NCBI GenBank assembly: GCA_944327245.1
Contig: CALVHD010000016.1
Location: 1 to 39,990 of the forward strand
Direction of reading: 5' to 3'
From: Candidatus Gastranaerophilales bacterium
Lineage (GTDB): Bacteria > Cyanobacteriota > Vampirovibrionia > Gastranaerophilales > Gastranaerophilaceae
DNA length: 39,990 nucleotides
The position numbers were made by a program, and so were the translations under genes. The notes below the pieces were generated by a model, which ran no database searches, was not told the origin of the DNA, and saw nothing but the letters and a program-made list of their open reading frames with translations. Below, one piece after another: positions 1 through 39,990 of the stretch; position 1 is the stretch's first letter; each line of letters opens with the position of its first letter.

Positions 1-83
1 GCGGCAACTCTGTCGATAAGAGCTTCTAACTGTTCAACAGTTTCAACCAATTCGGTTGTTTTCTTTTCTTCAGTAGCTGTCAT
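1..83 (-). CDS. N-terminal fragment of a minus-strand gene, possibly AdhE
   Basis: Only the first 27 codons lie in the window; the rest is beyond the left edge. The start is the ATG complementary to 81-83, preceded by a clear AAGGAG Shine-Dalgarno sequence about 7 bases away and by a near-consensus promoter at 122-149. The visible peptide begins MTATEEKKTTELVETVEQ and continues with LEALIDRVAA, an acidic helical start. The pattern 'EL...LEALIDRVAAA' resembles the opening of bifunctional aldehyde/alcohol dehydrogenase AdhE, where a helix with 'ELDALVERVKAAQ'-like spacing precedes the aldehyde dehydrogenase domain. With so few residues this assignment is only a suggestion. That a gene starts here is well supported by the promoter and ribosome binding site. 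Confidence 0.7.
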   Translation of the reverse strand, partial: MTATEEKKTTELVETVEQLEALIDRVA

Positions 84-121
84 TTTATATTCTCCTTTTC
101 GTGAAAAAAATCTCTATTTAG

Positions 122-149
122 ATTCTACACCAAAATTAACAAATGTCAA
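122..149 (-). promoter_or_regulatory. Sigma70-type promoter for the left-edge gene
   Basis: Read on the minus strand, TTGACA (144-149) is followed by 16 bases and TAGAAT (122-127). The -35 box is perfect and the -10 box has one mismatch. Predicted transcription start is near 115, giving an untranslated leader of roughly 30 bases with the AAGGAG site just before the ATG at 83. Confidence 0.75.
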
Positions 150-200
150 TAATACACTATTAATTTTTATGAACAAATAGCAACTTTTTTTAATTTGGTG

Positions 201-222
201 TGTTATAATAAACAAAAGGAGG
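201..222 (+). promoter_or_regulatory. Extended -10 promoter and ribosome binding site for the 228-533 gene
   Basis: TGTTATAAT at 201-209 is a perfect extended -10 element (TGn followed by TATAAT). No good -35 box is seen, which is normal for extended -10 promoters. The expected RNA start is near 216, and AAAGGAGG at 215-222 follows at once. An upstream ATG at 195 would lie before the RNA start, so the ATG at 228 is the right start. Confidence 0.65.
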
Positions 223-227
223 TGTGT

Positions 228-533
228 ATGCCCAGAATATGGTCTATAGGTCAAATTGACAATTCTAAAAATAAACATATATCTTATGTTGCAAAAAGTA
301 CAGCCGCTAGCGCAGGGCTTGGTGCAGCAGTACAAGGCGTATATGATTTAGGCTATTACGTAAAAAACCACAAAGAACTTGCAGGCAAGAATTATTTAAA
401 AACAATTCCAAATACAATTGCCAGCTCTGCACTTTATTCTGCTCTTTTAGGTTTTGCTCTTTCGGCAACATTCCTTCTTGTTGACAAAATTAAAAATAAT
501 AAAAAACCACAAAATCAAATTAATCAAAATTAA
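228..533 (+). CDS. Small two-helix membrane protein of unknown function
   Basis: A protein of 101 residues. The start at 228 is chosen because AAAGGAGG lies 5 bases upstream and the predicted promoter excludes the earlier in-frame ATG at 195. Two hydrophobic stretches, roughly residues 22-45 (Ala/Gly rich) and 63-86, suggest a helical hairpin in the inner membrane with a Lys/Asn-rich tail at the C-terminus. There is no signal peptide, no cysteine and no known motif. It is divergent from the left-edge gene and is followed by a GC-rich hairpin. I do not recognise the family. The small-Ala/Gly helix pattern resembles short phage- or toxin-like membrane proteins as well as many lineage-specific envelope proteins, so no function is proposed. 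Confidence 0.75.
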   Translation: MPRIWSIGQIDNSKNKHISYVAKSTAASAGLGAAVQGVYDLGYYVKNHKELAGKNYLKTIPNTIASSALYSALLGFALSATFLLVDKIKNNKKPQNQINQN

Positions 534-536
534 ACA

Positions 537-559
537 AGCGGTTGCGATAAGCAACCGCT
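537..559 (+). terminator. GC-rich hairpin after the small membrane protein gene
   Basis: A perfect 9-bp stem (AGCGGTTGC with GCAACCGCT) closes a 5-base loop just after the stop codon at 533. No run of T follows, so it is at best a weak intrinsic terminator. It may instead stabilise the 3' end or partly separate this gene from the TOPRIM gene at 574. Confidence 0.5.
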
Positions 560-573
560 ATTAAATACAGTTT

Positions 574-1533
574 ATGAAGTTTAAAAAAATACCACAGGAG
601 TACTTTACAACAATATTAGACCGACTAACTCGATTTGAACCGGCTTATATACGCTATAAGCGAGTTTTTGATGATATAATCAACAAGTTTTGTCTGGATA
701 TTAATACTAAAAACATCAAACATGATGACAAAATAAAAATTGTTGAAGAAATATTCAACTCCTCTTTAAAAAAAGTAAATAACGATTTTTACGTAAATGA
801 TGTGCTTACTAAAATTGAAGACAAGTGTTTTATTGAAAGTGATGTATCTTATCAATATCTATCGAGCCGATTGAATATTTCCTCAATGTTAGATGAAATT
901 TCAGACAACAATATTCGTTCTAAAAATTTATATTGGATTAAAAAAATTAATTCAAATAAAGAGGATATAATTTCACTAAGAAATAAATATAATCTCTTAT
1001 ATCCTATTGAAAAAATATTGCTTTGCGAAGGGCAAACTGAATTTACACTTTTAAATTCTTTATTTAGTTTATTTGATATAAATTTAGATAAAACAGGAAT
1101 ACTGGTCATTCCGGCTGGCGGAAAAAACCAAGTTGCTAGAAAATATTACTCTATGATTGAATATGTCAAACTACCCTTTTTTATACTTTTAGACAAAGAT
1201 GCTTCATTGGTAAGCAATTTAATCCAAACAAAATTACGGAAAAAAGATAAATTATATCTGCTTAAAAGCGGAGAATTTGAAGATTTAATACCCAAAAATA
1301 CACTATTGAAGGCAGTTAATCATATCCACAAAAATGAATACAACTGTAATTTTGATGATTTTACAAACGGACAATCAATGGTTGTAAACCTTGAAAATAT
1401 ATATAAAAAATATGGCTTTGGAGAATTTAAAAAAGCACAATTTGCACTAGAATTAAAGAATTTTATTGATAATTATTCAACCAAAGAAGACTTTATGGAC
1501 TCAGAAATTCAAACAATTGTCAAAAATCTCTAA
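574..1533 (+). CDS. Standalone TOPRIM-domain protein, OLD-nuclease-like
   Basis: A protein of 319 residues. Residues 1-140 are helical, charged and unrecognised. Residues 146-240 carry the hallmarks of a TOPRIM fold: a hydrophobic strand ending in CEGQTE (residues 151-156, conserved metal-binding Glu), a small-residue PAGGKN turn (180-185), a strand ending in DKD (207-209, the paired Asp motif) and GEFEDLIP (233-240). That last motif matches the 'G..ED.LP' segment seen after the Asp motif in OLD-family nucleases. OLD proteins normally carry an SMC/ABC-type ATPase before TOPRIM. No Walker A or signature motif exists here or in the neighbouring genes, so this is a lone TOPRIM protein. It could act as a metal-dependent nuclease or nucleotidyl transferase; the target is unknown. 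No clear ribosome binding site precedes the ATG. Confidence 0.75.
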   Translation: MKFKKIPQEYFTTILDRLTRFEPAYIRYKRVFDDIINKFCLDINTKNIKHDDKIKIVEEIFNSSLKKVNNDFYVNDVLTKIEDKCFIESDVSYQYLSSRLNISSMLDEISDNNIRSKNLYWIKKINSNKEDIISLRNKYNLLYPIEKILLCEGQTEFTLLNSLFSLFDINLDKTGILVIPAGGKNQVARKYYSMIEYVKLPFFILLDKDASLVSNLIQTKLRKKDKLYLLKSGEFEDLIPKNTLLKAVNHIHKNEYNCNFDDFTNGQSMVVNLENIYKKYGFGEFKKAQFALELKNFIDNYSTKEDFMDSEIQTIVKNL

Positions 1534-1551
1534 AATTATTAAAATATAAAT

Positions 1552-2424
1552 ATGGATAAGATATTAGTTTCAAATACAGGTGGAATTTTAAGCTCAAATC
1601 TCATCGACATGTTGCTAAAAAACGATGAAAATATTATATATGCACCAAATATCAACAAAGGGGATAAATTTGCCAATTTATGCTCATTATTAAAAAATGA
1701 ACGCTTCAACTTAGTAGATGAAAATATATCGAGCATAAATTTGCCGTTTGTTGATTATATATATTTTCTTGATTGCTGTGATAATGAATTTTATTTTGAA
1801 GATAAATACAGATACAATCTTGAACTAATACAAAAAATTAAAAATATACTTGAATTTACAACAAAAACTGGCTCTAAACTGCTTATTGCACTGCCATTTT
1901 GCGATTATCAAAATACAAATAAGGAACTCTTTGAATATTACGATTTAATAAAGTTTTTAACCGGTCTTGTTTTATATTATGCAAACAAATATAAAACAAA
2001 TATCCAAATAGTCAGATTATGTAATTACTATGGGTTTTATACCTCAAAAAATTCCCCAAACTTTATAATAAGAATGATTTTTTCTGCATTAAATAATGAA
2101 GATATAACTATTGAAAATAAAAAAATGCATCTGTGCTATTCAAAGGATATAGCTATTGCTTTAGTTAAAATTATGCATAACATCACTGATGACATAATTG
2201 ATATATCTTCTGCCAACTTCTTTTATGATAAGGAAATAGCAGATTTTATAATTAATTACACAAAGTCAAAATCCAAAATCATTTACAAAAATAATATTCT
2301 AAGCATACCAAACTACGAAACAGAACTATCATATATTAAAAATCACGACATAAATCTTACTACGCCTATAAACGAGGGTTTAAGTAAAACAATCGATTTT
2401 ATAAAACTTGTCTATTTTACGTAA
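1552..2424 (+). CDS. Divergent NAD-dependent epimerase/dehydratase-like protein (extended SDR)
   Basis: A protein of 290 residues with the layout of an extended short-chain dehydrogenase acting on nucleotide sugars. The N-terminus (ILVSNTGGILSSNLIDMLL) lines up with the Rossmann glycine motif, usually TGGxGFIGSxL. Here one position is missing and the last glycine is serine. Near residue 130 the catalytic YxxxK survives as YDLIK, followed after the usual spacing by the 'R.CNYYG' segment that matches 'R..N.YGP' of the family. The upstream Ser/Thr position of the triad is not obvious. It follows the TOPRIM gene by 18 bases and probably shares its transcript. It may be a sugar-nucleotide enzyme or a non-catalytic relative; substrate unknown. 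The gene is very rich in A+T (Asn, Lys, Ile). It ends in a TTTTACGTAAAA palindrome (2415-2426) beside the nadC stop. Confidence 0.7.
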   Translation: MDKILVSNTGGILSSNLIDMLLKNDENIIYAPNINKGDKFANLCSLLKNERFNLVDENISSINLPFVDYIYFLDCCDNEFYFEDKYRYNLELIQKIKNILEFTTKTGSKLLIALPFCDYQNTNKELFEYYDLIKFLTGLVLYYANKYKTNIQIVRLCNYYGFYTSKNSPNFIIRMIFSALNNEDITIENKKMHLCYSKDIAIALVKIMHNITDDIIDISSANFFYDKEIADFIINYTKSKSKIIYKNNILSIPNYETELSYIKNHDINLTTPINEGLSKTIDFIKLVYFT

Positions 2425-2428
2425 AAAC

Positions 2429-3292
2429 TTAATTTTTTATATAATCAAATGCCAAATCCAAAGTAGGCGCTTTTGTGACAATTGCACTTGTAGAAATTAT
2501 ATCCACACCTGTTTTTGCAATTTCTTCAACATTATCTAATGTAACACACCCTGAAGCTTCAACAATAGCTTGCTTGTTAACAATTTTGACACATTCTGAC
2601 ATCAATTCAAGCGGCATATTATCAAGCATTATAATATCAACATTATTTGCTAAGGCTTCGATAACTTGCTCTTTAGTATCACATTCAACTTCAATTTTAT
2701 GCGCATGAGAAATAACACTTCTTACTGCATCAACAGCATTTGTTATTGAACCTCCCAAAAGAGCAATATGATTATCTTTTAACATTACACAATCAGACAA
2801 ATTAAACCTGTGAACAAAATTACCGCCGACTTTAACTGCATACTTTTCAAATAATCGGAAATTCGGAGTATTTTTTCTTGTATCCACAACTTTTGCACCG
2901 TATTTTTGTGCTTTATTTTGAAATTTCCTTGTATATGTAGCAATTCCGGACATTTTTTGTACAAAATTTAGTGCAAGACGTTCACCGGTTAATATAAATC
3001 GTGCATCACCTGTTATTCGTGCAATTTTATCACCTTTTTTTATTTCATCACCGTCATTAAAATAAAATTGAATTTGCACTTTATCATCACACAATATTTT
3101 AAAAACTCTGTTAAATACATCTTTACCGCACAATACACCATCGCCTCTGGTTGTTAAATACAATTCAAAAGAAGGATTAACTAAATTTGCACAAACAGAA
3201 TCAGTTGTAATATCACCGTAATACATATCTTCTTTAAGTGCAGATGTAATAAAATCATCTATTGCAAAATTATTTAACCAATATTGTTTCAT
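2429..3292 (-). CDS. nadC: Nicotinate-nucleotide pyrophosphorylase (quinolinate phosphoribosyltransferase)
   Basis: It converts quinolinate and PRPP to nicotinate mononucleotide, CO2 and pyrophosphate, the third step of de novo NAD synthesis, in the cytoplasm. Family motifs are intact: YGDITTD near the N-terminus, QKMSGIATYTR, DTRKNTPNFR with EKYAVKVGGNFVHR, and KDNHI. The expected length (about 287 residues) is met by starting at the ATG complementary to 3290-3292, which has an AAGGAA site upstream; longer readings run well back into nadB without homology. The gene overlaps the end of nadB by 23 bases, so the two are probably translationally coupled. nadA (quinolinate synthase) is not in the window. 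The tail faces the SDR gene with only 4 bases between stops. Confidence 0.96.
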   Translation of the reverse strand: MKQYWLNNFAIDDFITSALKEDMYYGDITTDSVCANLVNPSFELYLTTRGDGVLCGKDVFNRVFKILCDDKVQIQFYFNDGDEIKKGDKIARITGDARFILTGERLALNFVQKMSGIATYTRKFQNKAQKYGAKVVDTRKNTPNFRLFEKYAVKVGGNFVHRFNLSDCVMLKDNHIALLGGSITNAVDAVRSVISHAHKIEVECDTKEQVIEALANNVDIIMLDNMPLELMSECVKIVNKQAIVEASGCVTLDNVEEIAKTGVDIISTSAIVTKAPTLDLAFDYIKN

Positions 3293-4889
3293 ATTTTCCT
3301 TTTCTTTCTTGATTGTTAACAACTTTTTTAGGCGCATCATCACGATAATGTGCACCTATTGAATCTTTTCTGTTAAGTGCTGCAAGGGTAATTAGTTTAG
3401 CTACACATATAGCATTTTGTAATTCGTATTTAAGTCTTGAATTTGATGCATGCAATTCACTAAGCTTTAAGTCCAAATCATCAATTATTTTAAGCGCATT
3501 ATCAAGGGATTTTTTATTTCTGACAATACCTACATTATCACTCATAGTATTTTTTAATTGATTAAACATAGATTGTATTTCATCTGTTTCATCCAAACTT
3601 TCAGCATCAATTGCAATGTATTTGTCAATTATATTCATTATTTTTTCGCTGTGTTTTTTTGGAGGTGCAACTTGATTTTTTATTAATTCATCAGCCAAAG
3701 AATCTGCAAAAACTGCACATTCCAGCAAGGAATTAGAAGCCAATCTATTTGCGCCATGCAAGCCTGTAGAAGCACACTCGCCGATAGCATACAAATTATT
3801 TAACGATGTTTTAGATGATAAATCGGTTTTTATACCGCCCATAAAATAATGCTCGGATGGTACAACCGGAATTAATCCGTTTTCAAAATCTATATTATTA
3901 TCATGACAAAGTTTTGTTATTGTAGGAAATCTTGTTTTGAATTTTTGAATTCCGATTTGCGAAATATCAAGATAAACATAATCAGAATTTGTATTAATCA
4001 TTTCTTGTCTTATCGCCCTTGCAACAACATCTCTGGGGGCAAGATCAGCAAGATAATGGTAATTCTTTGCAAAATATTCACCATCAACATTGACCAATTT
4101 AGCACCCTCTCCACGAACAGACTCAGAAACAAGAGGCGAAGTTTTTTTATCTTTTACATATAGCGCAGTAGGATGAAATTGAACAAACTCCATATCGCTG
4201 AGCAGTGCACCTGCTTTATATGCAAGGGCAATTCCGTCAGCAGTTGATTCAGCAGGATTTGTAGTGTTTTTATAAATTTGACCTATTCCGCCTGTTGCGA
4301 TAACAATATTGCTTGAATAAATTACTTCGTAAGTGTCATTTGCCCAATTGTAAACAATAACACCTTTTGCGGAATTGTCATCATCAATCAACAGCTCAAT
4401 CGCCATTGTGTTATCATATAAATCAACATTATTTGCTTTTTCTAATTGCTCACATAGCGCCTGTTCGATAACTCTTCCTGTGGAATCACCGTTAGCATGT
4501 AAAATTCTAGGGCAGCTATGAGCTCCCTCAAGTGTAAAATTGAGCTGATTTTTAGAATTTTCATCAAATTTAACACCAAAGTTAATTAAATCCTGTGTTA
4601 TTTTAGATGACTGTCTTGATACAAATTGTACCGTAGAAATATTATTTAATCCGCAGCCTGCATTTATTGTATCTTTAATATGAGATTCTATTGAATCTTT
4701 CAAATTTATCTCAGGAATTACACTAACAATGCCGCCTTGTGCCAAAGATGAAGACCCTGAAAATAATTTATCCTTGGTAACAATTAAAATACCGTCATTT
4801 AATTCTTTACTTAAAGCTAACTTATTTGCAAGAAATAAGCCGCTTATTCCGCTACCGATTATTACTACGCTATATTTTGAATACTTCAT
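3270..4889 (-). CDS. nadB: L-aspartate oxidase
   Basis: FAD enzyme that oxidises aspartate to iminoaspartate, first step of bacterial de novo NAD synthesis; under anaerobiosis it can use fumarate as acceptor. Visible features are the dinucleotide-binding GSGISG at residues 12-17, the SSSLAQGGI segment that contacts FAD, the HPTAL segment, EHYFMGGIKTD and the HGANRLASNSLLE region near the flavin ring and substrate arginine. A helical C-terminal domain typical of the fumarate reductase/aspartate oxidase family follows. The protein is about 539 residues, normal for NadB. The ATG at 4889 is preferred over a TTG at 4898 because GAGG lies 10 bases before the ATG but only 1 base before the TTG. It is the first gene of a nadB-nadC pair and is divergent from gpmI. 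Confidence 0.96.
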   Translation of the reverse strand: MKYSKYSVVIIGSGISGLFLANKLALSKELNDGILIVTKDKLFSGSSSLAQGGIVSVIPEINLKDSIESHIKDTINAGCGLNNISTVQFVSRQSSKITQDLINFGVKFDENSKNQLNFTLEGAHSCPRILHANGDSTGRVIEQALCEQLEKANNVDLYDNTMAIELLIDDDNSAKGVIVYNWANDTYEVIYSSNIVIATGGIGQIYKNTTNPAESTADGIALAYKAGALLSDMEFVQFHPTALYVKDKKTSPLVSESVRGEGAKLVNVDGEYFAKNYHYLADLAPRDVVARAIRQEMINTNSDYVYLDISQIGIQKFKTRFPTITKLCHDNNIDFENGLIPVVPSEHYFMGGIKTDLSSKTSLNNLYAIGECASTGLHGANRLASNSLLECAVFADSLADELIKNQVAPPKKHSEKIMNIIDKYIAIDAESLDETDEIQSMFNQLKNTMSDNVGIVRNKKSLDNALKIIDDLDLKLSELHASNSRLKYELQNAICVAKLITLAALNRKDSIGAHYRDDAPKKVVNNQERKGKYETILVK

Positions 4890-4951
4890 TATTATCAAAC
4901 CTCATCTTAATTAAATATATTAATATAAACATAAATTAAATAAAATCCATC

Positions 4952-4980
4952 TTGTTAGTGATTATTTTTCTTGATAAAAT
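4952..4980 (+). promoter_or_regulatory. Candidate promoter for gpmI
   Basis: TTGTTA (4952-4957), 17 bases, then TAAAAT (4975-4980). Each box has mismatches but the spacing is ideal. The RNA start would be near 4987, leaving a short leader that contains GAGG (5003-5006) before the ATG at 5012. Confidence 0.5.
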
Positions 4981-5011
4981 GTGTTAGTAAAAAAAATATT
5001 ATGAGGTTATT

Positions 5012-6550
5012 ATGACTACTAGTAAAAAACGAGCATTATTATGCATTTTAGACGGATGGGGTATTTCCAAAGATACAAAATATAATGCTGTATATAGCGC
5101 AGATACTCCTAATTTTGACAAATATTTTAATCAAATGCCTTCAACAACAATCCATGCCGACGGGCTGCATGTGGGATTACCTGAAGGACAAATGGGAAAT
5201 TCCGAAGTTGGACACTTGAACATTGGCGCAGGCCGCATTGTATATCAGGAATTAACACGAATAAATAAAGCAATTGACGACGGCGACTTTTTCAAAAATG
5301 AAGAATTTTTAAACGCTATAAATCATGTTAAGAAAAACAATTCAGCAATGCATATTTATGGTTTGGTTTCTCCAGGCGGCGTACACAGTTCAATGAAACA
5401 TCTTAATGCATTGATTGAATTGATGGCAAATAACGGCTTAAAAGAAGTTTATGTTCATGCTTTTCTTGATGGCAGAGATACTCCGCCTTCATCTGCTGTT
5501 GAATATTTGGCACAAACTGAAGAAGTTTTAAAGAAACATAATTTACCTCAAATTGCTTCAATAATTGGCAGATATTGGGCAATGGACAGAGATAAAAGAT
5601 GGGATAGAGTAGAAAAAGCTTATGATTGTTTAACTCTAGGAACAGGTAATAATGAAGAAAATTCACACGCTGCCATCGAAAATTCATATAAAAACAACAT
5701 AACTGATGAATTTGTTGAACCTACCGTAATTTCAAAAAGAAGAATAGACGATAACGACGCTGTTATTTTCTTCAATTACAGACCCGATAGAGCTCGCGAA
5801 ATAACAAGAGCATTTAATGATGTAAATTTTGACGGATTTAACAGAAAAAAAGTAGTAAAAAATCTTTATTATGTTTGTATGACTCAATATGACGAAACAT
5901 TTGATGTTCCTGTTGCTTTTAAACCGCAAACACTGGTAAATATCTTAGGTGATGTACTAGATGAAAACAATGTTAAACAATTTAGAACGGCAGAAACAGA
6001 AAAATATGCCCATATCACATTTTTCTTTAATGGCGGAGTAGAAAAATCAGGAAAGCTTGAAACAAGAGCTTTAGTTAATTCGCCAAAAGTGGCAACATAT
6101 GACCTAAAACCCGAAATGAGCGCATATGAAGTTTGCGATAATGTATTAAAAGCAATAGACAATCCGGAATACGGCTTTATATTGGTAAATTTTGCAAATC
6201 CCGATATGGTTGGGCACACAGGCGTTATGGATGCAGCAATAAAAGCTTGTCATGCAGTAGATGAATGTGTCGGAAAGATTGCTCAAAAGGCACTGGAAAA
6301 TGATATAACAATGATAATTACAGCTGACCATGGAAATGCAGAATGGATGTACAATGAAAAAACCCATGCTCCGCAAACAGCACATACAACAAACGTTGTT
6401 CCGTTTATTGTTGTTTCAAATGAAAAATATGAACTAAACAACGATGGTGCACTTTGTGATATTGCACCAACAATCTTAGACATATTAAACATCAAAAAAC
6501 CGGCAGAAATGACAGGTCACTCTATGATAAAACAGATGGCTGTTAAATAA
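5012..6550 (+). CDS. gpmI: 2,3-bisphosphoglycerate-independent phosphoglycerate mutase
   Basis: Interconverts 3- and 2-phosphoglycerate in glycolysis and gluconeogenesis, in the cytoplasm, using two Mn ions and a phosphoserine intermediate. At 512 residues it has the usual length. All signatures are present: LDGWG with the first metal aspartate (Asp14), GNSEVGHLNIGAGR with the catalytic serine at 64, the FLDGRDTPP and GRYWAMDRDKRWDR segments of the transferase domain, FNYRPDRARE, TAETEKYAHITFFFNGG, NPDMVGHTG and ADHGNAE metal ligands at the C-terminus. GAGG sits 5 bases before the ATG. The gene stands alone between divergent nadB and convergent lgt, and ends in a strong hairpin shared with lgt. 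Confidence 0.98.
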   Translation: MTTSKKRALLCILDGWGISKDTKYNAVYSADTPNFDKYFNQMPSTTIHADGLHVGLPEGQMGNSEVGHLNIGAGRIVYQELTRINKAIDDGDFFKNEEFLNAINHVKKNNSAMHIYGLVSPGGVHSSMKHLNALIELMANNGLKEVYVHAFLDGRDTPPSSAVEYLAQTEEVLKKHNLPQIASIIGRYWAMDRDKRWDRVEKAYDCLTLGTGNNEENSHAAIENSYKNNITDEFVEPTVISKRRIDDNDAVIFFNYRPDRAREITRAFNDVNFDGFNRKKVVKNLYYVCMTQYDETFDVPVAFKPQTLVNILGDVLDENNVKQFRTAETEKYAHITFFFNGGVEKSGKLETRALVNSPKVATYDLKPEMSAYEVCDNVLKAIDNPEYGFILVNFANPDMVGHTGVMDAAIKACHAVDECVGKIAQKALENDITMIITADHGNAEWMYNEKTHAPQTAHTTNVVPFIVVSNEKYELNNDGALCDIAPTILDILNIKKPAEMTGHSMIKQMAVK

Positions 6551-6558
6551 ACATTTTA

Positions 6559-6593
6559 AAACCGAAAGATTTAAAAGTCTTTCGGTTTTTTTT
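6559..6593. terminator. Bidirectional terminator shared by gpmI and lgt
   Basis: An 11-bp perfect stem (AAACCGAAAGA at 6559-6569 with its complement at 6578-6588) and an 8-base loop, followed by T8 on the plus strand. On the minus strand the stem is followed by TTTAAAATG, a weaker tract. The lgt stop codon (6571-6573) lies inside the loop, so one arm is also lgt coding sequence. Confidence 0.9.
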
Positions 6594-7383
6594 GAATAAA
6601 ATATATATTTAACAACAAAATCAAGCCAAAAAAGAAAACAATAATGCAAATTAACGATGCAACATGAAAACCAAAAATATTTAAAACACTGTCTAAACGA
6701 ATTTTTTCTACTAAAAACCTTATTAAAGAATAAAATATCAAATATAAAGAAAATAGCGTTCCACTCTTAATATTTTTAAACTTCAAAAAGATAAACATTA
6801 AAACAAAAAACAATATTAAATTCAATATACCTTCATACAAAAAAGTAGGATGGAAAAAATCAAAACCTTTAAATTCCAAAGGACGATATGAATAATCAAC
6901 ATATAGTTTCAAAAAACCATTTGCAGGACAACCAAACGCTTCTTGATTAAAATAATTTCCCCACCTGCCGATTGATTGACACAAAGGCATTCCGACAGCT
7001 AAACAATCACAAAAACCCAAAAAAGAAATTTTGCTTTTTTTACAATAAAAAAACAAAAAAATTATTGCAAAAATAATTGCGCCAAATATCGAAATACCGC
7101 CATGGTTTATTAAAATCATTTCAAAAGGATTTTTTAAATAAAAATCTAAATCACCAAGAATATAAAATATCCTTGCGCCTAATAATGAAAATAAAACAAT
7201 ATAAGGCGACACATCTATAAAATTTTGAGCACACGCAGTATTGAATTTCTTTTTTAATAAGAAAAAAGAAATAGCAATGCCCAAAAATATAGCACAAGTC
7301 ATAAATAAACCGTAATATTTAACAGGATATCCAAAAATATAAAATGCAATAGAGCTTGGTGGTGAATTTATTATATAATGCAT
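6571..7383 (-). CDS. lgt: Prolipoprotein diacylglyceryl transferase
   Basis: Inner-membrane enzyme that moves diacylglycerol from phosphatidylglycerol to the lipobox cysteine of prolipoproteins, the first step of lipoprotein maturation. The protein is 270 residues with about seven hydrophobic segments. It shows the family pattern: KYYGLF near residue 22, ARIFYI at 70-75, NHGGISIFGA at 93-102, and the signature GRWGNYFNQEAFG at 139-151 with the essential arginine at 140. HPTFLYEG follows and an RFLVEKIR-like segment lies near the C-terminus. It starts 2 bases after the stop of a TPR lipoprotein gene, so enzyme and likely substrate share a transcript. The last codons run into the shared terminator. 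Confidence 0.97.
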   Translation of the reverse strand: MHYIINSPPSSIAFYIFGYPVKYYGLFMTCAIFLGIAISFFLLKKKFNTACAQNFIDVSPYIVLFSLLGARIFYILGDLDFYLKNPFEMILINHGGISIFGAIIFAIIFLFFYCKKSKISFLGFCDCLAVGMPLCQSIGRWGNYFNQEAFGCPANGFLKLYVDYSYRPLEFKGFDFFHPTFLYEGILNLILFFVLMFIFLKFKNIKSGTLFSLYLIFYSLIRFLVEKIRLDSVLNIFGFHVASLICIIVFFFGLILLLNIYFIQKKPKDF

Positions 7384-7385
7384 AA

Positions 7386-7958
7386 CTACATAGACTTCAC
7401 TTGCTTATATTTTGCTCTCATTTCTTGCAACTTTTCATCATTTTGAAGAATTAATCTTTGAACTTCTGACACATCATCAGCGGCAGGAACAAATTCTGTA
7501 TATTTTTTATAGTTATCATTTGCTTTTTGCAGATAATCAATAAACTTCAGACCCATCTTTAAATTTTCAACAGGATCAGAATAAGTAATTTCTTCAATTT
7601 CGCCATCTTCGTTTGTTTTCTCAAATATATTGTGTGCAGCGCAATCATAAGCTACACCCAATGTATAATTAATTGCCGGTTCATTTTTTATTAATTTATT
7701 TGCAGCCTCTGCTTGCTGAATTGCTTTTTCGCACTCATTTACTCTAACATATGCAACAGCAAGATTATATCTTGATTCATATACATCAGGGTCTAAATCA
7801 ATAGAAGACTCCAACCTTGAAATTGCACTTTTTGCATCGCCATCATCAAGATATTTTGCAGCAATTTCATTTAATTCTTGAACAGCAAGAGTATGTATAC
7901 AAGCACTTGTTGACATAGCAAAAAATAAAAGTGTTACAAAAGCCAATAATTTTCTCAT
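7386..7958 (-). CDS. TPR-containing lipoprotein
   Basis: A protein of 190 residues. Residues 1-19 are a lipoprotein signal (MRKL, a hydrophobic core, then STSAC with the modified cysteine at 20). The -3 position is threonine rather than the usual leucine, so the lipobox is acceptable but not ideal. Residues 26-100 form two to three TPR motifs (for example KYLDDGDAKSAISRLESS followed by YNLAVAYVR), then a variable acidic stretch and a C-terminal helix rich in charge. TPR lipoproteins of this type assist outer-membrane or pilus assembly in other bacteria, but the sequence does not say which partner it has here. It is transcribed together with lgt. The ribosome binding site is weak. Confidence 0.85.
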   Translation of the reverse strand: MRKLLAFVTLLFFAMSTSACIHTLAVQELNEIAAKYLDDGDAKSAISRLESSIDLDPDVYESRYNLAVAYVRVNECEKAIQQAEAANKLIKNEPAINYTLGVAYDCAAHNIFEKTNEDGEIEEITYSDPVENLKMGLKFIDYLQKANDNYKKYTEFVPAADDVSEVQRLILQNDEKLQEMRAKYKQVKSM

Positions 7959-7969
7959 ATTTTTTCTTT

Positions 7970-8033
7970 CATTTTAATGTAAAGGATTTATTAAGAATTG
8001 ATATTATAAGCTTATTTGTGATACATTAAAATG
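7970..8033. promoter_or_regulatory. 12-bp inverted repeat bracketing a -10 box, candidate operator
   Basis: CATTTTAATGTA at 7970-7981 is repeated in perfect inverted form as TACATTAAAATG at 8022-8033, with 40 bases between. On the minus strand a TATAAT box (8003-8008) lies between the arms, and the right arm covers the position of its -35 element (TTTTAA). The left arm falls in the leader of the TPR lipoprotein-lgt transcript. The layout would suit a regulator binding both sites, but in AT-rich DNA a chance match is possible. Confidence 0.35.
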
Positions 8034-8074
8034 TAAATCATTCAAATGATTAATTTTTTGTACGGAATTTATAA

Positions 8075-8869
8075 ATGGAAAAAGACGGTTTATTAATACT
8101 GGAATATCAAGAAAATTTTGCTGACAATCTATCAATGTATGCATATGGCAAAATTTTAGAAAAGAATCAAAAAAGAAAATGTTTTTATGAAAATAATACG
8201 CCTAAAAGAGTTAAATTTGAAAAAGCAATGTCTAATTTTAACCTCGATTATGGCTATATTTCAACAAACAAAGTAAATACAATCGCAAAAAATGCACTAT
8301 ACTATAATAAAATAATAATAAACGACAAAAAAATATCCTATGAAATTAAAAATAATAAATCAAATTCAAACAAAATATTAAATTTAAAACACTTTAAAAT
8401 AGACGACATTCAATATATTACCGAGGATATACTCAAATCTTTAGAGTTTAACAATTATAATTTCATAAAAAACTTCGATTTACTTGAAGAAATTTCAACA
8501 AATAATTCAATAGGCTTATATATAAACAATAACGACATAACCAGTCAAAAAGTGGATTGGGATTATATATCAAGAGCAATTTTAAGATTAAATAAATACA
8601 TTAAAAAACCAATTTTATACGTATTTACATCTAAAAATATAGAAAAAAATATCAACTCAATCATACCATTAAAATTTATAGATTTGAAAGACTGGAAAGA
8701 AGAATTTTATTTTTTAGCCACTTGCAAACATAAAATTTTAATCAATTCACCATCTTCATATTCAACAAATTTCTGGGCAATTATGCTAAACAACAAAGAT
8801 TACTACCTAAAAACTTTTGATAAAAAATTAAAGGTAAAAAACAAACCAAAAGATTGGATTGCGCTATAG
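8075..8869 (+). CDS. GT11-like glycosyltransferase homologue with degraded donor motif
   Basis: A protein of 264 residues that follows the plan of family GT11 alpha-1,2-fucosyltransferases. NLSMYAYGKILEK (18-30) matches 'NQxFQYAxGxxLA', KPILYVFTSKNIE (178-190) matches the 'xxFYIFSDD' strand, and EEFYFLATCKHKILINSPSSYS (209-230) matches 'EDLxLMSxCKHxIxANSSFSWW', followed by AIMLN for 'AWLN'. The GDP-fucose signature HxRRGD, expected at 149-154, is instead YINNND: only the aspartate remains and both arginines are lost. The N-terminal GGLGNQ loop is also changed (LEYQENFADN). Fucosyltransferase activity therefore seems unlikely; it may use another donor or be inactive. It is very rich in Lys, Asn and Ile. 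The stop abuts the stop of the convergent GerMN gene with no gap. Confidence 0.65.
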   Translation: MEKDGLLILEYQENFADNLSMYAYGKILEKNQKRKCFYENNTPKRVKFEKAMSNFNLDYGYISTNKVNTIAKNALYYNKIIINDKKISYEIKNNKSNSNKILNLKHFKIDDIQYITEDILKSLEFNNYNFIKNFDLLEEISTNNSIGLYINNNDITSQKVDWDYISRAILRLNKYIKKPILYVFTSKNIEKNINSIIPLKFIDLKDWKEEFYFLATCKHKILINSPSSYSTNFWAIMLNNKDYYLKTFDKKLKVKNKPKDWIAL

Positions 8870-9502
8870 CTAGTCAAGTGGCTGCTTTATGTAAACACCA
8901 TCTCCGCCAAGATATTCAACCTGCTGCCCATCAATATAAAGATAAACGTTTTTATTAGGTTCATATAGTTTAATTGTCTTAGATAATTGCAAAACACGAT
9001 TTTCGATGCTTTGTGTTCCGCCGCCGTTACCAAAATTTGATGAAAGATTTACTATAATATTTTTTCCTTGATTTTTAACAGAAATTAAGTCTACATTAGG
9101 AGGAATTTCAGAATAATATCCATTCTTAGTTTCAGAAATAATAGGACCTCTCAACAAGATATTGACTGCCTTATTTAGAGTAATTTGTTCATTATATTTA
9201 CGTTTAACAACATCTAATTTACCGCTTTTATTAAAAAAATAAACTTTTGAATAATATACGGCGTTATTTGTTTTTTGTACATTTTGTTTATTTTCATTAT
9301 TCTTAGGTGTTTGCATTTCTTGTGGTTCAATTGGCACATTAACATTCTGATTTTCGGCCTTGGTACTATGAAGCCCAAAAATCGGATTATTTGACGAAAG
9401 TTTAAGCCCGCTATAGCTGTCTGTTGAAACATATTGATAAAACAAAAATCCCAAAGCAGCAATCAAGCAAATAATAAAAGTTTTGAAAAAAGTATTCATC
9501 AT
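8870..9502 (-). CDS. Membrane-anchored GerMN-domain protein
   Basis: A protein of 210 residues. Residues 5-25 form an N-terminal membrane anchor, 26-80 a polar Asn/Gln/Pro-rich linker, and 84-205 a GerMN domain: VYFFNKSGKLDVVKRK, AVNILLRGP, a PPNVDLISV strand, then IIVNLSSNF, and ENRVLQLSKTI with VYLYIDGQQVE and the final LGGDG. GerMN is known from spore germination protein GerM and from envelope proteins of many non-sporulating bacteria, where it probably binds something in the periplasm or cell wall. No other sporulation gene is present. The first ATG overlaps the truB stop by one base and has AAGGA 7 bases upstream, so it is the last gene of the infB-rbfA-truB operon. A second ATG directly after it is equally possible. 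Confidence 0.85.
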   Translation of the reverse strand: MMNTFFKTFIICLIAALGFLFYQYVSTDSYSGLKLSSNNPIFGLHSTKAENQNVNVPIEPQEMQTPKNNENKQNVQKTNNAVYYSKVYFFNKSGKLDVVKRKYNEQITLNKAVNILLRGPIISETKNGYYSEIPPNVDLISVKNQGKNIIVNLSSNFGNGGGTQSIENRVLQLSKTIKLYEPNKNVYLYIDGQQVEYLGGDGVYIKQPLD

Positions 9503-10350
9503 TAAATATCCTTAAAAATCTTCTTAGGCTTAATTAAATTATCTGACAAAACGGCAATTGATACAAGTTTGTTATTTTTTGTTAAAAGAATTTTTTCACT
9601 GCATATATTACCTATATTATTACTTATAAAATTTCCATGGATAATTTTTTCATATTCATAATCACTGAGCTCATATTTGGCAAATTCAAGTACATCAATT
9701 GGATTAATACAAACATAATTTTCATCATCAAGATTATTTGCCTTTTCATACAAAAAACTGCCTGCCTTTGTTCTTTTTAATTCGGTTAAGTATGCACCAC
9801 AAGACAATTTTTGACCCAAATCATTTGCAAAAGAACGTATATATGTGCCTTTTTTGCAATTGATTTTTAATTTAACTTCATCAAATCCGTTAAAATTAAG
9901 CAATTCAATTGAATAAATTTCAACTTCACGCCCAAAATCCTCTATATTAAAATCAACATTGCTTCGGGCTAAATCACATAATTTTTTGCCATTATATTTT
10001 ATAGCAGAATATTTTGGAGGAAGCTGAATAGTTTTACCCAAAAAAGAATTTAAAGAACTCTTTAAATAATTTAATGAAAATTCAGGCTTTTTAACAAATA
10101 TTTTATCTCCTTCATCATCAAAAGTAGTTGTAATATACCCAAACTTCAAATTTGCAATATACTCTTTATCAGATGGTAAAAATTCTAATAGTTTTGTTGC
10201 TGACCCAACGCCAATTTGCATCACACCTGACGCCAGAGGATCAAGAGTACCCGAATGACCAATTTGGCGAATTTTCAATCTTTTTCTTAAATATCTGATA
10301 ACGTCAAATGAAGTTATTCCTTTTGGCTTAATAATATTCAAAAAATACAT
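9502..10350 (-). CDS. truB: tRNA pseudouridine(55) synthase
   Basis: Makes pseudouridine at position 55 in the T-loop of nearly all tRNAs. The N-terminus (LNIIKPKGITSFDVIRYLR) and the catalytic motif GHSGTLDPLASGVM with nucleophile Asp37 are classical, followed by the KEYIANLKFGYITTTFDDEG segment, PPKYSAIKYNGKKL and the KGTYIRSFANDLG motif. At 282 residues it is of normal size with a short PUA-like C-terminal region. The ATG directly follows the rbfA stop with no gap and the gene's own stop overlaps the next start, so translation is coupled along the operon. Confidence 0.97.
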   Translation of the reverse strand: MYFLNIIKPKGITSFDVIRYLRKRLKIRQIGHSGTLDPLASGVMQIGVGSATKLLEFLPSDKEYIANLKFGYITTTFDDEGDKIFVKKPEFSLNYLKSSLNSFLGKTIQLPPKYSAIKYNGKKLCDLARSNVDFNIEDFGREVEIYSIELLNFNGFDEVKLKINCKKGTYIRSFANDLGQKLSCGAYLTELKRTKAGSFLYEKANNLDDENYVCINPIDVLEFAKYELSDYEYEKIIHGNFISNNIGNICSEKILLTKNNKLVSIAVLSDNLIKPKKIFKDI

Positions 10351-10701
10351 CTAAATTTCGCCACGTTCGATTTTGTTAATTAAATCCATCATTTTTGCGC
10401 CATGTTCTAAAGAATTATCCAATATAAACAATAGAGTCGGAGTTTTTCTTAATCTAATTCTTTTTCCAACTTCATGACGAATTAATCCTGTATGACGCTC
10501 AAGAGCTTTAGCTGTCTTTGTCTTTTGCTCATCAGATCCATAAACACTATAAAATACTCTGGCAGCAGAATTATCAGATGACACATCAACATCAACAATT
10601 GATACAATACCTGAAATTGCAGGGTCTTTAACTTCACGAAATATAATATCAGATATTTCTCTCATTAAAGCTTTTCTAACACGATCATTTCTTAAAGACA
10701 T
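10351..10701 (-). CDS. rbfA: 30S ribosome-binding factor A
   Basis: A KH-type II RNA-binding protein of 116 residues that helps mature the 5' end of 16S rRNA in the small subunit and is important in the cold. The signature runs RVRKALMREISDIIFREVKDP at the N-terminus (two helices), then the strand VSIVDVDVSSDNSAARVFYSV, GLIRHEVGKRIRLRKTPTLLF and LEHGAKMMDLI at the C-terminus. It lies 18 bases after infB and abuts truB. The infB-rbfA-truB order is widespread in bacteria. The ribosome binding site is weak, consistent with coupling to infB. Confidence 0.96.
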   Translation of the reverse strand: MSLRNDRVRKALMREISDIIFREVKDPAISGIVSIVDVDVSSDNSAARVFYSVYGSDEQKTKTAKALERHTGLIRHEVGKRIRLRKTPTLLFILDNSLEHGAKMMDLINKIERGEI

Positions 10702-10719
10702 AATATTTTAACTTTCATT

Positions 10720-13215
10720 TTAAACCAATGTTTGAGGTTCTACCTCTTTTGTAGTAGATACTTCAATTATATCGCCAACTTGAATATCATTAAATTTAGA
10801 AAATGATATACCGCACTCAAAGCCTTCTTTAACTTCTTTAACATCATCTTTAAAACGTTTCAATTGATCAATTTCGCCTTTGAAAATGACTTCTCCGTTT
10901 CTGATTAATTGAGCAGTTTTAGAACGTACAATCTTGCCTTCTGTTACATAACAACCGGCAATTCTTGTTGTTTTTCCAATTGTAAACACTGCTCTAACTT
11001 CCGCTTTACCAAGTTCAACATCTTCAATTTCAGGAGATAATAATGACAACATAGTCTTTTCAATATCTTCAAGAACTTGATAAATAATATCATACTTCTT
11101 GATTTTTACTCCCTCTTTTTGGGCTGAAATTAATGCATTTGCATCTTCTTTAACTGTGAAACCAAGAATAATTGCATTTGAAGCACTTGCTAACATTACA
11201 TCCGCTTCAGATATATCGCCAACACCAACATGCACAATTTTTGGAACAACTTTTGAAGATTTTACATTTTGTATTGCATGTGAAACAGCTTCAGCAGAGC
11301 CATTTGTATTTGCTTTTATTATCAAGTTCAAATTAGTTACTTCATTATCAGTCATTGCTTCTTTTTGTACATGGGCTGCAGTCATAGCTTCCAGTCTGGT
11401 TGAACGTTCTTTTTGCTTACGTTGTTCAACAATATGCTTCATTTCTTTTTCGTTTTTAACAACTTCAAATAAATCACCTGCTTGAGGAACTTCATTCAAT
11501 CCCAGTATCTCAACAGGAGTTGAAGGTCCCGCAGTGCGAACACGTTTACCTGAATCATCCAATAAAGCTCTTACTTTTCCTCCAACTGTACCTGCTACTA
11601 TTGAATCACCAACTTTTAAAGTACCGTTTTGTACAAGCATTGTTGCAACAGGCCCTTTGCCCTTATCTAAATTAGCTTCAATTATAACACCTGAAGCAGG
11701 GCATTTTTCAACTGCTTTAAGCTCTTGCATATCAGCAACAAGAAGAATATATTCCAATAATTCATCAATTCCTGTTTTTTGTAACGCGGAAACAGGTACA
11801 CAGATTGTATCGCCGCCCCATTTTTCAGGAATTAAATTATGTTCAGTCAATTCCTGTAATACTTTATCAGGATTTGCATCCGGTTTATCCATTTTATTTA
11901 TAGCTACTATTATGGGTACACCGGCAGAACGGGCATGGGAAATACTTTCAACAGTTTGCGGCATAACACCGTCATCTGCGGCAACAACCAAGACTGCAAT
12001 ATCAGTAGATTGCGCGCCCCTTAAACGCATTTGTGTAAAAGCTTCGTGCCCCGGAGTATCAATAAAAACAATTTTTCTCTTATCAAGCCAAACTGTATAA
12101 GCACCAATGCTTTGTGTAATACCGCCAACTTCTGTATGAACAATCTTGTGTTTTGAAGCACGAATTGAATCAAGAAGAGTTGTTTTACCATGGTCAACAT
12201 GACCCATTACGGTAACAACCGGTGCTCTTTTTACAATATCCTCAGGCTTTGCATTTAAAAGATATTTATTAACTTCTTCTTTTTCTTCTTCTTGAGCAAT
12301 AAACGCTTCTAAATCTTCTTCAAGGACTTCAAGATTGAAATTTTGGGCAACTTTTTTTGCTGTATCGGTATCTATAGGAGTATTGACAGTAACCATTATA
12401 CCTTCAAGCATTAAAAACTTAATTATTTCTGCCGGAGTTTTTTTAATTTTGTCACTCAATTCGCCAACTGTCATTGGTCTATCGATAACAACAGAGGTAA
12501 CTTGTTCAACTTGAGCTGTTTCTTGCGTGTGTTTTTTGTGTTTATTTTGAACCGTTTTTTCTAAACTGATTCTTTCTTGCTCTTCTCTTTTGTTTGAATT
12601 GTTATAATCTTTTTTCTTTTTTTTGCCGCCACGTGATTGATTTGCATACATTTCTTGTGAAATTATATGTCTTTTAATAGGCTGATTTTGCTGCGGCTCA
12701 CGCTGAGGCTTTTGTTTTTTTTCAGGCTTGTCCTGCTTTTGCTCAGGATTTTTAACAGGTTTTGAAAAATTCTTTCTTGTCATTGAAGGCAAACTTGAAA
12801 GTTTATCTGTAGAATTAACTATCTGTTTTTGTTTTATTGGATTTTGCTCTTTTGTTTCTTGTTTTGGTTCAGCCTGAACCTGTTCTTTTTTAATTTCATT
12901 TTTCCTTTCGTTAACCTTTGAAGCGCTGCGAACAATTTCCAACTTTGAAACAGTTTTGATAGTAGGTGTTTTTTCTTCAACAGTTTGATTTGAAGAAATC
13001 TCATCTGTCTGTTTTTGTTTTTTAACAACAAAAGCTTTAGGCTTGTTTCCGGATTTTTGCGGAGCCTTGTCATAAAGAGCTTTAATTTTTGAAATATAAG
13101 CATCTCCAACTGTAGAACTGTGTGACTTTAAAGATAGACCAAGAGCATCGTTTGCTCTTTCAATTAATTCTTTGGAAGTTATATTTAATTCTTTTGCAAG
13201 TTCGTGTACTCTCAT
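10720..13215 (-). CDS. infB: Translation initiation factor IF-2
   Basis: GTPase that places initiator tRNA on the 30S subunit and promotes 50S joining. The protein is 831 residues. An IF2_N domain lies at 1-50 (VHELAKELNITSKELIERA), then a low-complexity Lys/Gln/Pro-rich linker to about 235 that ends with a second IF2_N-like helix bundle (VGELSDKIKKTPAEIIKFLM). The GTPase domain follows: GHVDHGKT at 338-345, GGITQSIGAY at 364-373, DTPGH at 386-390 and NKMD at 440-443. Domains II-IV follow to the end. It is headed by a good promoter at 13237-13266, and GGAG lies 4 bases before the ATG. nusA, often upstream, is not in this window. Confidence 0.98.
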   Translation of the reverse strand: MRVHELAKELNITSKELIERANDALGLSLKSHSSTVGDAYISKIKALYDKAPQKSGNKPKAFVVKKQKQTDEISSNQTVEEKTPTIKTVSKLEIVRSASKVNERKNEIKKEQVQAEPKQETKEQNPIKQKQIVNSTDKLSSLPSMTRKNFSKPVKNPEQKQDKPEKKQKPQREPQQNQPIKRHIISQEMYANQSRGGKKKKKDYNNSNKREEQERISLEKTVQNKHKKHTQETAQVEQVTSVVIDRPMTVGELSDKIKKTPAEIIKFLMLEGIMVTVNTPIDTDTAKKVAQNFNLEVLEEDLEAFIAQEEEKEEVNKYLLNAKPEDIVKRAPVVTVMGHVDHGKTTLLDSIRASKHKIVHTEVGGITQSIGAYTVWLDKRKIVFIDTPGHEAFTQMRLRGAQSTDIAVLVVAADDGVMPQTVESISHARSAGVPIIVAINKMDKPDANPDKVLQELTEHNLIPEKWGGDTICVPVSALQKTGIDELLEYILLVADMQELKAVEKCPASGVIIEANLDKGKGPVATMLVQNGTLKVGDSIVAGTVGGKVRALLDDSGKRVRTAGPSTPVEILGLNEVPQAGDLFEVVKNEKEMKHIVEQRKQKERSTRLEAMTAAHVQKEAMTDNEVTNLNLIIKANTNGSAEAVSHAIQNVKSSKVVPKIVHVGVGDISEADVMLASASNAIILGFTVKEDANALISAQKEGVKIKKYDIIYQVLEDIEKTMLSLLSPEIEDVELGKAEVRAVFTIGKTTRIAGCYVTEGKIVRSKTAQLIRNGEVIFKGEIDQLKRFKDDVKEVKEGFECGISFSKFNDIQVGDIIEVSTTKEVEPQTLV

Positions 13216-13236
13216 AGCGCTCCATTTTATCTTCGG

Positions 13237-13266
13237 ATTATATTACTTATTTATAAAATAACACAA
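13237..13266 (-). promoter_or_regulatory. Promoter of the infB-rbfA-truB-GerMN operon
   Basis: On the minus strand TTGTGT (13261-13266), 18 bases, then a perfect TATAAT (13237-13242). The predicted RNA start is near 13230, about 15 bases before the infB ATG at 13215, leaving just room for its GGAG site. This separates infB from the upstream TPR gene although they lie on the same strand. Confidence 0.7.
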
Positions 13267-13285
13267 GCATATTAATTAGTACAGC

Positions 13286-14548
13286 CTAAAAATTTAATTG
13301 GTCAATTTTAATTAGAGTCCAAGGAGCATTTTTAGTTTTCTTAGCATAAAACTTAATTATTACATCATTTTTAGATTTAACATTAATAAACCGAATATCA
13401 GACGGAAGAGATAATTTTGCTCCCTTTAGTTCATCATAAAAGCCTAAAGCATTATTATATGATACTGCTTTTTTCTCTATAGTATATATTTTGGAATTCA
13501 CAATCAATTCAACTTGTAAAAACAATGATTTTAAATCATATTTTGTATTATTTTTTATATCAAACAACAATTCATATTTATCTTTATTCGAAAATATTTT
13601 TTTAACAGGTTGAATTTTAATATTGGTAATTAAAATATCATTTTGATAAATATAATATTGAAGCAGCTGCTTTTTAAATCTTGAGAGTTTTAAAGAATAA
13701 TAATTCATCAAACCTGCTTTATTATTTTCTTTAGACTCTAAAATCAAATCATTTAACAACTTATTGTAAATATAAGGATTAACAAGATAAGGATTATTTT
13801 TAAAAGCTGAAGATATAAATCTGTCTGCTTCAACCTTGTTAAAATCAACATATATTAAACCAAGTTTATATCTTGCCAATGAAGTATCTTTAATCCTTAT
13901 TGAATTATTCAAATTTAATATTGCTTCTTGAGGATTGTTATTTGTAACATCACAATCTGCAACTTTTATATATGAATTAGCAAATTTATCCGCCATAATT
14001 TTTTCGTAATCATTATCATTCATTGCCTTAGAATATTTATATGCAACCTGATAAGCCTTGTTAGATGCCGGATACTGTTTATCCATATCAAGATTATCGC
14101 CAAGTGTTTCATATATTTTTGCTTTATACATGTTATGAAATTTATTATTTGTGCTTAATTCTTCCGCAACCGTAGCTGCAGTACCATATAAGTCATGTTT
14201 TGCACAGAATAACGCATATGAATACAAGGAAAAATCTGATCTTGCGGACTTTTTTAATGCAGAAATATAGTAATCATTTGCCTTGTCATATTCATTTAAT
14301 GATTCATAAATTTGTGCAATCTTAATATCTACCAAATAATTAGATGGTTCCTTAAAAAGCCTTTTTTCCAATTCGCTGATAGTACAGAACTTTGATAAAT
14401 TTGCCATATTTAACTCTTTTTGGTTAACTCTTTGTTCAGTGGCAAATAACAGGTTTAATTCAATACATAAAGAAAATATGAAAACGACAAATAAAGCCAA
14501 TAAAAAAGTAAAAATATATTCAGTAATATTTGAGTTTTTATTATTCAT
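13286..14548 (-). CDS. Membrane-anchored TPR protein of unknown function
   Basis: A protein of 420 residues. Residues 11-36 form one transmembrane helix (TEYIFTFLLALFVVFIFSL), not followed by a cleavage site, so it looks like a signal anchor with the rest in the periplasm. Residues 55-300 are helical repeats of TPR type (for example IAQIYESLNEYDKANDYYISALKK, then KIYETLGDNL and ARYKLGLIYVDFNK). From about 305 the sequence becomes strand-rich (ITNIKIQPVKKIF, YELLFDIKNNTKYDLKSLFLQVEL, DVIIKFYAKK). This suggests an immunoglobulin-like C-terminal domain; that reading is inference. The start overlaps the mgtC end by 8 bases, so the two are coupled. I do not recognise a named family. Confidence 0.8.
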   Translation of the reverse strand: MNNKNSNITEYIFTFLLALFVVFIFSLCIELNLLFATEQRVNQKELNMANLSKFCTISELEKRLFKEPSNYLVDIKIAQIYESLNEYDKANDYYISALKKSARSDFSLYSYALFCAKHDLYGTAATVAEELSTNNKFHNMYKAKIYETLGDNLDMDKQYPASNKAYQVAYKYSKAMNDNDYEKIMADKFANSYIKVADCDVTNNNPQEAILNLNNSIRIKDTSLARYKLGLIYVDFNKVEADRFISSAFKNNPYLVNPYIYNKLLNDLILESKENNKAGLMNYYSLKLSRFKKQLLQYYIYQNDILITNIKIQPVKKIFSNKDKYELLFDIKNNTKYDLKSLFLQVELIVNSKIYTIEKKAVSYNNALGFYDELKGAKLSLPSDIRFINVKSKNDVIIKFYAKKTKNAPWTLIKIDQLNF

Positions 14549-15239
14549 AATACTCTCTTATCTCAATAGATTCTATATTATTAACCTGTCTAAAAATATC
14601 ATTAATTTCTTTAATAGATTTTTTTGTTGAAATGACCCCGTTAAAACGAAGCTCGTTAGAATTTAAGAGTTTTTTGTTAAATTTAAAAATTTTATGAAAA
14701 TTACATTCAAAAATTTGCTGAATTTTTTCACATTCATCTAATGAAGCACAAATTGTCACTTCAAAAAGTGTATAAAATATTTTTCTTTTGGAAAGAAAAT
14801 TCTTTTCTAACCTTCTTATCAAAATTAAAACCACAAGGGTTGTAAGTGAAGCTAATAATGCTGTTATATATTCACCACATCCGCATGACATTCCGATAGC
14901 CGCACAAATCCATAAAGTCGCAGCTGTTGTAATGCCTGAAACGCTTGTACCATGACGCATAACAGTACCGGCGCCGATAAAACCAATACCAGTAATTACT
15001 TGTGCAGCAATACGAGCAGGGTCATTTGTGCCGACAACTCCTGCCACAATATGCATTTTAAATCCATATATAGATAAAATTGTAAACACACAGGCGCCTA
15101 AAGAAACTAATATGTGCGTTCTAAGACCAGCAAATTTGCCCGTTAATTCCCTTTCAATTCCCGGAATAAAAGCTAATAAGGTTGCTAGAATAATTCTAAA
15201 TAATATAATTATATTTGAATCAATATTTGATACTTCCAT
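14541..15239 (-). CDS. MgtC/SapB family membrane protein
   Basis: A protein of 232 residues. The N-terminal 145 residues form the MgtC domain with about four to five membrane helices and its conserved motifs: the GIERE turn after the first helix, GLRTHILVSLGA, the DPARIAAQVITGIGFIGAG stretch and the TTAATLWICAAIG helix. A C-terminal cytosolic region (about 155-232) has the strand-helix pattern of the ACT-like domain found in longer MgtC proteins. MgtC proteins support growth at low magnesium and modulate F-type ATP synthase in pathogens. In other bacteria the role is less clear, so only the family is stated. It lies between dppC-like and TPR genes with short gaps; a Mg-responsive leader is not visible. 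Confidence 0.9.
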   Translation of the reverse strand: MEVSNIDSNIIILFRIILATLLAFIPGIERELTGKFAGLRTHILVSLGACVFTILSIYGFKMHIVAGVVGTNDPARIAAQVITGIGFIGAGTVMRHGTSVSGITTAATLWICAAIGMSCGCGEYITALLASLTTLVVLILIRRLEKNFLSKRKIFYTLFEVTICASLDECEKIQQIFECNFHKIFKFNKKLLNSNELRFNGVISTKKSIKEINDIFRQVNNIESIEIREYYE

Positions 15240-15249
15240 CTTTTTCCCT

Positions 15250-16320
15250 TTAATTTTGTGCTTTAGGATCCAGTATATCTCTTATTTTATCGCCTAATAT
15301 ATTAAAAGACAAAACTGCAATAAAAATTAAAAATCCGGGAGTTAAGAGCCATGGACGATAAATTATATTTGCAAATTCTTGTGCTTCTCTTAACATATTT
15401 CCCCAGCTTGCATCAGGCAATTGAATACCAAGACCCAAAAAACTTAAGCCAGATTCAGCCAAAATATATGAGGGCACGGATAAAGTTATTGCAATAATAA
15501 CGTAGCTCGATGTTTGAGGCAGAATATGCTTTAATATTATTCTTGCTCTGGATGCGCCAATCGTTTCAATTGATTTGATATAGTCCTGATTTTTTATTGA
15601 TAGCACCATACCCCTGATAACTCTGGAAAATCCTGCCCAGCCAATCAATGCCAAAATAGCTGTAATTAAGGTAAACCTTTGAACTGAAGTCATATTAGAA
15701 GGGAGTATTGAAGCTAAAATAATGAGCAAATAAAAGCTGGGAACAGACATAATAGCTTCAGCACATCTCATCAATATTTTATCCGTATAACCTCCAAAAT
15801 ATCCTGAAATTCCGCCATAAACAGCACCAATCGGAAAAGATATCAAAAGAGCCAAAAAACCAATAGTAAGAGATATTCTCCCGCCAAAAAACAATCTTGA
15901 ATATACATCATGACCGTTAATATCTGTGCCCAGCAAAAATAAATTACAATCCTCAGGCTTTGAAATTAAATGTATATTTGTCTTAAAAATACCTAAAATT
16001 TTATATTCATAACCTTTTCCAAAAAGAGAAATCGGATATTTTTTTTCTCTGTTTTGCTTATATTCTATAGTTAAGTATTGTTTGTTAAAAGTTTTAGTGT
16101 AATTGTAGGTATAAGGATGTTTAACTAATTTATTATTTTTATCTATTGCATAGATATTACTTGGGGGCTGATATGCCAATTTCCTGTTTGCATATGTTGA
16201 CGGATAAAGAGCAAAAAAATCAGCAAATATAATTAATATATACATTACAACCAATACCAAAAGAGCAACAAAAGGTATTTTATCTTTTTTAATTTTAATT
16301 AAAAAATCACTAAACTTCAC
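15250..16320 (-). CDS. Peptide/nickel-type ABC transporter permease, DppC/OppC family
   Basis: An inner-membrane permease of 356 residues. An N-terminal helix (17-38) is followed by a periplasmic insert of about 100 residues, much longer than in Escherichia coli DppC. The insert carries the segments KYPISLFGKGYEYKILGIF and LFLLGTDINGHDVYSRLFFGGR typical of a known longer OppC subfamily. Five more helices follow, with the coupling-loop motif IGASRARIILKHILPQ that contacts the ATPase and the GLGIQLPDASWGNML segment. The start codon is GTG with GAGGG 6 bases upstream, 1 base after the stop of the DppB-like gene. No substrate-binding protein or ATPase gene is next to it, so the partners must be encoded elsewhere. 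Substrate cannot be read from the sequence. Confidence 0.92.
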   Translation of the reverse strand: MKFSDFLIKIKKDKIPFVALLVLVVMYILIIFADFFALYPSTYANRKLAYQPPSNIYAIDKNNKLVKHPYTYNYTKTFNKQYLTIEYKQNREKKYPISLFGKGYEYKILGIFKTNIHLISKPEDCNLFLLGTDINGHDVYSRLFFGGRISLTIGFLALLISFPIGAVYGGISGYFGGYTDKILMRCAEAIMSVPSFYLLIILASILPSNMTSVQRFTLITAILALIGWAGFSRVIRGMVLSIKNQDYIKSIETIGASRARIILKHILPQTSSYVIIAITLSVPSYILAESGLSFLGLGIQLPDASWGNMLREAQEFANIIYRPWLLTPGFLIFIAVLSFNILGDKIRDILDPKAQN

Positions 16321-16321
16321 T

Positions 16322-17287
16322 TTATACCCTCACTCTTGGATCAGTCAATTTCAAAAGAATATCAGCTAAAATATTACCTACAATCAACATAATTGACCCA
16401 AACATAAGGCTTGCCATAACAAGATTAATATCAGACTGCATAACAGCTTCTAAAATCAATTTACCTAATCCCGGATATTGAAACACATATTCTGTTAAGG
16501 CTGCACCTGATAACAAGCCTGCAAACTCAAACCCCAACAAAGTAATGATAGGATTTATGGCATTTCTTAGAGCATGTTTAATTATCACTTTTCTTTTTGA
16601 CAAGCCTTTTGCATATGCAAACTTAACGTATTCCGAATTTAAAACATCCAACAAGTTTGCTCTCATTTGTCTTGTTAAAGATGATAATGAAATTGTAGTT
16701 AACACAAATGCAGGTAAAAATAAATGCCATATTATATCAATAAATTTCTTAAACACATTCATTGAAGAAAAATCAACACTGGTTAATCCGCCAATTGGGA
16801 ACCATCCTGTATGCTGAGCAAACAAAAGAAGTAATATTGCAAAGAAAAAAGACGGGATTGCCATTCCGACACTTGATAATATTGTTAAAATTTTATCAAA
16901 AATTGAATTGTAATATACAGCAGCCAAAACACCAAGCGGAATTGCAATAAGCCAGCTTGAAAGTATAACTACAACAGAAAGCAGAAGTGTATTTAATATC
17001 CTTCCTTTAATTTTGGTTGAAACTTTAGTATTGTCAATACAATAGCCCAAATTACCTCTAAGGAAATTTTTTGCCCATAGGCAATATTGTATAGCAATGG
17101 GTTTATCTAAACCAAGTCTTTTAGTTTCTTTTTCAATTGTTTCAGAACTTATTGCAGGATTTAATTTTAACTGCGCTAAAGGATCAACAGGTGATAATCT
17201 AATCAAGAAAAAACTGATTAAAGACACGATAAAAAGTATTGGAATTGCGCCAAGCAATCTTTTTAATATATAAACCCACGTACTCAT
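16322..17287 (-). CDS. Peptide/nickel-type ABC transporter permease, DppB/OppB family
   Basis: An inner-membrane permease of 321 residues with six predicted helices. It opens with the family start (YILKRLLGAIPILFIVSLISF, then LIRLSPVDPLAQL), followed by the periplasmic ERLGLDKP-like segment (TKRLGLDKPIAIQY). The coupling-loop motif YAKGLSKRKVIIKHALRNA sits about residues 220-240, with EYVFQYPGLGKL near the C-terminus. It forms the channel together with the following DppC-like protein. The two genes are 1 base apart. A TPR gene lies 37 bases upstream on the same strand. Without a binding protein in the window, peptide, nickel, or other small substrates all remain possible. Confidence 0.92.
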   Translation of the reverse strand: MSTWVYILKRLLGAIPILFIVSLISFFLIRLSPVDPLAQLKLNPAISSETIEKETKRLGLDKPIAIQYCLWAKNFLRGNLGYCIDNTKVSTKIKGRILNTLLLSVVVILSSWLIAIPLGVLAAVYYNSIFDKILTILSSVGMAIPSFFFAILLLLFAQHTGWFPIGGLTSVDFSSMNVFKKFIDIIWHLFLPAFVLTTISLSSLTRQMRANLLDVLNSEYVKFAYAKGLSKRKVIIKHALRNAINPIITLLGFEFAGLLSGAALTEYVFQYPGLGKLILEAVMQSDINLVMASLMFGSIMLIVGNILADILLKLTDPRVRV

Positions 17288-17324
17288 TTAAGATAATCCT
17301 ACTACAACAGTATTTAAATATTAA

Positions 17325-18917
17325 TTAGTTAAATAGGTTATTTAATCTTTCTTGGATATCCATTGGATCGATTTCATTAGTTATATTGTTAACATCCATT
17401 GCCTGCTGAAAATATTTTGCTGCTTCAACATTTTCACCCTTTAGTGCATAACATCTGCCAAGATTATAATATGCAAGAGCGTAATTCGGATTACATTCAA
17501 TAGCCGTATTAAAACAATCAATAGCATTTTGAATTTGCACCAAATCATCAAGATATATAACACCAAGGTTATTATGTGCAATATCATAAGTTGAATCATA
17601 TTTAATTGATAACTGATACTCTTTAATAGCCTCGTCGATATCGCCCATGCCCCAATACAAATATCCTAAGTTGCAATGAATTTTAGAATTGTTTGGATCT
17701 AATTCCAATGCTCTTCTATATACAATCAATGCATTTTTGTAATCTTCATTATCATAAAAAGCACTGCCCAATGATATATATACATCTATTTCCTTAGGAG
17801 AAAGCGCATTTGCTAAATGATAATTTGCAATAGCACAATCTGTATTTTTCAACACATTTTGCTGAATATATCCAAGAGTTTGTGCAACAATACTTGTCCA
17901 ATCCGGCTTAGGGTTTATAGTAATTGCTGCTTGATAATGCGAAATTGCCGTTTGGGCTTCGCCTTTCATGAAATACAAATTAGCTATATTTGAATGCAAT
18001 ACGGCATTATTAGGGTGAATTTGTATATATTTTTTATAATACAATATTGCATTATCATAATCACCCATCTCTTCATAAGACTGCACAATTCCTGAATATG
18101 CGGCATAATTTAGAGAATCAATCCACAAAGACATCTTATATTCAACTATTGATTCCTCTAATTTTCCTGCTTTCCTGTAGGCATCCCCTAAAAGTGTATA
18201 AAGAGCGGCAAACCCAGGCATTTTATCTATTGCTTCACTGTAACATTGAAAAGCGCGCTCAATATCACCGCTTGCCATATATGTATCGGCCTTTAACAAT
18301 ATAGGAATTATTTTAAACCATTTTGTTTTATTTTTAATGGTTTTTATTGCTTCTTTATCAAAAGGCAGAGTTAAATATGATAAAATAAGCTCAAAGATAG
18401 CATGTATTTTCTTTTTCTTATTTATAAAATACAAAGAATTTAACAACCTGAATTTAGAATAATGCATTCTTGATGAATCCAAAAAAGCGTTTTTTAGCGC
18501 TAAATTAACATACTCAAGAGCATCTTGAAATCTGTCTTTTTTCTTTAGACAATTAGAAATCATATAATAGCATTGAGCCTTTGAAGCATTTTTATCTATT
18601 GCTATATTAAAATAATTTATTGCTTTATCAAGTTCACCTTTATAAAATAATGCCAAGCCTATTTTATAATATATTTCACCATTATCTATCAAAACCTCGG
18701 CAGCTTTTTGATATTCTGTAATTGCCTCATCAATATATTGCTTTGCTTGATAAATATCCAAATGCCAATCAAGATATAAATCTCCTAAACGAATATGAAG
18801 ATTAGTATCAGTAGGTTCATTCAACAGCAAACTTTGGCAATATTCAATTGCATGCTGGATATCGCCCTTTTTTGTCAGTTTATTTAACTCTTTATCAATT
18901 TTTTTTATATCTTCCAA
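17325..18917 (-). CDS. Large cytoplasmic TPR protein
   Basis: A protein of 530 residues made almost wholly of TPR motifs, about a dozen. Clear examples are LLGDAYRKAGKLEESIVEYK, YISLGSAFYDNEDYKNALIVYRR and LGYLYWGMGDIDEAIKEYQL, with the usual W/L-G-Y-A-F-A-P spacing of 34 residues. No signal peptide is present. A hydrophobic stretch in the middle (about 170-205) breaks the repeats and could bind membrane or a partner. The start is TTG at 18917, with AGGAG 5 bases before it and no better ATG nearby. The gene follows the PilZ gene by 13 bases and is probably co-transcribed with it. The likely role is a protein-protein scaffold; no partner can be named. Confidence 0.85.
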   Translation of the reverse strand: MEDIKKIDKELNKLTKKGDIQHAIEYCQSLLLNEPTDTNLHIRLGDLYLDWHLDIYQAKQYIDEAITEYQKAAEVLIDNGEIYYKIGLALFYKGELDKAINYFNIAIDKNASKAQCYYMISNCLKKKDRFQDALEYVNLALKNAFLDSSRMHYSKFRLLNSLYFINKKKKIHAIFELILSYLTLPFDKEAIKTIKNKTKWFKIIPILLKADTYMASGDIERAFQCYSEAIDKMPGFAALYTLLGDAYRKAGKLEESIVEYKMSLWIDSLNYAAYSGIVQSYEEMGDYDNAILYYKKYIQIHPNNAVLHSNIANLYFMKGEAQTAISHYQAAITINPKPDWTSIVAQTLGYIQQNVLKNTDCAIANYHLANALSPKEIDVYISLGSAFYDNEDYKNALIVYRRALELDPNNSKIHCNLGYLYWGMGDIDEAIKEYQLSIKYDSTYDIAHNNLGVIYLDDLVQIQNAIDCFNTAIECNPNYALAYYNLGRCYALKGENVEAAKYFQQAMDVNNITNEIDPMDIQERLNNLFN

Positions 18918-18930
18918 AATAACTCCTGAT

Positions 18931-19524
18931 TTATTCTTTATCTTTATATGTTATTAATTTAAATACATAACCCATTATTTTGTCTTCGTCATGAGGGTTT
19001 AAATCTGTATATTTTGCAACAAGCATAGAATCTTGTACTTTAATTATTATAGCATTACAAATAATATTCTTGCCTAAATCTTTTTCGCTAAATTTTATTT
19101 TAATTTTATCATCAACTTTAAATAAGTTAGTATCTGATTTAAAGGCAATGCCGCCGGCTGAAATATTTATTGCCTGACAATTTATTATTTTTAAATCAAA
19201 CTCAACAACAAATTTAAGATTACTTACCACGCGGACAAATTCACGTTTTTGCTCAACTTCCAACATTTTATTATTTTCAACAATTATACTGTTATTTGAA
19301 TTTATCTGAGTAATTACTGTTGAGTTCATGTGTTTAATTCCAAGATGAGTAGAAATTATAATGAAAATATCATCTAACTCTTTTAAAGACTTTGCCATAT
19401 TCACATCATCATCTGCAATCTTTATCATAATTCTGTCAAAAGTATAATCAGATACAAAGCCATGGATAATATTATTATCTTTTGTTTTAATTTGCAGTTT
19501 TTGCGCAAGTCTTATAACATTCAT
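18931..19524 (-). CDS. PilZ-domain protein (c-di-GMP binding), YcgR-like layout
   Basis: A protein of 197 residues. Residues 1-85 form a beta-rich N-terminal domain like that preceding PilZ in YcgR-type proteins. Residues 90-190 are a PilZ domain with both ligand motifs: RxxxR as R94-EFV-R98 and the [D/N]xSxxG motif as NISAGG at 120-125. These residues bind cyclic di-GMP in studied PilZ proteins, so binding is probable. YcgR-like proteins act on flagella and other PilZ proteins act on pili or polysaccharide; no flagellar gene is in the window, but prepilins are. It lies directly before the large TPR gene. No clear ribosome binding site is seen. Confidence 0.88.
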   Translation of the reverse strand: MNVIRLAQKLQIKTKDNNIIHGFVSDYTFDRIMIKIADDDVNMAKSLKELDDIFIIISTHLGIKHMNSTVITQINSNNSIIVENNKMLEVEQKREFVRVVSNLKFVVEFDLKIINCQAINISAGGIAFKSDTNLFKVDDKIKIKFSEKDLGKNIICNAIIIKVQDSMLVAKYTDLNPHDEDKIMGYVFKLITYKDKE

Positions 19525-19578
19525 AAAACGATTTTAAAAGATTTTTAAAATTAAAGCAAATAATTTAGTATAATATGA

Positions 19579-20121
19579 CTATATGTCAGAAATTAAATAA
19601 TCGCACTTAACATCAAATGAATCTTGAAAGGGTTCTTGTGAAATAAACATAGAGGATATTACTATTACTTTTTTTGCTTTTAATTTATTTTCACTAAAAA
19701 ATCTGTCATAAAAACCTTTGCCGTAACCTATTCTATAACCGCTAATATTGGCAACAACAGCCGGAATATATATGATATCCAATATTTCAGGATTTATTTT
19801 TTCGCCTGTAGGCTCTAAAATATTCCACTTGGACAACTTCAACTTATCGTATGATAAAAATTCAGCAAACTCCAAATTATTTTGATTACACCTTGGCAAA
19901 TAAAAATTTTTTTCTTTTACTTTTAACAAAGGTGTAATATCAATTTCATTTTTAATAGGAATATACAAAGCAACATTTTTAGCTAAAACAAAATCACTTG
20001 AATTCAAAATTTTAGCTAAAATTCTGGAAGAAGCCTGCCTAAAATCAGCGCTAAGCTCTTTTTTTTCACGTTCTTTTAAAGCAGCTTTTCTTAAATTGAT
20101 TTTATCTATAACTAATGTCAT
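19579..20121 (-). CDS. fau: 5-formyltetrahydrofolate cyclo-ligase
   Basis: ATP-dependent enzyme that converts 5-formyl-THF to 5,10-methenyl-THF, recycling a storage or inhibitory folate in one-carbon metabolism. The protein is 180 residues, a usual length. Family signatures are NLRKAALKERE at the N-terminus, a YIPIKNEIDITPL strand, FYLPRC, the ILEPTGE segment and the nucleotide-binding GYRIGYGKGFYDRF at 128-141. The start is 1 base after the stop of the HIT gene, so the two are coupled. Its 3' end is followed by a 54-base gap before the PilZ gene, where a separate weak promoter could lie. Confidence 0.94.
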   Translation of the reverse strand: MTLVIDKINLRKAALKEREKKELSADFRQASSRILAKILNSSDFVLAKNVALYIPIKNEIDITPLLKVKEKNFYLPRCNQNNLEFAEFLSYDKLKLSKWNILEPTGEKINPEILDIIYIPAVVANISGYRIGYGKGFYDRFFSENKLKAKKVIVISSMFISQEPFQDSFDVKCDYLISDI

Positions 20122-20122
20122 A

Positions 20123-20431
20123 CTAATCAGCCAATATATGAATATGCAAGTGCATTACCTCTTGTCCTGCATTTTTTCCTGTATTAATTAATGTCTTAAA
20201 ATCTTTTATATTTTCTTGTTTGTTTATATTTTTAATTGCTTCAAACAAATTTTTAATTAAATTCATATCTTCAACTTGAGCCAAAGATTCTATGTGTTTT
20301 TTGGGAATAACTAAAATATGTTTTTTAGCTTTTGGATTTATATCGTTAATTGCAAAACAATGTTCATCTTCATAAACAAATTTTGAAGGTATTTCCTTAT
20401 TTAATATTTTACAAAAAATACAATTTTCCAT
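20123..20431 (-). CDS. HIT-family nucleotide hydrolase (HinT-like)
   Basis: A small histidine-triad protein of about 102 residues. It starts with the CIFCKILNKEIPSKFVYED segment, with the paired cysteines of HinT zinc-binding forms, then FAINDINPKAKKHILVIPKKHI, and ends with GQEVMHLHIHILAD containing the H-x-H-x-H triad. Such proteins hydrolyse AMP-linked or aminoacyl-AMP compounds. The usual C-terminal extension after the triad is missing; the protein stops 3 residues past it. The ATG at 20431 is preferred because AGGAG is 9 bases upstream; the ATG at 20437 leaves only 3. It is first in a transcript with the formyl-THF cyclo-ligase. Confidence 0.92.
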   Translation of the reverse strand: MENCIFCKILNKEIPSKFVYEDEHCFAINDINPKAKKHILVIPKKHIESLAQVEDMNLIKNLFEAIKNINKQENIKDFKTLINTGKNAGQEVMHLHIHILAD

Positions 20432-20516
20432 ACTCATATTCTCCTTTTATATAAAAAATTATAAATTAAAAATATGAAAATTTGTGTAAAAAATTTTATT
20501 TATTAAAAATGCGTAT

Positions 20517-20522
20517 TATAAT
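20517..20522 (+). promoter_or_regulatory. -10 box close to the start of the VirB10-like gene
   Basis: A perfect TATAAT ends 12 bases before the ATG at 20535. RNA starting about 7 bases downstream would have a leader of only some 6 bases and no Shine-Dalgarno site. The -35 region (TTTTAT at 20494-20499) is poor. The gene may therefore be nearly leaderless, or another promoter exists. Confidence 0.4.
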
Positions 20523-20534
20523 ATCAATGTTACT

Positions 20535-21668
20535 ATGGGGAATTATTTTAAAAAAATATTAACCGTTATTTTGCTTTTTGCATTTTTTAATATGCAAAGC
20601 GCTTTTTGTGCGCCAATATCAGGACATATACAAAAAGATGATAATGCCCAAAAAGAGCTTGATAAAAAAATGTTCACAGGCGAAATCGATAAATTAGATG
20701 GAAACGACGTTATCAAATTAACAGTTTCACAAGTTCTAAGCTCTGGCTACACTCTTGAAGGGGATGAATTTTTTGCTGAAGTTTCATCAGATGTTGAAGG
20801 AGAAAAAGGAGTAATAATTCCATCAGGAACAATTGCACATGGTATCGTAAAATTTATCGAAGATCCAAAAAATATGGGCAGGGACGGTTATGTTAATATA
20901 GATTTTGATTACATGGTTACGCCTGATGGCAGAGAAATACCCATTCAAGCCTCACTATCCACAAAAGATAACCTTGTTAAAGGTGCAGCCAAAACTATTG
21001 CTACTCACGCCGGATATACTCTTTTAGGCGGAGTTGCAGGCGGATTTTTTGCACTTAACACACTTGGTCTTGGAGCTGCAATTGCTTCAAACGGCTATAC
21101 AATAGCAGGAGGTGCCGCTGTTGGCGGAGTTATAGGACTTACTGCCGCTATTATAAGAAAAGGCAAGGGTTTTATGATAAAACCCGGTGATGAACTTAAA
21201 ATTAAAGTTCAAACAGGAATTGATATGCCGGTTTTTTCACCCGATGCTTTTAGACAAGATGAACTTTTTTTAGATGGATTAAATGTAAGAATTAATTCAG
21301 TATCATTAGAAAAAGATCCATTTGGACAAGAAAATACGCTTACATTATCACTTGGGATAGATAACTACACTGATTATACATTTTCCACTTTTGATATAGC
21401 GCTGGCTTCAAACACAGAACAAATATTCTTTCCAAGCCCATTTGGAGATACATCGCTATGGTTTAAAACAATCTCTCCCGGAGAAAGAGTTGTCGGAAAA
21501 TTATCCTTTAATATAACAGATAAAAAAGCAAAACACTGGCTAATTTTTTACGACAGAAAAACCAAAAGACCCGTTGCAAAATATTCAATTGATAATGCAA
21601 AAATCGATTTGAAAAAATATGCAAAAAATAAAGAGGAACAAAAAAAACAAAAAAAAGGCAATAAATAA
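20535..21668 (+). CDS. Secreted protein with VirB10/TrbI-like domain and C-terminal Ig-like domain
   Basis: A protein of 377 residues. A signal peptide covers 1-26 (KKILTVILLFAFF, cleavage near FCA). Residues 60-232 resemble the C-terminal outer-membrane domain of VirB10/TrbI: a Val/Leu strand, EGDEFFAEVSSDV, KGVIIPSGTIAHGIV (91-105; compare 'VLIPKGSRLVG'), NIDFDYMVTPDGREIPI (121-137; compare 'W.RLIFPDG..I.L'), then a Gly/Ala-rich hydrophobic stretch at 160-207 where VirB10 has its membrane antenna, and IKPGDELKIKVQTGIDMP (215-232; compare 'RPGYRFNVMVTKDLVFP'). Residues 248-350 look like a DUF4352-type immunoglobulin fold with a LSPGE-like turn (ISPGERVVGKLSF). The tail is lysine-rich. No type IV secretion gene is nearby. 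The similarity is my reading of patterns, not a search result. Confidence 0.7.
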   Translation: MGNYFKKILTVILLFAFFNMQSAFCAPISGHIQKDDNAQKELDKKMFTGEIDKLDGNDVIKLTVSQVLSSGYTLEGDEFFAEVSSDVEGEKGVIIPSGTIAHGIVKFIEDPKNMGRDGYVNIDFDYMVTPDGREIPIQASLSTKDNLVKGAAKTIATHAGYTLLGGVAGGFFALNTLGLGAAIASNGYTIAGGAAVGGVIGLTAAIIRKGKGFMIKPGDELKIKVQTGIDMPVFSPDAFRQDELFLDGLNVRINSVSLEKDPFGQENTLTLSLGIDNYTDYTFSTFDIALASNTEQIFFPSPFGDTSLWFKTISPGERVVGKLSFNITDKKAKHWLIFYDRKTKRPVAKYSIDNAKIDLKKYAKNKEEQKKQKKGNK

Positions 21669-21691
21669 TATCAATTTGTTTTTATAAAAAT

Positions 21692-22798
21692 ATGATTAGT
21701 GCCGGTAATTTTGATATTAGTTCAAAAAATAAATTTAATAAATTTTCAAAAATAGACCTCTCATCAAATAGAGAGTATCTTTCATATGCTTACGGCAACC
21801 AAAAGCCCTTATACTACAATGCACCCGAAAAAAAAGAAAGAAAAAAACTTAAAGTTGCCTTATCAATTGCTTTAGTTGCAATTTCAACCGCAGCTATTGC
21901 GCTAAACGCAATACCGAAAGGCAAATTTAGACCAAACATTAAATTACTTGAAAATATTCATTTACCAAAAAATAAATTAAAAAATATCAATCTAAAAGAT
22001 AAAATCACAAATTTAAGCTGTAATTTTACAAATGTCAAAGATGATTTATGGGATAGATTTTCTAAAAAAACAAAAGACACCCCCTTTGGTTTTATTGAAG
22101 GTATTGGACAACAAATGACAAGTCTATATAAAAAATGGGTTAAAAATTCATCTTTAGCTAAAGAATACACAAAAGCATATAATGAATTAATAGATAAATG
22201 TCCTGATGAAATGAAAAACTCCATTAAAGATTTTGATAGCTTATTTCAAGATTTAGATGAAAACATTTCAAAAACACTTCAAACGAACAGAATAAGCAAA
22301 AATTTATTTAAAAAAGGTTTCTTTAAAAGAATTACAGATGAAACTATTGCTGATACAAAAATTAACGACTTATGCTGTGTAAAAGAAGCCTTTAATAAAA
22401 TTGAAGCAACAGAGGGTTTAAGGCAAGAAGCCCAAGAAGCACTGGATAAATTTAACAAAATTAAACAAAAAACCGCGCAAGAATTAGTTCCAAAACTAAG
22501 AGATATTAATGCAGGAAATGCTCCAACCGATTTAATTACAATCCTTGCTTCAACCGGAGCTCTTGTAGGAGCAGTTGCAATGGAAGATGATAAAAAAGAA
22601 AAGAAATCTATAATTATTAATCTTGGTATTCCATTAATTGCAACTCTTTCAACGCAAATTTACGGAACAGTTAAACTATTGAGCGGATTTAAATCGTTGG
22701 TTTTTGGCTTGGCAACTGGTCAAATAGCCTCACAAACGGCAAACATAATTAGCATTGCAATAGAAAATACGCAAAATAATAAAGACACACAAAAATAA
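21692..22798 (+). CDS. Membrane protein of unknown function, probably lineage-specific
   Basis: A protein of 368 residues. Residues 1-50 are polar with many Ser, Asn and Tyr and no signal sequence. A hydrophobic helix lies at about 54-73 (KVALSIALVAISTAAIALNA), followed by a long charged helical region (80-270) with likely coiled-coil or helical-bundle parts. Hydrophobic segments follow at about 278-292 (ITILASTGALVGAVAM) and 308-355 (IIINLGIPLIATLSTQIYG and a Gly/Ala-rich run). The arrangement suggests a bitopic or polytopic inner-membrane protein with a large soluble middle part. I recognise no family. It follows the VirB10-like gene by 23 bases on the same strand, so the two may work together at the envelope. 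No good ribosome binding site is seen. A perfect hairpin ends the unit. Confidence 0.75.
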   Translation: MISAGNFDISSKNKFNKFSKIDLSSNREYLSYAYGNQKPLYYNAPEKKERKKLKVALSIALVAISTAAIALNAIPKGKFRPNIKLLENIHLPKNKLKNINLKDKITNLSCNFTNVKDDLWDRFSKKTKDTPFGFIEGIGQQMTSLYKKWVKNSSLAKEYTKAYNELIDKCPDEMKNSIKDFDSLFQDLDENISKTLQTNRISKNLFKKGFFKRITDETIADTKINDLCCVKEAFNKIEATEGLRQEAQEALDKFNKIKQKTAQELVPKLRDINAGNAPTDLITILASTGALVGAVAMEDDKKEKKSIIINLGIPLIATLSTQIYGTVKLLSGFKSLVFGLATGQIASQTANIISIAIENTQNNKDTQK

Positions 22799-22812
22799 TT
22801 TTGTGTGTCTTT
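22781..22812. terminator. Bidirectional terminator between the 21692-22798 gene and ferredoxin
   Basis: A perfect 14-bp stem, AAAGACACACAAAA at 22781-22794 with its complement at 22799-22812, and a 4-base loop. The plus-strand gene's TAA (22796-22798) lies in the loop. The T-rich arm ends act as U tracts on either strand. The ferredoxin stop is 17 bases away. Confidence 0.85.
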
Positions 22813-22828
22813 ATATATCTAAAAACAA

Positions 22829-23008
22829 TTATTCAGCTACATTAATAACGCTTACAGGACAAGCGTCTGCAGCTTCTTTAACGCAATCTTCATTTCCTGC
22901 GATTTTAGATTCATCAACTACGCATACATCTTCAACTTTGAATACATCAGAGCAAAAAGATTCGCAAGCGCCGCAACCGATGCATCCATCTTCAATTGTA
23001 ACTTTCAT
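22829..23008 (-). CDS. Small ferredoxin, single [4Fe-4S] type
   Basis: A protein of 59 residues beginning MKVTIEDGCIGCGACESFC. Cys9, Cys12 and Cys15 form the CxxCxxC motif, and Cys50 in ACPVSVI gives the fourth ligand (CP). Cys19 and Cys42 sit where the second half-motif lies in this family and could form a disulfide as in Thermotoga and Desulfovibrio ferredoxins. The protein is acidic. It carries single electrons in anaerobic metabolism; the partner enzyme is not in the window. AAAGGAG lies 7 bases before the ATG and a strong promoter is at 23041-23069, so high expression is likely. It is read in the same direction as the TolC gene but from its own promoter. Confidence 0.94.
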   Translation of the reverse strand: MKVTIEDGCIGCGACESFCSDVFKVEDVCVVDESKIAGNEDCVKEAADACPVSVINVAE

Positions 23009-23040
23009 TTAAATTCTCCTTTATTAAAATTACAACATAA

Positions 23041-23069
23041 AGTATATTAAAAATTGTTATTTTTGGCAA
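23041..23069 (-). promoter_or_regulatory. Promoter for the ferredoxin gene
   Basis: On the minus strand TTGCCA (23064-23069), 17 bases, then TATACT (23041-23046): one mismatch in each box and ideal spacing. It starts 14 bases after the TolC gene's stop. The RNA start is expected near 23035. Confidence 0.8.
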
Positions 23070-23082
23070 GCTGAATATGTGT

Positions 23083-24534
23083 CTATTTTTTTGCGTACTT
23101 TTCTTTTATATCTTGCGCATTTATCGTTCCCGTTTGATACAGCAAATCCAATTGCGAAACATTATATTTGATAATTGATGTATTATATTCAACATTTGCC
23201 TCAACTGATGTGCTCTGGGCCTGAATAACATCCAGTAATATTCCCTTACCGCCGTTAAAACGAAGCATAGCCAGCTCTACGCTTTTTTTTGAATAGTCAA
23301 CACGATTTTTTAAAATCGGTAATTCTCTATTTGTTAACTCCATTGTCGAATAACTTGAGACAATATCTTGTTCTATATTTCTTAATTTATCCTGATATTC
23401 AAGTATTTTTGATTTAATTTTTTCTTTCTGTGCTTTTATTTTTGTCAACGTACCCATAATAATGTTTTCGCCTGGTGCCCATGTAAGATATCCTGCTGCA
23501 ATATAGTTAGGTCTGACACCTGCGTTAACTGTACCTTGAAATTGTTGTTGAAAATTTAATAACGGCTTTGGCATAAATTCTGTGTAATAAACATTTTTTA
23601 CTTGTTTTTCATATGAAATTATATCTTTAAAAGCAAACATATCTTCTCTATTAGTTTTTGCAAGTTCGAAAAATGCCTCAAGAGGCATATCTTTATCAAG
23701 GTAATCAATACGCGTTACATCTTTTTCACAAGGCATCATAGATGTATCTACATTTATCCCCATTATATTTGCTAATCTTGCCTGAGATATTTTAAATTCA
23801 TTTAATGCTCTTAAAAGTCTTGCTTTTGCTATTGCACTTTCGTTTTTAGATCTAATTACATCAAAAATAGTTCCAAAACCTGATTTTTCAAGACTAACAG
23901 CATAGGCTAACTGAGCATTTCTTTCTATAAGATTTCTGTAATATATTTCAATTTCCAATTTTGCCAACAACATTTCATAATAACTCTTTGCAGTCAAATA
24001 TATGGTATTTGACTTTGAAAAATTCAATTCATGTTTTTTTGATTTTTCAAAATATTTTGCAGCTTTTGCTTGAAAAATTTGCTTTCCGCCCTCGGTTAAT
24101 TTATGTTCTGCAGTAATATTTACAGAAATAGCAGTTTCATGAAATTTATCATTCAAAACACCGCCTACAAGAATTTGACCTTGATAGTCGGCAATATAAG
24201 CAGTGGTATTTAATGTTGGTAAAAATTTAGATAAGGCATTTTGATATTCGTATTTTGAACTTTTATAGTTATGATTTTTTATTTCAATATTAAAATTGTT
24301 TCTAAGAGCAATATCTATACATTCATCAAGACTTACAACAACATAATCGCTTTGCAGCTCATGTTTAATAAATTTTTCAATTTCAACATCATCGATATAT
24401 TTTTTACAAAATTCATCAAATTTGCAATTTTTTTTTGTTGAAAATTCTATCGGGCTATCAAACAAAATATCCTTTGCTTGACCTAATGAAGTTACAAAAA
24501 AAATAATTACTATTAGACAATACAATATTCGCAT
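23083..24534 (-). CDS. TolC-family outer-membrane efflux protein
   Basis: A protein of 483 residues. A signal peptide covers 1-20 (LYCLIVIIFFVTSLGQA). The two-repeat TolC plan follows: VVSLDECIDIALRNNFNIEI with the ALSKFLPTLN turn (first repeat), long helices of the periplasmic tunnel (SYYEMLLAKLEIEIYYRN, GFGTIFDVIRSKNESAIAKAR), then a second repeat with a FMPKPLLNF turn and RFNGGKGILLDVIQAQSTSV in the last helices. It forms the outer-membrane exit for efflux or type I export. The inner-membrane pump and adaptor are not nearby. This is evidence for a diderm envelope. No clear ribosome binding site; a TAAAAT box ends 6 bases before the ATG. It is divergent from valS. Confidence 0.92.
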   Translation of the reverse strand: MRILYCLIVIIFFVTSLGQAKDILFDSPIEFSTKKNCKFDEFCKKYIDDVEIEKFIKHELQSDYVVVSLDECIDIALRNNFNIEIKNHNYKSSKYEYQNALSKFLPTLNTTAYIADYQGQILVGGVLNDKFHETAISVNITAEHKLTEGGKQIFQAKAAKYFEKSKKHELNFSKSNTIYLTAKSYYEMLLAKLEIEIYYRNLIERNAQLAYAVSLEKSGFGTIFDVIRSKNESAIAKARLLRALNEFKISQARLANIMGINVDTSMMPCEKDVTRIDYLDKDMPLEAFFELAKTNREDMFAFKDIISYEKQVKNVYYTEFMPKPLLNFQQQFQGTVNAGVRPNYIAAGYLTWAPGENIIMGTLTKIKAQKEKIKSKILEYQDKLRNIEQDIVSSYSTMELTNRELPILKNRVDYSKKSVELAMLRFNGGKGILLDVIQAQSTSVEANVEYNTSIIKYNVSQLDLLYQTGTINAQDIKEKYAKK

Positions 24535-24666
24535 TGAATTATTTTATATAATGATAAAAGTAATAATAATGTCTTGATAGGCTAATTCGTTTATTTGTCA
24601 AATAAAATTAAGTATAAAAATATTTTTATGTTAAATTAATATATATATTGCAAATGAGGATGAAAA

Positions 24667-27282
24667 ATGACTGATACAACAAACAATCAAAATGAACTTG
24701 CAACGGTTTATAATGCCAGAGAAATTGAAAAAGATATTTATAAATTCTGGGAAGATAACGAGTTTTTTAAAGCTAATTCTCAATCTGAAAAAGAGCCTTA
24801 TTCAATAGTCATTCCTCCTCCAAACGTAACAGGTGTACTTCATATGGGTCATGCGCTTGATGGAACGCTTCAAGACATTTTAGTAAGATACAACAGAATG
24901 CTGCAAAAAGAAGTCTTGTGGATGCCGGGGTGTGACCATGCAGGAATTGCAACACAAAACGTTATTGAAAAAAATCTTGCAAAAGAAGGCAAAACACGCC
25001 ATGACCTAGGAAGAGAAGAGTTTCTTAAAATAACTTGGGACTGGGCAAACGAGCACAAAAACAGAATATTAGAACAATTTAAACTCTTAGGAGCAAGCTT
25101 TGACCTTTCAAGAAAAAGATTTACTTTAGATGAAGGGTGCTCAAATGCCGTAAAAAAAGTTTTTGTTGATTTATATAATAAAGGCTTAATTTACAAAGGA
25201 AATTATATAGTTAATTGGTGTCCGAGATGTCAAAGCGCAATATCAGACGTTGAAACAAACTACGAAACAGAACCGGGGCATCTTTGGGAAATTTCGTACG
25301 CACTTAAAGACGAAATGGGCGCAATTGTTATTGCTACAACCAGACCCGAAACAATGTTTGGTGATGTTGCAATAGCAGTTAATCCAAGCGACTACAAATA
25401 TAAAGATTTAATAGGAAAATCATGCGTAATGCCTCTAACAGGAAGAGTCATTCCTATTATTGCAGATGAATACGTTGATAAATCTTTCGGAACCGGGGCT
25501 CTTAAAATAACTCCTGCCCATGATCCTAACGATTTTGAAGTAGGTATGCGACATAATTTACCTCAAATCAAAGTAATTGATGAAAAAGGCTGTATGATGA
25601 AAAATAAATACGTACCGCCGCAATTACAAGGATTAACAAGAGAAGAGGCAAGAGAAAAAACCGTTAAAATGCTTGAAGAAAATCAAGTACTTGTTAAAGT
25701 ATCAGAGCATGTCCACAATGTAGGAAAATGTCAAAGATGCAACACAACAATAGAGCCATTATTATCAAGACAATGGTTTGTTAGAATGGAACCTTTAGCA
25801 AAACCTGCAATTGAAGCGGTTAAATCAGGCGCAATTAAATTTATTCCAAAAAGATGGGAAAAAAATTATTTAATGTGGATGGAAAATATACGCGATTGGT
25901 GCATTTCCAGACAATTATGGTGGGGACATCAAATTCCTGCATATTATCATAATAAAACAGGCGATATGGTTGTTGCGCTTGAAAATCCTGATCCAAACAA
26001 CTATACTCAAGAAACAGACGTTTTGGATACTTGGTTCTCATCTGGCTTATGGCCTTTTGAAACAATGGGCTGGCCAGATACAAATGCGCAAGATTATAAA
26101 AAATTCTACCCTACAAACACTCTTGTAACCGGTTTTGATATAATTTTCTTCTGGGTAGCAAGAATGATAACAATGGGCTTGGAATTTACTAAAAAACCTC
26201 CGTTTTCAACAGTATATATCCACGGTCTTATTCGCGATGAACATGGTCAAAAAATGTCTAAATCAAAAGGTAACACAATTGATCCGGTCGACTTAATCGA
26301 AAAATACGGCTGCGATGCCTTAAGATTTACTTTGACATATTTGTGCACATATGGCGGTCAGGATATTAAAATCAGTGATGAAAAATTTGAATTTGGAAGA
26401 AACTTTGCAAATAAAATTTGGAATGCTTCAAGATTTGTATTAATGAACATTACAAAATCACCCGATGAATTAAAACTTGACCTAAACAACCTGTCAATTT
26501 CAGATAAATGGATATTAAATGAATTAAACGAAACAAGCAAGCTTGTTAATGAAAATCTGGAAAATTACAGAATTGGCGAGGTTGCATCAATTTTATATGA
26601 ATTTTTCTGGAATAAATATTGCGATTGGTATGTTGAATTATCAAAAATTGAAAAAAATGAAAATGTTTTAGTTTACGTTCTTGATAATTTCTTGAGATTA
26701 CTTCATCCGATTATGCCCCATATTACAGAAGCTATTTGGCAAAAAATGCCAATTGAAAAAGAAAGCAAGGGCATATTATTTGCACAATATCCAAAATACA
26801 ATGAAAAATTGAATTTTAATTTAGATGCAAAAAAAATGGAAACAGTTTTCGAAACAATAAAAGCGCTTAGAAATCTAAGAGCAGAATTCAATATTCCTCT
26901 AAGTTCAACCATAGATATTATTATAGATAATAATGAAGAACTTTATGCTCAAATAATCCCATACTTAAAACGCTTAGCAAAAGTTAATTCAATAAGTTTT
27001 GAAAAAGATGCCAAAATTGCAAAAAGTGCCTATTGCACAGTGGGAGATACAAAAATAACAATTCCGCTTGAAGATTTAATTGACTTAGAACAGGAAATTA
27101 ATCGTCAACAAAAGAAAATGGACAAACTCCTAAATGAATTAAAGTCTATTGAAACAAGACTAAATAATGACAAATTCATCCTAAGCGCCCCAAAAGAAGT
27201 GGTTGAAAAGACAAAACAAAGAAAAGATGAATTAAATTCTGAAATCAGCTTAATAAAAGAAACAATTAAAAAACTTTCATAA
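24667..27282 (+). CDS. valS: Valyl-tRNA synthetase
   Basis: Class I synthetase that charges tRNA-Val and edits mischarged threonine. The protein is 871 residues. HMGH at 59-62 (the HIGH motif, in PPNVTGVLHMGHALD) and KMSKS at 529-533 frame the Rossmann fold. The CP1 editing domain lies between them (TTRPETMFGDVA, and GTGALKITPAHDPNDFEVG). The anticodon-binding domain follows, with WCDW-like and HPIMPHITEAIW segments, and a C-terminal coiled coil covers about 805-870. GAGG lies 8 bases before the ATG. No T-box or structured leader is visible in the 130 bases upstream, unlike many Firmicutes valS genes. A hairpin after the stop is shared with the convergent glycosyltransferase gene. Confidence 0.98.
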   Translation: MTDTTNNQNELATVYNAREIEKDIYKFWEDNEFFKANSQSEKEPYSIVIPPPNVTGVLHMGHALDGTLQDILVRYNRMLQKEVLWMPGCDHAGIATQNVIEKNLAKEGKTRHDLGREEFLKITWDWANEHKNRILEQFKLLGASFDLSRKRFTLDEGCSNAVKKVFVDLYNKGLIYKGNYIVNWCPRCQSAISDVETNYETEPGHLWEISYALKDEMGAIVIATTRPETMFGDVAIAVNPSDYKYKDLIGKSCVMPLTGRVIPIIADEYVDKSFGTGALKITPAHDPNDFEVGMRHNLPQIKVIDEKGCMMKNKYVPPQLQGLTREEAREKTVKMLEENQVLVKVSEHVHNVGKCQRCNTTIEPLLSRQWFVRMEPLAKPAIEAVKSGAIKFIPKRWEKNYLMWMENIRDWCISRQLWWGHQIPAYYHNKTGDMVVALENPDPNNYTQETDVLDTWFSSGLWPFETMGWPDTNAQDYKKFYPTNTLVTGFDIIFFWVARMITMGLEFTKKPPFSTVYIHGLIRDEHGQKMSKSKGNTIDPVDLIEKYGCDALRFTLTYLCTYGGQDIKISDEKFEFGRNFANKIWNASRFVLMNITKSPDELKLDLNNLSISDKWILNELNETSKLVNENLENYRIGEVASILYEFFWNKYCDWYVELSKIEKNENVLVYVLDNFLRLLHPIMPHITEAIWQKMPIEKESKGILFAQYPKYNEKLNFNLDAKKMETVFETIKALRNLRAEFNIPLSSTIDIIIDNNEELYAQIIPYLKRLAKVNSISFEKDAKIAKSAYCTVGDTKITIPLEDLIDLEQEINRQQKKMDKLLNELKSIETRLNNDKFILSAPKEVVEKTKQRKDELNSEISLIKETIKKLS

Positions 27283-27287
27283 AAAAT

Positions 27288-27315
27288 AAAAACCTCGGAA
27301 AATTCCGAGGTTTTT
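27288..27315. terminator. Bidirectional terminator shared by valS and the GT2 gene
   Basis: AAAAACCTCGGAA at 27288-27300 pairs with its complement at 27303-27315; the core is CCTCGG/CCGAGG with a small A/T loop. T5 closes the plus-strand side and the A-run serves as a U tract on the minus strand. The GT2 stop codon overlaps the end of the right arm (27314-27316). Confidence 0.85.
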
Positions 27316-28021
27316 AAAATTTATATTTCAATTTAATAATATTAATGAATGCTTCAAAAAATATTTTTGAATTCATTTTTGATTTACCATATTTTCTATC
27401 TTGAAAAATAATTGGAAACTCGTGTATTTTAGCATTATTTTTAAATGCACGATATTTCATTTCAATTTGAAAACAATATCCCTTTGATATAATTTCATCA
27501 GACAATATTTTTTTAACAACAGAACAATTCCATCCGTTAAATCCGCCGGTTAAATCATTTATTGGGCAACCAAGAACAATTTTTGAATATATTGAACCAC
27601 CCTTTGATATTAAATTTCTAATAAGACTCCAGCCTAATACCCTGCCTCCTTTGATATTTCTTGAAGCTACCACAACATCATATTTATCTAATTTTTGAGC
27701 AATTAAAGGTAGATATTCGGGATTGTGAGAAAAATCTGCATCCATTTGTATTACATATTCAAAATTATTTTTCAGGGCATAATTAAAACCATCAACATAA
27801 GCACTTGCCAAACCCAGTTTTTCTTTTCTTTCTAAAAGAAAAAGATTACTATAAATCAATTGTTTTTGTTTAATTAAAAATCTTGTCTTATCGATTGAAT
27901 TGTCATCAATGACTAAAATCGAAAAATTATATTTCAACATTACTTTTTCAATTTTGTCAATTAATTGACAAATATTCATTTCTTCATTAAAGGTAGGTAT
28001 TAAAATCAATATCGATTTCAT
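27314..28021 (-). CDS. GT2 glycosyltransferase, polyprenol-phosphate mannosyltransferase type
   Basis: A protein of about 235 residues with the soluble DPM1/Ppm1 form of family GT2. It starts ILILIPTFNEEMNI, followed by LVIDDNSIDKT (donor-binding Asp), EKLGLASAYVDGFNYAL, the metal-binding DAD at 94-96 in QMDADFSHNPEYLP, ASRNIKGGRV, LTGGFNGWN, and FQIEMKYRAFKN with FPIIFQDRKYGKSKM near the end. Enzymes of this kind transfer mannose (or another hexose) from a nucleotide sugar to polyprenyl phosphate at the membrane, supplying glycosylation or cell-wall pathways. No membrane segment is present. The ATG at 28021 is chosen over a TTG at 28036. There is no Shine-Dalgarno; a TATTAT box lies 5 bases before the ATG, so it may be leaderless. 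Confidence 0.9.
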   Translation of the reverse strand: MKSILILIPTFNEEMNICQLIDKIEKVMLKYNFSILVIDDNSIDKTRFLIKQKQLIYSNLFLLERKEKLGLASAYVDGFNYALKNNFEYVIQMDADFSHNPEYLPLIAQKLDKYDVVVASRNIKGGRVLGWSLIRNLISKGGSIYSKIVLGCPINDLTGGFNGWNCSVVKKILSDEIISKGYCFQIEMKYRAFKNNAKIHEFPIIFQDRKYGKSKMNSKIFFEAFINIIKLKYKF

Positions 28022-28111
28022 AAAGATAATATACAATAAAATAAATTTATAACGTATTAAAAATATATAAAAAAATAATCATTATTCAAAAAATTGTAAT
28101 AATATTAAGCT

Positions 28112-28774
28112 ATGAACGAAGCATCAATATTAGATATTATCTCGCCTGTTATGGTAGGCCCATCAAGCTCGCATACAGCAGGTGCGGTAAAAATAGGTCT
28201 ATTAGCAAAAAACATATACGGCAGAAAAATTAAAGACGTTGTAATTACTCTATATAATTCATACGCACAAACAGGAATAGGACATGGCAGCGATAAAGGC
28301 ATTTTGGCCGGACTATTGGGTTTTGGTGTTGATAATATCATCATTAAAGATATATTTAACAGCATTGAAGCAAGTAAAATAAAATACAGATTTGAATATG
28401 AAGAAAATTTTTCATATCACCCCAATGCTGTTGATATTAAATTTTCTGGCGAAGTTGAAATGAAAATCTCTGCTCAAAGTATCGGAGGCGGCGAAGTTCA
28501 AATTGTCAAAATTGATGATTTTGATGTTAATATCAACGGAAAATACAACTCAATAATTCTTGTCATCGATGATACAATAGGTCATATTTCAAAAATCACA
28601 TCCGTAATTCAAAAATACAATATAAACATTGCTTCAATCAACTGCGAGAGAAAATCCAAAGGGCAAAACGCCACCTGCTGTATAAGCTTAGATTCAGAAA
28701 TTAGCCATTCAGCCCTTTTGGAAATCGAGAAAGAAACTAAACCTAAATTAATGAGATATATAAAAAAATTATAG
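28112..28774 (+). CDS. sdaAB: L-serine dehydratase, iron-sulfur dependent, beta subunit
   Basis: The regulatory/structural half of the two-subunit [4Fe-4S] serine dehydratase that turns L-serine into pyruvate and ammonia. The protein is 220 residues. The N-terminal domain carries GPSSSHTAGAVKIG and the YNSYAQTGIGHGSDKGILAGLLG stretch that forms part of the substrate site. The C-terminal 75 residues are an ACT domain (IILVIDDTIGHISKITSVIQKYNINIASINCERK) that senses serine in studied enzymes. The sdaAA start is 9 bases downstream, a typical split operon. The ATG has no ribosome binding site; a TAATAT box ends 6 bases before it, so the transcript could be leaderless. Confidence 0.95.
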   Translation: MNEASILDIISPVMVGPSSSHTAGAVKIGLLAKNIYGRKIKDVVITLYNSYAQTGIGHGSDKGILAGLLGFGVDNIIIKDIFNSIEASKIKYRFEYEENFSYHPNAVDIKFSGEVEMKISAQSIGGGEVQIVKIDDFDVNINGKYNSIILVIDDTIGHISKITSVIQKYNINIASINCERKSKGQNATCCISLDSEISHSALLEIEKETKPKLMRYIKKL

Positions 28775-28783
28775 TGGTAAATA

Positions 28784-29683
28784 ATGCAAATAAAAACTTT
28801 TGAAGAATTAAAAAAAATATTAAAAAACAGCAACAAAGAAATATTTGAGATTGCACAGGAAATGGAGTGTCAAAATTTAGACATAACAAAAGAAGATTTC
28901 AGACAATCTGTTAAAAAAACTCTTAACGCAATGAAAGACGCAATAAAAAACGGATTAATCAACAATCAGATTACTAACGGAAAAATGGGCGGACAAGATT
29001 GCGTTAAATTAGTTAAGAAATACAAAGAAAAACCTTCTGTTTTTTCAAAACTGTTCGAAAAAATACTCACATACGCACTGGCAACATCAGAAGAAAACGC
29101 AAGAATGGGAAAAATTGCCGCATGCCCTACTGCAGGAGCTTGCGGGATAGTCCCGTCAGTTTTGATATCGCTTTTTGAAGAGTTTAATATTAACACAGAT
29201 AAACAAATTAATTCTCTTATTGTTGCCGGATTAATAGGAAAAATTATATCACAAAAAGTAAAACCTGCAGGCGCTGTAGCAGGATGTCAGGCTGAATGTG
29301 GCACAGCAGCAGCAATGGCAGCAGGTGCAGCCGCATATCTATTTGATTACAATATCGATATAATTCTAAATTCAGTATCTTTGTGTTTAAAAAATATCTT
29401 GGGATTAACTTGCGACCCTGTCCGCGGCTTTGTAGAGGTACCATGTATAAAAAGAAATCCTTTTATGGCAATCCATGCAATAACAGCCGTTGAATTAGCT
29501 TCAGCAGGTATTGAATCAGTAATCCCAACCGATGAAGTTGTAGATGCGATGGAACAAACCGGTGCATTAATGTCACCAAGCCTAAAAGAAAGTTCATTAG
29601 CCGGTCTTGCAAAAACCAAAACTGCAATTATCATGTCAAAAGCATGTTTTACCAAGAAATATTACTCAGAGCTTAAAGATTAA
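28784..29683 (+). CDS. sdaAA: L-serine dehydratase, iron-sulfur dependent, alpha subunit
   Basis: Catalytic subunit that holds the oxygen-sensitive [4Fe-4S] cluster. The protein is 299 residues, a normal size. Signature segments are GKMGGQDCVKL, ENARMGKIAACPTAGACGIVPS, KPAGAVAGCQAECGTAAAMAAGAA, LTCDPVRGFVEVPCIKRN and the TDEVVDAMEQTGALM tail. The cysteines in GCQAECG and LTCDPVRG...VPC are the usual cluster ligands. Together with SdaAB it feeds serine carbon to pyruvate in fermentation. cysK (serine-derived cysteine synthesis) lies about 9 kb away. The ribosome binding site is weak (GTGGT), consistent with coupling to sdaAB. Confidence 0.96.
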   Translation: MQIKTFEELKKILKNSNKEIFEIAQEMECQNLDITKEDFRQSVKKTLNAMKDAIKNGLINNQITNGKMGGQDCVKLVKKYKEKPSVFSKLFEKILTYALATSEENARMGKIAACPTAGACGIVPSVLISLFEEFNINTDKQINSLIVAGLIGKIISQKVKPAGAVAGCQAECGTAAAMAAGAAAYLFDYNIDIILNSVSLCLKNILGLTCDPVRGFVEVPCIKRNPFMAIHAITAVELASAGIESVIPTDEVVDAMEQTGALMSPSLKESSLAGLAKTKTAIIMSKACFTKKYYSELKD

Positions 29684-29870
29684 AAGATTTTATATATATT
29701 AAGTTATATTAAGCAAACATGAAACATAAAGTCAATTTTTTGCGCCGAATAAACTTTATTAAAATATAAAGAATAAGGAAAATTGATAGAAGATAACGAC
29801 GCTAAAAATTAATATATTGAGGATGATAAAAAAAGTATTTTACTCTCTCTCTTGATATCCTCGTGTTTAT
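29684..29870 (+). other. Intergenic stretch after sdaAA, no gene recognised
   Basis: About 190 AT-rich bases between the sdaAA stop and the terminator at 29871. A possible long-range stem pairs GAGGAT (near 29819) with ATCCTC (near 29857), around a CTCTCTCTC run. No open reading frame of useful size with a ribosome binding site is seen. It could be an sdaAA 3' untranslated region or a small RNA; neither is proven. Confidence 0.3.
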
Positions 29871-29902
29871 AAATGTTTGACCAAGTTCAAACATTTTTTT
29901 TT
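29871..29902 (+). terminator. Intrinsic terminator between sdaAA and murE
   Basis: A 10-bp stem, AAATGTTTGA at 29871-29880 with its complement at 29887-29896, and a 6-base loop, running into T9 (29894-29902) on the plus strand. The murE stop (29901-29903) lies at the end of this T run, so the hairpin also follows murE on the minus strand. Confidence 0.85.
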
Positions 29903-31367
29903 ATTCATTTTTTCCAAAAACTTTAACTACTTCTTCTCGATCGTCAAAGTGTATAGTTTTATCGGCTAAAATCTGATAATCTTCGTGACCTTTTCCTGCT
30001 AAAACCAGAACATCATTTTCACTTGAAATATCTTTCAATAATTTGATTGCAAGATGTCTGTCCGGTTCAACAAAAACTGTCTTTGGGTTAATTAAATTTA
30101 ATCCTGACAATATATCTGTAATAATTTGTTGGGGGTCTTCTTGACGAGGATTATCTGAAGTGATAATTATTTTATCACATAATTGCTGCGCAATTCGTCC
30201 CATTTTTGGACGTTTTGTACAATCTCTGTTTCCGCCGCAACCAAACATACAAATCAAATTTGCATTTTTAGGAGTTAATTCTCTAGCTGCCCTCAAAATA
30301 TTTTCCAATCCGTCAGGAGTATGTGCATAGTCAACAATTACCATAGGATTAGTTCTTACAATCTCAAATCGACCGGCAACGCTTCTGGTATCTTGAAGAG
30401 CGTCCCTTATTACTTCAAGCTTAATTCCGTTACACAAACCGACTCCGATTGCAGCCAAAGAATTATAAACGCTAAACATTCCATTTAAGTGCAATTTAAA
30501 AGGCAAGACCATATCTTGAAAACAGCAATCAAATGCAACACCGTCATGCATAAATTCAACATTTTTTGCCATTAAATCTGATTTATTTTTTACACCATAT
30601 GTTATAACATTAACTTCGCTGTCAATAACTTCCAAAAAACGTTTAGAATACTTGTCGTCATTATTTATTACGGCATTATTACCTTTTTTTAAACCTTTGA
30701 ATAATTTTGCCTTTGCATTAAAGTAATTCTCCATAGTTATATGATAATCAAGGTGATCTTGGGTTAAATTAGTAAAAATTGCAGTAGAAAAATTACAGTT
30801 TTTAACCCTAAACTGTTCAAGCGCATGACTTGAAACTTCAGTAATTACGTTTAAAACATCAGCTTTTAATATTTTCTGCAAAGTTTCTTGCATTTGAGGA
30901 GCTTGCGGCGTAGTGTGTTTAGCTTCTAAATAATCATCTTTTGACGAAAATTTATAACCAAGAGTTCCAATTAATGCACATTTTTTTCTGTCTTGCTCAA
31001 ATATTTTTTGAACCAAATGCGCAACAGTTGTCTTGCCGTTAGTACCAGTAACACCCATTAAATTAAGTTCATAAGAAGGATTATGATAAAAAACAGCAGC
31101 TAAATCCGCAATACTTTCTTGTGTTGAATTCACTATTAATTGCGGTATTTCAATATTCAAAGGTCTTTCACACATTAAAGCCACAGCGCCTTTTTCAAAA
31201 GCTTTCTGTGCATAATCATGACCATCAACATGCTCACCTTTTAAACACACAAAAATTTCATGAGAATTAATAGTATTTGAATTATATGAAATTCCTTTGA
31301 TGTCTATATCTTTAAAATTTAAAACTTCTTTTACATTGATATTTTTTACTATAGTACTTAAATCCAT
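29901..31367 (-). CDS. murE: UDP-MurNAc-L-Ala-D-Glu:meso-diaminopimelate ligase
   Basis: Adds the third amino acid to the peptidoglycan stem peptide in the cytoplasm. The protein is 488 residues. The ATP loop GVTGTNGKTT lies at 105-114, TNLTQDHLDYH (199-209) holds the carbamylated-lysine region that follows, and DYAHTPDGLENIL at 346-358. The specificity motif DNPR is at 405-408, which marks meso-diaminopimelate rather than lysine use and so a Gram-negative type wall. GAGG lies about 7 bases before the ATG. It is the last gene of the division cluster and follows ftsI by 40 bases. A terminator shared with sdaAA follows. Confidence 0.97.
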   Translation of the reverse strand: MDLSTIVKNINVKEVLNFKDIDIKGISYNSNTINSHEIFVCLKGEHVDGHDYAQKAFEKGAVALMCERPLNIEIPQLIVNSTQESIADLAAVFYHNPSYELNLMGVTGTNGKTTVAHLVQKIFEQDRKKCALIGTLGYKFSSKDDYLEAKHTTPQAPQMQETLQKILKADVLNVITEVSSHALEQFRVKNCNFSTAIFTNLTQDHLDYHITMENYFNAKAKLFKGLKKGNNAVINNDDKYSKRFLEVIDSEVNVITYGVKNKSDLMAKNVEFMHDGVAFDCCFQDMVLPFKLHLNGMFSVYNSLAAIGVGLCNGIKLEVIRDALQDTRSVAGRFEIVRTNPMVIVDYAHTPDGLENILRAARELTPKNANLICMFGCGGNRDCTKRPKMGRIAQQLCDKIIITSDNPRQEDPQQIITDILSGLNLINPKTVFVEPDRHLAIKLLKDISSENDVLVLAGKGHEDYQILADKTIHFDDREEVVKVFGKNE

Positions 31368-31407
31368 TTTATACCTCTTTGATTACAAATATATTTTAAC
31401 AAAAATA

Positions 31408-33114
31408 TTATTTTTTAACATTTTTATCGGGAGTTAAATTTAAAATTCTGACTAACTCGGTAGAAATTTCTTTAAAAACAGGTGCAGCAACAGTTGACCC
31501 CCATATACCTTCCCCTGAAGGCGAATCAACAACAACATACAGAACAACTTTTGGATTTGTTGCAGGGAAGAAACCAATCATAGAAGCATAAAGTTTATTT
31601 GAATATCCTGTTCCGTTAGAATTTGGTTTTCGTGAAGTGCCTGTTTTTGCTGCAATATAATAATCATCCAATTTTGCTGGATTTCTGCCATTTTCAACAG
31701 ATTTTACCAACAAATCAGTAATATCTTTTGCATCTTGTTCTTCTAAAATTCTTCTTTTAACGATTTTTGTTTCTGCCTCTTGAGGAGAATATTTAATTAA
31801 ATGCGGAGTAACCCACACACCCCTGTTTGCAATCGCACTTACAGCACTTACCATTTGTATTGCCGTAACAGAAGCACCATACCCATATCCCATTGCGCCA
31901 TGTGTTGCAACGTCCCAATATTTTGGAATGGGTAATAAGCCCGCCGATTCTCCCGGCAGATCTATACCTGTTTTTTCCCCAAAATTAAACAATTTTAAGC
32001 TATCGTAAAACTCTTTATCTGTCATCATTTGAGAAATCTTAATTGAGCCGATATTTGAAGAATGCTCAAATAAATATACTAAATCAATCATACCAGGCGC
32101 ACCTTTTGACCTGTAGTCATAATTTACTACATCCCACCAGCCGATTTTCATTTTGCCCGTATCATTAATTCTGGTATTTTTATTAATTTTTTTATTCATA
32201 AATCCGCATGCAACAGTTATGATTTTAAATGTAGAACCAGGCGGATATACATCGGTTATTGCCCAATTTTTCATTTCTTGCATAGTATATTTACTATATT
32301 GATTAGGGTCATAATTAGGCGCAACAGCTAAAGCAAGAATTTCACCGCTATTAGGCTCCATAACAATTGCCGCTGCCCTTGGCGCATGGAATTTTTGAAT
32401 TGTTTTTAAAAGATATTTTTCACAAACATGCTGAACAGCGCTATCTATTGTCAAAGTAAGTGTCTTACCTTTAACGGGAGCCGAAACATCGGCAGGATCA
32501 ACACTGATATTATAAATAATATCGCCATTAGGTGATTTTTCATAAGTAATTGTTTTATCAACGTACTCTAAATAATCTTTTGCTTTATACTCAATACCTC
32601 CTGCTGTATCAGCATTAGGGTTATAAAATCCAAGAACATGAGATGCAAGAGTTCCTTGAGGATATACTCTTTTATTTTTAACTTCATAAGAAAGCTCCCT
32701 TAAGCCTTTCTTTTTGATTTCTTGGACGGTTTTTCTATCTAAATCTTTTTTAACTGTTATTATTTTTTTATTTGTTTGGGAAAGTTTTTTTGTGAGTTCC
32801 GAAACAGACATTTTCAAATAAGGCGCTAATATTTCTGCCAATTTTTCAGGCGGATAGTCATAATAATTAGGATGAGCATATAAAATAAAGGTGGTTTTAT
32901 CTGCAGCGAGTTTAAAACCGTATCTGTCGACAATCTCACCTCTTAATACGTACATTTTTGACGTTCTTTGAGATTTTGCTTTTTGCTTACAGTGTCTGAT
33001 GTCAAATACCTGAAGCAAAAACAAATACAAAACTAAAGCAGCACAAGCTATATAAATAAAAGACTGCAAACAACCAATGCGTCTATCAATCTTGTTGTGT
33101 TTTTTCTCTTTCAA
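31408..33114 (-). CDS. ftsI: Class B penicillin-binding protein, septal transpeptidase
   Basis: A monofunctional D,D-transpeptidase of 568 residues that cross-links septal peptidoglycan with FtsW. One membrane helix lies at 14-36, then a PBP dimer/pedestal domain begins LRGEIVDRYGFKLA (57-70). The transpeptidase domain has all three motifs: STFK at 294-297 with the active serine, SSN at 352-354 and KTG at 490-492. There is no C-terminal PASTA repeat, which separates it from Firmicutes PBP2x/SpoVD forms. The start codon is TTG with a GGTGAG site, 14 bases after the ftsL-like stop. Its place between ftsL and murE supports the FtsI assignment over PBP2 (MrdA). Confidence 0.95.
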   Translation of the reverse strand: MKEKKHNKIDRRIGCLQSFIYIACAALVLYLFLLQVFDIRHCKQKAKSQRTSKMYVLRGEIVDRYGFKLAADKTTFILYAHPNYYDYPPEKLAEILAPYLKMSVSELTKKLSQTNKKIITVKKDLDRKTVQEIKKKGLRELSYEVKNKRVYPQGTLASHVLGFYNPNADTAGGIEYKAKDYLEYVDKTITYEKSPNGDIIYNISVDPADVSAPVKGKTLTLTIDSAVQHVCEKYLLKTIQKFHAPRAAAIVMEPNSGEILALAVAPNYDPNQYSKYTMQEMKNWAITDVYPPGSTFKIITVACGFMNKKINKNTRINDTGKMKIGWWDVVNYDYRSKGAPGMIDLVYLFEHSSNIGSIKISQMMTDKEFYDSLKLFNFGEKTGIDLPGESAGLLPIPKYWDVATHGAMGYGYGASVTAIQMVSAVSAIANRGVWVTPHLIKYSPQEAETKIVKRRILEEQDAKDITDLLVKSVENGRNPAKLDDYYIAAKTGTSRKPNSNGTGYSNKLYASMIGFFPATNPKVVLYVVVDSPSGEGIWGSTVAAPVFKEISTELVRILNLTPDKNVKK

Positions 33115-33128
33115 CTTCTCACCCGATA

Positions 33129-33665
33129 CTAATAACTTACAACTAAAGAATGTTTCTTTTTATTTGTTTTGTTAAAATTCAAGTTTGGCAAATCAATTGC
33201 ATCAACTTCAACAACATGCTTCGCTCTTTCCAGCAGGTTTGTTTTAGAAACTGCTTTATCGATATTATAATATGATTGCAAAGAATCAACCTTATTTTGC
33301 AATTCTTCGTTTTCATAGTTCAGCTCAAGTGTTGCTCTGGAAATTTGATTTAATTGAACTTCTTTACATGAAACAAAATAATAACAAACCAAACAAAACA
33401 AAACCAATACACTTAAAACGATATACAAAAAATTATTAACCCTTTGTATTATCATCTCTTTATATGGTTTTTCATCCAAAAAATAACCGCTTATAATTTG
33501 ACTGTTATTATCAATTGGGTTTTGAGCTGCATTTCCGTAATTATTGAATGTCGGTTTATTTTGTTTATTATTGGATTGTTTCTTTTCAATCTTATTTTTA
33601 TTTTTATTGGTATTCAAATTCAAAATTGCCTCACTACACTCGCATTGCCACTCTGAGCTTTGCAC
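33129..33665 (-). CDS. FtsL-like cell division protein
   Basis: A protein of 178 residues. A polar Asn/Lys/Gln-rich cytoplasmic part spans 1-75, one membrane helix lies at 78-98 (YIVLSVLVLFCLVCYYF), and a leucine-zipper-like coiled coil follows at 101-132 (LNQISRATLELNYENEELQN). This is the FtsL/DivIC plan, and the position between rsmH and ftsI is where ftsL sits in division clusters. Sequence identity in this family is always low, so the call rests on topology and context. The long reading uses GTG at 33665 and overlaps rsmH by 32 bases, but its AAGGAG touches the GTG. A TTG at 33620, just after the rsmH stop with GAGG 5 bases upstream, may be the true start. Confidence 0.8.
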   Translation of the reverse strand: MQSSEWQCECSEAILNLNTNKNKNKIEKKQSNNKQNKPTFNNYGNAAQNPIDNNSQIISGYFLDEKPYKEMIIQRVNNFLYIVLSVLVLFCLVCYYFVSCKEVQLNQISRATLELNYENEELQNKVDSLQSYYNIDKAVSKTNLLERAKHVVEVDAIDLPNLNFNKTNKKKHSLVVSY

Positions 33666-34578
33666 TCCTTGATGGAGGATTAATTTTTAACTCTTCATCA
33701 CTTGCCACTATCGGCTTACTATTAATTAATTTCAATAATTTTCCCCCGCAAGTGCAAATTGGTGCATACTTATCGCACCTGCAAGATGAATATAATTTCA
33801 AGGTTCTTTTCGCTAGTCGATCTTCCAAAGAATGGAAAGTTAACAGACTTATTATAGCACCAACATCACACAAATTAATAACTTTTAATAATGTATTTTC
33901 AAAATTTAACAATTCATTATTAACTTCAATTCTCAATGCCTGAAATACTCTTGTAGCCGGATGAATTCTGGATTTTATTCTTGGAGTTGCACTAACTATT
34001 AGATTAGCTAATTCAACAGTAGTGTTAATTGGGCGTGAATTAACTATTGCCTTTGCAATACGTTTAGAAAACCTCTCCTCGCCATAATTAGAAAAAATAT
34101 TAACCAAATCTTTTTCAGAATATTTATTAACAACATCATAAGCAGAAAATTCTTGATCTTGATTAAATCTCATGTCTAAGGGGGCATCTTTCATAAAACT
34201 AAATCCTCGCTCAGCACAAGTCAACTGATGGTAAGATGCTCCAAGATCAAAAATTATGCCGCCAGTGATTTTTTCGATGCCTAATTCAAATAAATGTTTA
34301 TCGATATCAGCATAGCTTCCTTTTACGATTGTAATATTATCATAATTTTTAAGTCTTTCAGAGGCATGTGAAATTGCATCATCATCCACATCAAAAGATA
34401 TTAATCTTCCTTTTTTTGATATTCTTTTTAATATCTCTTCACTGTGTCCGCCGCCGCCCAAAGTGCAATCAACAAATATCTTGTCTGAATTATCGCAATT
34501 CAAACTATCCACAACCTCTTTTTTCATAACAGTATAATGTATAAATTCTGTTTTTTGATTTGAATTATTTTCAGTCAT
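33634..34578 (-). CDS. rsmH: 16S rRNA (cytosine(1402)-N(4))-methyltransferase
   Basis: Also called MraW; it methylates N4 of C1402 in the decoding centre of 16S rRNA using S-adenosylmethionine. The protein is 314 residues. The start (HYTVMKKEVVDSL) leads into FVDCTLGGGGHSEEIL, the AdoMet loop. GGIIFDLGASYHQLTCAERGFSF and PLDMRFNQ follow, then the helical insert with HPATRVFQALRIEVN and the FHSLEDRLAKR motif. The usual cysteine pairs (SCRCDKYAPICTCGG) and the SRSAKLRVA tail complete it. It starts 2 bases after an unknown gene and heads the rsmH-ftsL-ftsI-murE run. mraZ, usually directly upstream, is absent. Confidence 0.97.
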   Translation of the reverse strand: MTENNSNQKTEFIHYTVMKKEVVDSLNCDNSDKIFVDCTLGGGGHSEEILKRISKKGRLISFDVDDDAISHASERLKNYDNITIVKGSYADIDKHLFELGIEKITGGIIFDLGASYHQLTCAERGFSFMKDAPLDMRFNQDQEFSAYDVVNKYSEKDLVNIFSNYGEERFSKRIAKAIVNSRPINTTVELANLIVSATPRIKSRIHPATRVFQALRIEVNNELLNFENTLLKVINLCDVGAIISLLTFHSLEDRLAKRTLKLYSSCRCDKYAPICTCGGKLLKLINSKPIVASDEELKINPPSRSAKLRVAMRV

Positions 34579-34580
34579 AG

Positions 34581-34961
34581 CTAAAAGTTTATCATTCTTT
34601 TTATACTTTTTAAAACAGTTTTTAAGTTATTTTCTTTATCAGGTATTAAATCATCTTTATGGTAAGCATTATATCTATCTATTATATTTTTTGGCAACCT
34701 TTGATTTTCTTTCAATATAATTGCAATTTCAGATAAATAATCATCTTGTACAATCGCATAATCACGAATTTTTCTTCTTAAATCTTCATCTGCTTCACGA
34801 TACAATAGAGCATCAAACGCACATTTAATATTAATATCATTTTTATCTTTAGGAAATCTGGAAAGTGCATTTTGTACGGACAATTTTCCACACAACACGT
34901 CATTTATTAAATCAGCCACTAAAAGCCTGTTTTGATAAATTTTAAGTTTTTCACTTTCCAT
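34581..34961 (-). CDS. Hypothetical helical protein between blaI-like gene and rsmH
   Basis: A protein of 126 residues, mostly helical and charged, with no signal peptide or membrane segment. Features seen are a start with KLKIYQNRLLVADLINDVL, a short turn at RFPKDKND, the segment AFDALLYREADEDLRRKIRDYAIVQDDYLSEIA and a basic end (LKTVLKSIKRMINF). No catalytic or metal motif stands out and I do not recognise the family. It is packed tightly: 7 bases after the BlaI-like gene and 2 bases before rsmH, so it is surely co-transcribed. It occupies the place where mraZ is found in many division clusters but is not MraZ, which has two AbrB-like beta domains. Confidence 0.8.
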   Translation of the reverse strand: MESEKLKIYQNRLLVADLINDVLCGKLSVQNALSRFPKDKNDINIKCAFDALLYREADEDLRRKIRDYAIVQDDYLSEIAIILKENQRLPKNIIDRYNAYHKDDLIPDKENNLKTVLKSIKRMINF

Positions 34962-34968
34962 TTAATCA

Positions 34969-35322
34969 CTATACACCAATTAATCTGTCATTATCAATTG
35001 TTTCTAAAATTTTTGATAATTTAGATAAACTGCCGTTACAATATCTGTTAGCAATTTCTTGCAAAGAGTTGATTACAATTTCATTATTAGAATAAGCAGT
35101 TCTATAAAAGAATTTTTTTCCTTGCTTATATCTTAATAAAATATTTTTTTCGAACAATCTATCCATAACAGTTTTGATAGTTGTGTAAGCCCTTTTATCA
35201 GTACTGTTTTTTGCTAAAATTTCATAAACATCCTTAACTGTATTTGTCATAACACCATTGTTTTCCAAGTCCCAAAGGGTGCTTAATATTGCACTTTCAA
35301 GAGTTCCGTGCTTAGATAACAT
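34969..35322 (-). CDS. BlaI/MecI/CopY-family transcriptional repressor
   Basis: A protein of 117 residues. The N-terminal 75 residues form the winged helix of the family: TLESAILSTLWDLENNGVMT, TVKDVYEILAK, the recognition helix RAYTTIKTVMDRLFEKNILLRYKQGKKFFYR (wing at the end). A short helical dimerisation tail follows. BlaI and MecI repress beta-lactamase or mecA until a BlaR1/MecR1 sensor causes cleavage. No sensor, protease or beta-lactamase gene is in the window. It lies just upstream of, and in line with, rsmH-ftsL-ftsI-murE, so it may control cell-wall genes or itself; this is inference. AAAGGA is 7 bases before the ATG. Confidence 0.9.
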   Translation of the reverse strand: MLSKHGTLESAILSTLWDLENNGVMTNTVKDVYEILAKNSTDKRAYTTIKTVMDRLFEKNILLRYKQGKKFFYRTAYSNNEIVINSLQEIANRYCNGSLSKLSKILETIDNDRLIGV

Positions 35323-35348
35323 CTTATATTCCTTTCTGTTGCTGTTAA

Positions 35349-35630
35349 TTACTTTATTTTAATCGGCAAATCAAAATTTATATCTCTCGGCCCAAACTGA
35401 ATTTCTTTTGTTCTTATTGAACTATCTTTATTTTTGCTTGTATTATCTCGATATATAACAATTCCTGACGATTTAGTTACCTCATCTTTTTTTTGTTGCG
35501 GAAAAATATCTTTCATTACTTTTTGAACGCTGCTTTCACGATAAAATTGAATTGAATCTTTTTGGCAGCCGCAAAGTACACAACACATTAAACCACAAAA
35601 TAAAATAAATAAAAATATTTTTTTATCCAT
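35349..35630 (-). CDS. Small lipoprotein of unknown function
   Basis: A protein of 93 residues when started at the ATG complementary to 35628-35630, which puts MDKK directly before a hydrophobic core. The lipobox is LCGC with the modified cysteine near residue 22; cysteine at -2 is unusual but allowed. After the lipobox the chain is polar (QKDSIQFYRESSVQKVMKD) with a basic Lys-rich middle and a short strand-forming end. No family is recognised. A longer reading from 35654 would put a charged tail before the signal and overlap mscS more; it has no ribosome binding site. It overlaps or abuts mscS upstream and leads the blaI-like gene by 26 bases, so it belongs to the same transcript. Confidence 0.75.
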   Translation of the reverse strand: MDKKIFLFILFCGLMCCVLCGCQKDSIQFYRESSVQKVMKDIFPQQKKDEVTKSSGIVIYRDNTSKNKDSSIRTKEIQFGPRDINFDLPIKIK

Positions 35631-35634
35631 TAAC

Positions 35635-36492
35635 CTATGCCTTATTCGTAACAACCAATTGATTGTATGGAATTTCTATATTTGCAATTTCAAATTGTTC
35701 TTTAATTATTTTATTAAATGCTCTTCTGATAATCCATTGTCCTTTTGGTTGAGTTTTTACTCTGCATTTTATACACAAAGAACTTTCTTTAAATTCATCC
35801 AGACCAAATATCTCAATATCTGACAAAACAATTTTTTTATATTCATCATTTTCAAGCAATATATTAAATGACTTTTTTATTACATCATAGGCATGTTCAA
35901 TATTAGTATCGTAAGCAACATCAAAAGCAAAAAAGGAGTATGAATATTGCATTGTATGATTTACAATAGTATTAATATAACCGCACCTTACAAAACACAA
36001 TGCACCAGTATCAATTGTTCTAACGGTAATTAAAGGCAGAGTAATTTTTTCAACCATCCCTTTTATTTCGCCTATTTCGACATAATCCCCAACCCTTATT
36101 TGTCCTTCTAGCAATATAATTACACCCGTAATGACATCTTCAACAAGTTTTTTCGAACCAAAACCTATTGCAACACCTAAAACTCCGGCTGTTGCCAATA
36201 AAGGACGAACATCAATTCCGATTAAAAATAAAATGCTAATTAAATATACTCCGAAAATAAAAACTTCAAGAGCATGCACAATAATTATTTTCAAGGTTAT
36301 TAATTGTTGAATTCGCTCCGGAGAATCAATTTTAGCTTTAATCTTATTTACAAGCTTATTAGAAATAAGCCTTAGCAATTTTATTGTAATTGCAAGTAAA
36401 AAAGTACACTTAATAAGAGAGAATATAAAAACTATTATTTTAATATATTCAGGTCTTAATTGTGCAAACTCCAATTTTAAAAATTCTTCCAT
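35635..36492 (-). CDS. Small-conductance mechanosensitive channel, MscS family
   Basis: An inner-membrane channel of about 285 residues, close to the size of E. coli MscS (286). Two helices lead to the pore helix TM3 with its Gly/Ala pattern (LATAGVLGVAIGFGSKKLVEDVITGVIILLEGQ). The beta domain then begins with the conserved IRVGDYVEIGEIKGMVEKITL and TVRTIDTGALCFVR, and an alpha/beta C-terminus follows. It opens under membrane tension to release solutes in osmotic downshock. The ATG at 36492 is chosen because GGAG lies 5 bases upstream. The longer frame, open to 36642, would overlap the divergent TPR gene and lacks a site. It heads the lipoprotein-blaI-division transcript or a unit just before it. 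Confidence 0.93.
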   Translation of the reverse strand: MEEFLKLEFAQLRPEYIKIIVFIFSLIKCTFLLAITIKLLRLISNKLVNKIKAKIDSPERIQQLITLKIIIVHALEVFIFGVYLISILFLIGIDVRPLLATAGVLGVAIGFGSKKLVEDVITGVIILLEGQIRVGDYVEIGEIKGMVEKITLPLITVRTIDTGALCFVRCGYINTIVNHTMQYSYSFFAFDVAYDTNIEHAYDVIKKSFNILLENDEYKKIVLSDIEIFGLDEFKESSLCIKCRVKTQPKGQWIIRRAFNKIIKEQFEIANIEIPYNQLVVTNKA

Positions 36493-36623
36493 AAATTCTC
36501 CAAAAAATAAAATTATTAAATTGATTATAAAAAAAATAAACCTTTTGGTCAAAATTAAATTCATCTTGCGATTAATCTGTTTTTTTTGCTTAGCAGATAA
36601 ACTGATTATGACAGGGGGATATT

Positions 36624-37418
36624 TTGAGTTTACGATATACAAATGATAAAACTAAAGATATTAAGCAAAGCCGATTTGTAACAAATCCCGCAAAAAAAGA
36701 TGAGAATTTTTTCTGCGCACTTGGTGATTCATTCATGCTCAAAAACGAATACCGAAAAGCAGTCAAAGAATATCTTGTTTCTTTAATGATAGATAATAAA
36801 AATATATATGCCTATAAAGGTGCATCAAAAGCATATAAAAATCTGAAAGAATACGACAAAGCAATAAAACACCTTAAAAGCGCAAGGAATGTCTATGGTT
36901 TTGATTCTGAAATATACTATGAATTAGGGCTAAATTATCTGTTAAGCGCAGACAATTGCAATGCCAAAAAAAGCTTTATAAGAACTATTAAACTTGAACC
37001 TGATAATAAAAATGCACAAATCAAACTTGCGCTGACGCATGAATTATCCGGCGAAGAAGAAATGGCAGAACTTGTATATAATACAATAATTGAAAAATAT
37101 CCGAATTACATACCTGCTATGTCAAATTTAGCAAGTTTATACATTGAAAATAAAAAATATGCCGATGCTATTTTACTGTTCAAGAAAATATTGTCAATAA
37201 ATAACGAATATTATCGAGCATATTTAGGCCTTGGCATATGTTTTGATAAACTTGAAAAATACACAAAAGCAATCAGGTTTTATAAAAAATATATATCTAA
37301 AAAACCGCAATCGCAAGCAACAAAATCGCTTGTCGGAAGAATTTATGAAATTCATAAAAATAAAGAAATAAATAACAAAAACAAAAAAACCCAGCAAATT
37401 ATAAAAATCGTTAAATAG
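36624..37418 (+). CDS. TPR protein of unknown function
   Basis: A protein of 264 residues with a basic N-terminal stretch (1-28) and then five to six TPR motifs (FFCALGDSFMLKNEYRKAVK, AYKGASKAYKNLKEYDKAIKH, YYELGLNYLLSADN, AMSNLASLYIENKKYADAI, AYLGLGICFDKLEKYTKAIRF). The C-terminus is lysine-rich. No signal peptide or membrane helix, so it is probably cytoplasmic. The start is TTG at 36624 with AGGGGG 6 bases upstream; no ATG fits. It is divergent from mscS and lies 93 bases before a strongly expressed prepilin gene, which has its own promoter. A role as a scaffold is inferred from TPRs only. Confidence 0.82.
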   Translation: MSLRYTNDKTKDIKQSRFVTNPAKKDENFFCALGDSFMLKNEYRKAVKEYLVSLMIDNKNIYAYKGASKAYKNLKEYDKAIKHLKSARNVYGFDSEIYYELGLNYLLSADNCNAKKSFIRTIKLEPDNKNAQIKLALTHELSGEEEMAELVYNTIIEKYPNYIPAMSNLASLYIENKKYADAILLFKKILSINNEYYRAYLGLGICFDKLEKYTKAIRFYKKYISKKPQSQATKSLVGRIYEIHKNKEINNKNKKTQQIIKIVK

Positions 37419-37438
37419 TGTAAAAAGATTATTTTTAA

Positions 37439-37467
37439 TTGACAAGAGATGCAACAGGCAATATAAT
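37439..37467 (+). promoter_or_regulatory. Perfect consensus sigma70 promoter for the prepilin gene
   Basis: TTGACA (37439-37444), exactly 17 bases, then TATAAT (37462-37467). Both boxes match consensus at all 12 positions and the spacing is ideal. RNA should start near 37474, giving a leader of about 38 bases that holds AAAGGAAG before the ATG at 37512. Confidence 0.92.
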
Positions 37468-37511
37468 TGAAACAAGATAGAAATTTGTTAGTTTATAAAG
37501 GAAGTATTACT

Positions 37512-38273
37512 ATGAGACTTAAAAAAGGTTTTACATTAGCAGAAATCTTAATTGTATTGATGGTAATTGGCGCCATTGCTACAATGACAATTCCTTCATT
37601 AATGAAAGGAGTAACAGAATCACAATGGAAAACAGCTTATAAAAAAGCATACAATGCAGTAGTAAACCTAACAGCAATGGAAAGAATAGCCGGTCAACTA
37701 CCATCAACACCGGATAAAATCGGTGTAGGTAAAATGTTTCAATCTTTAAACCAAAATTTGGCTGTTAAAGATTACGCAGCAGCACCAACTTCTATTGCTG
37801 AAGCTGAACCAACTTATACTGCATCACAATTCAAATCTGCAATCCAATTCAGTGTAGCTACTTCTAATTCTGAATCAACAGAAACAGCACCAGCAGAAGA
37901 TGTAAATAGCGAAATTCTTCAAGCTGGTACAATTGGCGATATTTCTCCATGGATTACAACTGATGATAATATTTCATACTTAGTTACAAAACCTGCAACA
38001 GGTGGTTCTTGCTCAACAAAACTTGAAATCAATTCAGCAGGTGCCGACACAGAAGCTCAGAAAAAAGCTTGTGCAGTTGTTGTAGTTGACGTTAACGGTT
38101 TAACAAACGGACCTAACAAAATTGAACCGCAAATTTCAACAACCTTAGAAGCAACATCATCACTTAACTCTTTAACAGGTGACAGATTCTATATCTATAT
38201 TGGTATAGATGGAGCTACAGCAGGTTCTAAAAAGTCAACTGTTACAGGAAGAATTGTTTCAGATTTGAAATAA
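37512..38273 (+). CDS. Type IV prepilin-like protein, probably abundant
   Basis: A protein of 253 residues. The N-terminus MRLKKG|FTLAEILIVLMVIG is a class III/type IV prepilin signal: a short basic leader, cleavage after Gly6, Phe at +1 and Glu at +5, then a hydrophobic helix to about residue 30. The helix continues (WKTAYKKAYNAVVNLTAMERIAG). The globular part is Thr/Ser/Ala-rich, with two cysteines (GGSCSTKL and KKACAVVV) that could form the pilin disulfide loop and an end segment VDVNGLTNGPNKIE typical of calcium-bound or strand-rich minor/major pseudopilins. The ATG at 37512 has AAGGAAG 8 bases upstream; a TTG at 37467 lies within the promoter. The perfect promoter and strong terminator suggest a structural pilin. 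Prepilin peptidase and assembly genes are not in the window. Confidence 0.92.
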   Translation: MRLKKGFTLAEILIVLMVIGAIATMTIPSLMKGVTESQWKTAYKKAYNAVVNLTAMERIAGQLPSTPDKIGVGKMFQSLNQNLAVKDYAAAPTSIAEAEPTYTASQFKSAIQFSVATSNSESTETAPAEDVNSEILQAGTIGDISPWITTDDNISYLVTKPATGGSCSTKLEINSAGADTEAQKKACAVVVVDVNGLTNGPNKIEPQISTTLEATSSLNSLTGDRFYIYIGIDGATAGSKKSTVTGRIVSDLK

Positions 38274-38289
38274 TAAGATATATTTTATA

Positions 38290-38321
38290 AAAAAAGACCG
38301 TTATTATGCGGTCTTTTTTTT
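38290..38321. terminator. Bidirectional terminator after the prepilin gene and tRNA
   Basis: A stem of AAAAAAGACCG (38290-38300) with CGGTCTTTTTT (38309-38319) and an 8-base loop, with a T tract on the plus strand. On the minus strand it ends the tRNA-Pro transcript 20 bases after the tRNA 3' end and also runs into a T tract. Confidence 0.9.
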
Positions 38322-38339
38322 GTTTCTTACATTAAAAAA

Positions 38340-38413
38340 TCGGGATGACAAGATTTGAACTTGCGACCCCCGCGACCCGAACACGGTGCGCTACCAAACT
38401 GCGCTACATCCCG
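38340..38413 (-). tRNA. tRNA-Pro(CGG)
   Basis: A 74-base minus-strand tRNA. The acceptor stem is CGGGATG with CATCCCG and discriminator A; the D arm is GCGC/GCGC; the anticodon stem is CCGTG/CGCGG (one G-U pair) with loop TTCGGGT, giving anticodon CGG. The T arm is GCAAG/CTTGT with loop TTCAAAT. No 3' CCA is encoded. It lies between a prepilin gene and cysK, and a TATAAT box is 28 bases upstream. Confidence 0.95.
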
Positions 38414-38441
38414 ACTTTGTTAATATAAAAACTATAAATTA

Positions 38442-38447
38442 ATTATA
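38442..38447 (-). promoter_or_regulatory. -10 box of the tRNA-Pro gene
   Basis: TATAAT on the minus strand, 28 bases before the tRNA 5' end. A TTGATT sits 15 bases further upstream, a little too close for an ideal -35 box. The RNA start would be about 20 bases before the mature end. Confidence 0.5.
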
Positions 38448-38504
38448 CAACAAACTAAACAAAATCAATAATTTTTTGTATAATTTATTCAGAAAGAGGA
38501 ACAA

Positions 38505-39416
38505 ATGAAAATTTATAATTCAATTACAGATTTAATAGGAAATACACCTTTGGTAAAAATAAATAAATTAAATAATACAAAATCAACAATTTTAGCCAAA
38601 GTTGAATTTTTTAACCCTGCCGCTTCAATAAAAGACAGAGTTGCGCTAAATATGATAAAAGAAGCTCAAGCTCAAAAAATAATAACTCCGCACAAAACGA
38701 CAATAATCGAACCTACTAGCGGAAACACAGGCATAGGACTTGCATTAGTATGTAAAATGTTAGGATATGAATTAATATTAACAATGCCTGAATCAATGAG
38801 CAAAGAAAGACGTTCAATTTTAAAAGCCTACGGTGCAAAATTAGTCTTAACGCCAAAAGAAAAAGGAATGCAAGGCTCAATTGATAAAGCCTTAGAATTA
38901 AAAGAGCAAATCAAAAATTCATATATCCCACAACAATTTGATAATCCTTTTAATCCTCAAGCACACTACAAAACTACAGCAAATGAAATTTGGAACGACA
39001 CAGAAGGAAAAATAGACATTATCGTTGCAGGAATTGGTACGGGAGGAACAATTACAGGCTGCGCAAAAAGACTAAAAGAATTAAACCCAAAAATTAAAGC
39101 AATAGGCTTTGAGCCTGAATCTTCACCAGTGATAACCAAAAACTACGCTTCACAACACAAAATCCAAGGAATAGGCGCAAATTTTATTCCCAAGAATTAT
39201 GATAATAAATTAATTGATGAAGTTATAACAATAACTGACAATGAAGCAATTGAATATACTAAAAAACTGGTTGAACAAGAAGGAATTTTTGCAGGTATTT
39301 CCTCAGGCGCTGCAATATGCGCTGCCTTAAAAATTGCCCAAAAAGAACAGAACAAAACTATAGTAACAATACTACCCGACACAGGCATGAGATATTTATC
39401 AGAAGATATCTTTTAA
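38505..39416 (+). CDS. cysK: Cysteine synthase (O-acetylserine sulfhydrylase)
   Basis: PLP enzyme that makes L-cysteine from O-acetylserine and sulfide. The protein is 303 residues. It shows IGNTPLVKI at 11-19, PLP lysine at 43 in AASIKDR, the phosphate/substrate loop PTSGNTG at 70-76, then QFDNPFNPQAHY, the PLP-phosphate loop GIGTGGTITG, HKIQGIGANFIP and SSGAAICAAL. The IQGIGA stretch is the usual CysK/CysM active-site loop. AAAGAGGA lies 5 bases before the ATG. No cysE or sulfur-uptake gene is adjacent. The stop is 1 base from the XRE gene stop on the other strand. Confidence 0.96.
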   Translation: MKIYNSITDLIGNTPLVKINKLNNTKSTILAKVEFFNPAASIKDRVALNMIKEAQAQKIITPHKTTIIEPTSGNTGIGLALVCKMLGYELILTMPESMSKERRSILKAYGAKLVLTPKEKGMQGSIDKALELKEQIKNSYIPQQFDNPFNPQAHYKTTANEIWNDTEGKIDIIVAGIGTGGTITGCAKRLKELNPKIKAIGFEPESSPVITKNYASQHKIQGIGANFIPKNYDNKLIDEVITITDNEAIEYTKKLVEQEGIFAGISSGAAICAALKIAQKEQNKTIVTILPDTGMRYLSEDIF

Positions 39417-39417
39417 A

Positions 39418-39747
39418 TTATTTGTTTAAAGTAAACCTTAATGCTAAAAAAAGCTCGTAAAAAATTCTTAGCATATCTTCATTCTCGCTAAATGCACTAA
39501 AAAGCTCATCTTTCATCTGCTCTGTTGTTTTAAAATCATCAAATTTATATAATTCATAAGGCTCAACATTTAGAGCAATTGCAATTTTTTGCAAAGTGTC
39601 AATTGATGGTGCAAATTTTCCGTTTTCTATATAGCTTATATTAGGTGTGCCTATATTAACAAATTCAGCAAGTTGTTCTTGGGTTAAATTTCTTGCTTTT
39701 CTTATTTTTTTTATCCTGTTGCCCAAAAGCTTTTTTAAATCGCTCAT
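39418..39747 (-). CDS. XRE-family helix-turn-helix regulator
   Basis: A protein of 109 residues. Residues 7-63 form the Cro/CI-type helix-turn-helix: IKKIRKARNLTQEQLAEF, then NIGTPNISYIENGKFAPSIDTLQKIAIALNV, where QEQLAEF-NIGTPNISYIE is the HTH itself. A short helical C-terminus (80-109, acidic then hydrophobic) may serve dimerisation. The ATG at 39747 has AAGGAG 6 bases upstream; a TTG at 39777 extends the frame but has no site. It is divergent from a prepilin gene at 39917 and convergent with cysK, so it may regulate the pilin gene or itself. The target is not known. Confidence 0.92.
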   Translation of the reverse strand: MSDLKKLLGNRIKKIRKARNLTQEQLAEFVNIGTPNISYIENGKFAPSIDTLQKIAIALNVEPYELYKFDDFKTTEQMKDELFSAFSENEDMLRIFYELFLALRFTLNK

Positions 39748-39762
39748 TATATACTCCTTACT

Positions 39763-39790
39763 TATATAATTTTGCAATATACAAGTACAA
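39763..39790 (-). promoter_or_regulatory. Candidate promoter of the XRE gene
   Basis: On the minus strand TTGTAC (39785-39790), 16 bases, then TATATA (39763-39768). Boxes are imperfect. The region TTGTATATTGCAAAAT between them has a TTG...CAA half-symmetry that could be an autoregulatory site. Confidence 0.4.
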
Positions 39791-39821
39791 AAAATAATAG
39801 TATGGTAGTATATATTTTTGC

Positions 39822-39850
39822 TTGAAATATAATGTGTTATATTATATTAT
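39822..39850 (+). promoter_or_regulatory. Candidate promoter of the right-edge prepilin gene
   Basis: TTGAAA (39822-39827), 17 bases, then TATTAT (39845-39850). A second -10-like TATAAT lies at 39881-39886 but without a good -35. Between and around them the DNA is almost only A and T, including an inverted run of T and A centred near 39874. Confidence 0.45.
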
Positions 39851-39916
39851 TAATAGCATACAATATATTTTTTTAAAAAATATAATATATTACATTATAA
39901 AAATGGAGTTTCGGTT

Positions 39917-39990
39917 TTGAAAAAAGGTTTTTCTCTAGTTGAACTATTAATCAGTTTAATTGTAATTTCTTGTATAACTGCTGCTTTTAC
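39917..39990 (+). CDS. N-terminal fragment of a type IV prepilin
   Basis: The visible 24 residues are a prepilin signal: MKKG|FSLVELLISLIVI with cleavage after glycine 4, Phe at +1 and Glu at +5, then a hydrophobic helix. The start codon is TTG with GGAG 8 bases upstream (39905-39908). The rest lies beyond the right edge. It is the second prepilin in the window and has a more typical FSLVELL helix than the one at 37512, so it may be a minor pilin or pseudopilin in an assembly cluster. Confidence 0.85.
   Translation, partial: MKKGFSLVELLISLIVISCITAAF

Follow-up and report, generated by a model that had tools for sequence, protein, structure and literature searches.

What becomes of a fucosyltransferase fold when the residues expected at its donor site are replaced? 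The question is raised by a gene in a contig of a Candidatus Gastranaerophilales bacterium (genome G000, 97% complete), of which we analyzed a stretch of 39,990 nucleotides, called the window below. A first-pass annotation of the window had recognized the frame of a family GT11 fucosyltransferase in which the HxRRGD motif for GDP-fucose reads YxNNND, and had left three options: a new donor, a binding protein, or a decaying gene.

Gene organization and distribution

The open reading frame begins with ATG and encodes 264 amino acids without an internal stop (Table 1). Its neighbors in the window are the housekeeping genes gpmI, lgt, truB, rbfA, and infB, and it does not lie in a glycan cluster there. 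The stop codons of the GT11-like gene and of the convergent germane-domain gene are directly adjacent (8869/8870). Meeting or nearly meeting 3' ends of these two genes recur both in the genus of the window genome and in its sister genus, g37, and the germane gene marks the position of the GT11-like gene (the slot) in both. A promoter scan gave promoter-like sites at the chance level (9 vs 7.9), and a terminator scan gave one terminator-like site, within the GT11-like gene. Elsewhere in the window, an ORF at 574-1533 has an OLD-like TOPRIM domain (Pfam, E 1.9e-11).

Table 1. Features of the locus in window coordinates, with the evidence for each
Feature	Position	Strand	Evidence
GT11-derived protein, donor motifs lost	8075..8869	+	ORF, GT11 profile, hhalign, model, fold matches
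TPR-repeat protein, divergent left neighbor	7386..7958	-	Pfam
Germane-domain protein, convergent, 3' end abuts the GT11-derived gene	8870..9502	-	Pfam PF10646, synteny
truB, member of the conserved block germane-truB-rbfA-infB	9502..10350	-	Pfam, synteny
Residues 10-18, EYQENFADN, where GT11 has its donor loop GGxGNQ; a loop newly conserved in the genus	8102..8128	+	Alignment
Residues 149-154, YINNND, aligned with HxRRGD; Asn151 takes the position of the essential Arg	8519..8536	+	Alignment
Residues 171-179, RLNKYIKKP, highest conservation among the tested loops of the genus family	8585..8611	+	Loop conservation
Residues 184-187, FTSK, aligned with FSDD of GT11	8624..8635	+	Alignment
Residues 224-235, NSPSSYSTNFWA, corresponding to GT11 motif III (NSSFSWWAA), with four residues inserted; Ser228 retained	8744..8779	+	Alignment

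Among the 58 genomes examined, 23 of the 28 from the genus carry the gene, and outside the genus there is one weak match, in G042 (E 3.1e-4). Every carrier has the gene beside germane-truB, and in 22 of the 23 it is flanked on its left by the divergent TPR gene. In G026 the TPR gene is missing and the GT11-like gene is kept. A profile of the family, searched against 386 genomes drawn non-exhaustively from the phylum, exceeded 100 bits only in the genus, and the best matches outside it were those of g37 (up to 83.7 bits). Likewise, in 288 genomes drawn non-exhaustively from the taxonomic family, scores above 100 bits were confined to the genus. Relatives were also sought in viral contigs, where 150 pattern matches were obtained and tblastn confirmed none of them. 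Literature searches on glycosyltransferases or fucosyltransferases of the Gastranaerophilales and Melainabacteria, on inactive fucosyltransferases, including GT11 proteins and their HxRRGD motif, and on glycosyltransferase pseudoenzymes and scaffolds turned up nothing on this protein, as judged by titles and the beginnings of abstracts.

Relationship to family GT11

That the GT11 frame can be followed through the protein, as the first-pass annotation had it, was upheld by profile and profile-profile comparison as well as by the predicted fold described below. Scored with a GT11 profile of the order, the window protein reached 42.7 bits (E 9e-13), members of the genus 15-53 bits, and the highest-scoring unrelated ORF at the same loci 4.5 bits (E 0.37). 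This profile was built from 20 GT11 proteins, including the G121 slot copy. Its 20 loci are those with the string R.GD; eight loci without the string and one locus of a genus member were left out of it, and the left-out loci that were found to be GT11 were scored with the profile and used in the alignment, the tree, and the column counts. Comparison of the family and GT11 alignments with hhalign gave 99.2%. The alignment with GT11 spans nearly the whole length of the window protein, with KHKILINSPSSYSTNFWAIMLN aligned at GT11 KHNIIANSSFSWWAAWLN. By these sequence comparisons, the kinship with GT11 is beyond chance.

The match to the order-level GT11 profile was not repeated in Pfam, which had no match on the window protein. 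Three of the 23 family members touch PF01531 at E <=0.1 (best 1.3e-5), and seven touch the unrelated HECW_N (best 0.0011), which gives the level of chance matches in such a scan. No family member in the 28 genus genomes reached the PF01531 cut-off, the nearest being that of G015 (23.6 bits vs 23.9). NCBIfam gave weak chance matches only, and a search of solved structures by sequence gave one chance match (E 0.43) and neither VldE nor the NDH subunit discussed below.

The GT11 proteins of the order are themselves varied. Some have RRTDY or RVxxDY instead of RRGDY, and at L046, L047, L053, and L054 the GT11 domain lies within an ORF of 558-609 aa, fused to another stretch.

Predicted structure

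The AlphaFold model of the window protein, made with a 23-row alignment, has a pLDDT of 91.3 and a pTM of 0.90. In a second-look structure alignment the best solved fold was NodZ (Z 12.9, rmsd 4.9, 232 residues aligned), followed by POFUT1 (Z 12.1, rmsd 6.1, 232 aligned), AtFUT1 (Z 11.3, rmsd 4.8, 243 aligned), FUT8 (Z 10.8, rmsd 5.2, 222 aligned), and POFUT2 (Z 10.2, rmsd 5.8, 243 aligned); the next group drops to 8.0. A plain Foldseek search placed the heptosyltransferase WaaC (7.9e-5) level with NodZ and POFUT1, with modest TM-scores. As a control, a model of a GT11 protein from the g37 slot (pLDDT 93.9) was matched best by the same groups, NodZ scoring Z 13.8 (rmsd 4.0, 225 residues aligned). 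The GT-B fold of the alpha-1,2/1,6/O-fucosyltransferase group is present in the predicted structure, so the GT11-type fold on which the original reading depended is found in the model.

Changes in the donor site

In the window protein, GGxGNQ reads E13-N14-F15-A16-D17-N18, and HxRRGD reads Y149-I150-N151-N152-N153-D154. The first-pass annotation had both right: the N-terminal donor loop is changed, and four of the five named positions of HxRRGD are changed with only Asp154 kept. The Asn and Gln of GNQ and the first Arg of HxRRGD occur in 41/41 GT11 rows and in 0/23 genus members. Of these 41 rows, 27 were collected by a Pfam search in which the motif itself carries weight, a source of bias; the other 14, of the slot type, were found with the genus profile instead (the copies of G204 and G121 by both routes) and keep the first Arg in all cases. 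At the Arg position the genus family has Asn in 17 members, Asp in four, and Ser in two, and a basic residue in none. Asp154 is invariant. The genus-wide form of the motif is SIG[LIV][YF][ILV][NDS]xxD, with one V for I. The changed motif is thus common to all the carriers found, and YxNNND is the spelling of the window copy alone. A lone mutant or a sequencing error was ruled out, the change being common to 23 genomes; the relatives that keep the Arg belong to the sister genus and occupy the same slot.

The losses extend beyond these two motifs. Of the 45 columns conserved in >=85% of GT11 rows, 13 still have the GT11 residue in half or more of the family, and the other 32 have lost it in most members. 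In the GYWQSEKYF element, every member has gaps at three conserved columns, and the SDD, D210, P249, and W252 columns are changed. At the place of FSDD, an Asp at 186 is found in 6/23. Retained GT11 residues are Asp154, Ser228, Ile221, and Phe184 (23/23 each) and His219 (22/23). In motif III, where the placing of the 4-residue insertion varies with the alignment, Asn224 is kept in 18/23 and the GT11 Trp at 229 has become Tyr in 22/23. The family also has a residue set of its own. There are 22 invariant columns across the 23 sequences, which go down to 35% identity to the window protein, and residues invariant here and not in GT11 include Y11, N40, R45, E49, S63, R171, N173, K174, and Y175. Of the five invariant residues of the RLNKYIKKP loop, the first four are not conserved in the GT11 rows, and the fifth, P179, mostly is.

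The loss of the donor motifs is meaningful because published mutants of related enzymes lose activity. In WbsJ, a GT11 enzyme, the first Arg of HxRRxD is reported to be critical (PMC4202792), FUT8 with Arg365 changed to Ala is inactive (PMC7033129), and CePOFUT1 R240A loses both GDP binding and activity, while Asn43 of the same enzyme is critical for activity and N43A still binds GDP (PMC3180450). The equivalence of these residues with the GT11 positions follows published statements and motif reading rather than structure superposition.

Seventeen loops were compared for conservation within the family. The protein as a whole averages 2.80 bits; RLNKYIKKP reaches 3.93 bits and the former donor loop 3.65. 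Taken as a set, the presumed cleft-side loops are not above the rest (191/263 shifted sets as high), nor are the far-side loops (177/263). A conserved cleft as proof of a ligand site was rejected for the set by this shifted-set test, though single loops are conserved. The former donor loop would face the old cleft, and RLNKYIKKP would lie at the opposite end of the C-terminal domain; that the latter points away from the cleft we infer, since the sides were assigned by strand order and not from model coordinates. Neither set of loops being specially conserved, the loop test does not separate a new donor from a scaffold.

The protein could still be a glycosyltransferase with another donor or acceptor, its donor loop and pyrophosphate contacts having been rebuilt from YQxNFADN, SYS, and Asp154. 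The loop at the old donor position ranks with the most conserved of those compared, the old site still has Ser228, Asp154, and Asn224 in all or most members, and the long stem of the family in the gene tree, followed by strong constraint, would fit a new specificity. The complete replacement of the essential Arg by residues that are not basic, the gaps in GYWQSEKYF, the changed SDD, D210, P249, and W252 columns, and a place among housekeeping genes rather than in a glycan cluster in the window all speak against it, and we regard it as a tentative reading.

The same slot in the sister genus

Ten g37 genomes (G121, G179, G189, G247, G268, G273, G284, G297, G302, and G307) have a GT11 gene beside germane-truB in the same orientation. 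The slot was looked at in these ten of the 14 g37 genomes; the other four, G253, G260, G278, and G291, have a GT11 elsewhere. All ten slot copies exceed the PF01531 cut-off (96.7-116.5 bits) and have a G-x-GNQ loop and [NS][LI]RLGDY, in which the His of the motif has become Asn or Ser. In G121, G268, G273, and G307, the 3' ends of GT11 and germane touch or share a few bases, the block continues to rbfA-infB, and the left-hand neighbors of the slot differ from those in the window genus. A pilin-like gene occupies the place beside germane in G029, of genus g3.

In a gene tree of 64 rows, the genus family was monophyletic (100/100), its stem measuring 2.28 changes per site, and was joined to 14 slot-type rows with support of 81/73; four of these rows (G204, G216, G219, and G238) are not known to lie in the slot. 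Two slot-type relatives from other genera, L092:1459-2298 (G216) and L094:1501-2340 (G238), have NLRLCEY, with both the Gly and the Asp of HxRRGD changed and the Arg kept. Neither is beside germane, and at least that of G238 adjoins genes that by eye are GT2-like.

The slot genes of the two genera are likely, but not proven, to be orthologues by position, because they share the slot, the slot-type rows are nearest in the tree, and a constraint uniting the family with the ten g37 slot genes alone was not rejected (p-AU 0.16). Since an ordinary GT11 occupies the g37 slot, the loss of the donor site probably took place at a single locus between the two genera, a pairing that the gene tree supports weakly. 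The observed arrangement could also have been caused by two separate entries of GT11-type genes into the same place. The best gene tree, which does not unite the family with the g37 slot genes alone, and the differing left neighbors are in keeping with two entries. Against them are the right-hand neighbor, orientation, and meeting 3' ends common to both genera, the p-AU value just given, and a truB+germane tree in which the two genera are sisters, weakly (94/42). We consider two entries unlikely.

Supply of GDP-fucose

Most carriers in the genus lack recognized GDP-fucose synthesis. The gmd gene (TIGR01472) exceeded the cut-off in 7/28, made up of 4/23 carriers and 3/5 non-carriers, and in 12/14 of the g37 genomes searched. 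The window genome has no gmd over the cut-off, with distant relatives up to 67.6 bits, and no match to the fucose pyrophosphorylase of the salvage route (PF07959); G024 has a gmd relative below the cut-off at 195 bits. PF07959 was found in 0/28 genus genomes, compared with matches in 5/14 control genomes, one of them over the cut-off. A proper GT11 over the cut-off is found in one of the 28 genus genomes (G011, on another contig) vs 14/14 in g37. From the gmd and PF07959 counts, the gene persists mostly without a recognized GDP-fucose source, a supply that a GT11 enzyme needs for its work but that does not define the family.

These counts bear on whether the protein might still transfer fucose from GDP-fucose, the motif positions having been mis-assigned or the changes compensated. 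Such an enzyme would agree with the GT11-derived fold and with the presence of gmd in four carriers. It would have to work with the donor Arg and the loop Asn and Gln gone in all 23 members, in a genus where 19/23 carriers have no gmd over the cut-off and the pyrophosphorylase was found in none of the 28 genomes, and mutants of the equivalent Arg are inactive in the cited studies. We therefore think surviving GDP-fucose transfer very improbable.

Absences and selection

Five genomes of the genus lack the gene. In G007, G008, G010, and G027, the neighborhood is in place and the gene is absent, from which it follows that the gene is dispensable. These four absences are scattered on the truB+germane tree, where they need four changes, two of them forced by well-supported branches, and so are most simply losses. 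The G008 slot (L128:5658-7108) has neither the GT11-like gene nor the TPR gene, and lgt lies directly against germane there. The absence from G017 (87% complete) is uninformative because germane and truB are also undetected there.

Where the gene is present, it is under purifying selection after the loss of the donor residues. In 11 close pairs, drawn from 13 genomes picked for closeness, omega of the GT11-like gene is 0.05-0.14, with 0.09-0.23 for truB, 0.07-0.17 for germane, and 0.08-0.24 for the TPR gene in the same pairs and 0.14-0.26 for lgt in 10 of the 11, all values being approximate because dS is near saturation in many pairs and the ORFs were read stop to stop. In every pair, dN of the GT11-like gene is no greater than that of truB, and the 11 pairs gave no sign of relaxed selection. 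That the gene is the decaying remnant of a fucosyltransferase gene, to which the four absences in preserved neighborhoods could point, is hardly credible given no stop inside the gene in any of the 23 carriers, these omega and dN values, and the 22 invariant columns. Decay thus drops out of the three original options, and the suggestion in the first-pass annotation that the gene still has a use is borne out by its conservation across the genus and by the omega values. A new donor and a binding protein are both left, with the evidence leaning to a loss of fucosyl transfer.

Proposed history and function

Because the donor residues are gone in every carrier found while selection is strong, the protein has probably turned into something other than a fucosyltransferase. 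As read from the alignments, catalytic residues have been lost throughout a conserved clade, which is one mark of a pseudoenzyme. The history that we propose begins with a GT11 fucosyltransferase gene that would have stood beside germane-truB in the common ancestor of the genus and its sister genus. In the sister genus the gene would have stayed an ordinary GT11. On the stem of the window genus, the protein would have lost the GNQ loop, the HxRRGD Arg, SDD, and a large part of GYWQSEKYF, while the GT-B frame was retained and a new residue set became fixed.

The role that we favor, with moderate confidence, is that of a non-catalytic binding or scaffold protein. Its catalysis would be gone, it would be cytosolic, and its conserved patches, the YQxNFADN loop and RLNKYxKxP, would bind something. 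Several points count against this explanation: the gene tree and the left-hand neighbors support the pairing with g37 poorly, the retention of Ser228 and Asp154 is as compatible with a surviving ligand site as with a scaffold, neither set of loops is specially conserved, the gene is dispensable, and four carriers have gmd, with a relative below the cut-off in G024. More speculatively, a fucosyltransferase may have been rebuilt in place within one genus, giving a GT-fold protein that senses or transfers a ligand or donor other than GDP-fucose; the old donor loop would then have turned into the conserved YQxNFADN, and the pyrophosphate clamp built on Arg would have been replaced. If it was rebuilt in place, an ancestor-like ordinary form still stands at the same locus in the sister genus.

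Comparison with known systems

The GT11 alpha-1,2-fucosyltransferases (PF01531; WbsJ, FutC, FUT1/FUT2) have the same order of elements as the genus family and, judging by the profile and the model, the same GT-B fold. The core of motif III (KHxI, N, S, W) and the Asp of HxRRGD are mostly or wholly kept in the genus family. Unlike GT11, the genus family lacks the first Arg of HxRRGD, the GNQ loop, SDD, and much of GYWQSEKYF, falls below the Pfam cut-off, and in 19/23 carriers occurs without recognized GDP-fucose synthesis.

NodZ and FUT8 belong to GT23, POFUT1 to GT65, and AtFUT1 to GT37. They are the closest solved folds (Z 10.8-12.9), at about 8-14% identity to the window protein. NodZ and AtFUT1 keep the donor Arg and are active fucosyltransferases. 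The same is reported of FUT8 (PMC7033129) and POFUT1 (PMC3180450), unlike the genus family. Farther off are the pseudo-glycosyltransferase VldE and a plant NDH-PSI subunit, which offer a lead that the GT-B frame can be reused, with Z of 7.5-7.9, a range under 8 that may reflect a common arrangement only. The entries 7wff_a, 9grx_1, and 7f9o_6 (plant NDH-PSI complex subunit) give these values with the window model and 9.3-9.5 with the GT11 control, and the match is possibly one to a reused GT-B fold, as far as the models go.

A further comparison is with the g37 slot GT11 (G121 and nine others), which has the same right-hand neighbors and orientation and lies in the nearest group of the tree. 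It differs from the genus family in keeping GGxGNQ and RLGDY and in exceeding the Pfam cut-off. The fold alone should not be used to label GT11-like genes of gut Gastranaerophilales as fucosyltransferases. The two genera probably hold a before-and-after pair at one locus, a GT11 that keeps its donor site and a descendant that has lost it, and since the descendant is under strong selection, the loss or change of a donor in a glycosyltransferase fold can be tested with two small proteins.
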